Origin: Collinsella phocaeensis
GTDB taxonomy: Bacteria; Actinomycetota; Coriobacteriia; Coriobacteriales; Coriobacteriaceae
DNA: 64,000 nt
Reading direction: 5' to 3'
Assembly: GCF_900119895.1 (NCBI RefSeq)
Contig: NZ_FQLR01000004.1
Location: 496,001 to 560,000 of the forward strand
Shown here: positions 1 to 64,000 of the stretch, piece after piece
Layout: the number at the start of each line of letters is the position of its first letter
Position numbering within the stretch: position 1 is the first letter of the stretch
The notes under the pieces: model-generated
Databases searched by the model: none
What the model was told of the DNA's origin: nothing
What the model saw: the letters and a program-made list of their open reading frames with translations, nothing else
Translations under genes and position numbers: made by a program

Positions 1-543
1 CGCGGCCACGAGCGCGCGCCTGAGCGCGGATCCGGGGACGTGGTGCATGAAGCCGAAGCAGACGGCGAGGTCGCAGGGCGGGGCGCCTTCGAGCCCGGCT
101 CCGCCTTCCGGGTCGGCGAGCAGCGCGTCCAGGACGTCGACGCAGCAGTAGTCGAGCTCGAGGCTGCCGGCGAGCCCGTCCAGGGCGCCCTGCGCGAGCG
201 CGGGGCAGGAGTCGACGGCGTGCGCCGCGATGCGCTCGCCCGCGAAGGCCTGGGCGAGGAAGGCCTCGAACCGCAGGTTGCCGCAGGCGAGGTCCAGGAT
301 GTCGCGATGGGCGCCCGTCGCGTCCGGGCGCCCCGTCGCACGGCCGTCGGCGCTGTCCTCGCCTGCCGCCCCGCCGCGCCCGGCGCCGCCGTCGCCCTTC
401 CTCCATCCCGCGTCCTCGAGCAGGTCGGCGAGGCGGCACCAGCCGTCCCACCTCCGGGTGCGCGTCGCCGAGAACGAGGCGGCGTGCTTCGCGTAGAACC
501 TGTTGTTGAGCTCGATGAGCGCTCGGATGTCGGCTGCGTCCAC
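1..543 (-). CDS. Class I SAM-dependent methyltransferase (3' end cut by window edge)
   Basis: Reading leftward from a GTG at 543 gives an open frame to the window edge. AAAGGGG lies 4 bases upstream of the GTG as a ribosome site. The product begins VDAADIRALIELNNRFYAKH, and about 90 residues in it has ILDLACGNLRFEAFL, the glycine-containing motif I that binds S-adenosylmethionine. An acidic stretch (DYCCVDVLDALL) and LAVCFGFMHHVPG follow, as in small-molecule or tRNA-type Rossmann methyltransferases. The substrate cannot be told. It is divergent from elp3 with a 79-bp gap, so a link to tRNA modification is possible but unproven. The C-terminus lies outside the window. A Gly/Ala-rich, poorly conserved loop precedes motif I. 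Confidence 0.75.
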   Translation of the reverse strand, partial: MDAADIRALIELNNRFYAKHAASFSATRTRRWDGWCRLADLLEDAGWRKGDGGAGRGGAAGEDSADGRATGRPDATGAHRDILDLACGNLRFEAFLAQAFAGERIAAHAVDSCPALAQGALDGLAGSLELDYCCVDVLDALLADPEGGAGLEGAPPCDLAVCFGFMHHVPGSALRRALVAA

Positions 544-573
544 AAGGCCCCTTTCGTATCTGTCCCGGTATCG

Positions 574-615
574 ATTGTAGGGGCGCACCCCGCCGCGCGC
601 GCCGTGCGATACAAT
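574..615. promoter_or_regulatory. Divergent -10 elements; elp3 transcript probably leaderless
   Basis: TACAAT occurs on the + strand at 610-615 and on the - strand at 579-574. The + copy ends seven bases before the elp3 ATG at 623, so transcription would start at or next to the A of ATG. No Shine-Dalgarno sequence lies between. This is the geometry of leaderless mRNAs, which are common in actinobacteria. The - copy would serve the methyltransferase. Neither has a convincing -35. Confidence 0.45.
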
Positions 616-622
616 CACGGGC

Positions 623-2509
623 ATGGAAGACATCATCTTGCACATACTCGACGAGCTGCGCCGCGGCCGCGCGGTGGACGACCGCGCGCTCGTCCGGATC
701 GTCAATACCCAGGCCAAGCGCGACGGCGCCGAGAAGCGCGCGTACGCGAAACGCCGGCTGCTGCCCTTCTACCAGCGCGTCCGCGCCGAGGAGCCCGAGC
801 GCTGGGCGTCGTGGGGCGTCACGCCCGAGCTCGAGCGCCAGCTGGTCGCGGCGCTGCGCATGAAGCCGCGCCGCAGCGCCTCGGGCGTCGCCACCATCAC
901 CGTCATCACCAAGCCCTGGCCGTGCGGCAGCGACTGCCTGTACTGCCCCAACGACGTGCGCATGCCCAAGAGCTACCTGCACGACGAGCCTGCGTGCGCC
1001 CGGGCCGAGCAGAACCGCTTCGACCCCTACCTGCAGGTGTCCGCTCGCCTCACCGCGCTCGCGCAGATGGGGCATGCCACGGACAAGATCGAGCTCATCG
1101 TGCTGGGCGGCACCTGGAGCGACTACCCGCGCGCCTACCAGGTCTGGTTCGTGTCCGAGCTGTTCCGCGCCCTCAACGACGGGGCGGTCTGCGGGGCGTC
1201 CGCGAACCCGCGCCTGTCCGCAGGGCCCGTCTCGGCGCCGGACCTCACGGCTGCCGCCGCGGGCCTGCCCGAGGCCGTCGCGCGCCGTCGGGCGCGCTAC
1301 GAGGCGTGCGGCATCTTCGCGGACGCCGCCGAGCTCGAGCGCACCGCCGCGCCCGTGCAGGCCGCCGTGGACGCCGGCGAGCTCAGCTACAACCGCGCCC
1401 ACGCCCGCCTGTACGGCGCGTCGAGCGCATGGCGCGCGGCGTCCGCTTGGCAGGAGGCCGACCTGGCCGAGCTCGAGCGCCTCCAGCGCGAGAACGAACG
1501 CGCCCGACACCGCGTCGTGGGCCTCGTGATCGAGACGCGCCCCGACGCCATCGACCCGTCATCCCTCGAGCTCATCCGCCGCCTCGGCTGCACCAAGGTG
1601 CAGATGGGCGTCCAGAGTACCGACCAGCGGATCCTCGACACCAACGGCCGCGGCATCGACACGGCCCGCATCGCGCGCGCCTTCGACCTGCTGCGCATCT
1701 TCGGCTTCAAGATCCACGCGCACGCGATGGCGAACCTCGTCGGCGCGACGCCCGAGGCGGACCGGCGCGACTACCTCCGCCTCGTCACCGACCGCGCCTA
1801 TCAGCCGGACGAGGTGAAGCTCTATCCATGCGCCCTCATCGCCAGCGCGCGGCTCGACGCCTACTTCGAGCGCGGGGAGTGGAGGCCCTACACCGAGGAG
1901 GAGCTGCTGGGGGTCCTCGTGGACGACGTGCTCGCCACGCCTGCGTTCTGCCGCATCTCGCGCATGATCCGCGACTTCTCCTCCGACGACATCAAGGCCG
2001 GCAACAAGAAGCCCAACCTGCGGCAGCTCGTGGAGCGGCGCGCCGCCGCGTGCGGCCGCCCCGTCCGCGAGATCCGCTACCGCGAGATCGGATCGGCCGA
2101 CGCCGACCCCGCCGAGCTTTCCCTCGAAGAGGTCGCCTACGAGACGAGCAACACTCGGGAGCGCTTCCTGCAGTGGGTGACTCCCTCCGGCAAGATCGCC
2201 GGGTTCCTGCGCCTGTCGCTGCCCGACCCCGCATACGTGGAGCGGCATGCCGCCGAGTTTCCGGTCGCTGCGGGCGAGGCGATGATTCGCGAGGTGCACG
2301 TGTACGGGACGGCTGCGCGCCTGCACGAGGCGGACGGCTCCGCGCAGCACCTTGGGCTCGGCCGCGCACTCGTGGAGCGCGCCTGCGAGATCGCGTGCGC
2401 CGAGGGCTACCGAAAGATCAACGTCATCAGCGCGGTGGGCACGCGGGGCTACTATCGCGCGCTCGGCTTTCACGATAACGGTCTGTACCAGCGAAGGGAC
2501 CTTTCGTGA
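623..2509 (+). CDS. elp3: Elp3-family tRNA U34 carboxymethyl-type modification enzyme (radical SAM + GNAT)
   Basis: 628 residues, the usual Elp3 length. The radical-SAM cluster Cys are at C101, C105 and C108 (CGSDCLYCPN) after a basic N-terminal tRNA-binding stretch. The TIM-barrel region carries VIETRPDAI and KVQMGVQS. The last about 100 residues are a GNAT acetyltransferase with the acetyl-CoA loop (GLGRALVERACEIA) and YYRALGF. Elp3 uses SAM radical chemistry to attach an acetyl-CoA-derived group to C5 of wobble uridine in tRNA. Bacterial and archaeal versions act without the eukaryotic Elongator partners. Start: the first ATG, with no ribosome site but a well-placed -10 (leaderless). It overlaps the next gene by GTGA, so the two are translationally coupled. 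Confidence 0.9.
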   Translation: MEDIILHILDELRRGRAVDDRALVRIVNTQAKRDGAEKRAYAKRRLLPFYQRVRAEEPERWASWGVTPELERQLVAALRMKPRRSASGVATITVITKPWPCGSDCLYCPNDVRMPKSYLHDEPACARAEQNRFDPYLQVSARLTALAQMGHATDKIELIVLGGTWSDYPRAYQVWFVSELFRALNDGAVCGASANPRLSAGPVSAPDLTAAAAGLPEAVARRRARYEACGIFADAAELERTAAPVQAAVDAGELSYNRAHARLYGASSAWRAASAWQEADLAELERLQRENERARHRVVGLVIETRPDAIDPSSLELIRRLGCTKVQMGVQSTDQRILDTNGRGIDTARIARAFDLLRIFGFKIHAHAMANLVGATPEADRRDYLRLVTDRAYQPDEVKLYPCALIASARLDAYFERGEWRPYTEEELLGVLVDDVLATPAFCRISRMIRDFSSDDIKAGNKKPNLRQLVERRAAACGRPVREIRYREIGSADADPAELSLEEVAYETSNTRERFLQWVTPSGKIAGFLRLSLPDPAYVERHAAEFPVAAGEAMIREVHVYGTAARLHEADGSAQHLGLGRALVERACEIACAEGYRKINVISAVGTRGYYRALGFHDNGLYQRRDLS

Positions 2510-3345
2510 GGGCGCGTGTGGCCGGTCTCGCCGCGCTCGGGTCCCTTGCCGCGCTCGGCGCCGCCGCCTGCGTCCGCCTGGTCCGCCGCCCGCGGGTGCG
2601 CACGCTTGCCGGCCCCGACGGCGAGGCGGTCCGCGCCCTCGCCGCCGGAGGTGTGTTCCAGTCCGCGACCTATGTGGGGGCGCGGAGGTTCGAGCCGGTG
2701 TTCGCCTACATCCGCGCCTTCGACGCCGCCTTCCTGCCCCGCGGCGCGCGGCAGGGCGACGCGGCGGATGCGCCGGTGCGCCTGCTGATGCTCGGCGGCG
2801 GCGGGTTCTCCTGGCCCAAGCACGTGCTCACGGCGCGCCCCGCGGCCCGCATGGACGTGGTCGAGATCGACGTCTCCGTCATCGACCTCGCGCGCCGCAG
2901 CTTCTACCTGGGAGAGCTCGAGGAGCGTGCCGGTGCGCGCCTCCGTATCTTCACGGAGGACGGCAGGTCGTTCCTGGAGCGCGCCGCGGCGGAAGGCGAG
3001 CGCTATGACGCCATCGTGAACGACGCTTTCTCCGGCAGCGAGCCCGTTCGCGCGCTGGCCTCCACGGGCGCCGTCCGCGCGGTCCGGGCGGCGCTGGCGC
3101 CGGACGGGGTCTATCTCGTGAACGTCGTGTCTCGCGGTGGGGGTGGCGACCTCTCCTTCCTGCGCGACGAGGCGGCAACGCTCGTGGGCGTCTTCGCGCA
3201 CGTCGCCGTCGCGCCCTGCTCGGACGATTGGTGGGGCGGGGAGGACAACTACCTGGTCGCGGCATCCGACGTGCCGTTCGACCTCCCCGGTTCCATACCG
3301 TTCGACGAGGAGTTCCTGGGCGCCCCGATCGAGGACGGCTCCTAG
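2506..3345 (+). CDS. Spermidine synthase-like (class I SAM fold) protein
   Basis: 279 residues from a GTG that overlaps the elp3 stop. A hydrophobic N-terminus (VAGLAALGSLAALGAAACV) could be a membrane anchor or signal. The catalytic fold shows LLMLGGGGFSWP (nucleotide loop), VVEIDVSVIDLARR, FTEDGRSFL and YDAIVNDAFSGSEP, the set seen in spermidine-synthase-like proteins that are often fused to or found near membrane segments in actinobacteria. Whether it makes polyamine is doubtful: these short versions frequently lack proof of aminopropyltransferase activity. Coupling to elp3 suggests co-transcription only. Confidence 0.75.
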   Translation: MRARVAGLAALGSLAALGAAACVRLVRRPRVRTLAGPDGEAVRALAAGGVFQSATYVGARRFEPVFAYIRAFDAAFLPRGARQGDAADAPVRLLMLGGGGFSWPKHVLTARPAARMDVVEIDVSVIDLARRSFYLGELEERAGARLRIFTEDGRSFLERAAAEGERYDAIVNDAFSGSEPVRALASTGAVRAVRAALAPDGVYLVNVVSRGGGGDLSFLRDEAATLVGVFAHVAVAPCSDDWWGGEDNYLVAASDVPFDLPGSIPFDEEFLGAPIEDGS

Positions 3346-3635
3346 TCGCCGCCGGCCCCTCCGCCCGCTTCGCATCCGCTCGCTCGCGCCGGCTCGGTCG
3401 CCGTTCAGGGTGCCCGCTCCGTGCGGCGCGCTGCGGCGTTGCCGTCGTCCGGAGGTGCCCGCGCTTCGCGATGCGTTGCCGTATCGACCGCGCGGCCAGC
3501 GTACGCGTGCCGCCCGCTGGCCGCGCGGGGCGGTGCTGCCGGATGCGACGCCCCGGGGGCATCGGATCCTGGGCTACAATAGGGTGTTGTGTATTGATTG
3601 CGCCGCGCCTGCGGCGAAAGACCCGGGAGCCCGAG

Positions 3636-4883
3636 ATGTCTGATCAGCGGATGGACCCCCTTATGCGCGGTGCGCGATCCGTTGCGCTGTCGCGCCGAGT
3701 CGCCCTCGCCGCCACCCTCGTCGGCGCGTCGTCCCTGCTCGCAGGCTGCAAGCGGCCGCATCTCGAGACTGGGGGCCCGATGGGCCTCGCCGACCTCGCG
3801 ACGGTCCTCGACGGCCCCGCCACCGCACCGGTCTCCGCCACCCTCATGATGGTCGGCGACATGCTGATCCATCAGGGCGTCTGGGTGAGCGGGCAGCGCT
3901 CCGACGGCACCTACAACTTCGACCACTTCTTCGCGCAGCTCGCCGACGAGTTCTCGCAGGCGGATATCGCCGTCGTCAACCAGGAGACCATCCTGGGCGG
4001 TACCGAGCGCGGTCTCGAGTCCTTCCCGTACTTCAACAGCCCGCAGGAGCTCGGCGACGCCGAGGCGAAGGCGGGGGTCGACGTCGCGGTCTCCGCGACC
4101 AACCATGCGCTGGACCACGGATTCGACGGCATCTGCTGGACGCTCGACTACTGGCGCTCCAGGCATCCCGAGATGGCGGTTCCGGGCATCGCCGACAGCC
4201 AGGAGGTCGCCGACGCCCCGCACGTCATCGAGCGCAACGGCATCAAGTTCGGCCTGCTCAGCTATGCGGAGCACACCAACTCTATCCCCATTCCCGACAA
4301 CGCGCCGTTCTGCGTCAAGACCCTCAAGCGCTCGGACTTCGGCGCCGACGTCGCCGCGGCGCGCGAGGCGGGCGCCGATATCGTGATCGCCTTCCCGCAT
4401 TGGGGCACGGAATACGTCTATGCGCCCGATAGCGACCAGCTGCGCTGGGCGCCGATGCTCGCCGAGGCGGGCGTGGACGCCATCATCGGCACCCATCCGC
4501 ACGTCATCGAGCCGCTCGAGCTCATCGATGGCCTGGAGGGGCGCCGCGTTCCCGTCTTCTGGTCCCTCGGCAACTTCGTCTCCTGGCAGATCGAGAAGCC
4601 GCGCATGCTGGGCGGCATGGCCAAGATGCAGTTTGGGACCGTCGACGGAGAGGTCCGCGTGACGTCCTGCTCGCTCGAGCCGGTCGTCACGCACAAAGCG
4701 CTCGATCCCTCCATGACGGTGTACCGCCTGGCCGATTACACCGAGGAGCTCGCCGCCGCCAACTACGTTCGGCAGCATGCGGGTTGCGGTGACTTCTCCG
4801 CGCAGTACTGCCGCGACCTCGCCGCACGGGTCCTCGGCCCCGATTACGATCCCGACGCCTGCATCGTGTCCTACGAGCTGTAG
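3636..4883 (+). CDS. capA: CapA-family lipoprotein (poly-gamma-glutamate/capsule metallophosphatase fold)
   Basis: 415 residues. A twin-basic N-terminus leads to a lipobox, ASSLLAGC, with Cys38 as the predicted lipidated residue, so the protein is expected on the outer face of the membrane. CapA motifs follow in order: MMVGDMLIHQGVW, VVNQETILGG, ATNHALDHG, IAFPHWGTEY, IIGTHPHVIEPLE and FWSLGNFVS, with the metal-binding Asp/Asn/His of a calcineurin-like fold. The family is tied to poly-gamma-glutamate or capsule biosynthesis, but isolated copies like this have no assigned substrate. ATG 3636 was chosen because GGGAG lies 6 bases before it; ATG 3651 is an alternative. The 3' end overlaps the convergent helicase gene by 13 bp. 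Confidence 0.85.
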   Translation: MSDQRMDPLMRGARSVALSRRVALAATLVGASSLLAGCKRPHLETGGPMGLADLATVLDGPATAPVSATLMMVGDMLIHQGVWVSGQRSDGTYNFDHFFAQLADEFSQADIAVVNQETILGGTERGLESFPYFNSPQELGDAEAKAGVDVAVSATNHALDHGFDGICWTLDYWRSRHPEMAVPGIADSQEVADAPHVIERNGIKFGLLSYAEHTNSIPIPDNAPFCVKTLKRSDFGADVAAAREAGADIVIAFPHWGTEYVYAPDSDQLRWAPMLAEAGVDAIIGTHPHVIEPLELIDGLEGRRVPVFWSLGNFVSWQIEKPRMLGGMAKMQFGTVDGEVRVTSCSLEPVVTHKALDPSMTVYRLADYTEELAAANYVRQHAGCGDFSAQYCRDLAARVLGPDYDPDACIVSYEL

Positions 4884-7306
4884 CGCTCCTCCCATTCCGC
4901 GACCCGCGCGCGCATGCCGGCGATGTCGAGCACGCCCCCAGCGAACCCCTTGCGCACAAGCTCGGCGGCGAGCATCTCGTCGTACTTGTCGAAGTAGGGC
5001 ACCTCGGCGGGATAGACGAGCTCGATGGGGTCGAAGTCCTCGCGGGCGGCATCGCCCACCACGGAGAAGAACGTCTCCGCGTCCGCCTTCATGCGAAACT
5101 GCATGAAGTAGGGGCGCGCCGGGTCGAGCCCCTTGAGGCCGAGCTCATCGGCGCACTTGATCTTGAGCAGGCGCTCGAGGGCAAGAAACGCATAGCTGCC
5201 GAGCCAGGGGAAGAGTGCCCAGGTGTCTCCGCCCAGGTTGACGAGCGGGCATGCCTCGGCGCCGACGATTCGCGCGGCGCGCGCGGAGCGCCGTGCCTGC
5301 GCAAGGCGCGCCCGTGCGTGGCCGAGCAGGTACGGATAGGCCTCCTGCTCGTCGAGTACGCGCCGCATGCGCTCGAGCACGTGCGTGTCGATATCGCCCG
5401 CGCAGTCGCCGAAATACGCCGGTACGTGTCCCTTCACCTGCGTGCAGTACACCAGGTGGCGCTTCCAGTCGACTTCCTCGACCACCCAGCAGCATCCGGC
5501 GATCGCGATGCGCTCACCGGGCGGCGGCGGGTTCACGATGGTGCCCAGCTCGGCGGACTCGCACCTCACGGTGAACTCCTCGTTTTCCTGAAACACGGCG
5601 TAGAACTTGAACGAGTTGGTGACGCGCTCGCCGGCGAGCCCCACGATAAGCCCGCCGCCCTCCGTCAGCTGCACCTGCTCCGTCTCGATGAGATGGCGCA
5701 GCAGGCAGCGGAGGTCGTCGGCGCTCACGCGGTGGAAGTAGGAGAGGGTGAGGACCCGTCCCGCCAGCTCGGCGGGGGAGAGCTCGCCGCAGGAGGCGAG
5801 GGTGGCCATCACCTGGTGGTAGAGCAAGCTGTAGGGCAGACGGTCCAGGCGCGGGGGCTCCACCCAGCGATCCTCGCGGTAGAGCTGGACGAGCGCGATG
5901 CCCTGGAGCAGCTTCCAGGGAACCGTCTCCGGCATGAGCGAACGCGGCTCGGGCTGCTCCTCGCGCATCACGAAGTGCATCTCGGGCGGCTCGCCGCGTC
6001 GGCCGGTGCGGCCCATGCGCTGCAGGAAGCTCGAGACGGTGAAGGGTGCGTCGATCTGGAAGGCGCGCTCGAGCCGGCCGATGTCGATCCCGAGCTCGAG
6101 CGTGGCGGTGGCGACGGTGGTCTGCGCCAGCTCGTCGTCGCGCATGAGCTCCTCGGCTCCCTGGCGAAGCGACGAGGAGAGGTTGCCGTGATGGATGAGG
6201 AAGCGGTCCGGCTCGTGCCGCGCCTCGCAGTAGCCGCGCAGCGTCGAGCAGACGGCTTCCGCCTCCTCGCGCGAGTTGGAGAACACGAGGCACTTCCTGC
6301 CGCGCGTGCGCTCGAAGATGTAGCCGATCCCGGGGTCCGCATCGCGCGGGGCGGTGTCGGTCGGCAGCATGAGCTCGGCCTCGCCGACGAAGGGGACCTC
6401 GACGCCGTCGTCTTTCGCGCGCCGCTGCTCCCCGCGACCCGGGGCGCGCACGATCCCGGATGCGCCGACATCCCCGTAGGCGCGGTCGAGCAGGTCCTCC
6501 AGGGAGCCGGTCGTGCCGTTCGGGCCGTCGCCGACGCGCACGCAGGAGACCACGTCCGCCTCGATGGGCGCGCCGTCCTGCCGCGCGCGCTCGTCCGCCT
6601 GGGGGCCCGTCACGTAGAAGTGCTCCATGGAGAGGCGCCAGGTGCGCCGAGGCTCCTCGAAGCGGGGGATGACGCACCCGCGGCCCGTGCCGGACGAGAG
6701 GAAGTCCCCGCAGCGCTGCGGCTCGCCGATGGTCGCGGACAACCCGATGCGCCGGGGGTTCGCGCCCGCCATGCGCGCGAGGCGCTCGATGAGGCAGAGC
6801 GTCTGGCCGCCGCGGTCGCCGCGCAGCAGCGAATGGACCTCGTCGATCACCACGTAGCGCAGGTCGCAGAACAGGCGCGGCACCGCGGTATGGCGGTGCA
6901 TGAGCAGCGCCTCGAGGGATTCGGGGGTGATCTGCAGCACGCCCGAGGGATGCGCGAGCATCTTGCGCTTATGGCTCGCCGCCACGTCGCCGTGCCAGTG
7001 CCAGACGGGTATGCCCGCCTGGTCGCACAGGTCGTTCAGGCGGATGAACTGGTCGTTGATGAGGGCCTTCAGCGGGGCGACGTAGATGGCGCCGATGCTC
7101 GCCGGCGGGTCTTCCCAGAGCTCGGTGAGGATGGGGAAGAAGGCGGCCTCGGTCTTGCCGGACGCGGTGCTCGCGGTAAGCAGGACGTTCTCGTCCGTGT
7201 TGAAGATGGCGTCCGCGGCGGCGACCTGGATCGACCGCAGGTCTTCCCAGCCGTTGCTGTAGATGAAGTCCTGCACGAACGGCGCATAGCGCTCGAATGC
7301 TCCCAT
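4871..7306 (-). CDS. Lhr-like DEAD/DEAH-box helicase
   Basis: 811 residues. Superfamily 2 motifs are present: ATP loop TASTASGKTE (44-53), APLKALI (Ia), ITPESLEALL, DEVH (155-158), SATIG (190-194), and motif VI in FLQRMGRTGRRGEPP. The long C-terminal part resembles the Lhr core, with a winged helix and a beta-rich domain, here as ERIAIAGCCWVVEEVDW. Lhr-type helicases unwind RNA:DNA or branched DNA in repair. A role in phage defence is possible for relatives but has no contextual support here. The start at 7306 has GGAGGTGAGCT directly before ATG. It stands alone on the - strand between capA and aroF, and its 3' end overlaps capA by 13 bp. Confidence 0.82.
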   Translation of the reverse strand: MGAFERYAPFVQDFIYSNGWEDLRSIQVAAADAIFNTDENVLLTASTASGKTEAAFFPILTELWEDPPASIGAIYVAPLKALINDQFIRLNDLCDQAGIPVWHWHGDVAASHKRKMLAHPSGVLQITPESLEALLMHRHTAVPRLFCDLRYVVIDEVHSLLRGDRGGQTLCLIERLARMAGANPRRIGLSATIGEPQRCGDFLSSGTGRGCVIPRFEEPRRTWRLSMEHFYVTGPQADERARQDGAPIEADVVSCVRVGDGPNGTTGSLEDLLDRAYGDVGASGIVRAPGRGEQRRAKDDGVEVPFVGEAELMLPTDTAPRDADPGIGYIFERTRGRKCLVFSNSREEAEAVCSTLRGYCEARHEPDRFLIHHGNLSSSLRQGAEELMRDDELAQTTVATATLELGIDIGRLERAFQIDAPFTVSSFLQRMGRTGRRGEPPEMHFVMREEQPEPRSLMPETVPWKLLQGIALVQLYREDRWVEPPRLDRLPYSLLYHQVMATLASCGELSPAELAGRVLTLSYFHRVSADDLRCLLRHLIETEQVQLTEGGGLIVGLAGERVTNSFKFYAVFQENEEFTVRCESAELGTIVNPPPPGERIAIAGCCWVVEEVDWKRHLVYCTQVKGHVPAYFGDCAGDIDTHVLERMRRVLDEQEAYPYLLGHARARLAQARRSARAARIVGAEACPLVNLGGDTWALFPWLGSYAFLALERLLKIKCADELGLKGLDPARPYFMQFRMKADAETFFSVVGDAAREDFDPIELVYPAEVPYFDKYDEMLAAELVRKGFAGGVLDIAGMRARVAEWEERYSS

Positions 7307-7588
7307 AGCTCACCTCCGGCCCTCGTGGGACCTCGATTGTACCCTGCTTTCCCGATATAAGCAAACACCTGTTCGTATATTTGCATCGAAAGAGGCTCGG
7401 CGACCGTGCCGTGCGCAACGACCCGCGTCCCGTCGTCGCATCCTGTCCGGGGCTGCAGCGGGGCCGGTGCCGCACCCCCTCTCTCATCACTGCTTCGATG
7501 GCGCCGCGCTGACGGCCGCCTCGAGGGCAAAAGGTTAAATCTCGTGGCGCCTCGCCCCCGTGTCGATGAAGCCTCGCGCCCGTTGCGG

Positions 7589-7625
7589 GATAATCTCCTG
7601 TCACCCCGTGCCGCGCGGCACGGGG
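7589..7625 (+). promoter_or_regulatory. aroF promoter -10 with adjacent 9-bp-arm palindrome (operator or leader hairpin)
   Basis: GATAAT at 7589-7594 is a good -10. Ten bases on, arms CCCCGTGCC (7604-7612) and GGCACGGGG (7617-7625) flank GCGC, which makes a perfect inverted repeat of 22 bp. It would sit at the start of the transcript, where an operator or a 5' hairpin acts. No T-run follows, so a simple terminator is unlikely. The rest of the 354-bp gap upstream (7307-7588) holds AT-rich promoter-like sequence for the leftward helicase near 7330-7390 and nothing else recognisable. Confidence 0.4.
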
Positions 7626-7660
7626 CACCGCACGCACGACCCGCCGGCAAGGAGCACGCC

Positions 7661-8692
7661 ATGTCCATGCACTTCAAGCGCCTGTTGCCCATCCCCAAGG
7701 AGATCCGCGAGGAGATGCCCCTGCGCGCCGACCTCGTCGAGGCCAAGCGCGCCTTCGATGCCGAGGTCGAAGCCATCTTCCGTGGCGACGACGACCGCCG
7801 CGCGCTCGTTATCGGTCCCTGCTCGGCTGATCGCGAGGACTCCGTGCTTGAGTACATGGTCCGCCTCGCCGGCCTTCAGGATCGCGTGCGCGACCGCCTG
7901 CTCATCATCCCGCGCGTCTATACCAACAAGCCGCGCACCAAGGGCACCGGCTACAAGGGCCTGCTGCACAACCCCGATCCGGAGGCCGGCGACGACCTCC
8001 TCGAGGGCGTCAAGGCCATCCGCCGCATGCACCTGCGCGTCATCGAGGGGACGGGGATGTTCACCGCCGACGAGATGCTCTACCCCAGCAACTACCAGTA
8101 CCTCGTCGACCTGCTGTCCTACGTCGCGGTGGGCGCGCGCTCCGTGGAGAACCAGGAGCACCGCCTGGTGGCGTCCGGCGTGCCCGTCCCGGTGGGCATG
8201 AAGAACCCCACCGCCGGCTCCACGTCCGTGATGCTCAACTCCATCTACGCCGCCCAGGCGGAGCAGGGCTTCATCTTCCGCAACTGGGAGGTGTCCACCG
8301 AGGGCAACCCGCTCGCCCACGCCGTGCTGCGCGGCTACATCGGCCTCGACGGGCGCACCTACCCCAACTACCACTACGAACACCTCGAGCGCCTCGCGGA
8401 GCGCTACACCGAGGAGGCGGGCTACGCCAACCCCGCCGTCGTGGTGGACTGCAACCACGACAACTCCGGCAAGCGCCCCTTCGAGCAGCTGCGCATCTGC
8501 AAGGAGGTGCTCGATTCCTGCCGCCGCAACGCGTCGATCGACCGCCTGGTCCGCGGCTTCATGGTGGAGAGCTACCTGGAGGACGGCAACCAGCCCGTGG
8601 ACGGCGGCGTCTACGGCAAGTCCATCACCGACCCGTGCATCGGGTGGGAGAAGACCGAGCGCCTCGTGCTGGAGATCGCCGACCGCGCCTAG
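7661..8692 (+). CDS. aroF: 3-deoxy-7-phosphoheptulonate (DAHP) synthase, type I alpha
   Basis: 343 residues, the standard length of the AroF/AroG/AroH class. It condenses phosphoenolpyruvate with erythrose 4-phosphate, the first step of the shikimate pathway in the cytosol. Seen: VIGPCSADRED (metal/PEP-binding Cys region), IPRVYTNKPRTKGTGYKGLLHNPDP, VGARSVENQEHR, MKNPTAGS and VVVDCNHDNSGKRP. ATG 7661 is chosen because AAGGAG (7649-7654) precedes it by 6 bases and the protein begins where family members do. A palindrome sits in its leader. Which aromatic amino acid feeds back on it cannot be read from sequence. No other aro genes are in the window. Confidence 0.93.
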   Translation: MSMHFKRLLPIPKEIREEMPLRADLVEAKRAFDAEVEAIFRGDDDRRALVIGPCSADREDSVLEYMVRLAGLQDRVRDRLLIIPRVYTNKPRTKGTGYKGLLHNPDPEAGDDLLEGVKAIRRMHLRVIEGTGMFTADEMLYPSNYQYLVDLLSYVAVGARSVENQEHRLVASGVPVPVGMKNPTAGSTSVMLNSIYAAQAEQGFIFRNWEVSTEGNPLAHAVLRGYIGLDGRTYPNYHYEHLERLAERYTEEAGYANPAVVVDCNHDNSGKRPFEQLRICKEVLDSCRRNASIDRLVRGFMVESYLEDGNQPVDGGVYGKSITDPCIGWEKTERLVLEIADRA

Positions 8693-8701
8693 CCCAGCGG
8701 C

Positions 8702-8771
8702 CCTCAAAAAGGGGACATGCACCAAATTGAGAGGTGCGGCCCTCAAAAAGGGGGCAGGCACGTTTTTGAGG
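8702..8771. repeat. Two copies of a 31-bp interspersed palindromic element
   Basis: Copies at 8702-8732 and 8741-8771 both open with CCTCAAAAAG and carry a GGGGACATGCACC or GGGGGCAGGCACG core. They close with TTGAGA and TTTTTGAGG. The second has perfect 9-bp arms. They lie between aroF and rsmJ and belong to the same 31-bp family found near 34 kb and 47 kb. Apart from these, 8693-8987 holds no gene. Confidence 0.75.
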
Positions 8772-8987
8772 CGTGTGCGGCGGGGGTCTCGCGGCTCCGC
8801 GGTCTAGATGGCCCTGGCGATCGATATCGACCCGCGTCGGCGGTCCGGCCTCGGAGGGCCTCAAACCGGCGCCGGTCCCCAGGTGGGGCTCTATGCCCGC
8901 GGGGCGCCGCCGCCCCGGTTCCGAAGGGAGGCGAGGCGGCTGCTAGAATGTCGGGAGACAATCGACGCGTGGATGCGAGGCGCCATC

Positions 8988-9818
8988 ATGAACGAATCAT
9001 GGCCCCAGGAGCGGGGAGCCCTGGCTGAGCCTGGGAAGCGGATCGAGGTCCTGTGCGCGGACGGGGCGTCCGCCGGGCGGGCGGAAGAGCTCGCGCGGCG
9101 CCTTTCGGCTCCGCTGTGCCCCTGGGCGCCGGCGCGGCCCGGCGAGGCCGACGGCCTTCCGATCGAGCCGGGCACGCTTTACCTCAAGGTCGCGCGCGAC
9201 GGCCTCTCGCTGGCCCGCGACGGCCTTGAGCTCAGGCCCGACTTCACCGAGCTGCTGCCGCGCATCAAGCTGGGGGCGCTTCAGCGCGAGCTGCTCGTCA
9301 AGGCGGCGCGCGTGAAGGGGGCCGAGCGGCCGCGCGCGGTGGACGCTACGGCGGGCCTGGGCGAGGACTCCCTGCTGCTCGCGGCGGCGGGGTTCGAGGT
9401 GACGCTCTGCGAGGCGGACCCGGTGATCGCGGCGCTCCTGGAAGACGCGCTCGCCCGCGCGGCGGCGCACGAGGCGCTGGGTCCCGTCGTCGCGCGCATG
9501 CATCTCGCGGCGGGCGACAGCGTCGCCCATCTCGCGGCGCTGCGGGAGTCCCCCGACGTGGTCTACCTCGACCCGATGTTCCCGGGGCGCACCAAAAGCG
9601 CCAAGGTGAAGAAGAAATTCCAGCTCATCCACGGCCTTGAATGCCCGACCGACCCCATGGACGAGGAGGCCCTTCTGCAGGCTGCGCTCGCGGCGCGTCC
9701 GCGGAAGGTCGTCATCAAGCGCCCCGTCAAGGGCCCGTATCTCGCCGGCGCCAAGCCGAGCCACAGCATCGCCGGCAAGGCCGTGCGCTACGACTGCCTG
9801 GTGCCGCCCCGAGCTTAA
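8988..9818 (+). CDS. rsmJ: RsmJ-like 16S rRNA guanine-N2 methyltransferase
   Basis: 276 residues. AVDATAGLGEDSLLLAAAGFEV is the SAM-binding motif I, followed by LCEADPVIAALL. VYLDPMFPGRTKSAKVKKKFQ is the catalytic (D/N)PP-type region typical of RsmJ, which methylates G1516 of 16S rRNA in E. coli. The C-terminal IKRPVKGPYLAGAKPSHSI is also family-specific. Start choice is uncertain: ATG 8988 has AGGCG before it, while in-frame ATG 8973 lies 15 bases upstream with only a distant GGGAG. A -10-like TAGAAT lies at 8944-8949. It converges on trmL, 155 bp away. Confidence 0.82.
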   Translation: MNESWPQERGALAEPGKRIEVLCADGASAGRAEELARRLSAPLCPWAPARPGEADGLPIEPGTLYLKVARDGLSLARDGLELRPDFTELLPRIKLGALQRELLVKAARVKGAERPRAVDATAGLGEDSLLLAAAGFEVTLCEADPVIAALLEDALARAAAHEALGPVVARMHLAAGDSVAHLAALRESPDVVYLDPMFPGRTKSAKVKKKFQLIHGLECPTDPMDEEALLQAALAARPRKVVIKRPVKGPYLAGAKPSHSIAGKAVRYDCLVPPRA

Positions 9819-9973
9819 CCGGGCTGTCCGACGGACCGGCCGACGCCGCCCGCGACGCTGCGGCCGGCCCGGGCGCCCTGCGACATCGCCCCGGCGCGCG
9901 CCGGCGGCAAGGCGGCCGTGCGCGCCTTTTCCGGATGGCCGCCCCCGGTCGGCCCCGCGCATTCCCAGCGGCC

Positions 9974-10594
9974 CTACAGCTCCCCGGAGAACCCGTCGGT
10001 CGTCTGGCGCAGGGCCTCGTAGAGCACGATCGCGGCGGCGTTGGAGAGGTTGAGCGCGCAGATGCGGTAGTCGTCCGGATCGATGAAGTTGCCGCAGATG
10101 TCCTGGCTCGCGATGGGGGAAGGGCTCGCGCCGTCCGTCTCGGGCCGCAGGGCGTCCGCGCTCGCCCTCCAGGCGTCGCGGTTCGCGAGCGCGCGCTCGT
10201 CGGTGAGCATGGGGATCCGCTCGCAGCGCTCGGCGTAGGCGGCGAGCAGGGTTTCGTCGAGCCCCGCGCTCTCCTTGCCGAAGACGAGGTAGTCTCCGTC
10301 GCGATAGCCGCCCTGGACATAGGTGCGCCGCGCCTTCTTGGTGAGGAAGTGCAGCCGGCGCGCCCCGTCCTCACCGCTCAGGCCGCAGGCCTCGATGAAT
10401 GCCTCCCAGCTCGGGTGGACGCGCACGTCGAGGTTCTCCCAATAGCCGAGTCCCGCGCGGCGCAGCGAGCGCTCGTCGAGCGAGAAGCCGAGCGGCTCGA
10501 TCAGATGCAGGCGGGCGCCGGTGAGCACGCAGGTGCGACCGATGTTGCCGGTGTTGGCGGGGATCTCGGGCTCGACGAGCACGATGTTCAGCAT
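9974..10594 (-). CDS. trmL: TrmL: tRNA (cytidine/uridine-2'-O-)-methyltransferase, position 34
   Basis: 206 residues of SPOUT (SpoU) type with a trefoil-knot fold. It starts MLNIVLVEPEIPANTGNIGRT, as TrmL does. Motif 2 is LVFGKESAGLDE and motif 3 is ALNLSNAAAIVLYEAL. TrmL adds a 2'-O-methyl group to the wobble nucleotide of leucine tRNAs. An insert of about 35 residues (NRDAWRASADALRPETDGAS and following) between motifs 2 and 3 is longer than in E. coli TrmL. AAAGGA stands 6 bases before ATG 10594. The 221 bp up to the amidohydrolase stop contain no recognisable gene or signal. Confidence 0.88.
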   Translation of the reverse strand: MLNIVLVEPEIPANTGNIGRTCVLTGARLHLIEPLGFSLDERSLRRAGLGYWENLDVRVHPSWEAFIEACGLSGEDGARRLHFLTKKARRTYVQGGYRDGDYLVFGKESAGLDETLLAAYAERCERIPMLTDERALANRDAWRASADALRPETDGASPSPIASQDICGNFIDPDDYRICALNLSNAAAIVLYEALRQTTDGFSGEL

Positions 10595-10815
10595 GCGATT
10601 CCTTTCGCGAGGTTGCGGGTAGAGGCCGATTCCGAGGCTCGCGTCCGCGCGCGAGCGGCGCGCATGGGCGCGTGCGGCGGCCGTACGGGGTGCGGCGGGC
10701 GCCCGGCCGGGCGAGCCGGCGGGTCCCGCCGCAGCGTCGGTGCCCGGCATGCCGGCAGCGGCCGGGGCGGCTCCGTGGCCCGCCGCGGCGTGGGTTCAGC
10801 GGGGCGCGGCGGTCC

Positions 10816-12165
10816 CTAGGCGCGATCGCCCAGCGCCTCGACCGGCTGGTCCATGATCCAGTCGAGTTCGGCGTCCAGGGCGGCGTTGCGCTTGACGCGC
10901 GGATGGGCGTTCAGCCTGCCGCGCGCCATCACGTGCGTGACGCGCGCGAGTGCCGAAAGACTGTCGAGCGGGTTGTCGCGCGTGACGATGAGGTCGGCGT
11001 CGTAGCCCGCCGCGACGGTGCCGGTGACGTCGCCGAGGCCGAGCAGCTCCGCGTTGCGCTGCGTCGCCGTGTGCAGCGCGAAGGCGTTGCCCACGCCGAC
11101 GTACTTGGCGAAGTACGCCACCTCGCGCCACATGTCGTACTGCGTGACGTACGGGCAGCTGGAGTCGGTGCCCAGACCGACCGGGATCCCGGTGTCGAGC
11201 GCCTCGCGGGCGCCCCGGATGATGCCCTCGCATACGATGTCCCCGTTGACCTTCTGGGTCTCGGTGGAGTGGGTCTTCTCGGGATCGAGCAGGGCGAACG
11301 GCAGGGCGGGGGAGATGGTGCAGGTGAGGCTCGGCGCGCGGCCGGGCAGCTGCGCGGTGCCCTCGAGGTAGAGCTCGATTATCTCGGGCGTCAGCGGCGC
11401 CCCGTGCTCGATGGTGTCCACGCCCGCCTCGAGCGCGACGCGGACGCCCTCGGTGCTCTCGACGTGCGCCATGACCGGAAGCTGGAGCCGATGCGCCTCG
11501 CGGCAGGCGGCCTCGGCGATGAGCGGGGGCATGCGCAGCACGCCGGGCTCGCCGACCTCGGTGGCGTCGAACACGCCCCCGGTGACGAACAGCTTGATGA
11601 CGTCGGCGCCCTGGGCCATGAGCTCGCGGACGAGCAGCGCGGCCTCCTGCGGCGTGTCGACGGCCTGGGCGAACAGGCCGGCGCCGTGTCCGCCCGGCAC
11701 GGTGACGCCGGTGCCGGGGGCGATGATGCGCGGCCCGTCCGCGCGGCCGGCGTTGACGGCGTCGCGCACGGCGATGTCGGCGAGCAGGGGGTCGCCGGCC
11801 CCGCGCAGCGTCGTCACGCCGCTCATGAGCTGCGTCTGGGCGCTCTTGAGCAGCACGCGCCGCACGACGGCGCGCCCGGGGCCGTTGTCGAGGCGGCGCA
11901 TGAGCGCCCCGGCGTCGCCCGCGGACACGGGCTTGCCCGAGCCGCAGAGGTGGACGTGCATGTTGATGAGGCCCGGCATGAGGTAGGCGCCGTCCAGGTC
12001 GACGACGCGTGCACCCGAGGGGACCTGCGCGATCGCCGCGGGCTCGATGCGGGCGATCTTCGTCCCCTCGACGATGACGGCCATGTTGGGCTGCGGGCGC
12101 ATGTCGGGGCTGCCGTCGAGGACGGTGGCGTTGACGAAGGCGGTGACGGTGTTTCGAGCGGCCAT
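10816..12165 (-). CDS. Metal-dependent amidohydrolase (imidazolonepropionase/prolidase-like)
   Basis: 449 residues. Amidohydrolase motifs: a small N-terminal beta domain, then YLMPGLINMHVHL (HxH metal ligands), a carbamylated-Lys candidate in GADVIKLFVTGG, VMAHVEST (His), GVDTIEHGA (His) and VGLGTDSS (Asp). The C-terminus returns to the beta domain (GTVAAGYDADLIVTRDNP). Relatives act on dipeptides or cyclic amides, and the substrate here is unknown. ATG 12165 is preceded by GGAG about 8 bases away. The upstream 137 bp carry the repeat ACACACT/AGTGTGT, and an IS110-type element is inserted directly behind it, so its normal promoter region may have been altered. Confidence 0.8.
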   Translation of the reverse strand: MAARNTVTAFVNATVLDGSPDMRPQPNMAVIVEGTKIARIEPAAIAQVPSGARVVDLDGAYLMPGLINMHVHLCGSGKPVSAGDAGALMRRLDNGPGRAVVRRVLLKSAQTQLMSGVTTLRGAGDPLLADIAVRDAVNAGRADGPRIIAPGTGVTVPGGHGAGLFAQAVDTPQEAALLVRELMAQGADVIKLFVTGGVFDATEVGEPGVLRMPPLIAEAACREAHRLQLPVMAHVESTEGVRVALEAGVDTIEHGAPLTPEIIELYLEGTAQLPGRAPSLTCTISPALPFALLDPEKTHSTETQKVNGDIVCEGIIRGAREALDTGIPVGLGTDSSCPYVTQYDMWREVAYFAKYVGVGNAFALHTATQRNAELLGLGDVTGTVAAGYDADLIVTRDNPLDSLSALARVTHVMARGRLNAHPRVKRNAALDAELDWIMDQPVEALGDRA

Positions 12166-12415
12166 GGCGGGCTCCAATCTCTCACGGATGCACACAGTGT
12201 AGTGTGTCTCCCTCAGGGAGGGGCGCGAGAGGGGGCGCGGGCACGGCGCGGGCGGCGCCGTGTGCCGCACGGGGGCGATGGGGTCCCGCTCACCGTGAGA
12301 CGATATGAGTTGAACATTGGGAGCCCCTCCCCTTGTAGCTCTATCGTGGGTCGGGCGACAATGGTCGTAACGCCAACCGTGGCCGCGCGCCACATGCGAC
12401 GGAGAGGGGCCCGCC

Positions 12416-13519
12416 ATGTCCAATTATGTCACAGCCATCGGTCTCGACGTCCACGCGAGGAGCATCTCCGCATGCGCCTTCGACCCCATGACCGGCGAGG
12501 TGGTCCGGGCCAGGTTCGGCTACGACCCGGCGTCGGTCGCCGAGTGGGTCCTGGGGTTCGAGTCGCCCAAGGCGGTGTACGAGAGCGGCCCGACCGGCTT
12601 CCACCTGTGCCGCGCCCTGCGCGCCCTCGGCGTCGACTGCGCCGTGGGCGCCGTCTCCAAGATGCACCGGCCCGCGGCCGACCGGGGCCGCAAGAACGAC
12701 CGGCGCGACGCCGAGTGGCTGGCCAGGCTCCTCGCCTGCCGCAACGTCGTCGAGGTGTGGGTGCCCGATGACCGCACCGAGGCCGCCCGGGACCTCTCCC
12801 GCGCGCTCGAGGACGCCCGCGACGACCTGCAGCGCGCCAGGCAGCGCATGTCCAAGTTCCTGCTCAGGCACGGCCTGGTGTTCGACGAGACGACGCCGGC
12901 CGGGCGCCGCAGGTCGAACTGGACCGAGGCGTACTGGAGGTGGGCGAGGTCGATCGAGTTCGGCGAGGCCGACGACGCGGCCGCCTACGAGCACTACATG
13001 GACGCCGTGGAGCGCTGCGCCGAGGCCAAGAGGGAGCTCGAGCGCAAGGTGGAGGAGGCCGCCGCGCGCCCCGGGTGGGCGCCTGTCGTCGACGCGCTCT
13101 GCCTGGTGAAGGGCATCGACGTCGCGAGTGCCTTCCTGCTCGCCGCCGAGGCCGGCGACTTCTCGAGGTTCCCGACCGCGCCGTCGTTCGCCTCGTGGTG
13201 CGGCCTGGCCCCCTCGGAGCGCTCGAGCGGCGAGACGGAGTCGCGCGGCGGGATCACCCGCGCCGGTAACGGCCACGTCCGGCGCGCGCTGGTCGAGGCG
13301 TCCTGGCACGTCCCGATGTCGACGAGGCACCCCAAGAAGCCGAGGCCGGGCCACGGGGTCGCGCCGGCCGTGTCGAGGCACGCCGCGAAGTGCAACCGCC
13401 GCCTGCAGGACAGGCGGGACGCCATGTCCCAGGCGGGGAAGAGGCCGTGCGTGGCGAACTGCGCGACGGCCCGCGAGATGGCCTGCTGGGTCTGGGCGAT
13501 AGCGCTCATGGCCCGGTAG
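12416..13519 (+). CDS. IS110-family transposase (DEDD recombinase)
   Basis: 367 residues. The N-terminal RuvC-like DEDD domain shows D11 in IGLDVHARS, E56 in VYESGPT, and D95/D98 in KNDRRDAEW. A coiled-coil stretch of about 80 residues follows. The C-terminal Transposase_20 domain has LVKGIDVASAFLLAAE, FASWCGLAPSERSSGE (the serine-containing region implicated in strand cleavage), then GGITRAGNGHVRRALVEASW. GGAGAGGGG precedes ATG 12416. The frame is intact and the element looks recently active. This family is guided to target sites by a structured bridge RNA made from the element's own non-coding end. Confidence 0.93.
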   Translation: MSNYVTAIGLDVHARSISACAFDPMTGEVVRARFGYDPASVAEWVLGFESPKAVYESGPTGFHLCRALRALGVDCAVGAVSKMHRPAADRGRKNDRRDAEWLARLLACRNVVEVWVPDDRTEAARDLSRALEDARDDLQRARQRMSKFLLRHGLVFDETTPAGRRRSNWTEAYWRWARSIEFGEADDAAAYEHYMDAVERCAEAKRELERKVEEAAARPGWAPVVDALCLVKGIDVASAFLLAAEAGDFSRFPTAPSFASWCGLAPSERSSGETESRGGITRAGNGHVRRALVEASWHVPMSTRHPKKPRPGHGVAPAVSRHAAKCNRRLQDRRDAMSQAGKRPCVANCATAREMACWVWAIALMAR

Positions 13520-13812
13520 CGCCCGCGGCCCCATAGGAGTCCGACCCCGGGGGCTCGCCGCGCTCGAGGCCGTTGGGAGGCCGTTCCAGTCCTTTTTCTG
13601 GGCGGCGGGAGACCGCCACGCCCGCCACGAGACTGCGACCGAGCGGAGGCCCCCAGCCGTAGCAACGAGATGCGGTTCCGACCCGCGGATATTAGAGTGC
13701 CGAACGTGCGTCGAGCAGACACGCCCTCAAGCGGCGCGGCCACCGGGTGAAGATAGATGGACCCTGCCCTCCGCGGTAGCTCCGCGGAGGGCAGGGCCTT
13801 TTTGCCACTTGA
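13520..13812 (+). ncRNA. Candidate bridge-RNA region of the IS110-type element
   Basis: About 290 bases between the transposase stop and the right inverted repeat contain no credible reading frame but several GC-rich hairpins. They end in a textbook terminator at 13762-13804. In IS1111-type elements the bridge RNA that recognises target and donor DNA is encoded at this end. Position, length and structure are seen; identity as a bridge RNA is inference. The target-binding and donor-binding loops were not resolved. Confidence 0.35.
13762..13804 (+). terminator. Rho-independent terminator inside the IS right end
   Basis: A 15-bp perfect stem, CCCTGCCCTCCGCGG (13762-13776) with its complement (13782-13796), has a TAGCT loop and is followed by CCTTTTTG. 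It ends transcription from the transposase or from the structured RNA just upstream. Confidence 0.85.
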
Positions 13813-13829
13813 CAATGTTCAACTCATAT

Positions 13830-14310
13830 TAAAAAGGATGGAGTCCAGAGCAGCAAGAAGGCCTTCGGGCCGGCTTCTCGCCGTGCCGGGGCCATGGCTG
13901 CGGGGCGATTCCCTTGCCCGTGCGCGACGCGCCCGTTGGATGATCGGGCGCCTCGCGGGAGGGCGCCCCGTGGCGCATCATGATGATCTGCCGGAAGCGG
14001 CCGTGCCCCTGCCGTCCGGCAGCAGCGCGCCGGCACATGATGGTGCGCCGACAGGAGGGCCCCTGTGCCGCCGCGATCCGGGACGGCACGTCGGCACATC
14101 ATGATTCGCTGTCAGGCGCGCCTTCCGGCAGCGACGTCGACCGGTACCCGGACCCTGCCGACTCCGGGAGGTTCGTTTCCCGTTTCGGCGATTTCGTCCC
14201 TTCGCATCTCCGTCGGCCCGCAGCAGAAAGCGGCCCGGACGCAACCTCGATCGGTGCGTCCGGGCCGCTTGTCGTTGCGGGGCGGATGTGGGGTGCCGGG
14301 TGCCTTGGGG
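13830..14310. other. Gene-free stretch with three spaced boxes
   Basis: This 480-bp gap between the IS and the leftward membrane protein has no convincing gene. It contains three related 14-base boxes, GGCGCATCATGATG (13972-13985), GGCACATGATGGTG (14032-14045) and GGCACATCATGATT (14093-14106), spaced 60 and 61 bp apart. Each is built around an ATCATGAT-like palindrome in otherwise GC-rich sequence. The right end holds the terminator of the membrane protein gene. Confidence 0.45.
14228..14270 (-). terminator. Terminator of the leftward zinc-ribbon membrane protein gene
   Basis: A 16-bp stem (14228-14243 with 14255-14270) is read leftward as AAGCGGCCCGGACGCA and its complement. It is followed by TTTCTG on the - strand, 40 bp beyond the stop codon at 14311. 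Confidence 0.75.
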
Positions 14311-14763
14311 CTAGGAGTTCTTCTCGACCTTGGTGCCGCATTTGGGGCACGTCACGCGGATCTTGCCCTTGCCGCGCGGGACGGAGAGCATCTGGCCGCA
14401 GTTCTTGCACTTGAAGTACAGCGTGGTCTTGCGGTTGTCCCACATCTTCTGGGCCGTGCGCTTCTTGCGGTCGAACGCCGCCTCGGCGTTGGCCGCGGCT
14501 CGGCCGGCCGCCCCGGCGCGGGGTCCGCGGGTGGCGAAGGGGATCTTGGAGACGAGCTCGAGGTACATGTCGTTCTCGTGCGCGCGGGCAGGGCTATCCG
14601 GTGAGAACGCGCGGAACAGCGCGACCAGCACGACGATGAGCGCGATGATGCCCAGCCACTGGATGGTGAACAGCGATCCGATAAGGGCGAGCAGCAGGGA
14701 CAGGCCGCCGAGCGCGTAGGTGAGCTCGTCGGCGCCGCGGCGCCCGTTCATGAAGTCGTTCAT
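14311..14763 (-). CDS. Small membrane protein with C-terminal zinc ribbon (function unknown)
   Basis: 150 residues. Residues about 15-50 form one or two membrane helices (LTYALGGLSLLLALIGSLF and IQWLGIIALIVVLVALFRAF). The middle is Ala/Arg-rich and soluble. The end has a CxxC...CxxC zinc ribbon (FKCKNCGQMLSVPRGKGKIR then VTCPKCGT), as in prokaryotic zinc-ribbon proteins of unknown role. ATG 14763 was taken as the start because it precedes the hydrophobic part directly. It lies 125 bp downstream of csoR on the same strand and has its own terminator. A link with copper handling is not supported beyond position. Confidence 0.7.
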   Translation of the reverse strand: MNDFMNGRRGADELTYALGGLSLLLALIGSLFTIQWLGIIALIVVLVALFRAFSPDSPARAHENDMYLELVSKIPFATRGPRAGAAGRAAANAEAAFDRKKRTAQKMWDNRKTTLYFKCKNCGQMLSVPRGKGKIRVTCPKCGTKVEKNS

Positions 14764-14888
14764 GGTGCCTCGATTCTCGATTCGTTTTCGAATAGGCTCG
14801 ATTCTACCCGTTTTTCGCCCTCGATGTGCCGGCATGGCGTCGGAGGCGGCGGTCGTGCCGCGCCGCATCGCCCCTGCGCCCGGGCGCC

Positions 14889-15161
14889 CTACTTGGCCAG
14901 CTTGTCGATCACGCGGGCGATCTCGGCGATCTTCTCGTCCTTCTCCTCGGGTGTCCCCGCGTCGGCGGCGGTGCGGACGCACCCCTCGATGTGGGCCTTG
15001 AGGACGTCCGCGTTGATGCGGGCGATGAGTGACTCGGTCGCCATGAGCTGCGTGGATATGTCGATGCAGTAGCGGTCGTCCTCGACCATGCGCAAGATGC
15101 CGTCGATCTGTCCGCGGGCGGTCTTGAGCAGGCGGACGGTGCGGTCCCGGTCGGCCATCAT
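14889..15161 (-). CDS. csoR: CsoR-family copper-sensing repressor
   Basis: 90 residues, all-helical DUF156/CsoR fold. The Cu(I) ligands are in the expected order and spacing: C32 (YCIDISTQ), H57 and C61 (LKAHIEGCV). This Cys-His-Cys set marks copper sensors rather than the nickel or formaldehyde members. CsoR tetramers bind G-tract pseudo-palindromes and release DNA on Cu(I) binding. AAGGAGG lies 7 bases before ATG 15161. It is the last gene of copA-copZ-csoR. A matching operator stands upstream of copA, so autoregulation of the whole run is likely. Confidence 0.92.
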   Translation of the reverse strand: MMADRDRTVRLLKTARGQIDGILRMVEDDRYCIDISTQLMATESLIARINADVLKAHIEGCVRTAADAGTPEEKDEKIAEIARVIDKLAK

Positions 15162-15270
15162 GGGCGGGCCTCCTTCTTGAGGGTCGGCGAGCGCCTGCGA
15201 CCGGCCGCTCCGCCAGGGGCGGGGGCGGGCCGGATGCGCGGGCGCTCGGGGTTCGGACGGGTCGCGGGCG

Positions 15271-15492
15271 TTACGCCGCCTCGACCGACAGCGCGCGGAA
15301 CGTCTCGCCCGCGGACGCGACCGCATCGGCGAGCTGCTGCGGGGCGATCGTGTCGTCGCAGCTCACCTCGACGCGCTGCGCCTCGTGGTCGGCGTCGGCG
15401 TACGAGACGCCGGGGACGGCGAGCAGCGCGGTCTCGACTTTCGCATCGCAGTGGCCGCACATGAGGCCCGAGGTCTTGATGATGTACTCCAT
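15271..15492 (-). CDS. copZ: CopZ-like copper chaperone (heavy-metal-associated domain)
   Basis: 73 residues, a single ferredoxin-like HMA domain. The metal site is GLMCGHC (C12, C15) near the N-terminus. VPGVSYADADHEAQRVEV is the typical beta strand before the second helix. It carries Cu(I) to CopA or CsoR in the cytosol. GGGAGGAACCAACC precedes ATG. It lies 145 bp after copA, and this gap has a -10-like TATTCT of its own, so a separate internal promoter is possible. Confidence 0.9.
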   Translation of the reverse strand: MEYIIKTSGLMCGHCDAKVETALLAVPGVSYADADHEAQRVEVSCDDTIAPQQLADAVASAGETFRALSVEAA

Positions 15493-15637
15493 GGTTGGTT
15501 CCTCCCTGTAGTTGGGTTTGCGTATCAGAATACCGGTTATCGGCCGCGATGGCCGCCGTTCTCGGCAAGGCGGGCGATCCCGCGTGGATGCCGCGGCGCT
15601 ATCGCGCGTCGGCGCCTTGTCGACCGGCGCGGCGCCG

Positions 15638-17965
15638 CTAGGCCTTCGGCTTGAAGCCCCTCAGGCGCAGTGCGTTGGCGACGACGCAGACGCTCGATGC
15701 GCTCATGGCGGCGGCGCCGAACATCGGCGAGAGCTGCCAGCCGAGCAGCGGGTAGAAGAGCCCGGCTGCCAGCGGGATGCCGCAGGCGTTGTAGACGAGC
15801 GCCCAGAACAGGTCCTGCTTGATGTTGCGGATCGTCGCGCGCGAGAGCTCGACCGCGCGCGCGACGTCCATGAGATCGCTGTGCATGAGCACCACGTCGG
15901 CGCCCTCCTTCGCGACATCCGCCCCGGCGCCGATCGCCAGCCCGACGTCGGCGCGGGCGAGGGCGGGGGAGTCGTTGATGCCGTCGCCCACCATGGCGAC
16001 GCGCCCGCCGCGCTCCTGGAGCTCTCGGACGTGCCGCTCCTTGTCCTCGGGCATGACGTCTGCGATGACGGCGTCCGCCGGCAGGCCGACGCGCCGGGCG
16101 ACCGCCTCGGCGGTGGCGCGGTTGTCGCCCGTGAGCATGACCGCGCGGATGCCGAGCCGGCCCAGCTCGGCGATGGCCGCCGCGCTCGTCGGCTTCACCT
16201 CGTCCGCGACGGCTATGACGCCCGCGAGCTCCCCGTTTTGCGCGAAGAAGAGCGGGGTCTTGCCCTCCCGGGCGAGCGACTCGGCGAGATCTCCGTCGAC
16301 TGCCACGCCGAGCTCGCCCATGAGCGCGGCGTTGCCGGCGGCGACCTGGTTGCCCCCCTCGCGTGCGGTCACGCCGTGTCCCGGTATGGCGCGGAAGTCC
16401 TGCACCTGGCGGGCGACGATGCCCATCTCCTCGGCGCGCTCCATGATGGCGGCGGCCAGCGGGTGCTCGCTGCCGTGCTCGAGGGCGCAGGCGAGCTTCA
16501 TGAGGGCGCGCTCGGAGAGGACGGGCGAGCCGTCCGCGCGCGCGGCGGGCAGGATGTCGGTCACGGACGGGGCGCCGTACGTGACCGTGCCCGTCTTGTC
16601 GAGCACGACCGTGTCGACGGCGTGTAGGTTCTCGAGCGCCTCGGCGTTCTTGAACAGGACCCCCATCTCGGCCCCGCGCCCCGTGCCGACCATGATCGCA
16701 ACGGGCGTGGCGAGCCCGAGGGCGCACGGGCAGCTGATTACCACGACCGCGACGGCGGCGGTGAGCGCCTGGTTGATGCTGCCTCCCGCGACGATCCACG
16801 CGGCGAAGGTGACCGCCGCGATGCCGAGCACGACGGGGACGAACACGCCGGCCACCTTGTCCGCGAGCCGCGCGATCGGCGCCTTGGTGGCGTTCGCCTC
16901 CTCGACGAGACGCACGATGCGCGCGAGCGCGGTGTCGGCGCCCACGCGGGTGGCGCGGAAGGTGAACGAGCCGGTTCGGTTGACCGTGGCCGCCGACACC
17001 GTGTCTCCGGGCCCCTTTTCGACGGGGATCGACTCGCCCGTCAGGGCGCTTTCGTCCACGGCGGACGCCCCCGAAAGCACGACGCCGTCGACCGGGATGG
17101 ACTCGCCGGGCCGCACGAGCACGGTCTGCCCGACCGCGATGCGCTCGACGGCGACGGTCGTCTCGCCGCCCTGGTCATCGAGGACGGCCGCCGTCTTGGG
17201 GGCGAGGTCGATGAGCGCCTCGATGGCGCTGCCCGTCTTGGACTTGCTGCGGGTTTCCAGGTACTTGCCCACGGTGACGAGCGTGAGGATCGTGCCCGCG
17301 CTCTCGAAGTAGAGGTTGTCCATGGCCGTCATGTGCGCGGCGTGGATGTCGCCCGCGGCGAGCTGGTCGGCCATGACGAACATCGCGAACGCCGACCAGC
17401 CGGCGCTCGCGCCGGCGCCGATCGCGATCAGGGCGTCCATGGTGGGCGCGCCGTGCGCGAGCGAGGTGAGGCCGCCTTTGAAGTAGGCGCGGTTGACGTA
17501 GAGGATGGGGACGGTGAGGACGAGCTCGGTGAGGGCGAGCGTCATGGCGTGCGCTGGGTCGGTGAAGACGGACGGGACGGGCCAGCCGAGCATGTGCCCC
17601 ATGCCTATATAGAAGAGCGGGATCCAGAACGCGAACGAGGCGGCGAGCCGACCGCGCATCGCGCGCGCGGTCTCTGCCAGCTTCTTGGTGGGTGACTCCA
17701 TGCGCGCCGGAACGGCGGATGCCTGGTTGCCTGCCGACTGCGCGGCGCCGCCGCCGACGGGTTTCGCGGTGTAGCCCGCGCGGTCGACGGCCTGCGCGAT
17801 CGCGTCGGCGTCGAGGCGGTTCTCGTCGAAGTCGACGGCCATCGAGCCGGCGAGCAGGTTGACCGAAACGTCGCTCACGCCGTCCAGCTTGGCGACGGCG
17901 CGCTCCACATGGGCCTGGCAGGCCGTGCAGGTCATGCCGCCGACGTCGAAGTTCTCGTGTGCCAT
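15638..17965 (-). CDS. copA: CopA-type Cu(I)-exporting P1B-ATPase
   Basis: 775 residues. One N-terminal HMA domain ([13 protein letters not shown]13, C16) is followed by eight expected membrane helices, the CPC metal motif in [14 protein letters not shown] near residue 412, phosphorylation motif DKTGTVT, the HP motif in [11 protein letters not shown], and the hinge [21 protein letters not shown] with these flanks indicates Cu(I)/Ag(I) efflux across the cell membrane. ATG 17965 is chosen over upstream frames because GGAGGAG precedes it and the HMA domain begins immediately. It leads the leftward copper operon, with a CsoR-type site about 80 bp upstream. Confidence 0.95.
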
Positions 17966-18037
17966 GGATGCTCCTCCGGTATCGATATCGCCGCTTCTCC
18001 CGCGACGCGCTCTTTCGCAAAACTGGGCCGTCTTGGC

Positions 18038-18067
18038 TATCATACCCCCACACCCCCAGGGGGTATT
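18038..18067 (-). promoter_or_regulatory. copA promoter with CsoR-type operator
   Basis: On the + strand an ATACCCCC block (18042-18049) is followed by ACCCCCAGGGGGTAT (18052-18066), a G-tract pseudo-palindrome like known CsoR boxes. On the - strand TATGAT (18043-18038) at its edge serves as the copA -10, so bound CsoR would cover the promoter core. The 380 bp to the right (18071-18447) hold no recognisable gene. Confidence 0.75.
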
Positions 18068-18447
18068 CGAGAAAGCGATAAAAGTTTGACTTGGGTTACA
18101 TAGGCGTTCGCATGCGCGTCGGGCCGTATGCCGGCTTTATCGCAGGGAATGGCCTTTATCACCTTTGCCGTCCGGCCGGACAGTGCGGATCCGAGGGGCT
18201 TGGGGGTGCGGAGGGCGGGCGTGGGGGACGGTTCGGCGATTTCGCGTGGCGCGCAGGAAGTGCGCCGAGGTAGGCTGGAGCATAGCGCGGGCTTTCGATG
18301 CCCGTCTGCGCGCATCGAGGGGTTAAGCAGGACGAAGCCGACGCGAGTCCAGGGCGGTGACGTGCGATCGCGCTCGCGGTGCAGGGCCGAGAAGCCGGCT
18401 AAGGGGCGGCGCCCTGGGTTGCCTGCGTGCCCGAAAGGAGACGTATC

Positions 18448-18702
18448 ATGGGGTTCTTTTCCGAATTCGCAAAGGCGGCGAGGGGCGGGGAAGCTGGCGA
18501 TCGCTATCTCGTGGCGGGTCGCGAGGTCACCTGCCCGCATTGCGGCGGCACGCGGTTCTTCGAGGGCGACGCGCTGCTCGATTCGCGCGGCGCGTCGTTC
18601 GTGGGTCTCGACTGGGCGAGCAAAGGCGCGGTGACCCTTACGTGTTGCGCCTGCGGCCACGTCGACTGGTTCGCGGACGGCGGGTTGGTCGAAAAGGCAT
18701 AA
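18448..18702 (+). CDS. Small zinc-ribbon protein (function unknown)
   Basis: 84 residues. AAAGGAG lies 7 bases before ATG. An amphipathic N-terminal helix (MGFFSEFAKAARGG) precedes a zinc site made of CPHCGG (near residue 30) and CCACGHVDW (near residue 70), with RFFEGDALLDSRG between. It resembles small nucleic-acid-binding zinc-ribbon proteins found singly in many Gram-positives. No partner gene is adjacent: copA is divergent 480 bp away and an inverted-arm element follows. Function is unknown. Confidence 0.65.
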   Translation: MGFFSEFAKAARGGEAGDRYLVAGREVTCPHCGGTRFFEGDALLDSRGASFVGLDWASKGAVTLTCCACGHVDWFADGGLVEKA

Positions 18703-18756
18703 ATCGTCCGCGTGGTGCGGTCCGAAGAAGGGTTGCTGGGTGTCGGTATATCCATA

Positions 18757-18980
18757 TTAAACAATAACCCTCTCATTTTTTGGACAAATCCGCCAGATAA
18801 TGACGATGACAGGGGGTTTTAGATTTCCGGTTTTGCCCGAATTGGCCTTCAGGGGCATCCGGATGCTTCCAAAGCAAGCGTTTTTGAATAAGTCGACCCA
18901 CTCATTGTGAGTCTGCGTGCGTCACCATCGTCATTATCTGGCGAATTTGTCCAGAAAAGCAGGGGGTTATTAGTTGTTTT
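18757..18980. mobile_element. Non-autonomous element A with conserved about 50-bp inverted arms
   Basis: The left arm (18757-18808) and the complement of the right arm (18926-18980) share TGGACAAAT, then CGCCAGATAATGACGATG, plus an outer AAACAA...TAACCC edge. The 117-bp interior has no gene. The whole is much more AT-rich than its surroundings. A second copy with the same arms but unrelated interior is at 54614-54843. MITE-like architecture is the simplest reading; no transposase with matching ends is in the window. Confidence 0.6.
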
Positions 18981-19545
18981 AGATTGAAAGACCCCCTAAA
19001 GCCGTTTCCGCTGTCTTTGCTCGAGTGAACGCGCGCGTGTCGGCGATGGTTGGCCGTGCGGTGCCCGGAGGTGATGGCGCGTCGCCGAGAATCGCCCCGG
19101 AACGGTGGGACGGGCGGGCCGGTGCTTTCGGGTGCCGGCACGGCGCGTGCCCTGCATGCCCCATCGGCGCGGTGCTTACCCTGTATATATACGCCACGCG
19201 CACGCGTCGCGGTGCCTGCTGCCGTAGACGCCCCACATGCCCCGTGCGCAGCGCGGGGCATGTGGGGTTCTGCTGTGGAAGGGCGCCGCTGACGGGGGAG
19301 GGACGCCCCCAGCGCCTATACTTGCCGGCGGTGGAACCTGCTCCACGCGATTGCGGATGTACCCTCGGCGCGACTTGTTGCCGGCGGCGTACCTGCCGGT
19401 GCGATCGCGCTCCACCGCGCGGACCGGCCCGCGCCCTCGTGCAGACATCCTATGCGCGGACGGTGCGACGAGCACGCCCTCGGGGCGTGCCGTGCCTGCT
19501 GCCGTGCGGAAACGGACTACTTTGACTTCCACCGATACCCAAGAT
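18981..19545 (+). promoter_or_regulatory. Long leader region of the DEAD-box helicase gene
   Basis: About 560 bp without a gene. It contains a 14-bp perfect hairpin, CCCCACATGCCCCG (19231-19244) with its complement (19254-19267). A TATATA at about 19183-19192, a TATACT -10-like site at 19317-19322, and smaller hairpins (GTGGA...TCCAC near 19330; GCACGCCC...GGGCGTGC near 19480) are also present. Cold-shock DEAD-box genes in other bacteria have long regulatory leaders, so this may be one. No known riboswitch class is recognisable. Confidence 0.35.
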
Positions 19546-21465
<1,920 letters not shown>

Positions 21466-21538
21466 CCGGTAGCTCGTCGGCGAGCCCGGGGCGTTTCGCT
21501 CCGTCCGGCTGCGGGCTCTTTCCATATCCGGTGCCGTT

Positions 21539-21575
21539 GGCCCCCGACCCGCTCCATCGTAGCGGGTCGGGGGCC
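21539..21575 (+). terminator. Terminator after the DEAD-box helicase gene
   Basis: A 15-bp stem, GGCCCCCGACCCGCT (21539-21553) with its complement (21561-21575), has a 7-base loop. The T-tract after it is weak (ATTCCT). Confidence 0.65.
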
Positions 21576-21630
21576 ATTCCTATGCGCTTTATGGGTATCA
21601 TGGGTCCATACGAGGTTACGGAGGTGCCCT

Positions 21631-22941
21631 ATGAGCCTGACATGCGAGAACGACGAGCGCGCAGCCGATGGCGCGGCGCCTGCAACCGAGTGCTCGACCC
21701 GACTCGCGGCAGGGCCCGCGTCCGCTGCCGCAGCTGAGCCCGCGGTCGAGTCTTCGGATGGGCCTGCGGTGAAGCTCGCGGTCCCGCCCGCGAGCCCCGC
21801 CCCGCCCGAATCTCCCGTCCCGGCGGCCCCCGTGCCCAAGCGCCAGCATCGCTGGCTCGCCGCCGCGGCAGGCGTCGCGGCGGCGTTTTCGGCGATCCAA
21901 GTCATAAGCATGGTGATCGGCGTGCTGCTGGTCCTCGTCACCCAGGCGGGGGCCGTCGTCGATCAGGCCGTTGCGAGCGGCGCCGCGATCTCCGAGGCGG
22001 ATGTCGATATGGCCCTCGAACGCGTGCTGGAGGTGCTCGACGATCCGTCCTCCATCCAGATGGCGTTGATAGCCGTCGGGGGCCAGCTGCTCGCGCTTGC
22101 GGTCATGTACCCCTGGTGGCGCCACGTTGCACGCCGGTCGCTCATGCCGCGCATCGATGCGGCCCGCATGCCCGTGGGCCCCGTGCGCGCCGGGGCGGGA
22201 TTGGTCCTGCTCGGGTTCGCGGTCCAGATCGTCCTCGGCGTCGTGCTGACGCTCGTGCTGCCCCTCTTCCCCGAGACCTCGGCCGAGTACGACCAGCTCA
22301 TGGCGCCGGCGACAGGGGACGCGGTGCTCATCGAGATGGTGTCGGTGGCGATACTCGCTCCGCTGCTGGAGGAGGTCGCGTGTCGCGGCATCATGCTCGA
22401 GTACGCGCTGCGCTGGGCGCATCCCGCCTGGCGGGGTGCGAAAGGCGCCTCGTGCGTCGCCGCGCCGCCTCCGGCCGCCACCGCGTCTGCGTGCGGCGAG
22501 GGGAGCCTGACGGCCCCCGTTCCTGCCGCGGCGTGCCCCGGCGCCGCGCCGGTTCCTGCCGTTGCGACCGTCTCCGTGCCTGCGCCCGCGGTGGGGATGA
22601 GGGCGTTCTGGATCGCCAACGTCGTGCAGGCGCTGCTGTTCGGCCTGATGCACGGCAACATCGTCCAGGGCCTGTACACGTTTGCGACCGGGCTCGTGCT
22701 CGGCTTCCTGTACTGGCGCCTTGGGGACCTGAGATACCCTATCCTGCTGCACTTCGGGCTCAACGCGAGCTCGTACCTCGTCGATCCGCTGTCCGAGCTG
22801 CTGTACGCATGCGTGCCCGAGTCGCTTCAGTTCGGTGCCTATGCGCTGGTCGGCATCGTCGCGCTGGCCGTCGCGCTGCAGATGCTCGCGCCGGTCTTCC
22901 GCCCTGCCGGGCAAGGCGGCGAGGCCGCAGCCTCGGCATGA
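21631..22941 (+). CDS. CPBP-family intramembrane (CAAX-like) protease
   Basis: 436 residues, multi-pass membrane protein. After a Pro/Ala-rich cytosolic N-terminus of about 70 residues come helices (WLAAAAGVAAAFSAIQVISM and others). The catalytic set is LEEVACRG (EExxxR, E247 region), FGLMHGN near residue 339 (FxxxH) and LLHFGLNASSYL (HxxxN/S). These glutamate-type intramembrane proteases process membrane-anchored peptides, bacteriocin-related proteins or prenylated substrates; the substrate here is unknown. An Ala/Pro/Thr-rich insert of about 55 residues splits the two first motifs, which is unusual. GGAGGTGCCCT precedes ATG. Confidence 0.85.
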   Translation: MSLTCENDERAADGAAPATECSTRLAAGPASAAAAEPAVESSDGPAVKLAVPPASPAPPESPVPAAPVPKRQHRWLAAAAGVAAAFSAIQVISMVIGVLLVLVTQAGAVVDQAVASGAAISEADVDMALERVLEVLDDPSSIQMALIAVGGQLLALAVMYPWWRHVARRSLMPRIDAARMPVGPVRAGAGLVLLGFAVQIVLGVVLTLVLPLFPETSAEYDQLMAPATGDAVLIEMVSVAILAPLLEEVACRGIMLEYALRWAHPAWRGAKGASCVAAPPPAATASACGEGSLTAPVPAAACPGAAPVPAVATVSVPAPAVGMRAFWIANVVQALLFGLMHGNIVQGLYTFATGLVLGFLYWRLGDLRYPILLHFGLNASSYLVDPLSELLYACVPESLQFGAYALVGIVALAVALQMLAPVFRPAGQGGEAAASA

Positions 22942-23141
22942 CGCCGTGCGGCGCGCGCCGCGATCGCGCTGCCTTCAGCGTGCGTTCATTCGAGGGCGGT
23001 GGCCCATCGGATCCGTCGACGCGCGCCCTCGCCGCATCGCGTGCGGCTCCATATGCTCCCCCGGCGCCGCAGGCATCGTCGCGCTGCTGCGGGCTGGCGC
23101 CCTTTGAGCGAGCAACGCTGCCCGAATGCGTCGTTCGGCCC

Positions 23142-23170
23142 TTGCTTATTATGGCGCTTAACGGTACAAA
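23142..23170 (+). promoter_or_regulatory. Promoter for the poly-G surface-protein gene
   Basis: TTGCTT (23142-23147) and TACAAA (23165-23170) are separated by 17 bp, in an AT-richer island. Transcription would start near 23177, about 33 bases before the ATG at 23210. Confidence 0.5.
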
Positions 23171-23209
23171 GGGAAGAGGCTGTTTGGGTCGAGGAGAATC
23201 GAGCGCTCA

Positions 23210-25245
23210 ATGGATGATTTGAAGCAGGGGGGGGGTCGTCACGAGCTGACGATCTGACATCCGGCGCTGCCGGTCGCGATTCGGGGCCAGACGGGCCGCG
23301 CCGGTCGAGGCGCTTTCTTGCGCTGGTCGCCGCCGTTGCCGCCTGCCTTGCTGCGCTCTTCCTCGTCGTGGCGGTGCTTCCCGGCGTCTTGCGCTGGGGC
23401 GCTCCCGTGATACGCCCCAACGTGATCATCTACGATGAGGAATCCTCGCCGTTCACGATTATCGAAAGCAATTCCAGCAACATCATCGTCTCGTCGACGG
23501 AGGGGATCGAGGAGGGCTCGATCGTCAACTCCGGTGTGATCGACGCCGCTCCCCAGGGGCTGTTGCGCAAGGTCACCGCGATTCGGGCCATCGAGGATGG
23601 GTATCTGCTGGAAACCGACCCTGCGGCGCTCACCGAGGCGATCGAGTGCTGCGATATCCACGCGACCGTCTCCATGGGCGAGGACGGCACTTACATCGTG
23701 TCAGAGCAGACCGGTCAAGGTGCCGAAAACTCGCTCGTGCAGCAGGCGTTTGCCGAAGGCGGCGCGCTGGACAACCTGTTTGTGTATCCGGAGCAAGGGA
23801 CCGATGCCGAGAAGGTGTCCCCGGTGACCGCGACCGCGGGGATGAAGTTGGAGGTATCGCTCAAAATCGACCGCGGCAAGGTTGACATGTCCGTCATCGG
23901 GCGCGTCGGCGCGGAGCTTGCCATGAAGGAGCTCTCCGCGAGCTTCGAGCGCAATCTGTTCGACCGGGACCTCTTGCCGTTCACGATTCCCGTCGGGCCC
24001 CTGATGATCCCCATCGACACGAATCTCGCCTTCGATATGGCGCTCGATGTATCGAGCCAGGCCCTCGACATGGACGTCGCCGCCTCGCTGGGATGCGAGG
24101 TGGGCTTCGAGTACACCACCGACGACGGTTTCAAGGCCATCTGCGAGAACACGTCCAAGAAGCCATCGGTGCGCTTCAATCCCGGTGACGACCTGTTCAG
24201 CGTCTCTGCGGAGGGTGGGTTTACCGGAACACTCGGCCTGCGCATCTTTGGCATCGCGGGCCCCGACCTCTCCATAGGGCTCGCGACGGATGCGGGTGCG
24301 CGCCTGCAGACGGTGCCCGAGGGGGAGAAGACCAAGGGAGCGATCGAGCTCCCGGGATGCGACGCGAAGCTCCGCGGCATGATCGAGGGCAAGGTGTACG
24401 TGCCCCTGTCCGGAACGTTCCGTTGCTCCACGCCCAAGTTCAACCCGTTCGACACCTTGGGGTCGATTGTCGATTTCGAGGGCATCGAGCTGTTCGACAC
24501 GGGCGACTCCCTCGTCCTGCTCTCCATTGACGAGACCTTCGGCGAGATCGAGGAGGCCTTCCCGAACGCATACACCACCAAGCTCTACACCGAGCTCGAC
24601 GAGCCCGGCCCGGCTCTGACCTTCGGGTACCCCGATTCGTGGAGAATCGTGGACCGCGAGGTGGACGAGGAGCTTGGACGCGAATACGTGCGCCTAAAAA
24701 ACGATCGCGATGCGGTCGTGTCGCTTGAGTGGTGGCTGGCCAAGCCGGTGCCCATGCCCTCCATGCGCGCCACGATGATGGGCCGGTCCGGCGATGCCGA
24801 GGTGCTGCAGGATGTCTCCTTCACGGGGAGGGCGTATCCGGGTGTCGACGACGATTTGTTCGCCAAATTGGGACGCAATGTCCTGCAGGGAGGCGCCGAG
24901 CGGCTGCTGCCCTGGCCCGAATCTATGGACGAGTCGGCGAAGTCCGTAGAGCTTTCTCTGGTTCGGCAGGACTACCGGAACGCGATGTCCAGCGTGCCCG
25001 GTATGGCTGAGGATGGCTACGCCCTGTGGAGGGTCGTCCCGGCTGTCTCTTCGCCCCAGGAAGCAGCCGCCCTGCTCGATAACGAGTACCTGAGCGACCC
25101 CGATGCCGGCTACCCCGCCCCGTTCTTCTACGGGTGGATTGATTTCCACGGTACGAGCGGATTCGAAGGTGAGTCCTCTTCCGAGGATGCCGCCGAGATC
25201 GTCGCGATCCTCGCGAGCCTGAGGCAAATCCCCGCGTCCGATTGA
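23210..25245 (+). CDS. Membrane-anchored extracellular protein, out of frame at a G9 tract (phase-variable candidate)
   Basis: The long open frame ending at 25245 has no start codon that keeps its N-terminal membrane helix: going upstream, in-frame codons encode RRFLALVAAVAACLAALFLV and then run to a stop at 23215. ATG 23210 (MDDLKQGGG), 13 bases after GAGGAG, is in the other frame and hits TGA after 15 codons. One extra G in the run at 23227-23235 would join the two into a 678-residue protein: short cytosolic tail, one signal anchor, large outside part. GTG 23368 would be the start if no shift occurs, but it cuts the helix. The exterior begins with SIVNSGVIDAAPQGLLRKVT, a domain type found at the start of many bacterial surface proteins. 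The remainder is unrecognised. Confidence 0.65.
23227..23235 (+). repeat. Homopolymer of nine G inside codons 6-9 of the surface-protein gene
   Basis: Nine consecutive G residues follow MDDLK. Tracts of this length slip during replication. Adding one G restores the reading frame of the downstream gene. Confidence 0.85.
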
Positions 25246-25309
25246 CGGGACGCTCCCATGCTTAGATAGGGATTCCGTGCGCGGAATCGAGAAAAAGGAG
25301 GCGTACGCC

Positions 25310-26689
25310 ATGTTGTGTCCCCAGTGCGGTGCGGAAAGCGCATCCGGAACCGCGTTCTGCAGGCAGTGCGGAACGAAGTTGAATCAAGATCAGGCAACGG
25401 CCGAGACGGTGCCGCCCGCGCCGTCGGAGCCGACGGTGGAGCCCGCCGTCGAGCACGATGTCGAGTCGTCTGGCGGGGCTGCCGCCGAAGTCGAGCCCGC
25501 CGTCGCGTTCGAGCCCGCGGCCGAATCCAAGTCCGAGCCCGCCTCGCAGCCGGTCCCGCAGTCCGGATTCAAGAAGCCTGTTTTCAACAAGCCCGTTCCC
25601 AAAAAGGCTGTGATCGCGGCCATCGCCATCGCGGCCGTCACGCTCATCGCGTTCACGGCATGGAGTCTCCTCGGCAGCTCACCGAAGATCTCGGCCGAGC
25701 AGGTCGAGAGCGACCTCATTAAGGAATGCGGTCTCACAACCGGTTTCCTCTCATCCTCGTATGTCGAGGACACCCCGTATGAGGTCACCTCGTTCGAGGT
25801 GGTGAGCACGGAGAAGCTTCCCAAGGGTGGTGACCTCACGAACATGGAGACGTACGACGTCGAGGTGAAGGGCACCGTGGCGAACGAGAGCTTTGAGTCG
25901 ACCTTCGCCGGCTCCGTGCAGTACATCTGGTATCCCGAAGAGCTCCGAGTCGATGACGAGGAGTTTGTCTTGATGACCGATCTCGAGGTCGCGGACGTTT
26001 CGACCAAGCCGCTCAAGGGCATCGACTACGTGAGCGATACGGATGAGGACTGCGAATACGAGAACGAGGAGATCTCGTTCGACGAGAAAGACGGGACGTA
26101 CACCTCGGTCCTGACGCGTACGGAGGTCATGGGGACCTGGTTCGTGAAGGAGAGCGTCGACCAGAAGTACGTTTTCGAGTTCGATGAGGAGCACGGTTGG
26201 CAGGCTGAAGGCGAGCCGGAGCTCAGCAATCAGAAGACGGAGTGGCTGATCGCCGGGAAGACCTTCGAGCTGACGGAGTATCCGCAGTCCGGAAACTATG
26301 ACGGCAGCGTGGTGAGCTCCATCTCGCTCGGCCCGATTGACGAGAACGGTGCCCAGGTGAGCGCGACGTACACCTACGATTACACGACCACGCAGGTCTC
26401 CGCCATCAGCTCCAGCTGGACCTATCAGAACGTGAACCTGTCCGGCGACCTCACGGGTACCGTGAGCAGGGAGCCCGGGAGCGGCTATGCCGAACTTATG
26501 CTCAAGGACGAGGCAAACGGGGTCTCCTTTACGTTCAGGCTCTCGGATGACGAGGAGGACGCGAAGGCGAAGTGCATGCGCGGGTCCATCGAAACCGAGT
26601 CGGTCGTCCTCGTGCGCGACGCAACCTCGACGAACGATATGTACGATGCTTCGGATCTGGTCTACACGATGAAGGATGCGTCGGAGTAG
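25310..26689 (+). CDS. Zinc-ribbon, single-pass membrane protein with large extracellular part
   Basis: 459 residues. AAAAAGGAGG precedes ATG. The N-terminus is a double-CxxC zinc ribbon (MLCPQCGAESASGTAFCRQC). A Glu/Pro/Val-rich linker, a basic stretch (FKKPVFNKPVPKKA), one membrane helix (AVIAAIAIAAVTLIAFTAW) and an acidic, Ser/Thr-rich exterior of about 330 residues follow. This layout (cytosolic zinc ribbon, one helix, outer beta-rich part) is common in Gram-positive gut bacteria, with no assigned role. It follows the poly-G gene by 65 bp without a terminator, so both are probably one transcript. Base composition is lower in GC than the flanking genes. Confidence 0.75.
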   Translation: MLCPQCGAESASGTAFCRQCGTKLNQDQATAETVPPAPSEPTVEPAVEHDVESSGGAAAEVEPAVAFEPAAESKSEPASQPVPQSGFKKPVFNKPVPKKAVIAAIAIAAVTLIAFTAWSLLGSSPKISAEQVESDLIKECGLTTGFLSSSYVEDTPYEVTSFEVVSTEKLPKGGDLTNMETYDVEVKGTVANESFESTFAGSVQYIWYPEELRVDDEEFVLMTDLEVADVSTKPLKGIDYVSDTDEDCEYENEEISFDEKDGTYTSVLTRTEVMGTWFVKESVDQKYVFEFDEEHGWQAEGEPELSNQKTEWLIAGKTFELTEYPQSGNYDGSVVSSISLGPIDENGAQVSATYTYDYTTTQVSAISSSWTYQNVNLSGDLTGTVSREPGSGYAELMLKDEANGVSFTFRLSDDEEDAKAKCMRGSIETESVVLVRDATSTNDMYDASDLVYTMKDASE

Positions 26690-26761
26690 ACGGTCCTAAG
26701 CTCTATAGCTGCTGAGGCATGCCGTGTGCGCAGATAGGGCGCGGCGGCTCCGGATAGTGCG

Positions 26762-26796
26762 AACGGGATGTCGCGTGAGGCGGCATCCCGTTTTCG
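26762..26796. terminator. Terminator between the envelope-protein pair and ygiQ
   Basis: A 9-bp stem, AACGGGATG (26762-26770) with its complement (26784-26792), is followed by TTCGCTT. It lies between two convergent genes and mainly serves the rightward pair. Confidence 0.7.
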
Positions 26797-26879
26797 CTTC
26801 ACGTCCTATCGGGGTTCTTGTTGCTGCGGCGTCGGCGCGCGCTGCGTCCGGAAAGGTCGCACCGCGTCCGCGGGCGCCC

Positions 26880-29195
26880 TCAGTGCCGGTTGGCTCCTTG
26901 GCGTCCCTGGGCGGCGCGGTTGCGCGCGTGCGGGTTGGTGCCCGCGGCGCCCTTGCCCGTGCGCCCGAAGGCGCCGCCGCGACCGCCGTTGCCCTTGCCG
27001 CCGTTCCCGCCGAAGCCCGATGCGCCGCTGCCCCCGCGCTTGCCGCCGCTCCGCTTCTTGCTCGAGCCGCCCTTGGCGCCCGATCCCGCCGGCGGGACGG
27101 GCCCGATGAGGCACTTGGGCCCGTAGCCGATGAGGTCCTCGCGGCCGGCGCGCAGCAGCGCCTCGCGGACGAGCCTGTAGTTCTCGGGCTTGCGGTACTG
27201 GATGAGCGCGCGCTGCATGGCCTTCTCGTGCGGGTCGCGCGGGATGTAGACCGGCTCCATGGTGCGCGGGTCCACGCCGGTGTAGAACATGCAGGTGCTC
27301 ATGGTCGAGGGCGTAGGGTAGAAGTCCTGCACCTGCTCGGGCATGTAGCCCATGTCGCGCACGGCCTCTGCCAGCTCGACGGCCTCCTTCATGGTGGAGC
27401 CCGGATGGCTCGAGATGAGGTAGGGAACCACGTACTGCTTGAGGCCGTACTCGGCCGAGAGGCGCTCGAAGCGCTCGACGAAGGCGTCGTAGACCTCGCG
27501 GCGCGGCTTGCCCATGACGGACAGGACGGCGTCGCTCACGTGCTCGGGCGCCAGGCGCAGCTGGCCGCTCACGTGGTGCTGGAGCAGCTCGACCAGGAAC
27601 TTGTCGCTCGCGTCGGCCATGGTGTAGTCGAAACGGATGCCGCTGCGCACGAAGACCTTCTTGACGCCGGGGAGCTGCCTCAGGTCGCGCAGCAGGTCGG
27701 CGTAGGCGTCCTCGTTGGTGTCCATGTTGCGGCAGACGCTCGGCCATAGGCAGCGGCGGTTCTTGCACACGCCGTGCGTGAACTGCTTTGTGCACGCGGG
27801 CTTGAAGAAGTTCGCTGTGGGGCCGCCCACGTCGTTGATGTAGCCCTTGAACTCGGGGTCGCGCGTGAGGGCTTCCGCCTCGCGGATGATGCTCTCGCGG
27901 CTGCGGACCTGCAGCATGCGGCCCTGGTGGAAGGTGAGCGCGCAAAACGAGCACTCGCCGAAGCAGCCACGGTTGCTGGAGATGGAGAAGCGGATCTCGT
28001 CGAAGGCGGGGATGCCGCCGGCCTCGTCGTAGTCGGGGTGCCAGTGGCGCGCGTAGGGCAGCTCGGCGACCTCGTCCATCTCGGCGGTGGTGAGGGGCGC
28101 CGACGGCGGGTTCTGCACCACGTAGACGCCGTTGGGGTAGGGCTCGACCAGGCGCCCGCCGGTGATGGGGTCCATGTTCTGCTGCTGGATGTTGAAACCG
28201 CGCGCGTAGGCGAGGCGGTCGGCTTCGAGCTCGTCCCAGGAGGGGAGCAGATCGTAGTCGTAGACCTCGTCGAGCGCGCCCGCGCCGCTCGTGCGGTAGA
28301 CGGTGCCGTTCACGTAGGTGATCTGGTCGACGGACAGCCCGCCCGCCAGCGCGTCGGCGATCTCGACGATTGCGTGCTCACCCATGCCGTAGATCAGCAG
28401 GTCGGCGCTGGAGTCGAGCAGCACGGAGCGCTTGAGCTTGTCCTGCCAGTAGTCGTAGTGCGCCAGGCGGCGCAGGCTCGCCTCGATGCCGCCGATGATG
28501 ATGGGCTTGTCCTTGTACGTGCGGCGGATGAGGTTGCCGTAGACCGTGACGGCGCGGTTGGGGCGGCGCCCCGCCTTGCCGCCGGGGGTGTAGGCGTCCT
28601 CGTGGCGCGGCTTCTTGTTGACGGTGTAGCGGTTGACCATCGAGTCCATGTTGCCGGCGGACACGAGGAAGCCCAGGCGCGGCTCGCCCAGCGCGGCGAT
28701 GCTTTCGGGGTCGGTCCAATCGGGCTGGCAGATGATGCCGACGCGGTAGCCCGCGTGCTCGAGTACGCGGGTGATGATCGCCATGCCGAAGCTCGGGTGG
28801 TCGACGTAGGCGTCGCCGCAGACGTAGACGAAGTCGCAGGCGTCCCAGCCGCGGGCGTCCATGTCGGCGCGGGAGACGGGCAGGAAGGCCTCGCGGGAGG
28901 GACGGCCCTTGGGGTGGACGGCACGGACGGTGGAGTGCTTGGCTGCATGTTCGCCGGCGGGTTTGGATGGTGCGCCGCCGTCGGCCTTGCCGTGTGCGGC
29001 GGCCTTGCGGTTCTTGGCGGGGCGGGTGCCGCTCGCGGCGGGCTTGCGGTTGGTCGGGGATTTTTCCGCTCTCGCCGGCTTGTCCTCTCCAGGTTCCCGG
29101 CTGGTTTTCCTCTTGGCGGCCTCGGGTCGAGAGGGCGAGGGCTCACGGTGTCCCCCACGGGCAGGGGCAGGGTTCTTGGCGGGACGTTTGGACAT
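26880..29195 (-). CDS. ygiQ: YgiQ-family radical SAM protein
   Basis: 771 residues. The conserved YgiQ core starts about residue 105 (REAFLPVSRADMDARGWDACDF) with a cobalamin-like Rossmann region. The radical SAM cluster is in SSNRGCFGECSFCAL (CxxxCxxC), then GGPTANFF, RSGIRFDY and VSGQLRLAPEHVS. The function of the family is not firmly known. The first about 100 residues are Lys/Arg/Pro/Ala-rich and disordered, and the last about 45 are Gly/Asn/Lys-rich (SGFGGNGGKGNGGRGG); E. coli YgiQ lacks such long tails. ATG 29195 was chosen; its ribosome site is weak. No neighbour suggests a pathway. Confidence 0.88.
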   Translation of the reverse strand: MSKRPAKNPAPARGGHREPSPSRPEAAKRKTSREPGEDKPARAEKSPTNRKPAASGTRPAKNRKAAAHGKADGGAPSKPAGEHAAKHSTVRAVHPKGRPSREAFLPVSRADMDARGWDACDFVYVCGDAYVDHPSFGMAIITRVLEHAGYRVGIICQPDWTDPESIAALGEPRLGFLVSAGNMDSMVNRYTVNKKPRHEDAYTPGGKAGRRPNRAVTVYGNLIRRTYKDKPIIIGGIEASLRRLAHYDYWQDKLKRSVLLDSSADLLIYGMGEHAIVEIADALAGGLSVDQITYVNGTVYRTSGAGALDEVYDYDLLPSWDELEADRLAYARGFNIQQQNMDPITGGRLVEPYPNGVYVVQNPPSAPLTTAEMDEVAELPYARHWHPDYDEAGGIPAFDEIRFSISSNRGCFGECSFCALTFHQGRMLQVRSRESIIREAEALTRDPEFKGYINDVGGPTANFFKPACTKQFTHGVCKNRRCLWPSVCRNMDTNEDAYADLLRDLRQLPGVKKVFVRSGIRFDYTMADASDKFLVELLQHHVSGQLRLAPEHVSDAVLSVMGKPRREVYDAFVERFERLSAEYGLKQYVVPYLISSHPGSTMKEAVELAEAVRDMGYMPEQVQDFYPTPSTMSTCMFYTGVDPRTMEPVYIPRDPHEKAMQRALIQYRKPENYRLVREALLRAGREDLIGYGPKCLIGPVPPAGSGAKGGSSKKRSGGKRGGSGASGFGGNGGKGNGGRGGAFGRTGKGAAGTNPHARNRAAQGRQGANRH

Positions 29196-29385
29196 GTTGC
29201 TCGCTTTCGTCGGATTCGATCGCGTTCCAGCATACGACAAGCGTGCAGCCCATCGCCGAGGCATCAGATGGGTAATCCATAAAACAGAAGCTCGCGCCGC
29301 GGCGAGCGGCTCGAAGCCGTCGGTGCATCCCCGCGCGGCGGTCCGTGTCCGGGTGCAGATGCGGGGCGCCCGCGCTGTTGCGGTG

Positions 29386-30045
29386 CTAGATGTCCGCGGA
29401 TCCCATACGCTCGAGGGTCGCGGGCAGCTCGTGGAGCGTGGGCAGGATCTCGTGGCACAGGGCGCGGATCTCGGGCGTGGGCTCGTTGTAATCGGGGACC
29501 ATGATCACGCGCATGCCCGCCGCGGCGCCGGAGCGCACGCCGTTGAAGGAGTCCTCCACCGCGACGCACCGCGCGGGCTCGACGCCGAGGCGCCCGGCGG
29601 CGACGAGGTAGACGTCCGGCGCGGGCTTGTGGTGCTGGATGTCTTCGTCGAAAACGGCGGCATCGAAGAGCGCCATGAGGCCGAAGCGCTCCATGCTGGC
29701 GACGGCGCGCTCGCGGACGCTCGAGGTTGCGAGCGCCACGGCCGCTCCGGTTGCGCGGGCGGCCGCGACGGCCTCCGCTGCGCCCGGCTTGAGCTCGAGC
29801 TCGTCCTCCCAGGTGGCGTCGAAGATCTCGTGGCGGCGATCGAAGAGGCGGGCCGTGAAATCGGGGTCGCCGAACTCCGCGTCGATCATCTTCATGGCGT
29901 CGGGGATGCTGCAGCCCACGAAGGCGTGCAGGATGTTCTCGGGGATCGCGATGCCGAAGTCGCGCCCCGCCGCGCGCCATGCCGCCTGGCTCACGCGCTC
30001 GGTGTCGACGAGGGTCCCGTCCATATCGAAGATGACTGCCTGCAT
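29386..30045 (-). CDS. HAD-superfamily phosphatase (beta-phosphoglucomutase-like)
   Basis: 219 residues. Motif I FDMDGTLVDTE at the N-terminus supplies the nucleophilic Asp. The helical cap contains FGIAIPENILHAFVGCSI. Motif II is ALATSSV, motif III the Lys in HHKPAPDVYL, and motif IV VAVEDSFNGVRSGAAAGM. This subfamily dephosphorylates small sugar phosphates or isomerises them, and the exact substrate cannot be inferred. AAGGAG lies 6 bases before ATG 30045. It is monocistronic, 190 bp from ygiQ on the same strand. Confidence 0.85.
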   Translation of the reverse strand: MQAVIFDMDGTLVDTERVSQAAWRAAGRDFGIAIPENILHAFVGCSIPDAMKMIDAEFGDPDFTARLFDRRHEIFDATWEDELELKPGAAEAVAAARATGAAVALATSSVRERAVASMERFGLMALFDAAVFDEDIQHHKPAPDVYLVAAGRLGVEPARCVAVEDSFNGVRSGAAAGMRVIMVPDYNEPTPEIRALCHEILPTLHELPATLERMGSADI

Positions 30046-30208
30046 GCCGGCTCCTTGGTCGCAATGGTCCACAGCATGGTAGCAGTTCGGCGGCGTGCGC
30101 ACGACGGCGCCCTGCGGCATGCCGGCGGCCGCGTTGCGGTGCGCCGCGCGCTGCGAGCGGGAATCTGGGCCGCGCGAGGCGATCGGAAGTGGGTCTGCGT
30201 GCGCATGG

Positions 30209-30338
30209 GGTACGTTTTTCGTACTCGTTTTGGTTTTCGCCAAGTAGACCGCTGCATCCTGCGATAAAACCCCAGCTCGCTGAAGAGCGAATTCGGGGTG
30301 TACTTGGCCATGCGCTCAATCGGTACGAAAAACGTGCC
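30209..30338. repeat. Nested palindromic element, about 130 bp
   Basis: Outer arms GGTACGTTTTTCGTAC (30209-30224) and GTACGAAAAACGTGCC (30323-30338) enclose a second pair, GCCAAGTA/TACTTGGC (about 30239 and 30301), and a third, ACCCC...GGGGT with CTCGC/GAGCG inside (about 30270-30298). The region is in the 441-bp gap between the HAD gene and mgtA, which holds no gene. It could fold as one long hairpin or cruciform, and it resembles a short non-autonomous mobile element. Confidence 0.55.
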
Positions 30339-30486
30339 CGATATGACGATCGTCGGTGCAGGCCGCACGGAAACCGTGCCGCATCGGCCTCGGATCACGG
30401 GCCAAGCGCTCCGGTTCTCGCGCGCAGGGCGACCGGGTTCGCCTGATCGCCGTTGCCGGGCGCCCCGCGCGTCCGCGGCCGCCGCG

Positions 30487-33270
30487 CTAGAGCAGGCTGC
30501 CGTGCCGGTGCACGTACGCTGCCTTGACGGCCCCGCAGAGCAGCAGGTAGAGGGTCATGCATGCGAGGAGCAGCGCAAAAAACGGCAGCGGGAGCGGGTG
30601 CAGCCCGAGTGCCGGCCCCACGACGGGCAGATAGGGCAGCGCCGTCACCGCGGCGACCCCGCCCACCGTGAGGACGGTGAGGGAGGCAGCCGGCCTGCTT
30701 CCCGCGAAGGGCAGGTGCTCGGTGCGCAGCATGTGCAGCACGAAGGTCTGCGTCCACATCGACTCGACGAACCAGCCGGTCTGGAACACGGCGGCGAACA
30801 GGGCGGCCTGCGCGGGGCTCGTGAGCCCGGAGAACGGGGCGCCCACCACGAGCGGGCAGACGAAGAAGAACATCCCGAGGTAGGTGAGGATGTCGAACAC
30901 GGAGCTCGTCGGCCCGAGCCACAGCATGAACGACACGATGGACTGGGCGTCCCAGGTCTTGGGCTCGCGCAGGAACTCGTCGTCCACGTTGTCCCAGGGA
31001 ATCGCCGCGCAGCTCACGGTGTACGCCACGCCCAGCAGCAGGAGCTGCAGCGCCGTCATGGGCAAAAACGGCAGGAACGCGCTGGCCACGAGCACCGAGA
31101 ACACGTTGCCGAAGTTGGAGCTCGCGGTGGTCTTGATGTACTTGATGGTGTTGCCGTAGGTGCGGCGGCCCTCCATGATGCCGCGCCCGAGCACCATCAG
31201 GTCCTTCTTGAGCAGGATGATGTCGGCGCTCTCCTTGGCGATGTCGACGGCGGTGTCCACCGAGATGCCGCAGTCGCTCGCGCGCATGGCGGCGGCATCG
31301 TTGATGCCGTCGCCCATGAAGCCCACGGTGCGGCCGCCGCGCTCGCGCAGGACGCTCACCACGCGCTGCTTCTGCAGCGGCGAGAGCTTGGCGAAGAGCT
31401 GGCACTCATCGGCGCGGCGCGCGAGCTCGGCGTCGTCGAGTGCGTCGACCTCGCTGCCCAGCAGCATGCCGGAGGGGTCGATGCCCACCTTGCGGCACAC
31501 GGCCGCGGCGACGCCCTCGTTGTCACCGGTGAGCACCTTCACGCCCACGCCGTACTCGGCGAGCTTGGCCACGGCGGCAGCGGCGCTCTCCTTCGGCGGA
31601 TCGAGGAAGGCCAGGTACCCTATGAGCACCATGTCGGACTCGTCGGCGCGGGAGAAGGCACCCGCGGGGCGCGGGTCGGTCTTCTGGGCAACCGCGACCA
31701 CGCGCATGCCCTCGTCGTTGAACCCGCGCACGCGATCCAGCACGCGCTCGCGCAATCCGTCGGTGAGCGGCTGGACGCGGCCGTCGTATTCCACGCACGT
31801 GCACGCGCCGAGCACCTCTTCCACCGCGCCCTTGGTGATGAGCTGGGTCTTGCCGCCGGCGTCCTCCACGACCACGCTCATGAGGCGGCGCTCGAAGTCG
31901 AAGGGGATCTCGTCCACCTTGGTGTAGCGGCTCTCGAGCTCGCGCACGGCGGCGTCGGTCTCCGCGAGCTCGCGCGTCTTCTCGATCACCGCGACATCGA
32001 TGAGGTTCTTGAGCCCGGTCTGGAAATAGCTGTTGAGGAAGGCGTGGCGCAGGACGCGGTCGTCGTCGCGGCCCATCACGTCCATATGGCGCTCGAGCAC
32101 GACCTTGTCCTGGGTGAGCGTCCCGGTCTTGTCGCAGCACAGCACGTCCATTGCGCCGAGGTTCTGGATGGCGCTGATGTTCTTCACGATGACGTCGTGG
32201 CGGGACATCTCGGTGGCGCCGCGCGCCAGGCAGGTGGTCACGATGACGGGCAGCATCTGCGGGGTGATGCCCACGGCGATGGAGATCGAGAACAGCAGCG
32301 CGTCGAGCCAGTCGCCCTTGGTGAGGCCGTTCACGACGAACACGATCGGGCACATCACGAGCATGAACGCCACCAGCACGCGGGAGACCGCGGCGACGCC
32401 GACGTCGAAGCTCGTGCGCACGGGCTTGGCCTCCAGGGCACGGGCGACCCTGCCCAGGTAGGTGCTCCGTCCGGTGCAGAGCACGACCGCGGTGGCCGAG
32501 CCGCTCTGCACGGTGGTTCCGGCGAAGGCGATGTTCGTGCAATCGGAGATGGACAGCGCGCGGGGCGCATCCTGATCCCCAAAGACCGCATCGGAGCACT
32601 TCTCGACCGGCTCGCTCTCGCCGGTGAGCGCCGACTGGGTGACGAACAGGTCCTTGGCGGTGACGATGCGCACGTCCGCGGGGACCATGTCTCCGACGGA
32701 GAGGCGGACGATGTCCCCGGGGACGATCTCGTCCATGGGGATCTCGGTGCCCGCGCCGTCGCGACCCGTCGCCCCGTCGCGCCCGGCCTCGCCCTCGCGC
32801 ACGACGCAGCAGGTGGTCGTTACCATGTCCTTCAGCGCGGCGGCGGCGCTCTCGCTCTTGGACTCCTGGGAGAGGCGCAGCGTTCCGGAGGTGAGCACCA
32901 TGATGCCGATGATGACGGCGGTCGAAGGGTCGGCCTCGCCCGGGGCGGCGAGGATCACGTTGGTGTAGACCGAGATGGCCGCGAGCGCGGCGAGGATGAG
33001 GATGAAGGGGCTGACGAAGGCGGCCGCGAGGCGGCGGAGGGGAGAGTCGCGCCGCTCCTCCTCGACGACGTTTTTGCCGTAGGTCTCGATGAGCTCGCGG
33101 ACGGAGGCCTCGTCGAGGCCGTGCGCGTCGCTGCCGAGCTCGTCGAGCACCGCGGAGGCGTCGTGGGTCGCGGCATAGGTCACCAGGCGATCGAGTTCGC
33201 TGGTCTGAACGGTCCGCTTCTGGGAGCGGAAGCGGTGGAGCTGCTGAATCGTGCACGTCATCTTGGACAT
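30487..33270 (-). CDS. mgtA: MgtA-type magnesium-importing P-ATPase (P3B)
   Basis: 927 residues, full length for MgtA. P-type signatures: ALTGESEPVEK, CCDKTGTLTQDKV (phosphorylated Asp), LTGDNEGVAAAVCRK, VGFMGDGINDAAAMRASDCG, then ADIILLKKDLMVLGRGIMEGR. The ten-helix layout and the EGRRTYGNTIKYIK loop place it in the Mg2+ importers rather than Ca2+ pumps. A glycine/arginine-rich insert follows CCVVREGEAG. GGAGGTGCGAT stands before ATG 33270. A strong promoter (33653-33626) lies about 360 bp upstream with a 30-codon leader gene between, so regulation through the leader is probable. Confidence 0.92.
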   Translation of the reverse strand: MSKMTCTIQQLHRFRSQKRTVQTSELDRLVTYAATHDASAVLDELGSDAHGLDEASVRELIETYGKNVVEEERRDSPLRRLAAAFVSPFILILAALAAISVYTNVILAAPGEADPSTAVIIGIMVLTSGTLRLSQESKSESAAAALKDMVTTTCCVVREGEAGRDGATGRDGAGTEIPMDEIVPGDIVRLSVGDMVPADVRIVTAKDLFVTQSALTGESEPVEKCSDAVFGDQDAPRALSISDCTNIAFAGTTVQSGSATAVVLCTGRSTYLGRVARALEAKPVRTSFDVGVAAVSRVLVAFMLVMCPIVFVVNGLTKGDWLDALLFSISIAVGITPQMLPVIVTTCLARGATEMSRHDVIVKNISAIQNLGAMDVLCCDKTGTLTQDKVVLERHMDVMGRDDDRVLRHAFLNSYFQTGLKNLIDVAVIEKTRELAETDAAVRELESRYTKVDEIPFDFERRLMSVVVEDAGGKTQLITKGAVEEVLGACTCVEYDGRVQPLTDGLRERVLDRVRGFNDEGMRVVAVAQKTDPRPAGAFSRADESDMVLIGYLAFLDPPKESAAAAVAKLAEYGVGVKVLTGDNEGVAAAVCRKVGIDPSGMLLGSEVDALDDAELARRADECQLFAKLSPLQKQRVVSVLRERGGRTVGFMGDGINDAAAMRASDCGISVDTAVDIAKESADIILLKKDLMVLGRGIMEGRRTYGNTIKYIKTTASSNFGNVFSVLVASAFLPFLPMTALQLLLLGVAYTVSCAAIPWDNVDDEFLREPKTWDAQSIVSFMLWLGPTSSVFDILTYLGMFFFVCPLVVGAPFSGLTSPAQAALFAAVFQTGWFVESMWTQTFVLHMLRTEHLPFAGSRPAASLTVLTVGGVAAVTALPYLPVVGPALGLHPLPLPFFALLLACMTLYLLLCGAVKAAYVHRHGSLL

Positions 33271-33483
33271 ATCGCACCTCCTGATCCTTGCTGTACGGGG
33301 CGCCGAATGCGGCGCCGACTCTGGGGAAGGGCACAGGATCGCCGTGGATGGCCAGGGGAGCTCCGCTCCCGACGCGGCGGTGCCGCACGGGAGGGGCGCT
33401 CGCTGGAGGCGGGCGGTGCATGCTGGTATCGATTGTGGTGGGGTGGCGGGCCGTTCGGGATGCGCGGCCGGGGCGCTCGGCTT

Positions 33484-33576
33484 CTAGCGGAGCGTGCGAG
33501 TGGTGCGGAGGGCCTGCCACGGACGCAATCGAACGTGCGCCGCATTGGGCGATCCGCTGCCGGGGACACCGTCCAT
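33484..33576 (-). CDS. Putative 30-residue leader peptide of mgtA
   Basis: An ATG at 33576 is preceded by AAGGAGG with ideal 7-base spacing and lies about 45 bases after the predicted transcription start. It encodes MDGVPGSGSPNAAHVRLRPW followed by QALRTTRTLR and a stop. Two prolines early and five arginines among the last 14 residues stand out. About 210 C-rich bases separate it from mgtA. Salmonella mgtA is likewise preceded by a short leader gene, mgtL, whose translation controls termination; no sequence similarity is claimed. A longer frame in another phase (GTG about 33584 to 33258) overlaps the mgtA start but has its start codon inside the ribosome site. Confidence 0.5.
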   Translation of the reverse strand: MDGVPGSGSPNAAHVRLRPWQALRTTRTLR

Positions 33577-33625
33577 GGCTGCACCTCCTTGCGGTCTGGC
33601 CGAGGCCTCGTATAAACCTAGCGAA

Positions 33626-33653
33626 AGTATAGGTAATGGAAGACGCCTGTCAA
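33626..33653 (-). promoter_or_regulatory. Strong sigma-70 promoter for the leader-mgtA transcript
   Basis: On the - strand TTGACA (33653-33648) and TATACT (33631-33626) are separated by 16 bp, the best consensus match in the window. Upstream, 33720-33765 is AT-rich and holds two CATATG palindromes (33747-33752, 33758-33763), possible regulator sites. Confidence 0.8.
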
Positions 33654-33878
33654 CGGGGTTCGAGGGCATATTCCAAAACCTTACGCGGAGCTTGCGGAAG
33701 ACCGGCTCCGAAAACGGCGCTAACGATACACCTGTTGTAAATCAATCATATGTACACCATATGGCGATTGCCTGAAGAAACGGGACGCGGTGTGCGGGAG
33801 GGCGGCGCCTCGTCAAGGGCATGCCCCGATGGCGCGACGGGGCGCGCTTCGGCCTTAGCCCCGGCATCGATCGAGGGG

Positions 33879-34291
33879 CCTCGGATGGGGGACGGGCACG
33901 TTTCTGAGGCTTGGGCGCGCCGATGCGAGCAGCCGGCCCCGTCTTGCGCGGAGGTCGTCCCCCTGCGTCGAGGATCCCCCTGCGCCGAGGACCTCAATGT
34001 GGTCCGCAGTCCCGACCTCAAGTTAGGGACTGTCCCTGATCTGAGGTCGGTCGCCTGTTCCCGGGCACCCGCCCCCGCCTCGCCTCTCCCGGCGTCGACC
34101 TCGATCGAGGGGCCTCGCTCACGCTCGCGACCTCAATTTTGGGGCCGCCCCTGATCTGAGGTGCCGTCGAGCGCCGGCCTCCCGACGCCTGCCCTGGCGT
34201 CCGCCCCTCCCTGGCGCTCGCCGCGACGCCCGGGCCCTGCGCCTGGGATGGGGCTGGGGACCTCATATGAGGGGCTGCTCCTGATCCGAGG
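33879..34291. repeat. Cluster of four 31-bp palindromic elements
   Basis: Copies at 33879-33909, 34016-34046, 34131-34161 and 34261-34291 are each exactly 31 bp. They open with CCTC(A/G) and end with GAGG. Cores vary: one has GACGGGCACG, the other three end CCTGATC(T/C)GAGG or TCCTGATCCGAGG. A longer flanking motif, TCGATCGAGGGGCCTCG, occurs twice (about 33868 and 34099). This fills the roughly 670-bp gap upstream of the YoaK gene, which has no credible gene. Confidence 0.75.
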
Positions 34292-34433
34292 CGGGTGCGG
34301 AAGCCGAGGGCGCTGGGCGCTATGTTGCGGTTTTCGGTCGTATTCGCGTTGGCGGGAAACGCGGCGCGCGCGGTGTCGTACCCTAGAGGCGGAAGGCCCC
34401 GCCGTGCCGGTGGGGATGTGGGAAGGAGGGCGC

Positions 34434-35132
34434 ATGGAGCGCGCGAAGCAGGTCTCGGAGTCGATCGAGCTCGGCATCATCCTCGCCCTCGTGGGCGGCT
34501 TCATGGACGTCTACTCCTACATGGGTCGCGACGGCGTGTTCGCCAACGCGCAGACGGGCAACATCCTGCTCGTGGGGGTGCACCTTTCCGAGGGCGACCT
34601 GCAGCTCGCGCTTCGCTACTTCCTTCCGGTTCTCTGCTTCGCCGTCGGCATCATGGCGAGCGACCTTGTCCATGAGCGCATGTCGAGCGCGATGCACTGG
34701 CGGCAGGTGACGGTGCTCGTCGAGGCCGCCATCCTCGTCGCGGTCGGCCTGCTCTCCGCCGACTGCAACATACTCGCCAACTGCCTCACCTCGCTCGCCT
34801 GCGGCATGCAGGTCGAGAGCTTCCGCAAGATCCACGGGCGCGGCATCGCCACCACCATGTGCATCGGCAACCTGCGCAGCGCCCTGCAGAGCGTGGATGA
34901 CTACATCATCACGCACAACCGCGGGTTCCTTGCGAACGGCGCGCTCTATTTCGGCGTCATCGCCGTTTTCGTGCTCGGTGCGGTGCTGGGCAACTGGTGC
35001 CTCGAGCGCTTCGGGCTCTCGTCGATCGCCCTTTGCTCGCTGCTGCTGTTCGCGGCGTTCCTGCTCATGTTCTCCGACCGCGAGGCCCGCGCGGACCAGG
35101 GCGCCCGCGAGGTCTCGGACGAGTTGGAGTAG
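34434..35132 (+). CDS. YoaK/DUF1275 family membrane protein
   Basis: 232 residues with six predicted membrane helices. It begins SIELGIILALVGGFMDVYSY, the DUF1275 opening, followed by GVFANAQTGNILLVGVHL, which contains the family's conserved AQTGN. Later CGMQVESFRKIHGRGIATTMCIGNLRS is also typical. Function of the family is unknown; transport is suspected. GGAAGGAGGG precedes ATG 34434. It converges on mnmA (28 bp between stops). Confidence 0.85.
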   Translation: MERAKQVSESIELGIILALVGGFMDVYSYMGRDGVFANAQTGNILLVGVHLSEGDLQLALRYFLPVLCFAVGIMASDLVHERMSSAMHWRQVTVLVEAAILVAVGLLSADCNILANCLTSLACGMQVESFRKIHGRGIATTMCIGNLRSALQSVDDYIITHNRGFLANGALYFGVIAVFVLGAVLGNWCLERFGLSSIALCSLLLFAAFLLMFSDREARADQGAREVSDELE

Positions 35133-35160
35133 CCGGTCGCGTCGGTCGCCCGCCGCCTTG

Positions 35161-36327
35161 CTAGCGGAGCGCCCGCACCACGGTGCCGCCGCCGAGCACG
35201 ACGTCCCCGGCGTATGCCACGACTGCCTGACCGGGCGCGATCCCGCGCTCGTCCTCGTCGAACGCGAGCTCTACGGAGCCGTCTGCGCCGCGGCGCATAC
35301 GGCATGCGCGCGTGGGGTGGTGGTAGCGGATCTTCGCGCCCGCGGGCACCCCGGCCGCGCCCGCTTCGTCGAGGAGCTCCTCCATGGCGTCCGCCGGGGC
35401 GCTCCAGACCCAGTCGTCGGCGATGAGCCCTGAGGCCAGCAGGTCGTCGGCCTCACCGAGCGTCACGGTGTTCGCGGCGGCATCGATGGCCGTCACGTAC
35501 ACGGGGTGCGCGCAGGCGACGCCCAGCCCCTTGCGCTGGCCTATGGTGTAGCGGATCGCGCCGCGATGGCGGCCCAGCACGTTCCCCGCGGCGTCGACGA
35601 TGTCGCCCTCGGGAAGGGCCCGTCCGCGCCGCCGCTCGATGTAGCTCGCGAAATCGTCGTCCGGAACGAAGCAGATGCCCTGGCTGTCGCGCTTGCCGGC
35701 GTTCTCGAAGCCCTGCTCGCGCGCGATGCGGCGCACGTCGGCCTCCTTGCGCAGCTCGCCCAAGGGCAGCAGGACGCGGGCGAGACGCTCCTGGGTGAGG
35801 GAGTAGAGCACGTAGCTCTGGTCCTTCGTCGGGTCGATGCCCGTGCGCAGCGCATGCACGCGCTCGGGTCCGCCGCAGCGCGCGCCGATCTCGTCGAGCA
35901 GGCCGGCCGCGGGGCCGTCGGGGGCCGGCATGTCGGCGAGCAGCCCGGTGCGGCCGTAATGCCCGGTCGCGATGAAGTCGCAGCCTTCCGCGCGTGCGTG
36001 GTCGAGCAGCGCGCCGAACTTGAGGTGCCGGTTGCAGTCGATGCAGGGGTTCGGGGTGCGCCCCGCCTCGTAGGTTCGCACGAACTTGTCGACGACGGCG
36101 TCCGCGAAGGTCGCGCGCATGTCGAGGGCGCTCCAGGGCATGCCGAGGCGTCGGCAGACCGCCGCCGCGTCGTCGGCCTCCGAGGCCGCGCCGCACGACG
36201 ACGGCCCCGCGCAGCCGCCCGAGAGCAGCATCGTGGCGCCGATGCAGTCGTATCCCGCCGCCTTGAGCAGGTACGCGGTCACGCTGGAATCGACGCCGCC
36301 GCTCATGGCCACGAGCACGCGCTGCAT
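35161..36327 (-). CDS. mnmA: MnmA, tRNA-specific 2-thiouridylase
   Basis: 388 residues. The PP-loop is SGGVDSSV (residues 9-16). A catalytic Cys pair is present in RTPNPCIDCNRHLKFG and SQGICFVPDDDF; they activate the persulfide sulfur and form a transient disulfide. RYTIGQRKGLGVA and the C-terminal beta barrel complete the fold. It adds sulfur to C2 of wobble U34 in Lys, Glu and Gln tRNAs. A loop rich in Cys (SGGCAGPSSCGAASEADD) follows the first helix. GAAAGGCGG stands upstream of ATG 36327. It fits with elp3 as a second U34 modification enzyme in the window. Confidence 0.94.
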   Translation of the reverse strand: MQRVLVAMSGGVDSSVTAYLLKAAGYDCIGATMLLSGGCAGPSSCGAASEADDAAAVCRRLGMPWSALDMRATFADAVVDKFVRTYEAGRTPNPCIDCNRHLKFGALLDHARAEGCDFIATGHYGRTGLLADMPAPDGPAAGLLDEIGARCGGPERVHALRTGIDPTKDQSYVLYSLTQERLARVLLPLGELRKEADVRRIAREQGFENAGKRDSQGICFVPDDDFASYIERRRGRALPEGDIVDAAGNVLGRHRGAIRYTIGQRKGLGVACAHPVYVTAIDAAANTVTLGEADDLLASGLIADDWVWSAPADAMEELLDEAGAAGVPAGAKIRYHHPTRACRMRRGADGSVELAFDEDERGIAPGQAVVAYAGDVVLGGGTVVRALR

Positions 36328-36455
36328 GGGGGTCCGCCTTTCGCTCGGATGATGCGCGGCACGGAAGCCCGGGTGGGCCCGCGGCGCCGCGCGGACAGGT
36401 CTAGGTAGTGTAGGGGATGCGCCCGGAGGCGTTCAAGAAGTCCGTGCGCCGAGGC

Positions 36456-36552
36456 GCGTGCCAAAGGGGACGTACCCTAACGGCACGCCGAACGTTCAGC
36501 CGTGCCGTTAGGGTACGTCCCTCTTGGCGAGGGCCTGTCCCCTTTGGCACGC
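36456..36552. repeat. Nested inverted repeat behind cysK
   Basis: Outer arms GCGTGCCAAAGGGGAC (36456-36471) and GTCCCCTTTGGCACGC (36537-36552) enclose inner arms GTACCCTAACGGCACG (36472-36487) and CGTGCCGTTAGGGTAC (36501-36516). A partial third copy, GTCCCTCTTGGC, follows. All arms are perfect. It lies between the cysK stop and the mnmA start on the transcribed strand, so it can also act as a transcription barrier. Confidence 0.75.
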
Positions 36553-36567
36553 GGCGGCGCTGCCGCG

Positions 36568-37506
36568 CTATTCGGCGAACAGGGGGCCGGAGAGGTAGCG
36601 CTCGCCGGTGTCGGGGCAGAGGGCGACGATCGTCTTGCCCTCCCACTCGGGGCGCCGCGCGAGCTCGATGGCGGCCCAGAGCGCGGCGCCGGAGGAGACG
36701 CCCACGAGCACGCCTTCGCGGCTTGCCATCAGGCGCGCCCCGGCGAAGGCGTCCTCGTCGCGCACGGGCGCGATCTCGTCGTATACGGAGCGGTCGAGCA
36801 CCGCGGGCACGAAGCCCGCGCCGATGCCCTGGATCTTGTGGGGTCCCGCTGCGCCACCGGAGAGCACGGGGGAGCCCGCGGGCTCGACGGCGACCACGCG
36901 CACGTCCGGATTGCGCTCCTTGAGGTAGCCGCCCACGCCCGTCACCGTGCCGCCGGTGCCGGCGCCGGCCACGAAGACGTCGATCTTCCCGTCCGTGTCC
37001 TCCCAGATCTCCGGACCGGTGCCGGCGACGTGCGCCGCGGGGTTGGCGGGGTTGGAGAACTGGCCGGCGATCCAGCTCTTGGGGGTCTCGCGGGCGAGCT
37101 CCTCGGCGCGCGCGATGGCGCCCTTCATGCCCTCGGCGCCCGGGGTGAGGACGAGCTCGGCGCCGTAGGCGCTCATGAGCAGGCGGCGCTCGACGCTCAT
37201 GGTGTCGGGCATCACGATGACGGCGCGGTACCCGCGCGCGGCGGCGAGCGCGGAAAGGCCGACGCCGGTGTTGCCGCTCGTGGGCTCGATGATGGTGTAT
37301 CCGTCGCGGGGACGGATCTCTCCGGCCGCCTCGGCGGCGTCGAGCATGCTTTTCGCCACGCGGTCCTTCACCGAGCCGGCGGGGTTGAAGTACTCGAGCT
37401 TGGCGAGCACGTGCGCCCGTAGGCCCTCGGTGCGCTCGATGCTTGCGAGCTCAAGCAACGGGGTGCGTCCGATGAGCTCGTCGACGGAACGGTAGATCTT
37501 CTTCAT
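36568..37506 (-). CDS. cysK: Cysteine synthase A (O-acetylserine sulfhydrylase)
   Basis: 312 residues, the usual length. The PLP lysine is in [12 protein letters not shown]. The substrate loop TSGNTGVG, the phosphate loop [17 protein letters not shown] and [11 protein letters not shown] are all present. It forms cysteine from O-acetylserine and sulfide. CCAAGGAGGAAGC precedes ATG 37506; an ATG 14 codons upstream lacks a ribosome site. A divergent Rrf2-family regulator 320 bp away and an inverted repeat inside its promoter point to local sulfur or redox control. Confidence 0.95.
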
Positions 37507-37542
37507 GCTTCCTCCTTGGATGCTCGGCTTCCGGTGGGTCGT

Positions 37543-37575
37543 ATTCAACGTCTAAAAACCTATCGAGTCAATAGG
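37543..37575 (-). promoter_or_regulatory. cysK promoter with candidate Rrf2 operator
   Basis: On the - strand TTGACT (37571-37566) and TTGAAT (37548-37543) are 17 bp apart. A CCTAT-N7-ATAGG inverted repeat (37559-37575) covers the -35. Binding there would block cysK transcription. The rest of the 320-bp divergent gap is AT-richer, with GTATGTTTGTCTCGTATGTA (37793-37812) just before the regulator gene. Confidence 0.5.
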
Positions 37576-37827
37576 AATATCAAAACGGAAATAAACACGC
37601 GCACGCACTGCCCCGCGCGTGCGCACCGCTGGGAGCGGGCGGCCGAACGGCCCCGGCGGCGCGCGGTTCCCAGCTGCTTTAATAATGCCCTCTTCACTAA
37701 AGGAGAATCATATCGTTTCGGGCGATAGAGGCGTAAGAGCGCTGCCGTCTGTTCGGCGAATGTTCATGCGGAATCAACACCTGCGTTCTGTGGTATGTTT
37801 GTCTCGTATGTATGAACGGGAGGAAAC

Positions 37828-38268
37828 ATGCTGGTTTCGACTAAGGGACGGTATGCGCTGCGCGTCATGGTGGACCTCGCTCGCCACCAGGGTGCGGGCC
37901 GCGTTCCGCTGAAGGAGATCGCCGAGCGTCAGTGCGTCTCCGGTAAATATCTCGAGAACATCCTGTCCGTGCTCGTGCGCAACGACATGCTGTCCGGCGC
38001 GCGCGGCAAAGGCGGCGGCTACCGTCTGACGCGCAAGCCCGAGAGCTATACGATCGGCGAGATCCTGCGCCTTACGGAGGGCTCCCTCGCGCCGGTGGCC
38101 TGCATCGATCGCGGGCGCGACGGCTGCGAGCACGCGGAGACGTGCCCCACGATCGGCGTGTGGCGCGTTCTGGACCGCCGGATCTCGGAGACGCTCGACA
38201 GCGTGACCCTCGCCGACCTGGTCGAGGGGACGCCGCTCGAGGGGGACATGGGGCCCTGCGCGCGCTAG
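37828..38268 (+). CDS. Rrf2-family transcriptional regulator (CymR/IscR type)
   Basis: 146 residues. A winged helix-turn-helix runs from MLVSTKGRYALRVMVDLARH through IAERQCVSGKYLENILSVLV to GARGKGGGYRL. C92, C100 and C106 form a C-x7-C-x5-C set, close to the C-x5-C-x5-C of IscR, so an iron-sulfur cluster or thiol switch is possible. CymR-type relatives repress cysteine genes with CysK as partner in Bacillus; the divergent cysK here suggests the same theme. GGGAGGAAAC precedes ATG. A 12-bp hairpin terminator follows. Confidence 0.88.
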   Translation: MLVSTKGRYALRVMVDLARHQGAGRVPLKEIAERQCVSGKYLENILSVLVRNDMLSGARGKGGGYRLTRKPESYTIGEILRLTEGSLAPVACIDRGRDGCEHAETCPTIGVWRVLDRRISETLDSVTLADLVEGTPLEGDMGPCAR

Positions 38269-38308
38269 CGCGGCATGGCGGCGCGCCGCATCGGCACAAC
38301 GGGGCGGC

Positions 38309-38336
38309 GACTATGGGGGCTGCGGCCCCCATAGTC
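38309..38336. terminator. Hairpin terminator after the Rrf2 gene
   Basis: A 12-bp perfect stem, GACTATGGGGGC (38309-38320) with its complement (38325-38336), has a TGCG loop and only ATAT after it. A further GC hairpin (about 38424-38446) precedes the stop of the convergent holin-like gene. Confidence 0.65.
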
Positions 38337-38454
38337 ATATCGAGGATGCGTCTCGGCGCGCGCGGTGCCGGGCGCGGCCGGTCGGTGGGGTGGCGAGGTC
38401 CGTCCGACCCGCCCGCCCCGAGGCCCTGCGCGCCGCCGCGCAGGGCGGCCCATC

Positions 38455-38817
38455 CTAGTCTTTGAGGACGCCGAGGATCGAGCCGACGATGCTCACGATG
38501 ATCGCGCCCACGAAGGCCGACCAGAACCCGGCGATGGAGATGCCCGCGCCGAACAGGTTGACGGACAGCCAGCTGGCGAGCTCGAGCATGAAGCCGTTCA
38601 CCACGAGCTGGAAGATGCCGAGCGAGACGATGGTGACCGGCAGCGAGATGACGGTCACGAACGGCTTCACGAGCGAGTCGACCACGGAGAGGGCGAGCCC
38701 GACGAGCAGGAAGCAGATCCAGGGGTCGGCTCCGCCGAAGGGCGCGATGCCGGGCACGATGGCGGCCGAGACGGCGACCGCGACCGAGGTGAGCAGCCAG
38801 TTGAGGATAAAGCGCAT
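38455..38817 (-). CDS. Phage-holin-4-type small membrane protein
   Basis: 120 residues, four membrane helices, no soluble domain. MRFILNWLLTSVAVAVSAAI and SLVKPFVTVISLPVTIVSLG are typical of the Phage_holin_4_2/YvlD family, which is chromosomal in most Firmicutes and Actinobacteria and not a sign of prophage. AAAGCGGGG lies before ATG 38817. It is divergent from apbE with 87 bp between. Function is unknown; envelope stress links exist for YvlD. Confidence 0.82.
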   Translation of the reverse strand: MRFILNWLLTSVAVAVSAAIVPGIAPFGGADPWICFLLVGLALSVVDSLVKPFVTVISLPVTIVSLGIFQLVVNGFMLELASWLSVNLFGAGISIAGFWSAFVGAIIVSIVGSILGVLKD

Positions 38818-38904
38818 GGGAGCCCCGCTTTCTGTCGTATGCTGGTCGCGCGGTGCCGGCGGGCGCCGCGCATATCGTTGATTGTTCCCAAAGGAGGCGC
38901 GGCG

Positions 38905-39921
38905 TTGCAGCAGGGGCCGAGTCATGTTGAGCCGAGCGCGGCGCGCCCCCCTTCGGACGGGAGCGGGCACCGCGAGATCGCCTTCGAGGTCTTCGACACG
39001 CGGGTGCGCCTCGCGATTCACGCGGACGACGGGGTCGATGCGGACGACGCCTGGGCGGCGCGCGCGGACGCGGCCCTGCTCGAGGCGCGGGACCGCTGCA
39101 CCTTCTTCGAGCGCGCCCTTTCGCGCATGCTCCCCGATTCCGACATCTCCCGCGCGCTCGCCGCCGCGCCGGCGCCCGTGCCCGTCGAACCGGAGACCGC
39201 GGAGCTCGTCGAGGCGGCGCACGCCTACTGCGAGGCGAGCGGCGGCCGGTTCGACATCACGATGGGCTCCGTGACGCGCCTGTGGGACTTCAGGCGGGGC
39301 GCGGTGCCCGCGCGCCTCGCGCTGTCCCGGGCGCTGGCGCACGTGGACCACCGCGCGGTGAGCGCATGGACCGGTGCGGACGGCGCGTCCATGCTCGCCC
39401 TGGAGGACCCCCAGGCTGCCCTCGACCTCGGGGGCATCGCGAAGGGGTATGTGGCCGACGACCTCGCCGCCCGCATCGAGGCGGCGGGCTTTGACCGCTA
39501 TGCGCTCAACTTGGGCGGCAACGTGCTCGTGCACGGGGGCCGCGCGACGGGGGAGCCCTGGCGCATCGGCATCGTCGACCCCTGTGCGCCCGACCGATGC
39601 ATCGCGACGGTCGCGGTCGTGGACGGGTCGGTCGTGACGAGCGGGGCCCATGAGCGGCGCTTCGCCCGCGGCGGCCGCGTGTATCACCATATCCTCGACC
39701 CGTCGACCGGCATGCCCGCCGAGACGGACCTGGCGTGCGCCACGGTGGTCTCGCCGCGCTCGATCGACGGGGACGGCTACTCGACGACCCTGTTCATGAT
39801 GGGCTCGCGCGAGGCGCCGGCGTTCGTGGAGGGCGTCGCGGGCATCGAGGCGGTCTTCGTGGACGTGCGGGGCGGTGTCCGCTGGACGAGCGGGCTGTCC
39901 GGCTTGGTCGAGGTGGCATGA
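38905..39921 (+). CDS. apbE: ApbE, FAD:protein FMN transferase
   Basis: 338 residues from a TTG start: AAAGGAGG lies 7 bases before TTG 38905, and no ATG or GTG in frame is as well placed. Motifs: FDITMGSVTRLWDF, ALDLGGIAKGYVADD, YALNLGGNVLVHG, VVTSGAHERRF, YHHILDPSTGMPAE and GYSTTLFMMG, covering the FAD and Mg2+ sites. The enzyme attaches FMN to Thr of flavoproteins such as Rnf/Nqr subunits or extracellular reductases. No signal peptide is evident, which is unusual for secreted ApbE and suggests a cytosolic or unannotated export form. No target flavoprotein gene is nearby. Confidence 0.88.
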   Translation: MQQGPSHVEPSAARPPSDGSGHREIAFEVFDTRVRLAIHADDGVDADDAWAARADAALLEARDRCTFFERALSRMLPDSDISRALAAAPAPVPVEPETAELVEAAHAYCEASGGRFDITMGSVTRLWDFRRGAVPARLALSRALAHVDHRAVSAWTGADGASMLALEDPQAALDLGGIAKGYVADDLAARIEAAGFDRYALNLGGNVLVHGGRATGEPWRIGIVDPCAPDRCIATVAVVDGSVVTSGAHERRFARGGRVYHHILDPSTGMPAETDLACATVVSPRSIDGDGYSTTLFMMGSREAPAFVEGVAGIEAVFVDVRGGVRWTSGLSGLVEVA

Positions 39922-40095
39922 GGGCACGGTTTCGTGTCGAGCCCGTGGAGCCGACGCCGCTCGCGGGTCGTGCGCGCTTTAGCCAAGTGGTGTGATACAC
40001 TGCATCAGGCCGACGTGGACGCTTGGGCTCCGCGCGCCGTCACGCAACGCAACGTGCCCCGTCCGCGGCGGGGCGATGGGATACGGTGATGTGCT

Positions 40096-40395
40096 ATGAA
40101 TATTGAGCAGATGTTTGAGCGGGCAGATGTCGAGCAGCTCGTTCGCGCAGTCCTCTTGCTCGAGGGAGAGGAGGAGGCCCGCGCGTTCCTCACCGACCTC
40201 TGCACCCCGCGCGAGATCTGCGATTTCGCCCAGCGCCTGCAGGTCGCGCGCTATCTGGACGAAGGCGAGCCCTATGTCGAGGTGCAGGCCCGCACCGGCG
40301 CCTCCTCGACCACGGTGAGCCGTGTCTCCAAGGCCCTCAACGGCGAGCACGGCGGCTACCGCCGCATCCTCATCAAGCTGGAGGACGGGGAGTAG
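40096..40395 (+). CDS. YerC/YecD-type TrpR-related DNA-binding protein
   Basis: 99 residues, all-helical. FLTDLCTPREICDFAQRLQV is the TrpR-like core, and the recognition helix-turn-helix is in VQARTGASSTTVSRVSKALN. YerC proteins resemble the tryptophan repressor but usually sit near DNA-repair or housekeeping genes; ligand and targets are unknown. A -10-like GATACACT lies at 40005-40012. It is followed by a strong terminator, so it is transcribed alone. Confidence 0.88.
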   Translation: MNIEQMFERADVEQLVRAVLLLEGEEEARAFLTDLCTPREICDFAQRLQVARYLDEGEPYVEVQARTGASSTTVSRVSKALNGEHGGYRRILIKLEDGE

Positions 40396-40431
40396 CGCCT
40401 TCCCGTGCACGCCAGGACATCGAGCGCACCG

Positions 40432-40472
40432 CCGCCCCCGCCGCGCGACCTGCGGCGGGGGCGGTCTTGTTT
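40432..40472 (+). terminator. Rho-independent terminator after yerC
   Basis: A 13-bp stem, CCGCCCCCGCCGC (40432-40444) with its complement (40452-40464), is followed by TCTTGTTT. Confidence 0.85.
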
Positions 40473-40535
40473 GCCCCCGTGTCCGCGCGGGCGTGTAGGA
40501 TAGGGTCGGACACAAGACTACCGAGGATGGGACGC

Positions 40536-43500
40536 ATGGCGCTGACGGTCTATTCAACTCAATCCGGCTCGCGGCTCTCCGCCGCCGAGGTCGCGCTGCT
40601 CGCGGCGGGCGCGCGCGAGCACGGTCGCGCGACGCTTCTGGTGCCGACGTTTGCCGAGCGCGACCTCTGCCGGCGCGCGCTCGCCGATGCCGGTGCCGGC
40701 GCGGCGATCGATGTCGCGACGCCCGCGTCGTGGGTCGAGGGGCTCTGGGAGCTGTTCGGCGACGGGCGCCGCACCATCGGGCCGCTCGAGCGCCGCATGC
40801 TCGTCGCCTCCCTGATGGCGGATTGCGACCCCTGCGCGCTCGCGCCGCTGCGCGACAACCCCGGCACGGTCCGCCTCGTCGCGCGGATCGCGGAGGCGCT
40901 GCTGCCCGCCATCGTCGCGCCGGCGCCCGCCGCGGATCCGGCTGAGCCCGAGGGCGATGCCGAGCGGGTCGTCTTCTCGCTGGTCGCGGACTATGCCGAG
41001 ATGCTTCGCGCGCGCGGCCGCATCGAGGCGTCCGAGGCGGCCTGCATCCTGGCGCGTCTCGTCGCGGCGGAAGCCCCGGCCTGCGCGCGCTTCGTCGCCG
41101 TGCGCGACGTCGGCCGCATGTCCGGCTCCCTCATGCGGCTGCTGCGCGCCGTCGCCGAGGCGGGCCAGGTCGCCTGGCTGCTCAATCCCGACCAGCGCTC
41201 GCTCGCCGCCGAGCTGGGCGCGCCCGCGCGCGCCCTCGATCCCGGCGCGCCCGCCGCGTCCATATCGGCCCCCTCCAGCGCCCCCGAGTTCCTCGAGGCG
41301 GCGGGGCCGCATGCCCGTGCCGCCGCCTATGCCGACGCGATCTTGGAGCTCGTGGGCGACGGGCGCGAGGTCGTCGTCGCCGCCGCGCATCCCGTTGAGG
41401 TCTTCGACGAGGTCGCGCCTCGCCTTGCCGCCCGCGGCGTCTGCTCGGAATGCGACGTCGTCGCGCGTTTCGGCGACACCTCGGTCGGGCGCCAGTTCGT
41501 CGCGCTGTCCGATTTGGTCGCGCGCATGAAGGAGGCGGGCGACGACCCCGGCCGCGCGGCGACGTGGTGGCCTGCGCCGGAGCTTGCCGATTGGCTGTAC
41601 TCGCCGCTGTCCGGCATGGATTCCAACTCGGCGCGCAAGCTTGACAAGAAGATCCGCTCCGACCGCTCCATCACGCCCGAGGCGATCCTTCGCACGCTCC
41701 AGAGCTACCAGACCCAGACCGAGACCGTGCGCCGGCGCTCCGATCGGTCGAAGCGCTACGCGCGCGTCCCCGCGGTCTGCGGCGGCGTCGTGTCCTGCCT
41801 GTGGCAAGGCCGGCCGGTCTCGGCGCTCAAGGCCATGTGCGCGGTCGCGACGGCGCTGCCGTCGAGCGCTTTCGGCTGGAGGGACGGCGCGGTGCGCGGC
41901 GCCATCGAGACCTCCATGGCGACGAAGGCCATCGAGGCCCTGGTGGACACCGCGCGCGAGCTCGACGTCCGGCAGTCCGTGGCGGCTTCGGTGCTCGACG
42001 GCCTGGCCGTCTCCGCGCGCCGCCGCGCCGAGCCGGGCGATTCCGCCCACGACGGCCCGGACGGCGGCGCGAAGCCGCCCTGCGTGCGCTTCATGACCGT
42101 CGCCGAGGCCGCGCTGCTGCCCGTGGGTTCCGCCGACGCGGTCTTCGTCGCGGACGTCGATGTCGACAGCTTCCCGCTCTCGCACGAGGAGGGGGCGCTC
42201 GCGACGCTCGCCGCGAAGCTCGGCCTCGCGCCCGTCGAGCTCGAGCCCGCCGCGCGCCTGCGCGACCTCTTCCACCGTGCGCTCGCCTCCGCCCGCTCGG
42301 GCGCGGTGCTCGCGCGCGTGGCGCACGACGGGCAGGCGAAGGACCGCTATCCGGCGGCGATGTGGACGGAGCTCGCGGCTGCCGCCCGCGCCGCCGGACG
42401 ACGCCCGCGCACCGTCTCGGTGGGCGAGGGCGACATCGTGGGGAACCTCGATACCGCCGGCGGGACGGGCCTGTCCCGCAGGCAGGTCGCATGCCTGCCC
42501 CCGCAGGGGCTCGGCGGCGACGCCGTCCGGCACCTGGTCCTGTACCAGCGCGACGCGAACGACCCCGGCCGCCTGGTGCCGCGTCAGCTCTCGGCATCGC
42601 AGATCGAGAGCTACGCCACCTGCCCCCTGTGCTGGTTCATGTCCTCGCGCATCCGCACGCAGTCGCTCGATGCGGGCTTCGGCAACATGGAGAAGGGCAA
42701 CTTCGTACACGACGTCATGTACCGCCTGCACGCCGCGCTCATCGAGGAGGGCGTCGCCCGCGTCACGCCGGAAAACCTCGTTCGCTGCCTGGAGCGCCTG
42801 AAAGACGCGTTCGACGAGGTCCGCGCCGAGCACGCCCGCAACAAGACCTCGAGCTCAGCCGCTCTGGTGGCGCACTCGGCCCTCGAGCGCGCGCAGGTGG
42901 ACGAGATCCTGCCGCAGCTCGAGGCGGTCGTCCGCTACGAGGCCGAGGCGCTTTCGCCCTTCGCGCCGAAGTACCTCGAGTACTCCTTCAACGGGCTCGG
43001 CGTCGAATACGCCGGCAGGCCCCTCGGCGGGCGCATCGACCGCGTGGACGTGGACGCCGAGGGCCGCGCGGTGGTCATCGACTACAAGCACCGGTCGGAC
43101 GTCGACGCCTTCAAGCTGACCGACCCTACGGTGGCGAAGGACGACGGCACCGTCCCGGCGGACGATCCGGATTGGCTGCCCAAGCATGCGCAGGCGCTCG
43201 TCTACGCCCAGGCCCTGCGCCACTCCGAGCTCGCCCTCGATACCCGCGGCGCCCTCTACTTCTCGACCAAGGGCGGCGCCCCCGCCCTGCGCGGTGCCGT
43301 CTCCGAGGAGCTCGCCGAGGTCGAGCGCGGCGACGGGCGCGTGCCGGGCCTGCGCGCGGGCTTCCCGGACGTCGACCACGGCGGCTCCATGGGCTTCGAC
43401 GAGCTGCTCGACCGCGTCGAGCGGGCCGTCGCGCGCAAGCTGGATGCCCTCGAGGCGGGCTGCGTCGCGGCGCCCGGGAAGCCGGGCCCGCGGTGCGCAT

Positions 43501-43538
43501 TCAACCACGACCTCGGATTCAAGCGGAGGAACGCATAA
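40536..43538 (+). CDS. addB: AddB/RexB-like subunit: inactivated helicase with PD-(D/E)XK nuclease
   Basis: 1000 residues. The N-terminal helicase-like part has no intact ATP loop (TLLVPTFAERDLCRRALADA). The C-terminal nuclease has SASQIESYATCPLCWFMSSR, where a cluster-binding Cys is expected in AddB, then KGNFVHDVMYRLH, LGGRIDRVDVDAEG (catalytic Asp) and AVVIDYKHR (catalytic Lys). It is the partner of the next gene in end resection at double-strand breaks, producing recombinogenic 3' tails. ATG 40536 has GAGG nine bases upstream. It ends 2 bases before addA starts, so the two are coupled. Sequence drift is high, as usual for AddB, so some doubt remains about the exact subtype. Confidence 0.78.
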   Translation: MALTVYSTQSGSRLSAAEVALLAAGAREHGRATLLVPTFAERDLCRRALADAGAGAAIDVATPASWVEGLWELFGDGRRTIGPLERRMLVASLMADCDPCALAPLRDNPGTVRLVARIAEALLPAIVAPAPAADPAEPEGDAERVVFSLVADYAEMLRARGRIEASEAACILARLVAAEAPACARFVAVRDVGRMSGSLMRLLRAVAEAGQVAWLLNPDQRSLAAELGAPARALDPGAPAASISAPSSAPEFLEAAGPHARAAAYADAILELVGDGREVVVAAAHPVEVFDEVAPRLAARGVCSECDVVARFGDTSVGRQFVALSDLVARMKEAGDDPGRAATWWPAPELADWLYSPLSGMDSNSARKLDKKIRSDRSITPEAILRTLQSYQTQTETVRRRSDRSKRYARVPAVCGGVVSCLWQGRPVSALKAMCAVATALPSSAFGWRDGAVRGAIETSMATKAIEALVDTARELDVRQSVAASVLDGLAVSARRRAEPGDSAHDGPDGGAKPPCVRFMTVAEAALLPVGSADAVFVADVDVDSFPLSHEEGALATLAAKLGLAPVELEPAARLRDLFHRALASARSGAVLARVAHDGQAKDRYPAAMWTELAAAARAAGRRPRTVSVGEGDIVGNLDTAGGTGLSRRQVACLPPQGLGGDAVRHLVLYQRDANDPGRLVPRQLSASQIESYATCPLCWFMSSRIRTQSLDAGFGNMEKGNFVHDVMYRLHAALIEEGVARVTPENLVRCLERLKDAFDEVRAEHARNKTSSSAALVAHSALERAQVDEILPQLEAVVRYEAEALSPFAPKYLEYSFNGLGVEYAGRPLGGRIDRVDVDAEGRAVVIDYKHRSDVDAFKLTDPTVAKDDGTVPADDPDWLPKHAQALVYAQALRHSELALDTRGALYFSTKGGAPALRGAVSEELAEVERGDGRVPGLRAGFPDVDHGGSMGFDELLDRVERAVARKLDALEAGCVAAPGKPGPRCAFNHDLGFKRRNA

Positions 43539-43540
43539 CG

Positions 43541-46500
43541 ATGGACCTCTCCACCCTCATGCCGCAGCAGCGCGATATCGTGACGACCCTCGACCGGCCG
43601 CTCTTCGTCTCGGCGGGCGCCGGCTCCGGCAAGACCTTCACCCTCACGCGCAGGATCCTGTGGGCGCTCTCGCCCGAGTCCGGGCCCTTCATCCAGAGCC
43701 TCGACCAGGTCCTCGCCATCACGTTCACCAAGGACGCCGCCGCCGAGATCCGCGAGCGCGTCCGCGGCGCCCTCATCGAGGCGGGCATGGACGACGCGGC
43801 GCTGCAGGTCGACGACGCCTGGATCTCGACCATCCACGGGATGTGCTCGCGCATCCTGCGCGCCCATGCGTTGGAGCTCGGGCTCGACCCCGAGTTCACG
43901 GTGATCGAGGAGTCGGTCTCCGGCCCGCTCATGGACCGCGCGGTCGACATCGTGGTCTCCCGCGAGCAGGGCGGCTTGCGCGAGCTGCAGCAGTGGTACC
44001 CGCTTTCCGGCGAGAAGGACCCCAAGGGCTTCGAGGCCGGCACGAGCGTCAAGCGCCTGGTGCGCGTCCTGCTCGAGCGCGCGAGCTCCTCTGCCCGCGG
44101 CTTCGACGACATCCGTCTCGCCCGCGGCGCCGTCGACTTCTCGGGGCTCATGGACGCCTACCGCCCGTGCCTCGGGGCGAGCCCCAAGGCGACCGAGATC
44201 GCCCACACCGCCCTCGATGCCCTGGAGGCCTTCCTCGAGGGCCCTCAAACGCGCGGCGACCTCGCCGCGTGCATGCTCGCCTGCGGGGTGCCGCGCGCGA
44301 GCAAGGCCTTTCCCAAGGAGCAGGTGGCGTGGCTCAAGGCGGAGGCGGCCGACGCCTTCGTCAACGCCTATCTGGCCCTCGGCGGGCCCGCCCTCGACGA
44401 GCTGCTCGCGCTCGCCCGCGCCGTCGGGCGCGAGTACGACGCGCTCAAGGCGGAGCGCTCGGCGCTCGACAACAACGACCTACTCCGCCTCACCTACGAG
44501 GCGCTGCGCGACCATCCCGGCGTCCGGGACGCGTATGCCGGCAAGTTCGCCATGGTCATGATCGACGAGTTCCAGGACACCGACCAGCAGCAGGTCGATC
44601 TCATCAACTTCCTGACGGGCGCGGGCGGGCGCGCCCTGTGCACCGTGGGCGACGCGCAGCAGTCGATCTACCGGTTCCGCGGCGCCGAGGTCGAGGTGTT
44701 CCGTCGCGCCCAGCGGCGCATCGAGGCGGGGGCGGCTGCGGGCGCCGAGGGATCGGTGGTCAAGCTCGTCGAGAACTTCCGCAGCCATGCCGAGGTGCTC
44801 GAGTACGTCGCCCGCATCTTCGACGACGAGCAGGGCGGCATCATGCCGGGCTTCCTCAACCTGCTCGCCCACGAGGGGCGCAAGGACGGCTTGATCGCCG
44901 AGGGCGCCTCGCGCAGGCAGGCGCTGCTCGTCGCAGGCGGGGGCACCGACGAGCGGACGGCGGCGAAGGCCGCCGCGATCGCCCGCAGGTTCCGCGAGCT
45001 CGCCGACGCTGGGCAGCCCGTGGGCGGCATGGTGCTGCTGCTGGGCGGCATGCCCCGGGCGGGCGTGTACGCGGAGGCCATCCGCGCGGAGGGCCTCGAT
45101 TGCGTGATCAGCGGCGGCTCGGTGTTCGCGGGTACGGAGGAGGCCAAGACCGTCCGTGCGCTCGTGCACATGCTCGGCAATCTCGCCGACACCGCGCAGG
45201 GGCTGGCACCCGTGCTCGCTTCGCCGCTGTTCGCCCTGGGCGTCCAGGAGTTCCTGGCGCTGGCGACGGCGCTGGACGCGCAGACCGGGGAGACGCGCCG
45301 CCGCAACATCGAGCTCGGCATCCTGCTCGACGACGACGCGCCGGGCTTCGGTGAGCTCCCGCTGCTCGAGCGGGCGCGCGCCGTGCTGCGCCGCGCGCTG
45401 TCCCGGCTGGGGAAGGACCCGGTCGCCTCGATCGTGCGCGACGTGGTCAACGACTCCGGTTGGATGGTCCGCCTCGCCGCGCGCGGGGCGGAGGGCCGCG
45501 CGCAGGCCGCCAACGTCCTGAAGGCCATCGACGCCGTCGCGGAGGCCGAGGCCGAGGTGGGGTGCGCGCCGCGCCAGATAGCACTCGCGTACGACCGCTT
45601 CCTCGCCGGCAAGCAGGCCCCCGGCGCGCTCAACGAGGAGGGCGGCAACGCGGTGCGCATCATGACGGTGCACGCGTCCAAGGGGCTCGAGTTCCCCGTG
45701 GTGGCGGTGTCCGAGTGCTTCTCGATCCGGTCCAACTCCGAGCGCATGCAGTCCGCGCGCCGCGACGACGGCTCGCTCGACGTCGTCGCCCTGCCGGCGC
45801 GCTTCCCGAGCTGCCGCGACTCCTTTGGTGCCTACGTGGACGGCTCCGAGGTGGAGAAGCTCTTCAAGAAGTTCCTGAGCGGCGCGGGCGCCTCCGGTTC
45901 CTGGCTCGATTCCAGCCTGGTCGACGACGTGTGCGCGACCGGCTCCGCTGCCGAGGCGTGGCTCTCCATGCGCGACGAGGAGGACCGCCTCGCGCTCGAG
46001 GAGCGCGCCCGCCTGCTGTACGTCGCGATGACGCGCGCCCGCGAGGTGTGCCTGCTCGCGATGGACGCCCCGGTCGGCCGAGGCAAGGGAGCGGAGCTCT
46101 CCCTCAAGCCCGAGCTCGACCTCACGCCCGCGGTGCTGGAGCGCATCCTGCCCGACCACGGCGCCTCGCTCGCATGCGACCGCCTCGCCTTCGACAACGC
46201 CCGGGCGGGCGATTTCGAGCTGATCGCCCTTTCGGACTTCACGTACGGCGGGGTCGCGTACGAGGCGAACGTCCAGGTCGATTGCGATGACGTCGCCTCC
46301 ACCCGTGAGGATGCGGTCGAGGGCCTGGACTCGTTCACGCTCGTGGAGCCCCAACGCGTCAACATGCGTGTCGTGCCTGCCGCTCCGCCGGCGCGCGATT
46401 CGTACAGCTACTCCTCGATTTCGGCGGAGCTCCACGAGGAGGGGGAGGACCGCTCCGTTCGCCATCCGGCATCGGCCGGGGAGGACCGGGAGGACGACGC

Positions 46501-47092
46501 GCTCTCCCCGGACGAGGTGCACGCTCTGCGCGAGGGGCGCGCCACCCGCGCGTCCCAGCCGAGTGCGGGCGACCCCACCGCGCTCGGCAGCGCCTTCCAT
46601 GCGGCATGCCAGTGGCTGGTCGAGCTCGACCGCGACGAGCTGCCCGCCGAGCGCGCCGACACGCTCTGCCGCTACTGGGGCTGCACGCCCGCCCAGAGGG
46701 AGCGCTTCGATGCGGCGATGGCGCGCTGGCTCTCCTCCGGGGTGCGCGCCGAGGCGCTCGCGTGGCCCTGCCGCCGCGCCGAGGTCCCGTTCTACACGCT
46801 GGGCATGGACGGGCTCGCCGAGCGCTTCGGCGCCTACGCGGAGGGCGCGATCGACCTGCTGTGCACCGATCCCGCGCACCCGACGCGCGCGCTGCTGATC
46901 GACTACAAGACCGGCGGCAGCGCGGACGAGGCGCCCGAGCGGCTGACGCAGAAGCACCGCCTTCAGGCCGAGGTGTACGCCGACGTCCTCCACAAGGCCG
47001 GCTACGAGCAGGTGACGCTCAAGTTCGTGCGCGTCGAGGTCCCCGACCCGTTCGACCCCGCCCAGCCGCAGGTGGTGGAGTACCGGCTGTAG
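43541..47092 (+). CDS. addA: AddA-like ATP-dependent helicase/nuclease
   Basis: 1183 residues, UvrD/RecB-type superfamily 1 helicase. ATP loop LFVSAGAGSGKTFTLTRRIL at the N-terminus, ITFTKDAAAEIRERV (Ia), DDAWISTIHGMCSRIL, MVMIDEFQDTDQQQ (Walker B), TVGDAQQSIYRFRGAEV, ENFRSH, MTVHASKGLEFPVVA and RLLYVAMTRARE. The C-terminus is a PD-(D/E)XK nuclease: YAEGAIDLL and ALLIDYKTGG, then QAEVYADVL. With AddB it forms the RecBCD-equivalent of Gram-positives. GGAGG lies 11 bases before ATG 43541. An acidic linker (about residues 930-1000) precedes the nuclease. Confidence 0.88.
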   Translation: MDLSTLMPQQRDIVTTLDRPLFVSAGAGSGKTFTLTRRILWALSPESGPFIQSLDQVLAITFTKDAAAEIRERVRGALIEAGMDDAALQVDDAWISTIHGMCSRILRAHALELGLDPEFTVIEESVSGPLMDRAVDIVVSREQGGLRELQQWYPLSGEKDPKGFEAGTSVKRLVRVLLERASSSARGFDDIRLARGAVDFSGLMDAYRPCLGASPKATEIAHTALDALEAFLEGPQTRGDLAACMLACGVPRASKAFPKEQVAWLKAEAADAFVNAYLALGGPALDELLALARAVGREYDALKAERSALDNNDLLRLTYEALRDHPGVRDAYAGKFAMVMIDEFQDTDQQQVDLINFLTGAGGRALCTVGDAQQSIYRFRGAEVEVFRRAQRRIEAGAAAGAEGSVVKLVENFRSHAEVLEYVARIFDDEQGGIMPGFLNLLAHEGRKDGLIAEGASRRQALLVAGGGTDERTAAKAAAIARRFRELADAGQPVGGMVLLLGGMPRAGVYAEAIRAEGLDCVISGGSVFAGTEEAKTVRALVHMLGNLADTAQGLAPVLASPLFALGVQEFLALATALDAQTGETRRRNIELGILLDDDAPGFGELPLLERARAVLRRALSRLGKDPVASIVRDVVNDSGWMVRLAARGAEGRAQAANVLKAIDAVAEAEAEVGCAPRQIALAYDRFLAGKQAPGALNEEGGNAVRIMTVHASKGLEFPVVAVSECFSIRSNSERMQSARRDDGSLDVVALPARFPSCRDSFGAYVDGSEVEKLFKKFLSGAGASGSWLDSSLVDDVCATGSAAEAWLSMRDEEDRLALEERARLLYVAMTRAREVCLLAMDAPVGRGKGAELSLKPELDLTPAVLERILPDHGASLACDRLAFDNARAGDFELIALSDFTYGGVAYEANVQVDCDDVASTREDAVEGLDSFTLVEPQRVNMRVVPAAPPARDSYSYSSISAELHEEGEDRSVRHPASAGEDREDDALSPDEVHALREGRATRASQPSAGDPTALGSAFHAACQWLVELDRDELPAERADTLCRYWGCTPAQRERFDAAMARWLSSGVRAEALAWPCRRAEVPFYTLGMDGLAERFGAYAEGAIDLLCTDPAHPTRALLIDYKTGGSADEAPERLTQKHRLQAEVYADVLHKAGYEQVTLKFVRVEVPDPFDPAQPQVVEYRL

Positions 47093-47111
47093 TCCTGCAG
47101 CGTTCCTTTGC

Positions 47112-47290
47112 GCTCAAAAAGGGGACAGGCACTAAATTGAGCGCAAGCACCGCCCCGCGGGCTTGTCTGCGTGGGACAATCCGACCGCGCGGTCGCCGTG
47201 TGCCCTAGAGCGCGGCCTGCGGGCCGAGGCCCATGCCGCAAGGCTCTTCGCGGCATGGGCCTCAATTCGGTGCCTGTCCCCAATTTGAGG
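47112..47290. repeat. Two 31-bp palindromic elements in opposite orientation, with a hairpin between
   Basis: Copies at 47112-47142 (GCTCAAAAAGGGGACAGGCA at its left) and 47260-47290 (its right reads CCTGTCCCCAATTTGAGG) are inverted relative to each other. A separate hairpin with GGCCCATGCCGC arms (47228-47239 and 47250-47261) abuts the second copy. The stretch 47093-47453 holds no gene. A TAGAAT -10-like box at 47383-47388 precedes dnaE. Confidence 0.75.
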
Positions 47291-47453
47291 TCCTGGAGCG
47301 CCGCGGGTTCCTGAAAAACCGAACAAGCCGTGTTGCTTCGGCGTTCGAACGCGTGTACGCAATCCGTGTCCGCACGGTGCTATAGAATCTATGGTCCGCA
47401 AAGGAACCGGCGGATCGGCAAGTCATCTCAGCACATCAGATTGGAACCCACAC

Positions 47454-50400
47454 ATGGCATTCGTTCACCTGCACAACCACTCCGAGTACTCGATGCTCGA
47501 CGGCGCGACCCGTATCTCGGATATGGTCAAGCGCGCGGTCGACCTCGGCATGCCTGCGGTCGCCCTCACCGACCACGGCTACATGTACGGCATTCCGGAG
47601 CTCGGCCTCGCCTGCGACGCCATCAACCATGGCACGCCCGAGTACAAGACCTGGAGCCACGACAAGTCCTTCCTCGAGAAGGGCCGCCGCGGCGAGCTCG
47701 AGCAGCCCGACCCCGAGGCCGATTCGCGCGCCTACGCCCAGTTCCAGAAGGACATGGCCGCCTGGGACGCCGAGGGCAGCCTCGACTCCACCAAGCCGCC
47801 CCTGGTCATCAAGCCCATCTTCGGCTGCGAGGTCTACTTCACGCCGGACGACACGCTCGCCCGCGACCGCAAGCCCGAGCTCTACCATATGGTGCTCTTC
47901 GCCCGCAACGAGCGCGGCTACGTCAACCTGATGCAGACGGTCTCGGAGGCCGCCGTCGACGGCTTCTATTACAAGCCGCGCGTCACCCTGGACAACCTGC
48001 GCCGCCACCGCGAGGGCCTCATCGCCAGCTCGGCGTGTATCGCCGGCATCATCCCCAAGTGCATCGACCGCGGGGAGGAGGCCAAGGCCGTCGAGTGGGC
48101 GGAGACCTTCCGCGACCTCTTCGAGCCCGGCAGCTTCTACATCGAGATCCAGGAGCACGGCATCACGACGGATTCCGGGCTCACCGACGAGGAGCTCGAC
48201 CGCAAGCTCATCGAGATCGCGAAGCAGATCGGCGTCAAGGTCATCGCCACCAACGACTTCCACTACCTCACGCGCGACGACGCCCCCATCCAGGACGTCA
48301 TGATGTGCATCGGCATGAACTCCAAGGTGGACGATCCCAACCGCATGCGCATGCAGGGCTCCGAGTTCTACATGAAGACCGAGGACGAGATGCGCGCGCT
48401 GTTCCCGTACTGCCCCGAGGCGTGCGACAACACGGTCGAGCTGGCCGAGAAGTGCGACGTCGAGCTCGATTGGGACAGCATCATCCTGCCCAACTACCCG
48501 CTGCTCGACGAGGGGGAGACGCACGAGAGCCAGTTCCGCCGCGAGTGCGAGGCGGGCCTCGCCCTGCGCTACGGTGACGACTGGGACGGCAAGTCCGTGG
48601 GCGGCGTCGACATCCGCGAGCGCTTCGAGTTCGAATACAAGGTCATCTGCGACAAGGGCTTCGCGGCCTACTTCCTCATCGTCGCCGAGTACGTGCGCTG
48701 GGCGAAGCAGAACGGCATCGGCGTCGGTCCGGGCCGCGGATCGGCCGCGGGCGCGCTCGTCGCCTACGCCATGGACATCACCACCTTCGACCCGCTCTCG
48801 AACGGCCTCATGTTCGAGAGGTTCCTCTCTCCCGAGCGTACCGAGATGCCCGATATCGATATGGACTTCGACGATGAGCGGCGCCTCGAGGTCATCGAGC
48901 ATGTTCGACAGCTCTACGGCCCCGAGAAGGTCACCCACGTCATCACCTACTCCACCATCAAGGCCAAGCAGGCCATCAACGACGCCGCGCGCGTGCTGGA
49001 CTACCCCGTCTACATGGGTCAGCGCCTGTCCAAGATGGTCTCGGCCGACCCCGGCGTGAAGCTCCGCCAGGTGCTCGATAAGCAGCCGGGCAAGGAGGAC
49101 CTCTACAACCCGGACTTCGCCGACGCCTACCGGAAGGACGACGACGCGCGGCGCATCATCGACACCGCGCTCTCCATCGAGGGCCTGACGCGCGGCGAGG
49201 GCGTGCACGCGTGCGCCGTCCTCATCTGCCGCGACGCGGTGAACGAGCACGTGCCCACCAAGCTCGACACCAAGGGCGGCGTCGAGATCACCCAGTACGA
49301 AGGCCATACGGTCGCGGACATGGGCCTGCTCAAGATGGACTTCCTGGGCCTGCGCACCCTCACGGTCATCTCCAAGGCCAAGGCCAACATCAAGAAGAAC
49401 TTCGGCATCGACATCGACCCGGACAAGATCCCCTTCGACGACCCCAAGATCTTCGAGCTCATGAGCGCGGGCCGCACCGCCGGCGTCTTCCAGGTCGAGT
49501 CCGCGGGCATGACGGCCACCATCAAGAACATGAAGCCCACCGAGTACAAGCACGTGGTCGCTCTGATCGCCCTGTACCGCCCCGGCCCCTTGGGCGCCGG
49601 CATGGTCACGAGCTACATTAACCGCATGAACGGCAAGGAGCCCGCGGTCTCCTACGACCCGCGCCTCGACGGCATCCTGGGCGAGACCTACGGCACCATG
49701 GTCTACCAGGAGCAGGTCATGCTCATCTCGGTCGAGATGTGCGGCTTCTCCAAGGGCGAGTCGGACTCGCGCATCCGCAAGCCCGTCGCCAAGAAGAAGA
49801 TCAAGATGCTCACCGACCAGGTGTTCAAGTGGTCCGACGGCGAGGACGAGACCATCTACGACCACTGGATGAACGGCGCGGAGCGCAACGACTACAAGCG
49901 CGAGACCGCCCAGCGCATCTGGGACGACGTCCTCGAGTTCGCGTCCTACGCGTTCAACAAGTCGCACTCCGCCGGCTACGCCATCCTCGTTATGCAGACC
50001 GCCTGGCTGAAGGCCCATTACCCCAACGAGTACATGGCGGCCGTGCTCACCTCCTACACGGGCAAGACCGACAAGATCGTGCACTACGTCTCGGCGTGCC
50101 GCCACGACGGCATCGCGGTCCTGCCGCCGGACGTCAACGAGTCCGGCAAGGAGTTCACCGCGACGTCCGAGGGCGTGCGCTTCGGCCTCGCGGGTATCCG
50201 CGGCGTGGGCGAGGGCGTCGCCCAGGCGATCATCGACGAGCGCGAGGCGAACGGCCCCTACAAGAACTTGCACGACTTCGTCGAGCGCGTCGACCCGAGC
50301 CAGGCCAACCGCCGCGTCATCGAGGCCCTCATCAAGGCGGGCGCGTTCGACGCCACGGGCTACCCGCGCCGCCAGCTCATGCACTTCGTTGACAAGGCGA

Positions 50401-51260
50401 ACCCGGAGAATATCATCGATGCCGCGGTGAAGCGCCAGAAGGACCGCGCCGCCGGCCAGACCTCGCTGTTCGACGTGTTCGGCGACGTCGAGGGTTCCGG
50501 CTTCGAGGTCGTCATCCCCGAGCCCGACGGCCAGGAGTGGGACCGCCACATGAAGCTCTCCGCCGAGCGCGACGTTCTGGGCATCTACGTCTCCGACCAC
50601 CCGCTGCGCCCGTTCGAGTACGCGCTGGCCAAGGCGCGCGAGTACTCGCTGTCCCAGATCGACACCGGGTTCGAGATCGCCTCGCCCACCGGCGAGGGCA
50701 CCATCAACCAGGAGATCCCCGAGGGCAAGCCGTACTGGTTCGCCGGCATGGTGTCCGAGGTGTCCAAGCGCGTCACCAAGAACGGCGACCCCATGGCCAT
50801 CGTCACGCTCGAGGACATGGAGGGCGAGGCCACGGTCGTGGTGTTCCCCAAGACGTACAAGGAGGCCGAGGGCTACCTGTACGGCGAGGTCGACCCCGAG
50901 ACGGGCGCCGTGCTGTCCGACGCGTTCATCCGCGTGCGCGGCAAGCTCGAGCGCAGCGACCGCGGCGACCAGATCATCGCGCAGGAGATCTTGCCGCTGG
51001 AGCTGAGCGAGGAGGCGAACCGCCCCAAGGTGTTCGAGATCATGGTCCCGAGCGCCCGCTTCTCCCAGCCCAACATGTCGCGTCTCGCGACGGTGCTCGC
51101 AACCAATCCCGGCGGCGACCGTGTGGAGCTGTTTGTCGAGCAGGCAGACGGCCAGACCATGCGCGCCGAGATCCCGACGCGGGTGAATGCGCGCTCGATT
51201 CCGCTGATCGCCGAGGTGAAGGGGATTGTCGGCTCCCACGGCCGCGTCACGGTGATCTAG
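47454..51260 (+). CDS. dnaE: DNA polymerase III alpha subunit (DnaE1)
   Basis: 1268 residues. The PHP domain opens at once (FVHLHNHSEYSMLDG), which fixes the start at ATG 47454; an upstream ATG at 47391 would add 21 unrelated residues. The polymerase core has GVGPGRGSAAGALVAYAMDI and the catalytic aspartates in EMPDIDMDFDDERR near residue 466. AGVFQVESAGM and SFNKSHSAGYA-type thumb/finger motifs (here FNKSHSAGYAILVMQTAWLK) follow. Near the C-terminus are helix-hairpin-helix and OB-fold parts (YWFAGMVSEVSKRVTKNGDP). It is the main replicative polymerase subunit. The C-terminal region is long compared with E. coli. Confidence 0.97.
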   Translation: MAFVHLHNHSEYSMLDGATRISDMVKRAVDLGMPAVALTDHGYMYGIPELGLACDAINHGTPEYKTWSHDKSFLEKGRRGELEQPDPEADSRAYAQFQKDMAAWDAEGSLDSTKPPLVIKPIFGCEVYFTPDDTLARDRKPELYHMVLFARNERGYVNLMQTVSEAAVDGFYYKPRVTLDNLRRHREGLIASSACIAGIIPKCIDRGEEAKAVEWAETFRDLFEPGSFYIEIQEHGITTDSGLTDEELDRKLIEIAKQIGVKVIATNDFHYLTRDDAPIQDVMMCIGMNSKVDDPNRMRMQGSEFYMKTEDEMRALFPYCPEACDNTVELAEKCDVELDWDSIILPNYPLLDEGETHESQFRRECEAGLALRYGDDWDGKSVGGVDIRERFEFEYKVICDKGFAAYFLIVAEYVRWAKQNGIGVGPGRGSAAGALVAYAMDITTFDPLSNGLMFERFLSPERTEMPDIDMDFDDERRLEVIEHVRQLYGPEKVTHVITYSTIKAKQAINDAARVLDYPVYMGQRLSKMVSADPGVKLRQVLDKQPGKEDLYNPDFADAYRKDDDARRIIDTALSIEGLTRGEGVHACAVLICRDAVNEHVPTKLDTKGGVEITQYEGHTVADMGLLKMDFLGLRTLTVISKAKANIKKNFGIDIDPDKIPFDDPKIFELMSAGRTAGVFQVESAGMTATIKNMKPTEYKHVVALIALYRPGPLGAGMVTSYINRMNGKEPAVSYDPRLDGILGETYGTMVYQEQVMLISVEMCGFSKGESDSRIRKPVAKKKIKMLTDQVFKWSDGEDETIYDHWMNGAERNDYKRETAQRIWDDVLEFASYAFNKSHSAGYAILVMQTAWLKAHYPNEYMAAVLTSYTGKTDKIVHYVSACRHDGIAVLPPDVNESGKEFTATSEGVRFGLAGIRGVGEGVAQAIIDEREANGPYKNLHDFVERVDPSQANRRVIEALIKAGAFDATGYPRRQLMHFVDKANPENIIDAAVKRQKDRAAGQTSLFDVFGDVEGSGFEVVIPEPDGQEWDRHMKLSAERDVLGIYVSDHPLRPFEYALAKAREYSLSQIDTGFEIASPTGEGTINQEIPEGKPYWFAGMVSEVSKRVTKNGDPMAIVTLEDMEGEATVVVFPKTYKEAEGYLYGEVDPETGAVLSDAFIRVRGKLERSDRGDQIIAQEILPLELSEEANRPKVFEIMVPSARFSQPNMSRLATVLATNPGGDRVELFVEQADGQTMRAEIPTRVNARSIPLIAEVKGIVGSHGRVTVI

Positions 51261-51292
51261 CCATCAGGCGGCCACGGGGTCGCCCCGGCATC

Positions 51293-51454
51293 TTGCCCCT
51301 CAGCCGGCGGGGCGCCGCACGCTAGGCGTGCGCTCCGCCGCCTTCAGGGCAACCTGCTCCGAATGAGGGCCTAGATGGCGGACGCGGGGCCAGTTTGCCC
51401 CTCAAGCCAGGGATGCGCCGCCCTAAGGCGTGCGTACCCTGTCTTTCGGGGCAA
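51293..51454. repeat. Tandem pair of structured elements between dnaE and ychF
   Basis: Two units, 51293-51352 and 51394-51454, share TTGCCCCTCA at the left, a central C(T)AAGGCGTGCG-type block, and GGGCAACCTG at the right. Each folds with an outer TTGCCC/GGGCAA stem. The next stem is GGCGG/CCGCC in unit 1 and CAGGG/CCCTG in unit 2, so pairing is kept while sequence changes. They could be paired terminators, mobile repeats or small RNAs. Confidence 0.6.
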
Positions 51455-51478
51455 CCTGGTCGAAATCGTCCCAGGATG

Positions 51479-51519
51479 TATACTTAAAAAGATTGACTGT
51501 TTGATGCATTAAGGAGGAG
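51479..51519 (+). promoter_or_regulatory. ychF -10 and ribosome site
   Basis: TATACT (51479-51484), preceded directly by TG, is a strong -10 without a clear -35. AAGGAGGAG (51511-51519) stands just before the GTG start at 51522. Confidence 0.6.
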
Positions 51520-51521
51520 CC

Positions 51522-52601
51522 GTGGCTCTATCCATCGGTATCGTCGGCCTGCCCAACGTGGGCAAGTCGACGCTGTTCACCGCCCTCACCAAGAAGGGCG
51601 GCCTGGCCGCCAACTACCCGTTCGCCACGATCGACCCCAACGTGGGTATCGTCGACGTGCCCGACGCGCGCCTGCAGGCGCTGGCCGATATCGTGCACCC
51701 GGGCCGCATCATGCCCGCCACGGTCGAGTTCGTCGACATCGCGGGCCTGGTGAAGGGTGCTGCCGCCGAGGGCGCCGGCCTGGGCAACCAGTTCCTGGCG
51801 AACATCCGCGAGTGCGACGCCATCTGCGAGGTCGTCCGCTACTTCAAGGATCCCGACGTCATGCGCGAGGCCAACCATACCGGCGAGTTCGTGGACCCGG
51901 CGAGCGACGCCGAGACCATCATGACCGAGCTCATCCTGGCCGATATCCAGACGCTCGAGAAGCAGCTGCCCAAGCTCGAGAAGGAGTCCAAGCGCGACAA
52001 GGCGCTCGCTCCCAAGTTCGAGATCGCCAAGCGCCTGCTCGAGTGGCTGAACGACGGCAAGCGCGCGGCCAACATGGAGATGACCGACGACGAGCGCGCT
52101 GCCGCCAAGGGCCTGTTCCTGCTCACCATGAAGCCGATGCTCTACGTGGCGAACGTCGACGAGGACGAGCTCACCGTCGAGCTCGACGCCATCGACGGCG
52201 TGGCGCCCATCCCCATCTGCGCCAAGGTGGAGGCCGAGCTGTCCGAGCTCGAGCCCGATGAGGCCGCCGAGTACCTAGCTGACCTGGGCCTGGAGCATTC
52301 AGGTCTCGAGACGCTCGCGCAGGCGGCGTATAAGCTGCTCGGCCTGCAGAGCTACTTCACGGCGGGCGAGATGGAGGTCCGCGCGTGGACGGTGCGCCAG
52401 GGCGCGACGGCCCCCCAGGCGGCCGGCGTGATCCACACGGACTTCGAGCGCGGCTTCATCAAGGCCGAGGTCGTGGCCTTCGACGACTACGTCGAGCTGG
52501 GCGGCGAGGCCGGTGCCAAGGCGGCCGGCAAGCTGCGCATCGAGGGTAAGGACTACGTCATGGCCGACGGCGACGTGGTGCACTTCCGCTTCAACGTGTA
52601 G
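51522..52601 (+). CDS. ychF: YchF/Obg-family ATPase (ribosome-associated)
   Basis: 359 residues from a GTG with an ideal ribosome site. G1 GLPNVGKST, G2/G3 region AANYPFATIDPNVG and DIAGLVKGAAAEGAGLGNQF, then a coiled-coil insert (LEKQLPKLEKESKRDKALA), the altered specificity motif that gives ATP preference (YVANVDE instead of NKxD), and the C-terminal TGS domain (VRAWTVRQGATAPQAAGVIH). YchF/OLA1 binds ribosomes and affects stress responses. It is followed by a terminator and a DUF1648 gene. Confidence 0.96.
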   Translation: MALSIGIVGLPNVGKSTLFTALTKKGGLAANYPFATIDPNVGIVDVPDARLQALADIVHPGRIMPATVEFVDIAGLVKGAAAEGAGLGNQFLANIRECDAICEVVRYFKDPDVMREANHTGEFVDPASDAETIMTELILADIQTLEKQLPKLEKESKRDKALAPKFEIAKRLLEWLNDGKRAANMEMTDDERAAAKGLFLLTMKPMLYVANVDEDELTVELDAIDGVAPIPICAKVEAELSELEPDEAAEYLADLGLEHSGLETLAQAAYKLLGLQSYFTAGEMEVRAWTVRQGATAPQAAGVIHTDFERGFIKAEVVAFDDYVELGGEAGAKAAGKLRIEGKDYVMADGDVVHFRFNV

Positions 52602-52607
52602 GTCTTT

Positions 52608-52645
52608 CGGCGCGCTGTCCGGTTGCGGCGGCGCGCCGTTTTCTT
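52608..52645 (+). terminator. Terminator after ychF
   Basis: Stem CGGCGCGC (52608-52615) with GCGCGCCG (52631-52638), followed by TTTTCTT. Confidence 0.75.
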
Positions 52646-52694
52646 CGGTCCGCACGTGACCGATCCCGCTCTCGAGAACGACGAAAGGTGTCTG

Positions 52695-53078
52695 ATGTTC
52701 GAATACGGCAAGAAGAACGGTTGGATGGGCATCGCTTTGATCTGCCTGTCCGTTCTTCCCTTCATCATCGCGGTGCTGGTCATCCCCAACCTGGCCGACT
52801 CGCTTCCCATGCGTTGGGATTCCGCCGGCGAGGTGACGCGCTGGGGCAGCCGCTACGAGCTGTTCATCGCTCCGGTGTTCGCCCTGTTCATGGGCCTGGG
52901 CACGTATGTGTCCGCTTCGCGCAAGGGCCGCGACCTCACCAAGTCCGATTCCAACGCCGCCGCGATCCTCACGGTGACGCGCTTTTTGCGCAGCGGCATC
53001 CTGGTCTCCATCGTGCTCAACATCGCGAATATCTACCTGCTGTACACCTCGGGCACGAACACGCCCCTCATCCTGTAG
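52695..53078 (+). CDS. DUF1648-type small membrane protein
   Basis: 127 residues with three predicted membrane helices. After the first helix stands LADSLPMRWDSAGEVTRWGS, the DUF1648 signature also found at the start of SdpI-type immunity proteins. The SdpI C-terminal domain is missing, so this is the short form, function unknown. AAAGGTG precedes ATG 52695. It lies behind the ychF terminator and therefore probably has its own promoter. Confidence 0.72.
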   Translation: MFEYGKKNGWMGIALICLSVLPFIIAVLVIPNLADSLPMRWDSAGEVTRWGSRYELFIAPVFALFMGLGTYVSASRKGRDLTKSDSNAAAILTVTRFLRSGILVSIVLNIANIYLLYTSGTNTPLIL

Positions 53079-53222
53079 GGGATTCCGGGCGACGGCGCGC
53101 TGGCCGGCTTCTGTTTGCGCGGTCCTGGCCCACCGGGCGGTTAGGGCCGGAGCAATGCGGGGTGGGGTCATTGCGGCTCCAGCGTCACGAGCCGAGAGGG
53201 CATCCAACTTCATAGTCGAGAC

Positions 53223-53262
53223 CGGGAGGGGGCGGAAGCTGTGCGGCTTCCGTCCCCTCCCG
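53223..53262. terminator. Bidirectional terminator between convergent genes
   Basis: Arms CGGGAGGGG and GGAAGC (53223-53239) pair with GCTTCC and CCCCTCCCG (53246-53262) around a short loop. It separates the DUF1648 gene from asparaginase. Confidence 0.7.
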
Positions 53263-53294
53263 TGCGTTAACGGAGATGGGCGCTGAAGCGGAGG

Positions 53295-54344
53295 CTATGC
53301 GAGGGGCAGCCGATCGAAGTTGACGGGGCAGTCGAACAGCTTCTTGACGACGCTGGGGTCCGCGCTCTGCCCGCGCGCCCACATGGTCTTCGCGACGAGG
53401 GCCTCGGTGGTCATGTCGTCGCCCTTGAGGATGCCCGGGTGGTCGGCGTAGGCGCGGCCGACCTCGTAGACACCCAGGTCCAGGCCTTCTTCGGGCACCT
53501 GCGTGGTGATGACGGCGGTGCGCCCGGAGTCGACCCAATCGAAGATCGCCTCCTGGAACGACCGACCCGACCCTTCGGTCGCCCGTTCGTCGGGGATGCC
53601 GCCGATGCCGAAGGTCTCGATGATCACCGCATCGTAGCTCGCCTTGAGTGCCTCGAAGATGGCGGGATCGATGCCGGGGACGAGCTTGAGGACGAAGACG
53701 CGTTGATCGAGTGCGTGATAGATGTGTGGGCGGGAGGTTTTGGCTCCGTTCACCCATGCGTCTCCGCCCGCGATGTCGGCGAGCTTGCCGCTGCGCACGA
53801 TCCGGTCGTTGCGGATATAGGCGATCGAGGGGTAGTTTACGCTCTTGAATGCGTTGAAGCTCATCGTGCGCTGCTTGCGGGCGCGCGTGCCGGCGATGAC
53901 CGCGCCGCCGAAGACGACGGTGACGTCGCGCGCGTGGTTGTCGGCGGCGTAGAGGACGCTCTGATACAGGTTGAGGCGCGCGTCGGTGAAGGAATCGCCC
54001 ATGGGCTTCTGCGAGCCGGTGAGCACGATGGGCTTGGGGCTGTCCTGGATCAGGTAGGAGAGGGCGGCGGCCGTGTAGGCCATCGTGTCCGTGCCGTGCA
54101 GGACGACGAACCCGTCGTAGTCGTCGTACGCCGCGGCGATGGCCTCGCCTATCTCGAGCCAGTTGGATGGCTGCATGTTGGTGCTATCAATGTTCATGAG
54201 CTGCATGACCTCGATATGGGCGAGGTCGGATGCCTCGGGGACGCAGCGTGCCAGCTCCTCTCCCGTAAGCGTGGGGGAGAGGCCGCGGCCGTCTTCTGCC
54301 GATGCGATGGTGCCGCCGGTGGCGATAAGCAGGATGTTCTTCAT
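53295..54344 (-). CDS. ansA: L-asparaginase, type I (cytosolic)
   Basis: 349 residues. The first catalytic Thr is T12 in LLIATGGTIAS, and the second triad is in FVVLHGTDTMAYTAAALSYL (Thr-Asp) with a later Lys. No signal peptide is present, and the dimer-type length agrees with AnsA. It hydrolyses asparagine to aspartate and ammonia. AAGGGACG precedes ATG 54344. Residues GGIPDERATEGSGRSFQEAI lie in a family loop. It is monocistronic. Confidence 0.93.
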   Translation of the reverse strand: MKNILLIATGGTIASAEDGRGLSPTLTGEELARCVPEASDLAHIEVMQLMNIDSTNMQPSNWLEIGEAIAAAYDDYDGFVVLHGTDTMAYTAAALSYLIQDSPKPIVLTGSQKPMGDSFTDARLNLYQSVLYAADNHARDVTVVFGGAVIAGTRARKQRTMSFNAFKSVNYPSIAYIRNDRIVRSGKLADIAGGDAWVNGAKTSRPHIYHALDQRVFVLKLVPGIDPAIFEALKASYDAVIIETFGIGGIPDERATEGSGRSFQEAIFDWVDSGRTAVITTQVPEEGLDLGVYEVGRAYADHPGILKGDDMTTEALVAKTMWARGQSADPSVVKKLFDCPVNFDRLPLA

Positions 54345-54613
54345 GGTCGTCCCTTCTGCGTGTCCGCCGTCCATTGTATGCCAGCACGGGCTGCTGCCAG
54401 CGGTCCGGGTGGTATCCGGTATGCGTCGGCTCGCATGGAGGACGGATGCAGCGCCTGGCAGTGCGGCGGATGCGGGACGCTTGCGCCGCGGTGTGCACGT
54501 CAGGTTGATACCGCTGCTCCGGACGGGTCATGTCCTGTAGTGTTGCCGCTGACGATAAGCGGGACAGCGCCGGATGCAGGTAATGAAGCGGTAAAAGGGG
54601 GTCATGATACCGG

Positions 54614-54843
54614 TATTAAACAACAATCCCCTGAAAAAATGGACAAATCTGTCAGATAATGACGATGTCCGGAGGAACGACCGCGTTGCCCGGGTCCCTT
54701 AAAATAAAGAATAAAGCATCAAGTGTTGTTTAAAGGCAGGACAAACCTCCATTCGTACGCTCTTCCGTTGGCGCAGTATATAGATAGATGCCCTTCAGCC
54801 GTCATTATTTGGCAGATTTGCCCAAAAAAGCAGGGGGTTATAG
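54614..54843. mobile_element. Non-autonomous element B with the same inverted arms as element A
   Basis: The left arm (54614-54667) has TGGACAAATCTGTCAGATAA then TGACGATG. The right arm (54800-54843) complements it with mismatches and ends GGGGGTTATAG, as in copy A. Both copies open with TATTAAACAA. The 130-bp interior (AT-rich, TTAAAATAAAGAATAAAGC) has no likeness to that of copy A and no gene. The element lies between ansA and guaA. The following 54847-55142 shows no gene, only a -10-like TATTAT near 55079. Confidence 0.6.
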
Positions 54844-55142
54844 AAAATCGCTAAATATAACCCACGTATGGGGTTGCTGCCATGTCGTCCTCGACATTTG
54901 ATGCGTCGCCGCACTTCGATGAGCGGTCGCCTCTGCTGCCCCGCGCGCACCGGTCGTTGAGGCACAGCGCGCCGTTTCGAGGCGGAGCTTCTCGGAACGA
55001 TGAGGCGTGTCACGAAGTGGGAATGTGGAAGTACGCAGCTGGAACATCATGCGATGCATACGGTGGGCGCGATGCATGTATTATGTTCGGTTATCGCGTG
55101 CCGTTATCGGCGCGAACCTGCTATGAATGCGAGAGGAGACCC

Positions 55143-56753
55143 ATGACGCAACCTGCCTCCAACCATGATGCGCAGAAGGTCTTGGTATTTGATTTCGGCG
55201 CCCAGTATGCCCAGCTTATCGCTCGCCGCGTGCGCGACCTGCATGTCTACTCGGAGATCGTTCCCTGCGACATCTCCGCCGACGAGGTGCGCGCGATGGC
55301 GCCCTCCGCGCTGATCCTTTCGGGCGGCCCGGCGTCAGTGTACGCGGAAGACGCTCCCACCGTGGATCCCGCCATCTATGATCTTGGCTTTCCCATCCTG
55401 GGCTTCTGCTACGGCCATCAGGTGACGGCCGTCACGCTCGGCGGCGAGGTGGGCCACTCGGAGATCGGCGAGTACGGTCCCGCAACCATCGAGCGCGATC
55501 GCGAAAGCGCCCTGTTCAACGCCACGCCGCTCGAGCAGACCGTGTGGATGAGCCACCGCGACGCTGTCTCCCGCGTGCCCGAGGGCTTCACGGTGACGGC
55601 GAGCACCTCCGTGTGCCCGGTCGCCGCGATGGAGGACGCCGAGCGCCGGATCTACACCACGCAGTTCCACCCCGAGGTCAAGCACACCGAGCACGGCCAG
55701 CAGCTGCTGCGGAACTTCCTGTTCGACATCTGCGGCCTTAAGGCCACGTGGACCATGGATAACTTGGTCGAGAGCATGACCGAAGAGTTCCGTGCGGCCG
55801 TGGGCGAGGACCGCGTGATCCTGGCGCTGTCCGGCGGCGTGGACTCCTCCGTGGTGGCGGCGCTTGGAGCCCGTGCCGTGGGACGTCAGATGACCTGCGT
55901 GTTCATCAACCATGGTCTTCTGCGCAAGGGCGAGCCCGAGCAGGTGGAGGAGGTCTTCACCAAGCAGTTCGATGTCGACTTCGTGCACGTGCACGCCGAG
56001 GAGCGCTATGCCGCGCTGCTGGACGGCGTGACCGACCCGGAGGAGAAGCGCCGCATCATCGGCACGCAGTTCTGGAACGAGTTCTTCGCCGTGGCGACCG
56101 AGCTCGAGCAGGATGGCCGCCCGGTGAAGTACCTGGCTCAGGGCACCATCTATCCCGACATCATCGAGAGCGGCGCGCGCAAGACCGGTGGCAAGACGGC
56201 CACCATTAAGAGCCACCACAACCTCATCCCGTTCCCCGAGGGCGTGCACTTCGACCTCATCGAGCCGCTTGATCACTTCTTCAAGGACGAGGTTCGCGAG
56301 CTCGGCCTGGCGCTGGGCCTGCCCGAGCACATCGTGTACCGCCAGCCGTTCCCGGGCCCGGGCCTGGCTATCCGCATCATCGGCGCGGTGAGCCCCGAGA
56401 AGCTCGAGATCTTGAAGAACGCTGACGCCATCGTGCGTGAGGAGCTGGATGCCTATAACGCGCGCCTGTTCGAGCAGACCGGCGAGCGCAACAGCGAGCA
56501 CGCCTGCTGGCAGTACTTCTGCGTGCTGCCCGACATCAAGTCCGTGGGCGTGATGGGCGACGAGCGTACCTACGCGCGTCCCGTGATCCTGCGCGCTGTG
56601 GAGTCCAGCGACGCCATGACCGCCGACTGGGCCAAGCTGCCCTACGAGGTGCTCGCGCGCATCTCTGGCCGCATCGTGGCCGAGGTCCCCGGCGTGAACC
56701 GCGTGGCCTACGACATCACGAGCAAGCCGCCCGCGACGATCGAGTGGGAGTAG
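55143..56753 (+). CDS. guaA: GMP synthase (glutamine-hydrolysing)
   Basis: 536 residues. The class I glutamine amidotransferase has its nucleophile C89 in GFCYGHQ and the His-Glu pair in TQFHPEVKHTE. The ATP pyrophosphatase loop is LSGGVDSSVVAALGAR near residue 230, and the C-terminal dimer domain ends ITSKPPATIEWE, as in all GuaA. It converts XMP to GMP. GAGAGGAG precedes ATG 55143. No guanine riboswitch is recognisable upstream. A strong terminator follows, and the 3' end is adjacent to a low-GC HNH gene and mobile DNA. In many bacteria the guaA end is an integration hot spot. Confidence 0.97.
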   Translation: MTQPASNHDAQKVLVFDFGAQYAQLIARRVRDLHVYSEIVPCDISADEVRAMAPSALILSGGPASVYAEDAPTVDPAIYDLGFPILGFCYGHQVTAVTLGGEVGHSEIGEYGPATIERDRESALFNATPLEQTVWMSHRDAVSRVPEGFTVTASTSVCPVAAMEDAERRIYTTQFHPEVKHTEHGQQLLRNFLFDICGLKATWTMDNLVESMTEEFRAAVGEDRVILALSGGVDSSVVAALGARAVGRQMTCVFINHGLLRKGEPEQVEEVFTKQFDVDFVHVHAEERYAALLDGVTDPEEKRRIIGTQFWNEFFAVATELEQDGRPVKYLAQGTIYPDIIESGARKTGGKTATIKSHHNLIPFPEGVHFDLIEPLDHFFKDEVRELGLALGLPEHIVYRQPFPGPGLAIRIIGAVSPEKLEILKNADAIVREELDAYNARLFEQTGERNSEHACWQYFCVLPDIKSVGVMGDERTYARPVILRAVESSDAMTADWAKLPYEVLARISGRIVAEVPGVNRVAYDITSKPPATIEWE

Positions 56754-56793
56754 CGAACGTATGTTCGTATCAGCAATATAATAGCAGGCAGAT

Positions 56794-56829
56794 GGGGCTG
56801 CAGCATTTCTGCAGCCCCATTTTGCTCTT
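56794..56829 (+). terminator. Terminator after guaA
   Basis: Stem GGGGCTGCAG (56794-56803) with its complement (56809-56818) has a CATTT loop and is followed by ATTTTGCTCTT. It ends 10 bases before the ATG of the HNH gene, so that gene needs another promoter or read-through. Confidence 0.85.
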
Positions 56830-56839
56830 GGAGGGATTG

Positions 56840-57448
56840 ATGTCGAAAAGCGCTCTATCCAATGCGTTCAGGATGCCGACTCCGGTAAAGATAACCGGTC
56901 GAACGTCGAGCATCACGAACTCATTCGTGAACGGGGTCATTCCCGCAATCATGCCGAGCAACGAGGAGATCGCCCTCGCGCTCGAGGTTCTCGGCATGGA
57001 CGCCTCGGGCGTGCGCTGCGCCTACTGCGGCGACCCCGCGACGGAGTGGGACCATCTCAACGCTATCGTGCGACGTAAGCGTCCAACGGGCTACATCTCG
57101 GAGATTCACAACCTCGTTCCTGCGTGTGGGAAGTGCAACCAGTCGAAGGGCAACAAGCCCTGGAGGGAGTGGATGTTCGGTCCGTCGCCGCTGTCGCCCG
57201 CGTCGCGGGGTGTGGGGGATATCGAGGATAGGGCTGAAAGGCTAGCCGACTACGAGCGGAGATTTCCTCCGGTGAGAATCGACTTAGAGGCATCGGTCGA
57301 TGAGGATCTGTGGAGTGCGTACTGGGGTGCGCACAGGCGCCTTGTCGAGGAGATGAGGCGCTGTGAGGAGCTTGCGACCGTTGTTCGGGAGGAGATTTCC
57401 TCTCGGGTCGAGTTGCTGCGGGACGGGCGGATCGATTCTGGACATTAA
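56840..57448 (+). CDS. HNH endonuclease
   Basis: 202 residues. GGAGGG lies 5 bases before ATG. The N-terminal about 55 residues are unrecognised. The nuclease has a zinc site C60/C63 (RCAYCGD) and C96/C99 (PACGKCNQSKG), with D71-H72 (EWDHL) and N91 (IHNLVPA) as the His-Asn-His type active core. The C-terminus is helical and charged. GC content is visibly below that of guaA, consistent with transfer. No methyltransferase is adjacent, so a restriction system is unsupported; a homing or phage-type nuclease or a stand-alone defence nuclease are alternatives. Confidence 0.82.
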   Translation: MSKSALSNAFRMPTPVKITGRTSSITNSFVNGVIPAIMPSNEEIALALEVLGMDASGVRCAYCGDPATEWDHLNAIVRRKRPTGYISEIHNLVPACGKCNQSKGNKPWREWMFGPSPLSPASRGVGDIEDRAERLADYERRFPPVRIDLEASVDEDLWSAYWGAHRRLVEEMRRCEELATVVREEISSRVELLRDGRIDSGH

Positions 57449-57874
57449 TCTGGACAACAGTGAGAACATGACCAGAAAAATGTCCTGAATAGGCCAGGGT
57501 TTATCCTCTGCTATTGAGAAAAAATGCCGTATACGGCGAAATTGCTCAATAGAAATCGCGGGAGGTTCAAGGTAAGGAATGCATGGGGGCTTTGGGGGGC
57601 GAAGGCGAAGCCGCTGGTTCTTCGGCAGGGAGGCGCCGCCGACCGGTTGTTTCGGGCGAGCTTCGCCGGCACCGCTCTGAGCGGGGGCGGCCGAGCCCGA
57701 AAGAAGCCGGAAAAGCATCGCGGCCCTTGCGGGGAAAGCGGGGCCCGTGACAGGCTGCGCGCACGAGGAATAACCGGCATCCGCCGGCCTCGGCTCGTTG
57801 CTATTGGGTTGTCTCTGGATTTTGTCTGATCGGATAGGCACCCGGCCGAGGGGAAGTCGGGCCCTGCTCTGACC
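57449..57874. other. Gene-free stretch after the HNH nuclease
   Basis: No reading frame here looks like a protein, and no RNA gene was recognised. The left 100 bp are AT-rich (end of the HNH gene and possible promoters). The rest is GC-rich with several hairpins (for example near 57595-57620 and 57770-57800). It may be a remnant of a deleted gene in the mobile region. Confidence 0.4.
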
Positions 57875-58127
57875 ACTCGGACTTACTCTTACCCGAGTTG
57901 GCCGCTTCATGTGGCGGCATGTCATGCGTCTGAGCTGCTGTTTTCATGCAGCGGGTAGCCGGGTTGCTGCTGGGCTACTCGGAACTACTCGGACTTACTC
58001 GAACCCAGTAAAACGGCTTGTCGAAATGACTGTCGAGGTGTTTACCTGTGCTTTTATCAGATTACGGCGCAAGATGGGCCAATCGCCACCCTTACCTACT
58101 CGGAACTACTCGGACTTACTCTTACCC
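57875..58127. repeat. Three clusters of 10-bp phased direct repeats (iteron-like)
   Basis: Units ACTCGGAACT, ACTCGGACTT and ACTCGAACCC follow one another at 57977-58006. ACTCGGAACT, ACTCGGACTT and ACTCTTACCC do so at 58098-58127, and ACTCGGACTT, ACTCTTACCC at 57875-57894. The exact 10-bp step puts each ACTC on the same helix face. Such arrays suit proteins that bind cooperatively, e.g. ribbon-helix-helix repressors or integrase arm-type sites. They lie just beyond the 3' end of the leftward AlbA-domain gene. Confidence 0.7.
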
Positions 58128-58131
58128 GCTC

Positions 58132-58171
58132 GGCCCCGCAGGCCCGGGAATCTCGCCGGGCCTGCGGGGCC
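58132..58171. terminator. 16-bp perfect hairpin after the AlbA-domain gene
   Basis: GGCCCCGCAGGCCCGG (58132-58147) pairs with its complement (58156-58171). It is 13 bp past the AlbA-gene stop. No T-run follows on the - strand, so termination there would be weak or Rho-assisted. Confidence 0.6.
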
Positions 58172-58183
58172 GTCTTATCAGTC

Positions 58184-59632
58184 TTAACGGGAGCGGGGGA
58201 AGGAGTAGTACTGGGACGGGTCCTTGGGGCCGGAGCCGTGCCATGAGAGGATGCCTTTGCCGACGAGGCCCCTCAGGGTCGACCTGGCGAACTTGGCGCT
58301 TCTTCCGAGGTGCTCGGACAGCTGCTTGACGGTGACCTTGCCCCTTGCATACACGATCTGAACCGCTGACAGCTCGGGCTCGGTGAGGGCCCTGTACGCG
58401 TCCTCGCCGACGATGCCGGAGACGGTGTCGCTCTGCCTGAGGACGCGCGACGTTATGCTGTTCTCGAGCGTGAGCAGCACCGAGGAGTCGTTCGGCTCCG
58501 AGAAGACGGGGTCGTTGAGGAAGAAGCTGGCCATCTCGTCGTAGATCCTCTGCACCCCCTCGTTGAGCTCCCTCACCCAGCCGAACTCGACGAGGGTGCG
58601 GGCGATGATGGGGTTGCGCGACCAGCGGGTGTGGCGCATGTTCTCGAGGGTGACGATGTTGGGAAGCTTTCCGGGGCTGAGGATCTCGAGGTGGTCGTCG
58701 TACATCATGACGCGGATGTAGTCGCCAGAGTAGGCGTAGTTCCTGTGCGTGACCGCGTTGACGAGGCCCTCGAACCACGCGAACTCCGGGTACTCGGGGA
58801 TGATCTTGAACTTCCCGTCGTCCCCCAGGAACTGGAACTCCCGGAGCTGGCTGGAAATCATCTGCTTGGCACCCTCGATCACCTTGGGGAGGGGCCCGTC
58901 GAAGGTCCTGTCCTTCACGATGTTCAGGCGCCGCCCGGTCTCCATCCTGCTGCCGTCGAAGCGCATGACCCTCACGCGGGCGCACGGGATGAACTGTGTG
59001 GGGTTCCTTGCGAACAGGAGAACCCCCGCGTTGGTGAGGTGCCCGTCGACGAGCATCCCCCTGCTCCTGAGTATCTGCTCGTAGGGGGCGTCGGTCCCGA
59101 GCTCCTCCCGGTAGCGGTCCATCACCTCGCGGTCGATGTCGTCGATGCCGGACCTGTCTGCCAGCTCGTCCTCGAAGCGCCTCTGGTTCTTGTCGTACTC
59201 GAGGGCGCGAACCTGCTCGCGGTCCAGCCGGACGCTCTCGTCCTTCTGCCTGAGGAAGACCTCGCCGTCGCGCTTTCTCGCGATGACCCGATCTGTTGAG
59301 GCCTGGACGTCGAGGACGAGGATGCGATCGCTCTCCCCGCTCGAGTTGGTGACGTTGATCTCCTCGGCCCTGACGGCGGGGACGGGGTCGCAACACGTGA
59401 TGGGGGCCTGGAGGAAGTCCTCGATGTCGTGGGCGCCCCTGCGCCTGAAGCCGGTGATCTCGCCGTCGTCCTCGATGCCGATGACGAGCTTGCCGCCGGA
59501 TGCGTTCGCAAAGGCGCTGATGTGCCTGGAGATGTCGTTAGCGTCCTTCCGGGCGCTCTTGCGGTCGAAGTACTGGTTCTCCTTTTCCGAGGAGAACCGT
59601 TTCGGATCGTTTTGTTCGATGGGGTGCTGCAT
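58184..59632 (-). CDS. AlbA_2 (Schlafen-type) ATP-binding protein with winged helix
   Basis: 482 residues. The N-terminal AlbA_2 domain runs from EKENQYFDRKSARKDANDIS through SAFANASGGKLVIGIEDDGEITG. The middle has the HATPase_c_4-like HLTNAGVLLFARNP and FEGLVNAVTHRNYAYSGDYI. A C-terminal winged helix (VTVKQLSEHLGRSAKFARSTL) follows. Such proteins act as regulators or in phage defence and are frequent on mobile DNA. AGGAGGGCCCG precedes ATG 59632 and an AT-rich promoter-like patch is at 59650-59670. It follows the ribbon-helix-helix gene by 70 bp on the same strand. Confidence 0.85.
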   Translation of the reverse strand: MQHPIEQNDPKRFSSEKENQYFDRKSARKDANDISRHISAFANASGGKLVIGIEDDGEITGFRRRGAHDIEDFLQAPITCCDPVPAVRAEEINVTNSSGESDRILVLDVQASTDRVIARKRDGEVFLRQKDESVRLDREQVRALEYDKNQRRFEDELADRSGIDDIDREVMDRYREELGTDAPYEQILRSRGMLVDGHLTNAGVLLFARNPTQFIPCARVRVMRFDGSRMETGRRLNIVKDRTFDGPLPKVIEGAKQMISSQLREFQFLGDDGKFKIIPEYPEFAWFEGLVNAVTHRNYAYSGDYIRVMMYDDHLEILSPGKLPNIVTLENMRHTRWSRNPIIARTLVEFGWVRELNEGVQRIYDEMASFFLNDPVFSEPNDSSVLLTLENSITSRVLRQSDTVSGIVGEDAYRALTEPELSAVQIVYARGKVTVKQLSEHLGRSAKFARSTLRGLVGKGILSWHGSGPKDPSQYYSFPRSR

Positions 59633-59701
59633 CGGGCCCTCCTGTCCTTGGGCGATATTTTATCGTACGGTTGCGGCAGGCTGACCGATGAGGTTCGCCC
59701 C

Positions 59702-60070
59702 TCACCTCCGCGACATGCCGAAGATGAGGGCGTCCTCCCGCTCGACGTCCGAGGGCTCCGCCTCGCCGCGCATGGCGGAGAACTCCCGCGCGAGGAAGTC
59801 GACCGTCCAGGCGAGCCCCTCGTCGACCTCTCCGGCGGACCGTATGCGCCTGAGCTCCCGGTACACGCGCGCCATCTCGTCGCGGAGCATCTTGTAGACG
59901 CGCACGTCGGGCCTGACGACGACCTCCTCCCCGAGGGCCCGCTTGTAGAGGTAGTCCTGCTTGGTCATGCCCGACGTGCGCGCCATGAGGTCGATGCGCC
60001 TGGCCTGCTCGGGCGTGACGCGGAAGCCGATGGTGACGCTCCTCTCGCGGGCGGAGTTGGGGCAGGGCAT
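59702..60070 (-). CDS. Ribbon-helix-helix protein (MobC-like or repressor)
   Basis: 122 residues. SVTIGFRVTPEQARRIDLMA is the beta-strand and first helix of a ribbon-helix-helix fold, continued by TSGMTKQDYLYKRALGEEV, as in MobC relaxosome proteins and in phage or plasmid repressors. The second half is helical. It starts 1 base after the integrase-fragment stop (TGACATG), so both are coupled. No relaxase gene is in the window. The phased 10-bp repeats 1.6-2.2 kb to the left are candidate targets (inference). Confidence 0.72.
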   Translation of the reverse strand: MPCPNSARERSVTIGFRVTPEQARRIDLMARTSGMTKQDYLYKRALGEEVVVRPDVRVYKMLRDEMARVYRELRRIRSAGEVDEGLAWTVDFLAREFSAMRGEAEPSDVEREDALIFGMSRR

Positions 60071-60071
60071 G

Positions 60072-60566
60072 TCAGTTCTCCCTTCTCGCCCCGTCCAGGG
60101 CGCGGGCCATGTCGACCTGGACGCTGGGGAACAGGTGGGCGTAGCGGTAGGTGATGTCGGCCGCCTCGTGGCCCATGCGGTCCGCGATGGCGAGCGCGGT
60201 GAAGCCCATGTCGATGAGCAGCGACACGTGGCTGTGCCTGAGGTCGTGGACGCGGATCGGTTCGAGGCCCGCCGCCTTGCTGCCGCGCGCCATCTCGTGG
60301 CTGAGGAAGTACTTGGTCACGGGGAAGATCCGCTCGTCGGGGTCGAGGTCGAGGAGGGAGAGGAACGCCTCCATCTCCTCGGCGTAGAAGCCGGGCATGG
60401 CGATGACGCGCTTCGACTTCGGGGTCTTCGGGTCGGTTAGGACGTCCTGCCCGTCGATGCGCTGGTAGGACTCCGCGATGGTGAGGGTCCCCCGCTCGAA
60501 GTCGAACCTGCGCGGCTTCAGGGCGAGCAGCTCGCCCCCGCGCACCCCGCACCAGTAGAGCCACAT
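60072..60566 (-). pseudogene. Tyrosine integrase, catalytic half only
   Basis: 164 residues. All catalytic residues of a tyrosine recombinase are present: R9 (WCGVRGGELLALK), Lys in KTPKSKRVIAM, HxxR in IRVHDLRHSHVSLL, His in ADRMGHEAADI and the nucleophile Tyr in TYRYAHLFP. The arm-binding and core-binding N-terminal domains (about 200 residues) are missing. Its ATG overlaps the end of a truncated baseplate gene (TGATG). This is best explained by a deletion that fused two distant prophage genes. Recombinase activity is unlikely. Confidence 0.85.
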
Positions 60567-61299
60567 CAGAACGTTATCTTGTCGCCCTTGGGGCCGCGCA
60601 GGGCCTCCAGCTGCTCGGAGGTGAAGTCGGCGTACTCGAAGGGGTCACCCTTGTCGCCCCTCTCGCCGTCGTCGCCCTTGTCTCCCTTGGGGCCGTGAGT
60701 CAGCGTCGCCGTGGTGGTGCCCGTCGCGTCGGTGACCGTCACCACCGCGCCCGCCTCGATCGCCCGCCCCGCCGTGGCCACCGCGCCCCGGGCCGTCGTG
60801 ACGGCATCCTGCGCCTTGGCCACGGCGTCGGCGATGACGCCGTCCGCGTCCTCGAACTTCTTGAGCGCGTCGAGGAACATCGAGTAGCCGTCGGAGTCGC
60901 CGCCCTCGCCGCCGGCGAGCGCGGGCCCCACGAGCACCGCGAAGGAGAGCGACGAGAGCGCCCGCTCGTCTCAGGAGACCATGACCTGCGCGTCGACGGT
61001 GCCCTCGGCGCGCGCCATCGCGGCGGGCCAGTAGACCCTGAACTTGCCGGCCTCGGCGTCGACCGCCTCGAGGGGCTCGCAGCCGCGCACGCGCAGCTCC
61101 CGGTGGCGCCACAGCAGGTAGAGCGAGGCCCCGTCAGGTCCGCCGCCTCGCCGCCGCGCGTCACCGAGAGCGCGATCCCGCGCCCCTCCGCGTCCGCGGG
61201 TGAGGCGACGAACGGCCCCGCGAAGGGGGCGTCGCACTCGTCCCAGACGACCTCGCGCAGCCCGTCGCCGTCCAGCGGGAACGTGCTCTCGTCAGCCAT
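60566..61299 (-). pseudogene. BppU-like baseplate gene, broken by frameshift, stop and deletion
   Basis: From ATG 61299 the product reads MADESTFPLDGDGLREVVWD ... VTRGGEAADLTG, the start of a baseplate upper protein domain. The continuation ASLYLLWRHRELRVRGC is in another frame; one more G in the GGGG run near 61133 would join them. That frame meets TGA at 60971. In the same frame, coding-like sequence resumes ([20 protein letters not shown]), with helical and collagen-like parts ([18 protein letters not shown]). It ends abruptly at [11 protein letters not shown] where the integrase fragment begins. Three independent lesions show decay. Confidence 0.75.
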
Positions 61300-61300
61300 G

Positions 61301-62473
61301 TCAGAACTCCCTCTCGCCCAGGTCCTCGTAGGACGCCACCGTGTCGGACGCCGTCGCCGCCGTCTCCTCGACCGCCGTCACGCGCGCGGCCACGTCGGCC
61401 GAGGCCGCCCACGTCGTGCGCTCGACCGTGCCTAGCGTGAGACGCACAACGGGCCTGTCCTCGCCGAGCTCGCGCACGCGCCGCACGCAGCGGGCGCGCA
61501 GGTGCCACTCGGGCGAGCGCGACGAGTCGATCACCGCCACGTCGTCGCCCAGCCGCACGCCCGCGCCGCCGTCCACGGCCGCGACGTCCACCTCGTAGAA
61601 GACGCGCGGCTCGCACGCCGCCGCGAGCGCCGCTGTCGTCAGCGCCTTGAGCTCGGAAGCGTCCTCGCAGTCCGGGAACACCGCGTGCCCGAAGCGGTGC
61701 GCCTTCCCGCCCGCGCCGTCGGGGCGCCCCCACACCAGGCGCGCGGCCTCGTCGCCCACCCAGTTCGCGCCGCCGTTCACGGAGCCGAACGTGAGCCGCC
61801 GCGTGAAGCCGCCCGTGGGCGCGCCCGTCTCGTCGTATATGGGCAGGCCCTTGCCGTAGCCGTAGAGCGCCGTGAAGACCTCGTCCTCGAGCACCGTGCG
61901 CGTGCACGCCGCGAGCGACTTGCCGTAGCTGAAGCGCGCCCCGCACCACGTGCCCCGCCGCGCCGGGAGGCTCACCGTCCGTGAGGCAACGCGCCCGTCG
62001 GCCACGGAGATCACGGCCTCGGCCTCGCCGCCCCAGACCTCCTCGACGCGGCGCAGCGCCGCGAGCGCGTTCACGTGGTAGAGCAGGCACCCCCGCTCCG
62101 TCGCGCCCGCGTCAACGTCGCCGACCGCCCAGCGCGTGTGCGCGAGGACCGCCGCCAGCGCCTCGGAGGCCGTCTTGGCCACCAGCTGCTCCTCCTCGAC
62201 GAAGTCGCCCAGCAGCTCGCAGAGCGAGGACTCCGCGTAGACGTGCGCGGGCCCGCCCAGAGGCTCGTCGGTGCGCACCACCACGTGCTCGCGCCACACG
62301 CCGTCCGTCGGGTCGCGCCACAGCAGCCGCTCGCCCTTCTCGGGGGCGGCCAGGCAGTCGAACTCGATCGTGTCCTCGCCGCCGACCTCCTCGACGTGCG
62401 CGATCCCGCCCACCGTAGGCAGGATCCCCAGCCGCTCGTCGAAGCGGTCGAAGAGGTAGAGCGTCGGCACCAT
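61301..62473 (-). CDS. Phage tail-tip protein (tail spike/Tal-like)
   Basis: 390 residues. ATG 62473 overlaps the upstream stop (TGATG), with GGAGAGG before it. The N-terminal half (LYLFDRFDERLGILPTVGGI ... DTIEFDCLAAPEKGERLLWR) matches the opening of siphophage tail-associated minor structural proteins. Beta-rich repeats follow (FGSVNGGANWVGDEAARLVW; FYEVDVAAVDGGAGVRLGDD), then a C-terminal coiled coil (AARVTAVEETAATASDTVAS). It forms part of the baseplate with Dit. It is shorter than many Tal proteins and has no recognisable peptidoglycan hydrolase domain. Confidence 0.72.
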   Translation of the reverse strand: MVPTLYLFDRFDERLGILPTVGGIAHVEEVGGEDTIEFDCLAAPEKGERLLWRDPTDGVWREHVVVRTDEPLGGPAHVYAESSLCELLGDFVEEEQLVAKTASEALAAVLAHTRWAVGDVDAGATERGCLLYHVNALAALRRVEEVWGGEAEAVISVADGRVASRTVSLPARRGTWCGARFSYGKSLAACTRTVLEDEVFTALYGYGKGLPIYDETGAPTGGFTRRLTFGSVNGGANWVGDEAARLVWGRPDGAGGKAHRFGHAVFPDCEDASELKALTTAALAAACEPRVFYEVDVAAVDGGAGVRLGDDVAVIDSSRSPEWHLRARCVRRVRELGEDRPVVRLTLGTVERTTWAASADVAARVTAVEETAATASDTVASYEDLGEREF

Positions 62474-63189
62474 CAGAGCCACCTCTCCGTCCACGCCACC
62501 GTGTGCGCCGAGCACCCGGAGAAGGCCAGGGAATGAGACCCCGGGGAAAGCGGGAAGAACGTGCTCTCAACCGCCACGTCGGCTGACGCGTCAGTCCCGT
62601 CCACCGTCACGGCCTCGGCGGCGAAGTCCATCACCACCACGTCCCCGGCGGCGAAGTCGCGCTCCACGAGCACGTAGCGCCCCAGCTCGTCGGTCACCTT
62701 CATCGACGAACCCGCGAGTGCCGTCAGCGTCGCCACGGGCCACGTCGCCCACGTTCCGCCCACCGTCAGCGTGCTCGCCGCGCTCGACTTCCCATCGCCG
62801 TACGCCACCGGGTCGAAGCACGTGAACTCGACCTCGCAGGAGCCGCCCTCGAAGAGCGAGTCCCAGTCGGACACCCCGGTCACCACCGCGTCGCGCCACG
62901 TCAGAGCGGGCTCGCCGGTGAGCGCGAGCTCCGCGCCCATGGGCGCGACCAGCCACCCGTACATCTCGTGCCGGATCGCGCTGCGCTCCTCCGCCGTGAG
63001 CGTCGCGCCCGCGTCCAGGAAGAGGCGCACCTTCAGCGCCCTCGGCGGCAGCTCGCACCCCAGCAGCGCCGCGCCCGGCCGCCCCGGCACCGCGAGCGCG
63101 CGCGGCGAGAGCGCGTGACCGGCGGGCTCCACCAGTTCCGCCGTCACGTGCTCAGAGAAGTCGTGCCCGTTGTAGGTGAGCGCGCTCAC
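62473..63189 (-). CDS. Phage distal tail protein (Dit-like)
   Basis: 238 residues. The start, MSALTYNGHDFSEHVTAELV, and the region CEVEFTCFDPVAYGDGK are typical of Dit (Sipho_tail family), as is the galectin-like C-terminal half ending FFPLSPGSHSLAFSGCSAHT. Dit forms the hexameric ring joining tail tube and baseplate. It overlaps its neighbours by a few bases on both sides (ATGA and TGATG), the mark of a phage late operon. The frame is intact. Confidence 0.78.
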   Translation of the reverse strand: MSALTYNGHDFSEHVTAELVEPAGHALSPRALAVPGRPGAALLGCELPPRALKVRLFLDAGATLTAEERSAIRHEMYGWLVAPMGAELALTGEPALTWRDAVVTGVSDWDSLFEGGSCEVEFTCFDPVAYGDGKSSAASTLTVGGTWATWPVATLTALAGSSMKVTDELGRYVLVERDFAAGDVVVMDFAAEAVTVDGTDASADVAVESTFFPLSPGSHSLAFSGCSAHTVAWTERWL

Positions 63190-63371
63190 AGCCGCCCCCG
63201 CGCCCGCCCGTAGGCGGTAGCGCGCCGCTGCTGCTCGCGCCCCATGCGGTCGGTCTCCGCAGAGCCCGCGCGCGCCATCGTGGCGTCACGTGCCGCCTGC
63301 TGCAGCGGGCTGCTCTTGCGCACCACGTCGCGGTCGTCCATGCCGCGTCCCGCGCGCACCTTGTCACTCAT
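63186..63371 (-). CDS. Small phage protein of unknown function
   Basis: 61 residues, highly charged and helical (MSDKVRAGRGMDDRDVVRKS ... AETDRMGREQQRRATAYGRA). GAGGGATTTCG precedes ATG 63371, inside the 3' end of the previous gene. Its position, where major tail protein, assembly chaperone and tape measure would normally be, is odd. No family recognised. Confidence 0.5.
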   Translation of the reverse strand: MSDKVRAGRGMDDRDVVRKSSPLQQAARDATMARAGSAETDRMGREQQRRATAYGRARGRL

Positions 63372-63822
63372 CGAAATCCCTCGCAATCGTCAGGTGTGCG
63401 GCAAGGCTCCAGAGCCAGCGCCCGGAACCGTTGCGCCCGAGCGGGCGCGGCGCCGCCGTGTCCACCGCGACGACGTTCACATGCCACCCGGTGTCCTCGC
63501 CCGTCCAGTCCGCGAGGCGCAGGTCGCGCTCCACCGCGTGCGCCGTCGCCTCGGCGTCGCGCGGGTCGTCGCAGCACACCGTCACGCCCACCGGAAGCGT
63601 GCCGCGCTCCGTGCCGTCCACCTGCCGCGTGTCACGGACGAACTCGCCCGCCGCCAGCACGATCGGCTCGGCGCAGAGGCTCGCCGCAGGCGGCGCGGTG
63701 AACACGTTGGCGTAGCCCAGAGAGCGCAGAAGCGCGGCCGCCACATCCGCCGCGCCGCCGCCCGCCGCGTCCCGGGCAGCCCTGTCCGCGCTGCCGGAGA
63801 CGCCGAACTCGAACCTCGTCAT
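63364..63822 (-). CDS. Phage tail-terminator-like protein (minor capsid 3 position)
   Basis: 152 residues. GGAGGTGGGCTG precedes ATG 63822, which overlaps the stop of the previous gene. The sequence (VAAALLRSLGYANVFTAPPA ... GVTVCCDDPRDAEATAHAVE ... WLWSLAAHLTIARDFDE) has the alpha/beta pattern and length of tail terminator or minor capsid proteins found between head connectors and tail genes. Identification is by position and pattern, not strong motifs. Confidence 0.5.
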   Translation of the reverse strand: MTRFEFGVSGSADRAARDAAGGGAADVAAALLRSLGYANVFTAPPAASLCAEPIVLAAGEFVRDTRQVDGTERGTLPVGVTVCCDDPRDAEATAHAVERDLRLADWTGEDTGWHVNVVAVDTAAPRPLGRNGSGRWLWSLAAHLTIARDFDE

Positions 63823-64000
63823 CAGCCCACCTCCAGTTCCCAGTGGTGAACGACCCCGCGAATGACGCAGCAGCGCTTGCACGACCGCACGAACACGCTC
63901 GGCCCCGCGCCCACGAGCACGCGCGAACCCGCAGGGATCTCGAAGGCTCCCTCCGAGTTCACCGCGTCCACGATCACGAGGCCCGCGCCGCCGTCGGCGC
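63822..64000 (-). CDS. Phage minor capsid/head-tail connector protein (5' part outside window)
   Basis: The last 58 codons are visible: ADGGAGLVIVDAVNSEGAFE, then IPAGSRVLVGAGPSVFVRSC and KRCCVIRGVVHHWELEVG-stop. The ending VHHWELEVG is characteristic of a minor capsid family of siphophage connectors. It lies at the head of the visible late operon and overlaps the next gene (TGATG). Confidence 0.55.
   Translation of the reverse strand, partial: ADGGAGLVIVDAVNSEGAFEIPAGSRVLVGAGPSVFVRSCKRCCVIRGVVHHWELEVG

Follow-up and report, generated by a model that had tools for sequence, protein, structure and literature searches.

The window analysed here (the whole stretch of 64 000 nucleotides from Collinsella phocaeensis; positions are counted from its first letter) raises the question why a long and well-preserved open frame has no usable start of its own, while a start codon stands just upstream and is separated from it by a run of nine G residues. 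Our answer, to which we give a probability of roughly 0.7, is that this is a contingency (phase-variation) locus. An added start codon would be set apart by the poly-G tract from the conserved N-terminus of an extracytoplasmic protein anchored in the membrane, and slipped-strand mispairing in replication would add or remove one G, by which the start is joined to the gene or parted from it. G10 (or G7) would be the ON state, giving an anchored protein of 678 (or 677) residues; G8, G9 and G11 would be OFF states giving peptides of 12–15 residues, so that the genome was sequenced in a putative OFF state. We infer that the tract at 23227–23235 itself varies in length, that translation begins at ATG 23210, that the switch is reversible and that the protein is exposed at the surface. 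Phase variation is the best reading because the same layout is found at a type III methyltransferase (mod) gene of the same genome and because tract length varies at orthologous loci of sister species; these two observations, together with the homologues of the gene, indirectly but strongly support the phase-variation reading already put forward in a preliminary description of this DNA. The coordinates of all features are collected in Table 1.

Reading frames around the G-tract

Between ATG 23210 and the G9 tract lie 14 nt, which places the first G 17 nt after the A of the start codon. As sequenced, the frame from this ATG runs into TGA 23255–23257, which ends the peptide after 15 codons. One G more (G10) gives 678 codons from the same ATG and G7 gives 677, while G8 and G11 lead to a stop after 12 and 13 codons, respectively; a second ATG (23214) is read for only 2 codons before a stop. 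The long frame itself is limited upstream by TGA 23215, and the first ATG, GTG or TTG within it is a GTG (23368) in the hydrophobic segment. The homopolymer is the sole lesion of this 675-codon frame, whose codon-position GC contents (0.64/0.46/0.82) are normal for coding sequence. As in SSR contingency genes, the homopolymer is placed so that a change of one unit toggles the frame, and the gene downstream is otherwise intact and conserved.

Direct reading and frame computation thus agree with the preliminary description on the start codon, the nine G residues and the stop after 15 codons, on the opening of the long frame by G10 or G7, on the strong signal anchor and on the lack of any other suitable start for the long frame. 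The GAGGAG that it had placed ahead of the ATG is present as well, at a spacing (13 nt) longer than optimal. Its 17-bp-spaced promoter did not hold up: a consensus scan finds none, and TTGCTT-17-TACAAA matches at only three out of six and four out of six positions. The long Shine–Dalgarno spacing and the lack of a recognised promoter count against phase variation.

The G9 tract is also the only G or C run longer than 6 in the 64-kb window. Runs of 5 occur 114 times and runs of 6 four times, there are none of 7 or 8, and there is one of 9; the expectation from a second-order Markov model is ∼26, 7, 2 and 0.4 for lengths of 6, 7, 8 and at least 9, respectively.

Table 1. Positions of the features discussed in the text (window coordinates unless a locus name is given)
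Feature	Position	Strand	Basis or remark
Putative Shine–Dalgarno sequence GAGGAG	23191–23196	+	Direct reading; 13 nt before ATG 23210
15-codon ORF of the sequenced G9 (putative OFF) state, MDDLKQGGGRHELTI and stop	23210–23257	+	Frame computation
Long open frame, 675 codons, putative switched protein	23218–25245	+	Homologues (28–41% identity) in other Coriobacteriales genera
G9 tract, proposed slippage site	23227–23235	+	Direct reading, frame computation, run-length spectrum; C1:519227–519235 in the genome
Transmembrane/signal-anchor helix FLALVAAVAACLAALFLVVAVL, RRSRR just before	23314–23379	+	Hydropathy; aligned anchors of homologues
GTG, earliest in-frame start when the tract is G9	23368–23370	+	Inside anchor; no Shine–Dalgarno sequence
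Zinc-ribbon protein gene, neighbour	25310–26689	+	Missing, together with the putative switched gene, in sister species with CAAX protease and ygiQ adjacent
Methyltransferase gene (type III restriction-modification), with G9	L091:4987–7016 = G000:C1:946086–948115 (L091:5011–7016 also given)		
Flp-pilin-like loci	L120, L121, L138, L139, L142, L146, L147, L174, L175, L180, L181		
brxA loci of sister Collinsella	L129, L122, L168, L179, L192		

The predicted protein and its homologues

The protein encoded by the long frame is predicted to have a few residues, RR, a helix and then ∼600 residues, and it is because of this layout that we take the large domain as extracytoplasmic. The anchor reaches a Kyte–Doolittle peak of 3.05 over 19 residues, and we speak of a putative surface protein on the basis of this single N-terminal anchor and the large domain behind it. 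The protein has no family match in Pfam, NCBIfam, PADLOC or PDB and no LPXTG-like sorting motif; AlphaFold, run without an alignment, gives a pLDDT of 40.

Homologues were found in six other Coriobacteriales genomes, of non-Collinsella genera, with 28–41% identity (41% for the nearest genome carrying the gene); the contigs of named genomes yielded no relative. In all six genomes the gene is uninterrupted in the stretches read and has no G-tract. It starts with an ATG a few residues ahead of a single N-terminal membrane helix, and a purine-rich, Shine–Dalgarno-like stretch precedes this ATG. Since intact homologues start just before the same anchor without any tract, the window ORF is a real gene, and since their starts lie by the anchor, the position of ATG 23210 is where one would look for its own start. 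In the alignment, the GPRRSRR-anchor of the window protein matches the GPRRPRS-anchor of two homologues, and the Met of these two homologues (MSSRSPESQHAGGPRRPRS) aligns directly behind the window G-tract (GGGSSRADD..GPDGPRRSRR). It follows that the G-tract with its start codon is a lineage-specific addition.

The gene is absent from all 44 other Collinsella genomes searched, which is a further point against phase variation. In sister species that have the CAAX protease and ygiQ genes adjacent there is nothing between the two, so that both the window gene and the adjacent zinc-ribbon gene appear to have been inserted.

Start-proximal G-tracts in the genome, the genus and the order

The genome (2.1 Mb in four contigs) contains 16 G-tracts of at least 9, most of them intergenic. 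As 13–43 such runs are expected per genome from the Markov model (base composition alone gave 168), the genome-wide count by itself is not unusual; what is unusual is the position of the tract and the lack of runs of 7–8 in the window. By post hoc arithmetic over ∼1900 genes, ∼0.14 tracts of at least nine G are expected 12–30 nt behind a start, and two are seen. We scanned the genome for a start with a Shine–Dalgarno sequence, a tract and a long frame within one base, and retrieved the window gene and one other locus only. At this second locus (C1:946110) an ATG lies behind GAGGAG, with a G9 tract (C1:946110–946118) 24 nt from the ATG; 21 codons are open as sequenced (OFF) and 676 codons at G10. 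The encoded protein is a type III restriction-modification methyltransferase (E-value 1.8e-195 for MTase_III in PADLOC). Like phase-variable type III mod genes in general, this is a methyltransferase gene with a frame-toggling 5′ repeat tract, and it is likely to be a phasevarion of this Collinsella genome. The mod gene of one sister genome (G047) is 73% identical to it and has a related leader ahead, ATGCTGAACCCCGAA..TTC with G8 (ATGCTGAACCCCGAAATTCGTTTCGGGGGGGG); with G10 or G7 this leader opens 57–58 codons, ending just before the mod ATG.

Not every long G-tract of this genome is a switch. For example, the G10 upstream of a GntR gene does not qualify as a coding switch, since the regulator has a normal later start. 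Two other tracts have different placements. A G9 on the minus strand of its locus (L095:5046–5054; G000:C2:145345) takes up the Shine–Dalgarno position of a sensor histidine kinase gene, 5 nt ahead of the ATG; here tract length may tune translation. Another G9 (L090:5040–5048; G000:C1:676339) is ∼70 nt downstream of an ATG and in frame with an ORF of ∼240 codons, which encodes a protein without assigned identity and is possibly a switch in the ON state.

Tracts of at least nine G were inspected singly in eight sister genomes. Sister Collinsella have G8–G11 tracts behind the starts of genes for Flp-pilin-like, SpaA-like and other secreted proteins and for BrxA, and tracts are also found where the N-terminal parts of large secreted proteins, a SpaA-domain protein and a CAP-domain protein are encoded. 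Members of the Flp-pilin-like family share a leader, ATGCATGCAGCGG..TTC (or CTC), followed by G9–G11; some genomes have several copies, with the frame open or closed by tract length, and a DUF6273 match is clear in at least one of the proteins (L120). The leaders of this family have two overlapping ATGs 4 nt apart, so that G9 and G10 are each readable from a different ATG.

Two orthologous tract loci were traced through all 45 Collinsella genomes. The first is brxA of the BREX phage defence (Pfam BrxA, 1e-32), which has a GTG start and the tract at 25 nt: G9 is found in four species (in frame, 227 codons) and G10 in three (closed), and the flanks are identical. We regard it as a candidate for phase-variable BREX. 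The second encodes a secreted protein, and its orthologues have G8 (one case), G9 (five cases) or G10 (one case). As G-counts differ between orthologues with constant flanks, it is the tract length that changes and not the flanks; the length variation expected of SSR contingency genes is thus seen at start-proximal loci of Collinsella other than the one in the window.

Within the genus, GGAG-N4-10-ATG-N12-30-G9 is matched 42 times, compared with 10 for the reversed pattern. Among 397 genomes of the order it has ∼332 matches versus 74 reversed (our own addition of the table), or 199 versus 74 if two exceptional genomes are left aside, where overlapping matches enter into all order counts, which therefore do not equal numbers of loci. 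In G372 and G373, both from another family, SD-ATG-N-G9 is matched 46 and 87 times and its reverse not once; the pieces sampled from them (L251–L270) have a GC content of ∼0.55 and G9–G14 tracts, some of which are behind a start codon. At one locus (L194; G007:C6:692176) runs of G and of C (up to 40) follow one another in long chains, which resembles an assembly artefact.

We lean towards the view that in Collinsella, and probably in other Coriobacteriales, start-proximal poly-G is a general random switch of surface, pilin-like, type III methyltransferase and BREX genes, with each clone mixed in its surface and phage-defence states and the window gene as one member. The genus Collinsella is common in the human gut and has been linked to several diseases. 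If this view is true, surface proteins, DNA methylation and phage defence switch cell by cell via G-tract slippage, and annotation, strain comparison and phage work on the class have missed a source of clonal heterogeneity, such genes being prone to pseudogene calls or wrong starts in annotation. Of more interest than the single locus is that start-proximal G-tracts occur across Collinsella as a set, at genes for surface proteins, methyltransferases and BREX; counting tract lengths in reads that already exist would test the listed loci directly.

Alternative explanations and known systems

The main rival, as the preliminary description had also held, is an error of assembly or sequencing, in which the true tract is a fixed G10, the gene is always in frame and one G was dropped. 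Both start-proximal G9 genes are OFF and each is short of exactly one G, a pattern that a systematic undercall would also give; the long contigs make a long-read origin with homopolymer undercalls possible, and the lengths recorded for G-tracts in databases are known to be unreliable (PMC9187656). We nevertheless consider such an error unlikely: the same assembly contains G10 and G11 tracts, and the sister variation at identical flanks is seen partly on contigs whose names follow the SPAdes style and give short-read coverage values. As the window has no other G-runs >6, the retention of a G10 behind a start codon would call for an explanation of its own, and even a true ten-G tract would be expected to slip there.

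A recent loss of function is distinctly less credible. Under it the frameshift is fixed in the lineage and the gene is a young pseudogene, which would suit a gene that is alone in the genus, is inserted next to ygiQ and has homologues without the tract. But a fixed loss is made less likely by the homopolymer being the only lesion in 675 codons; the codon-position GC is still normal for coding sequence, the mod gene of the same genome is in the same state, and a one-base change in a G-tract is reversible rather than a stable loss.

Transcription can slip on long G-tracts. Correction at the level of expression, in which RNA polymerase or ribosome slippage yields a constant in-frame fraction from unchanged DNA, could account for a low-level leak from the OFF state but is the least probable explanation of all, given that sister orthologous loci differ in DNA length and that the equivalents in Bifidobacterium breve act through replication slippage (PMC9187656); transcriptional slippage is possible as an addition to DNA switching.

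Phase variation by a G-tract, the reading that we prefer, is a kind of switch already known from the pili of B. breve and from Mod phasevarions. In the literature searched, no paper describes phase variation by homopolymer for Collinsella or any other coriobacterium, which agrees with the preliminary statement that such switches are little described in this class, although such a search is no proof of absence from the literature as a whole. Within the same class (Coriobacteriia), the capsule of Eggerthella lenta is phase variable through DNA inversion (PMC13174815), as opposed to the homopolymer slippage proposed here. Campylobacter jejuni NCTC11168 has 29 poly-G/poly-C tracts of at least 7 (PMC4965091), and the likeness is that of a genome-wide set of G-tracts inside reading frames that gives ON/OFF states; but C. 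jejuni is a low-GC epsilonproteobacterium, whereas the present genome is that of a high-GC actinobacterium, with a window otherwise free of G-runs >6.

Type III mod genes that are phase variable count among the classical contingency genes (PMC2667262, PMC5700931), and modH of Helicobacter is one of them (PMC5700931). The mod gene described above is similar to the phasevarions of Haemophilus, Neisseria, Helicobacter (modH) and Streptococcus suis (modS) in having a frame-toggling simple repeat at its 5′ end; the likeness concerns this second locus only, not the window gene. If it is a phasevarion, switching would change methylation across the genome and with it the expression of a regulon.

For the pilus genes bbr_0113 and bbr_1889 of B. 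breve UCC2003, switching by G-tract slippage was shown experimentally: pili were produced when the frame was fixed, and deep sequencing revealed mixed tract lengths (PMC9187656). The window locus has the same arrangement, again in an actinobacterial gut commensal: a short upstream ORF with a start and a Shine–Dalgarno sequence, an intragenic G-tract and a main ORF without a usable start, in which slippage would restore the frame of a surface protein. The B. breve pilin has a Sec signal and LPXTG, whereas the window gene, known from its sequence alone, has a single N-terminal anchor, no LPXTG and no pilus cluster. The window gene, then, is no sortase pilin, but it would work like the Bifidobacterium switch.
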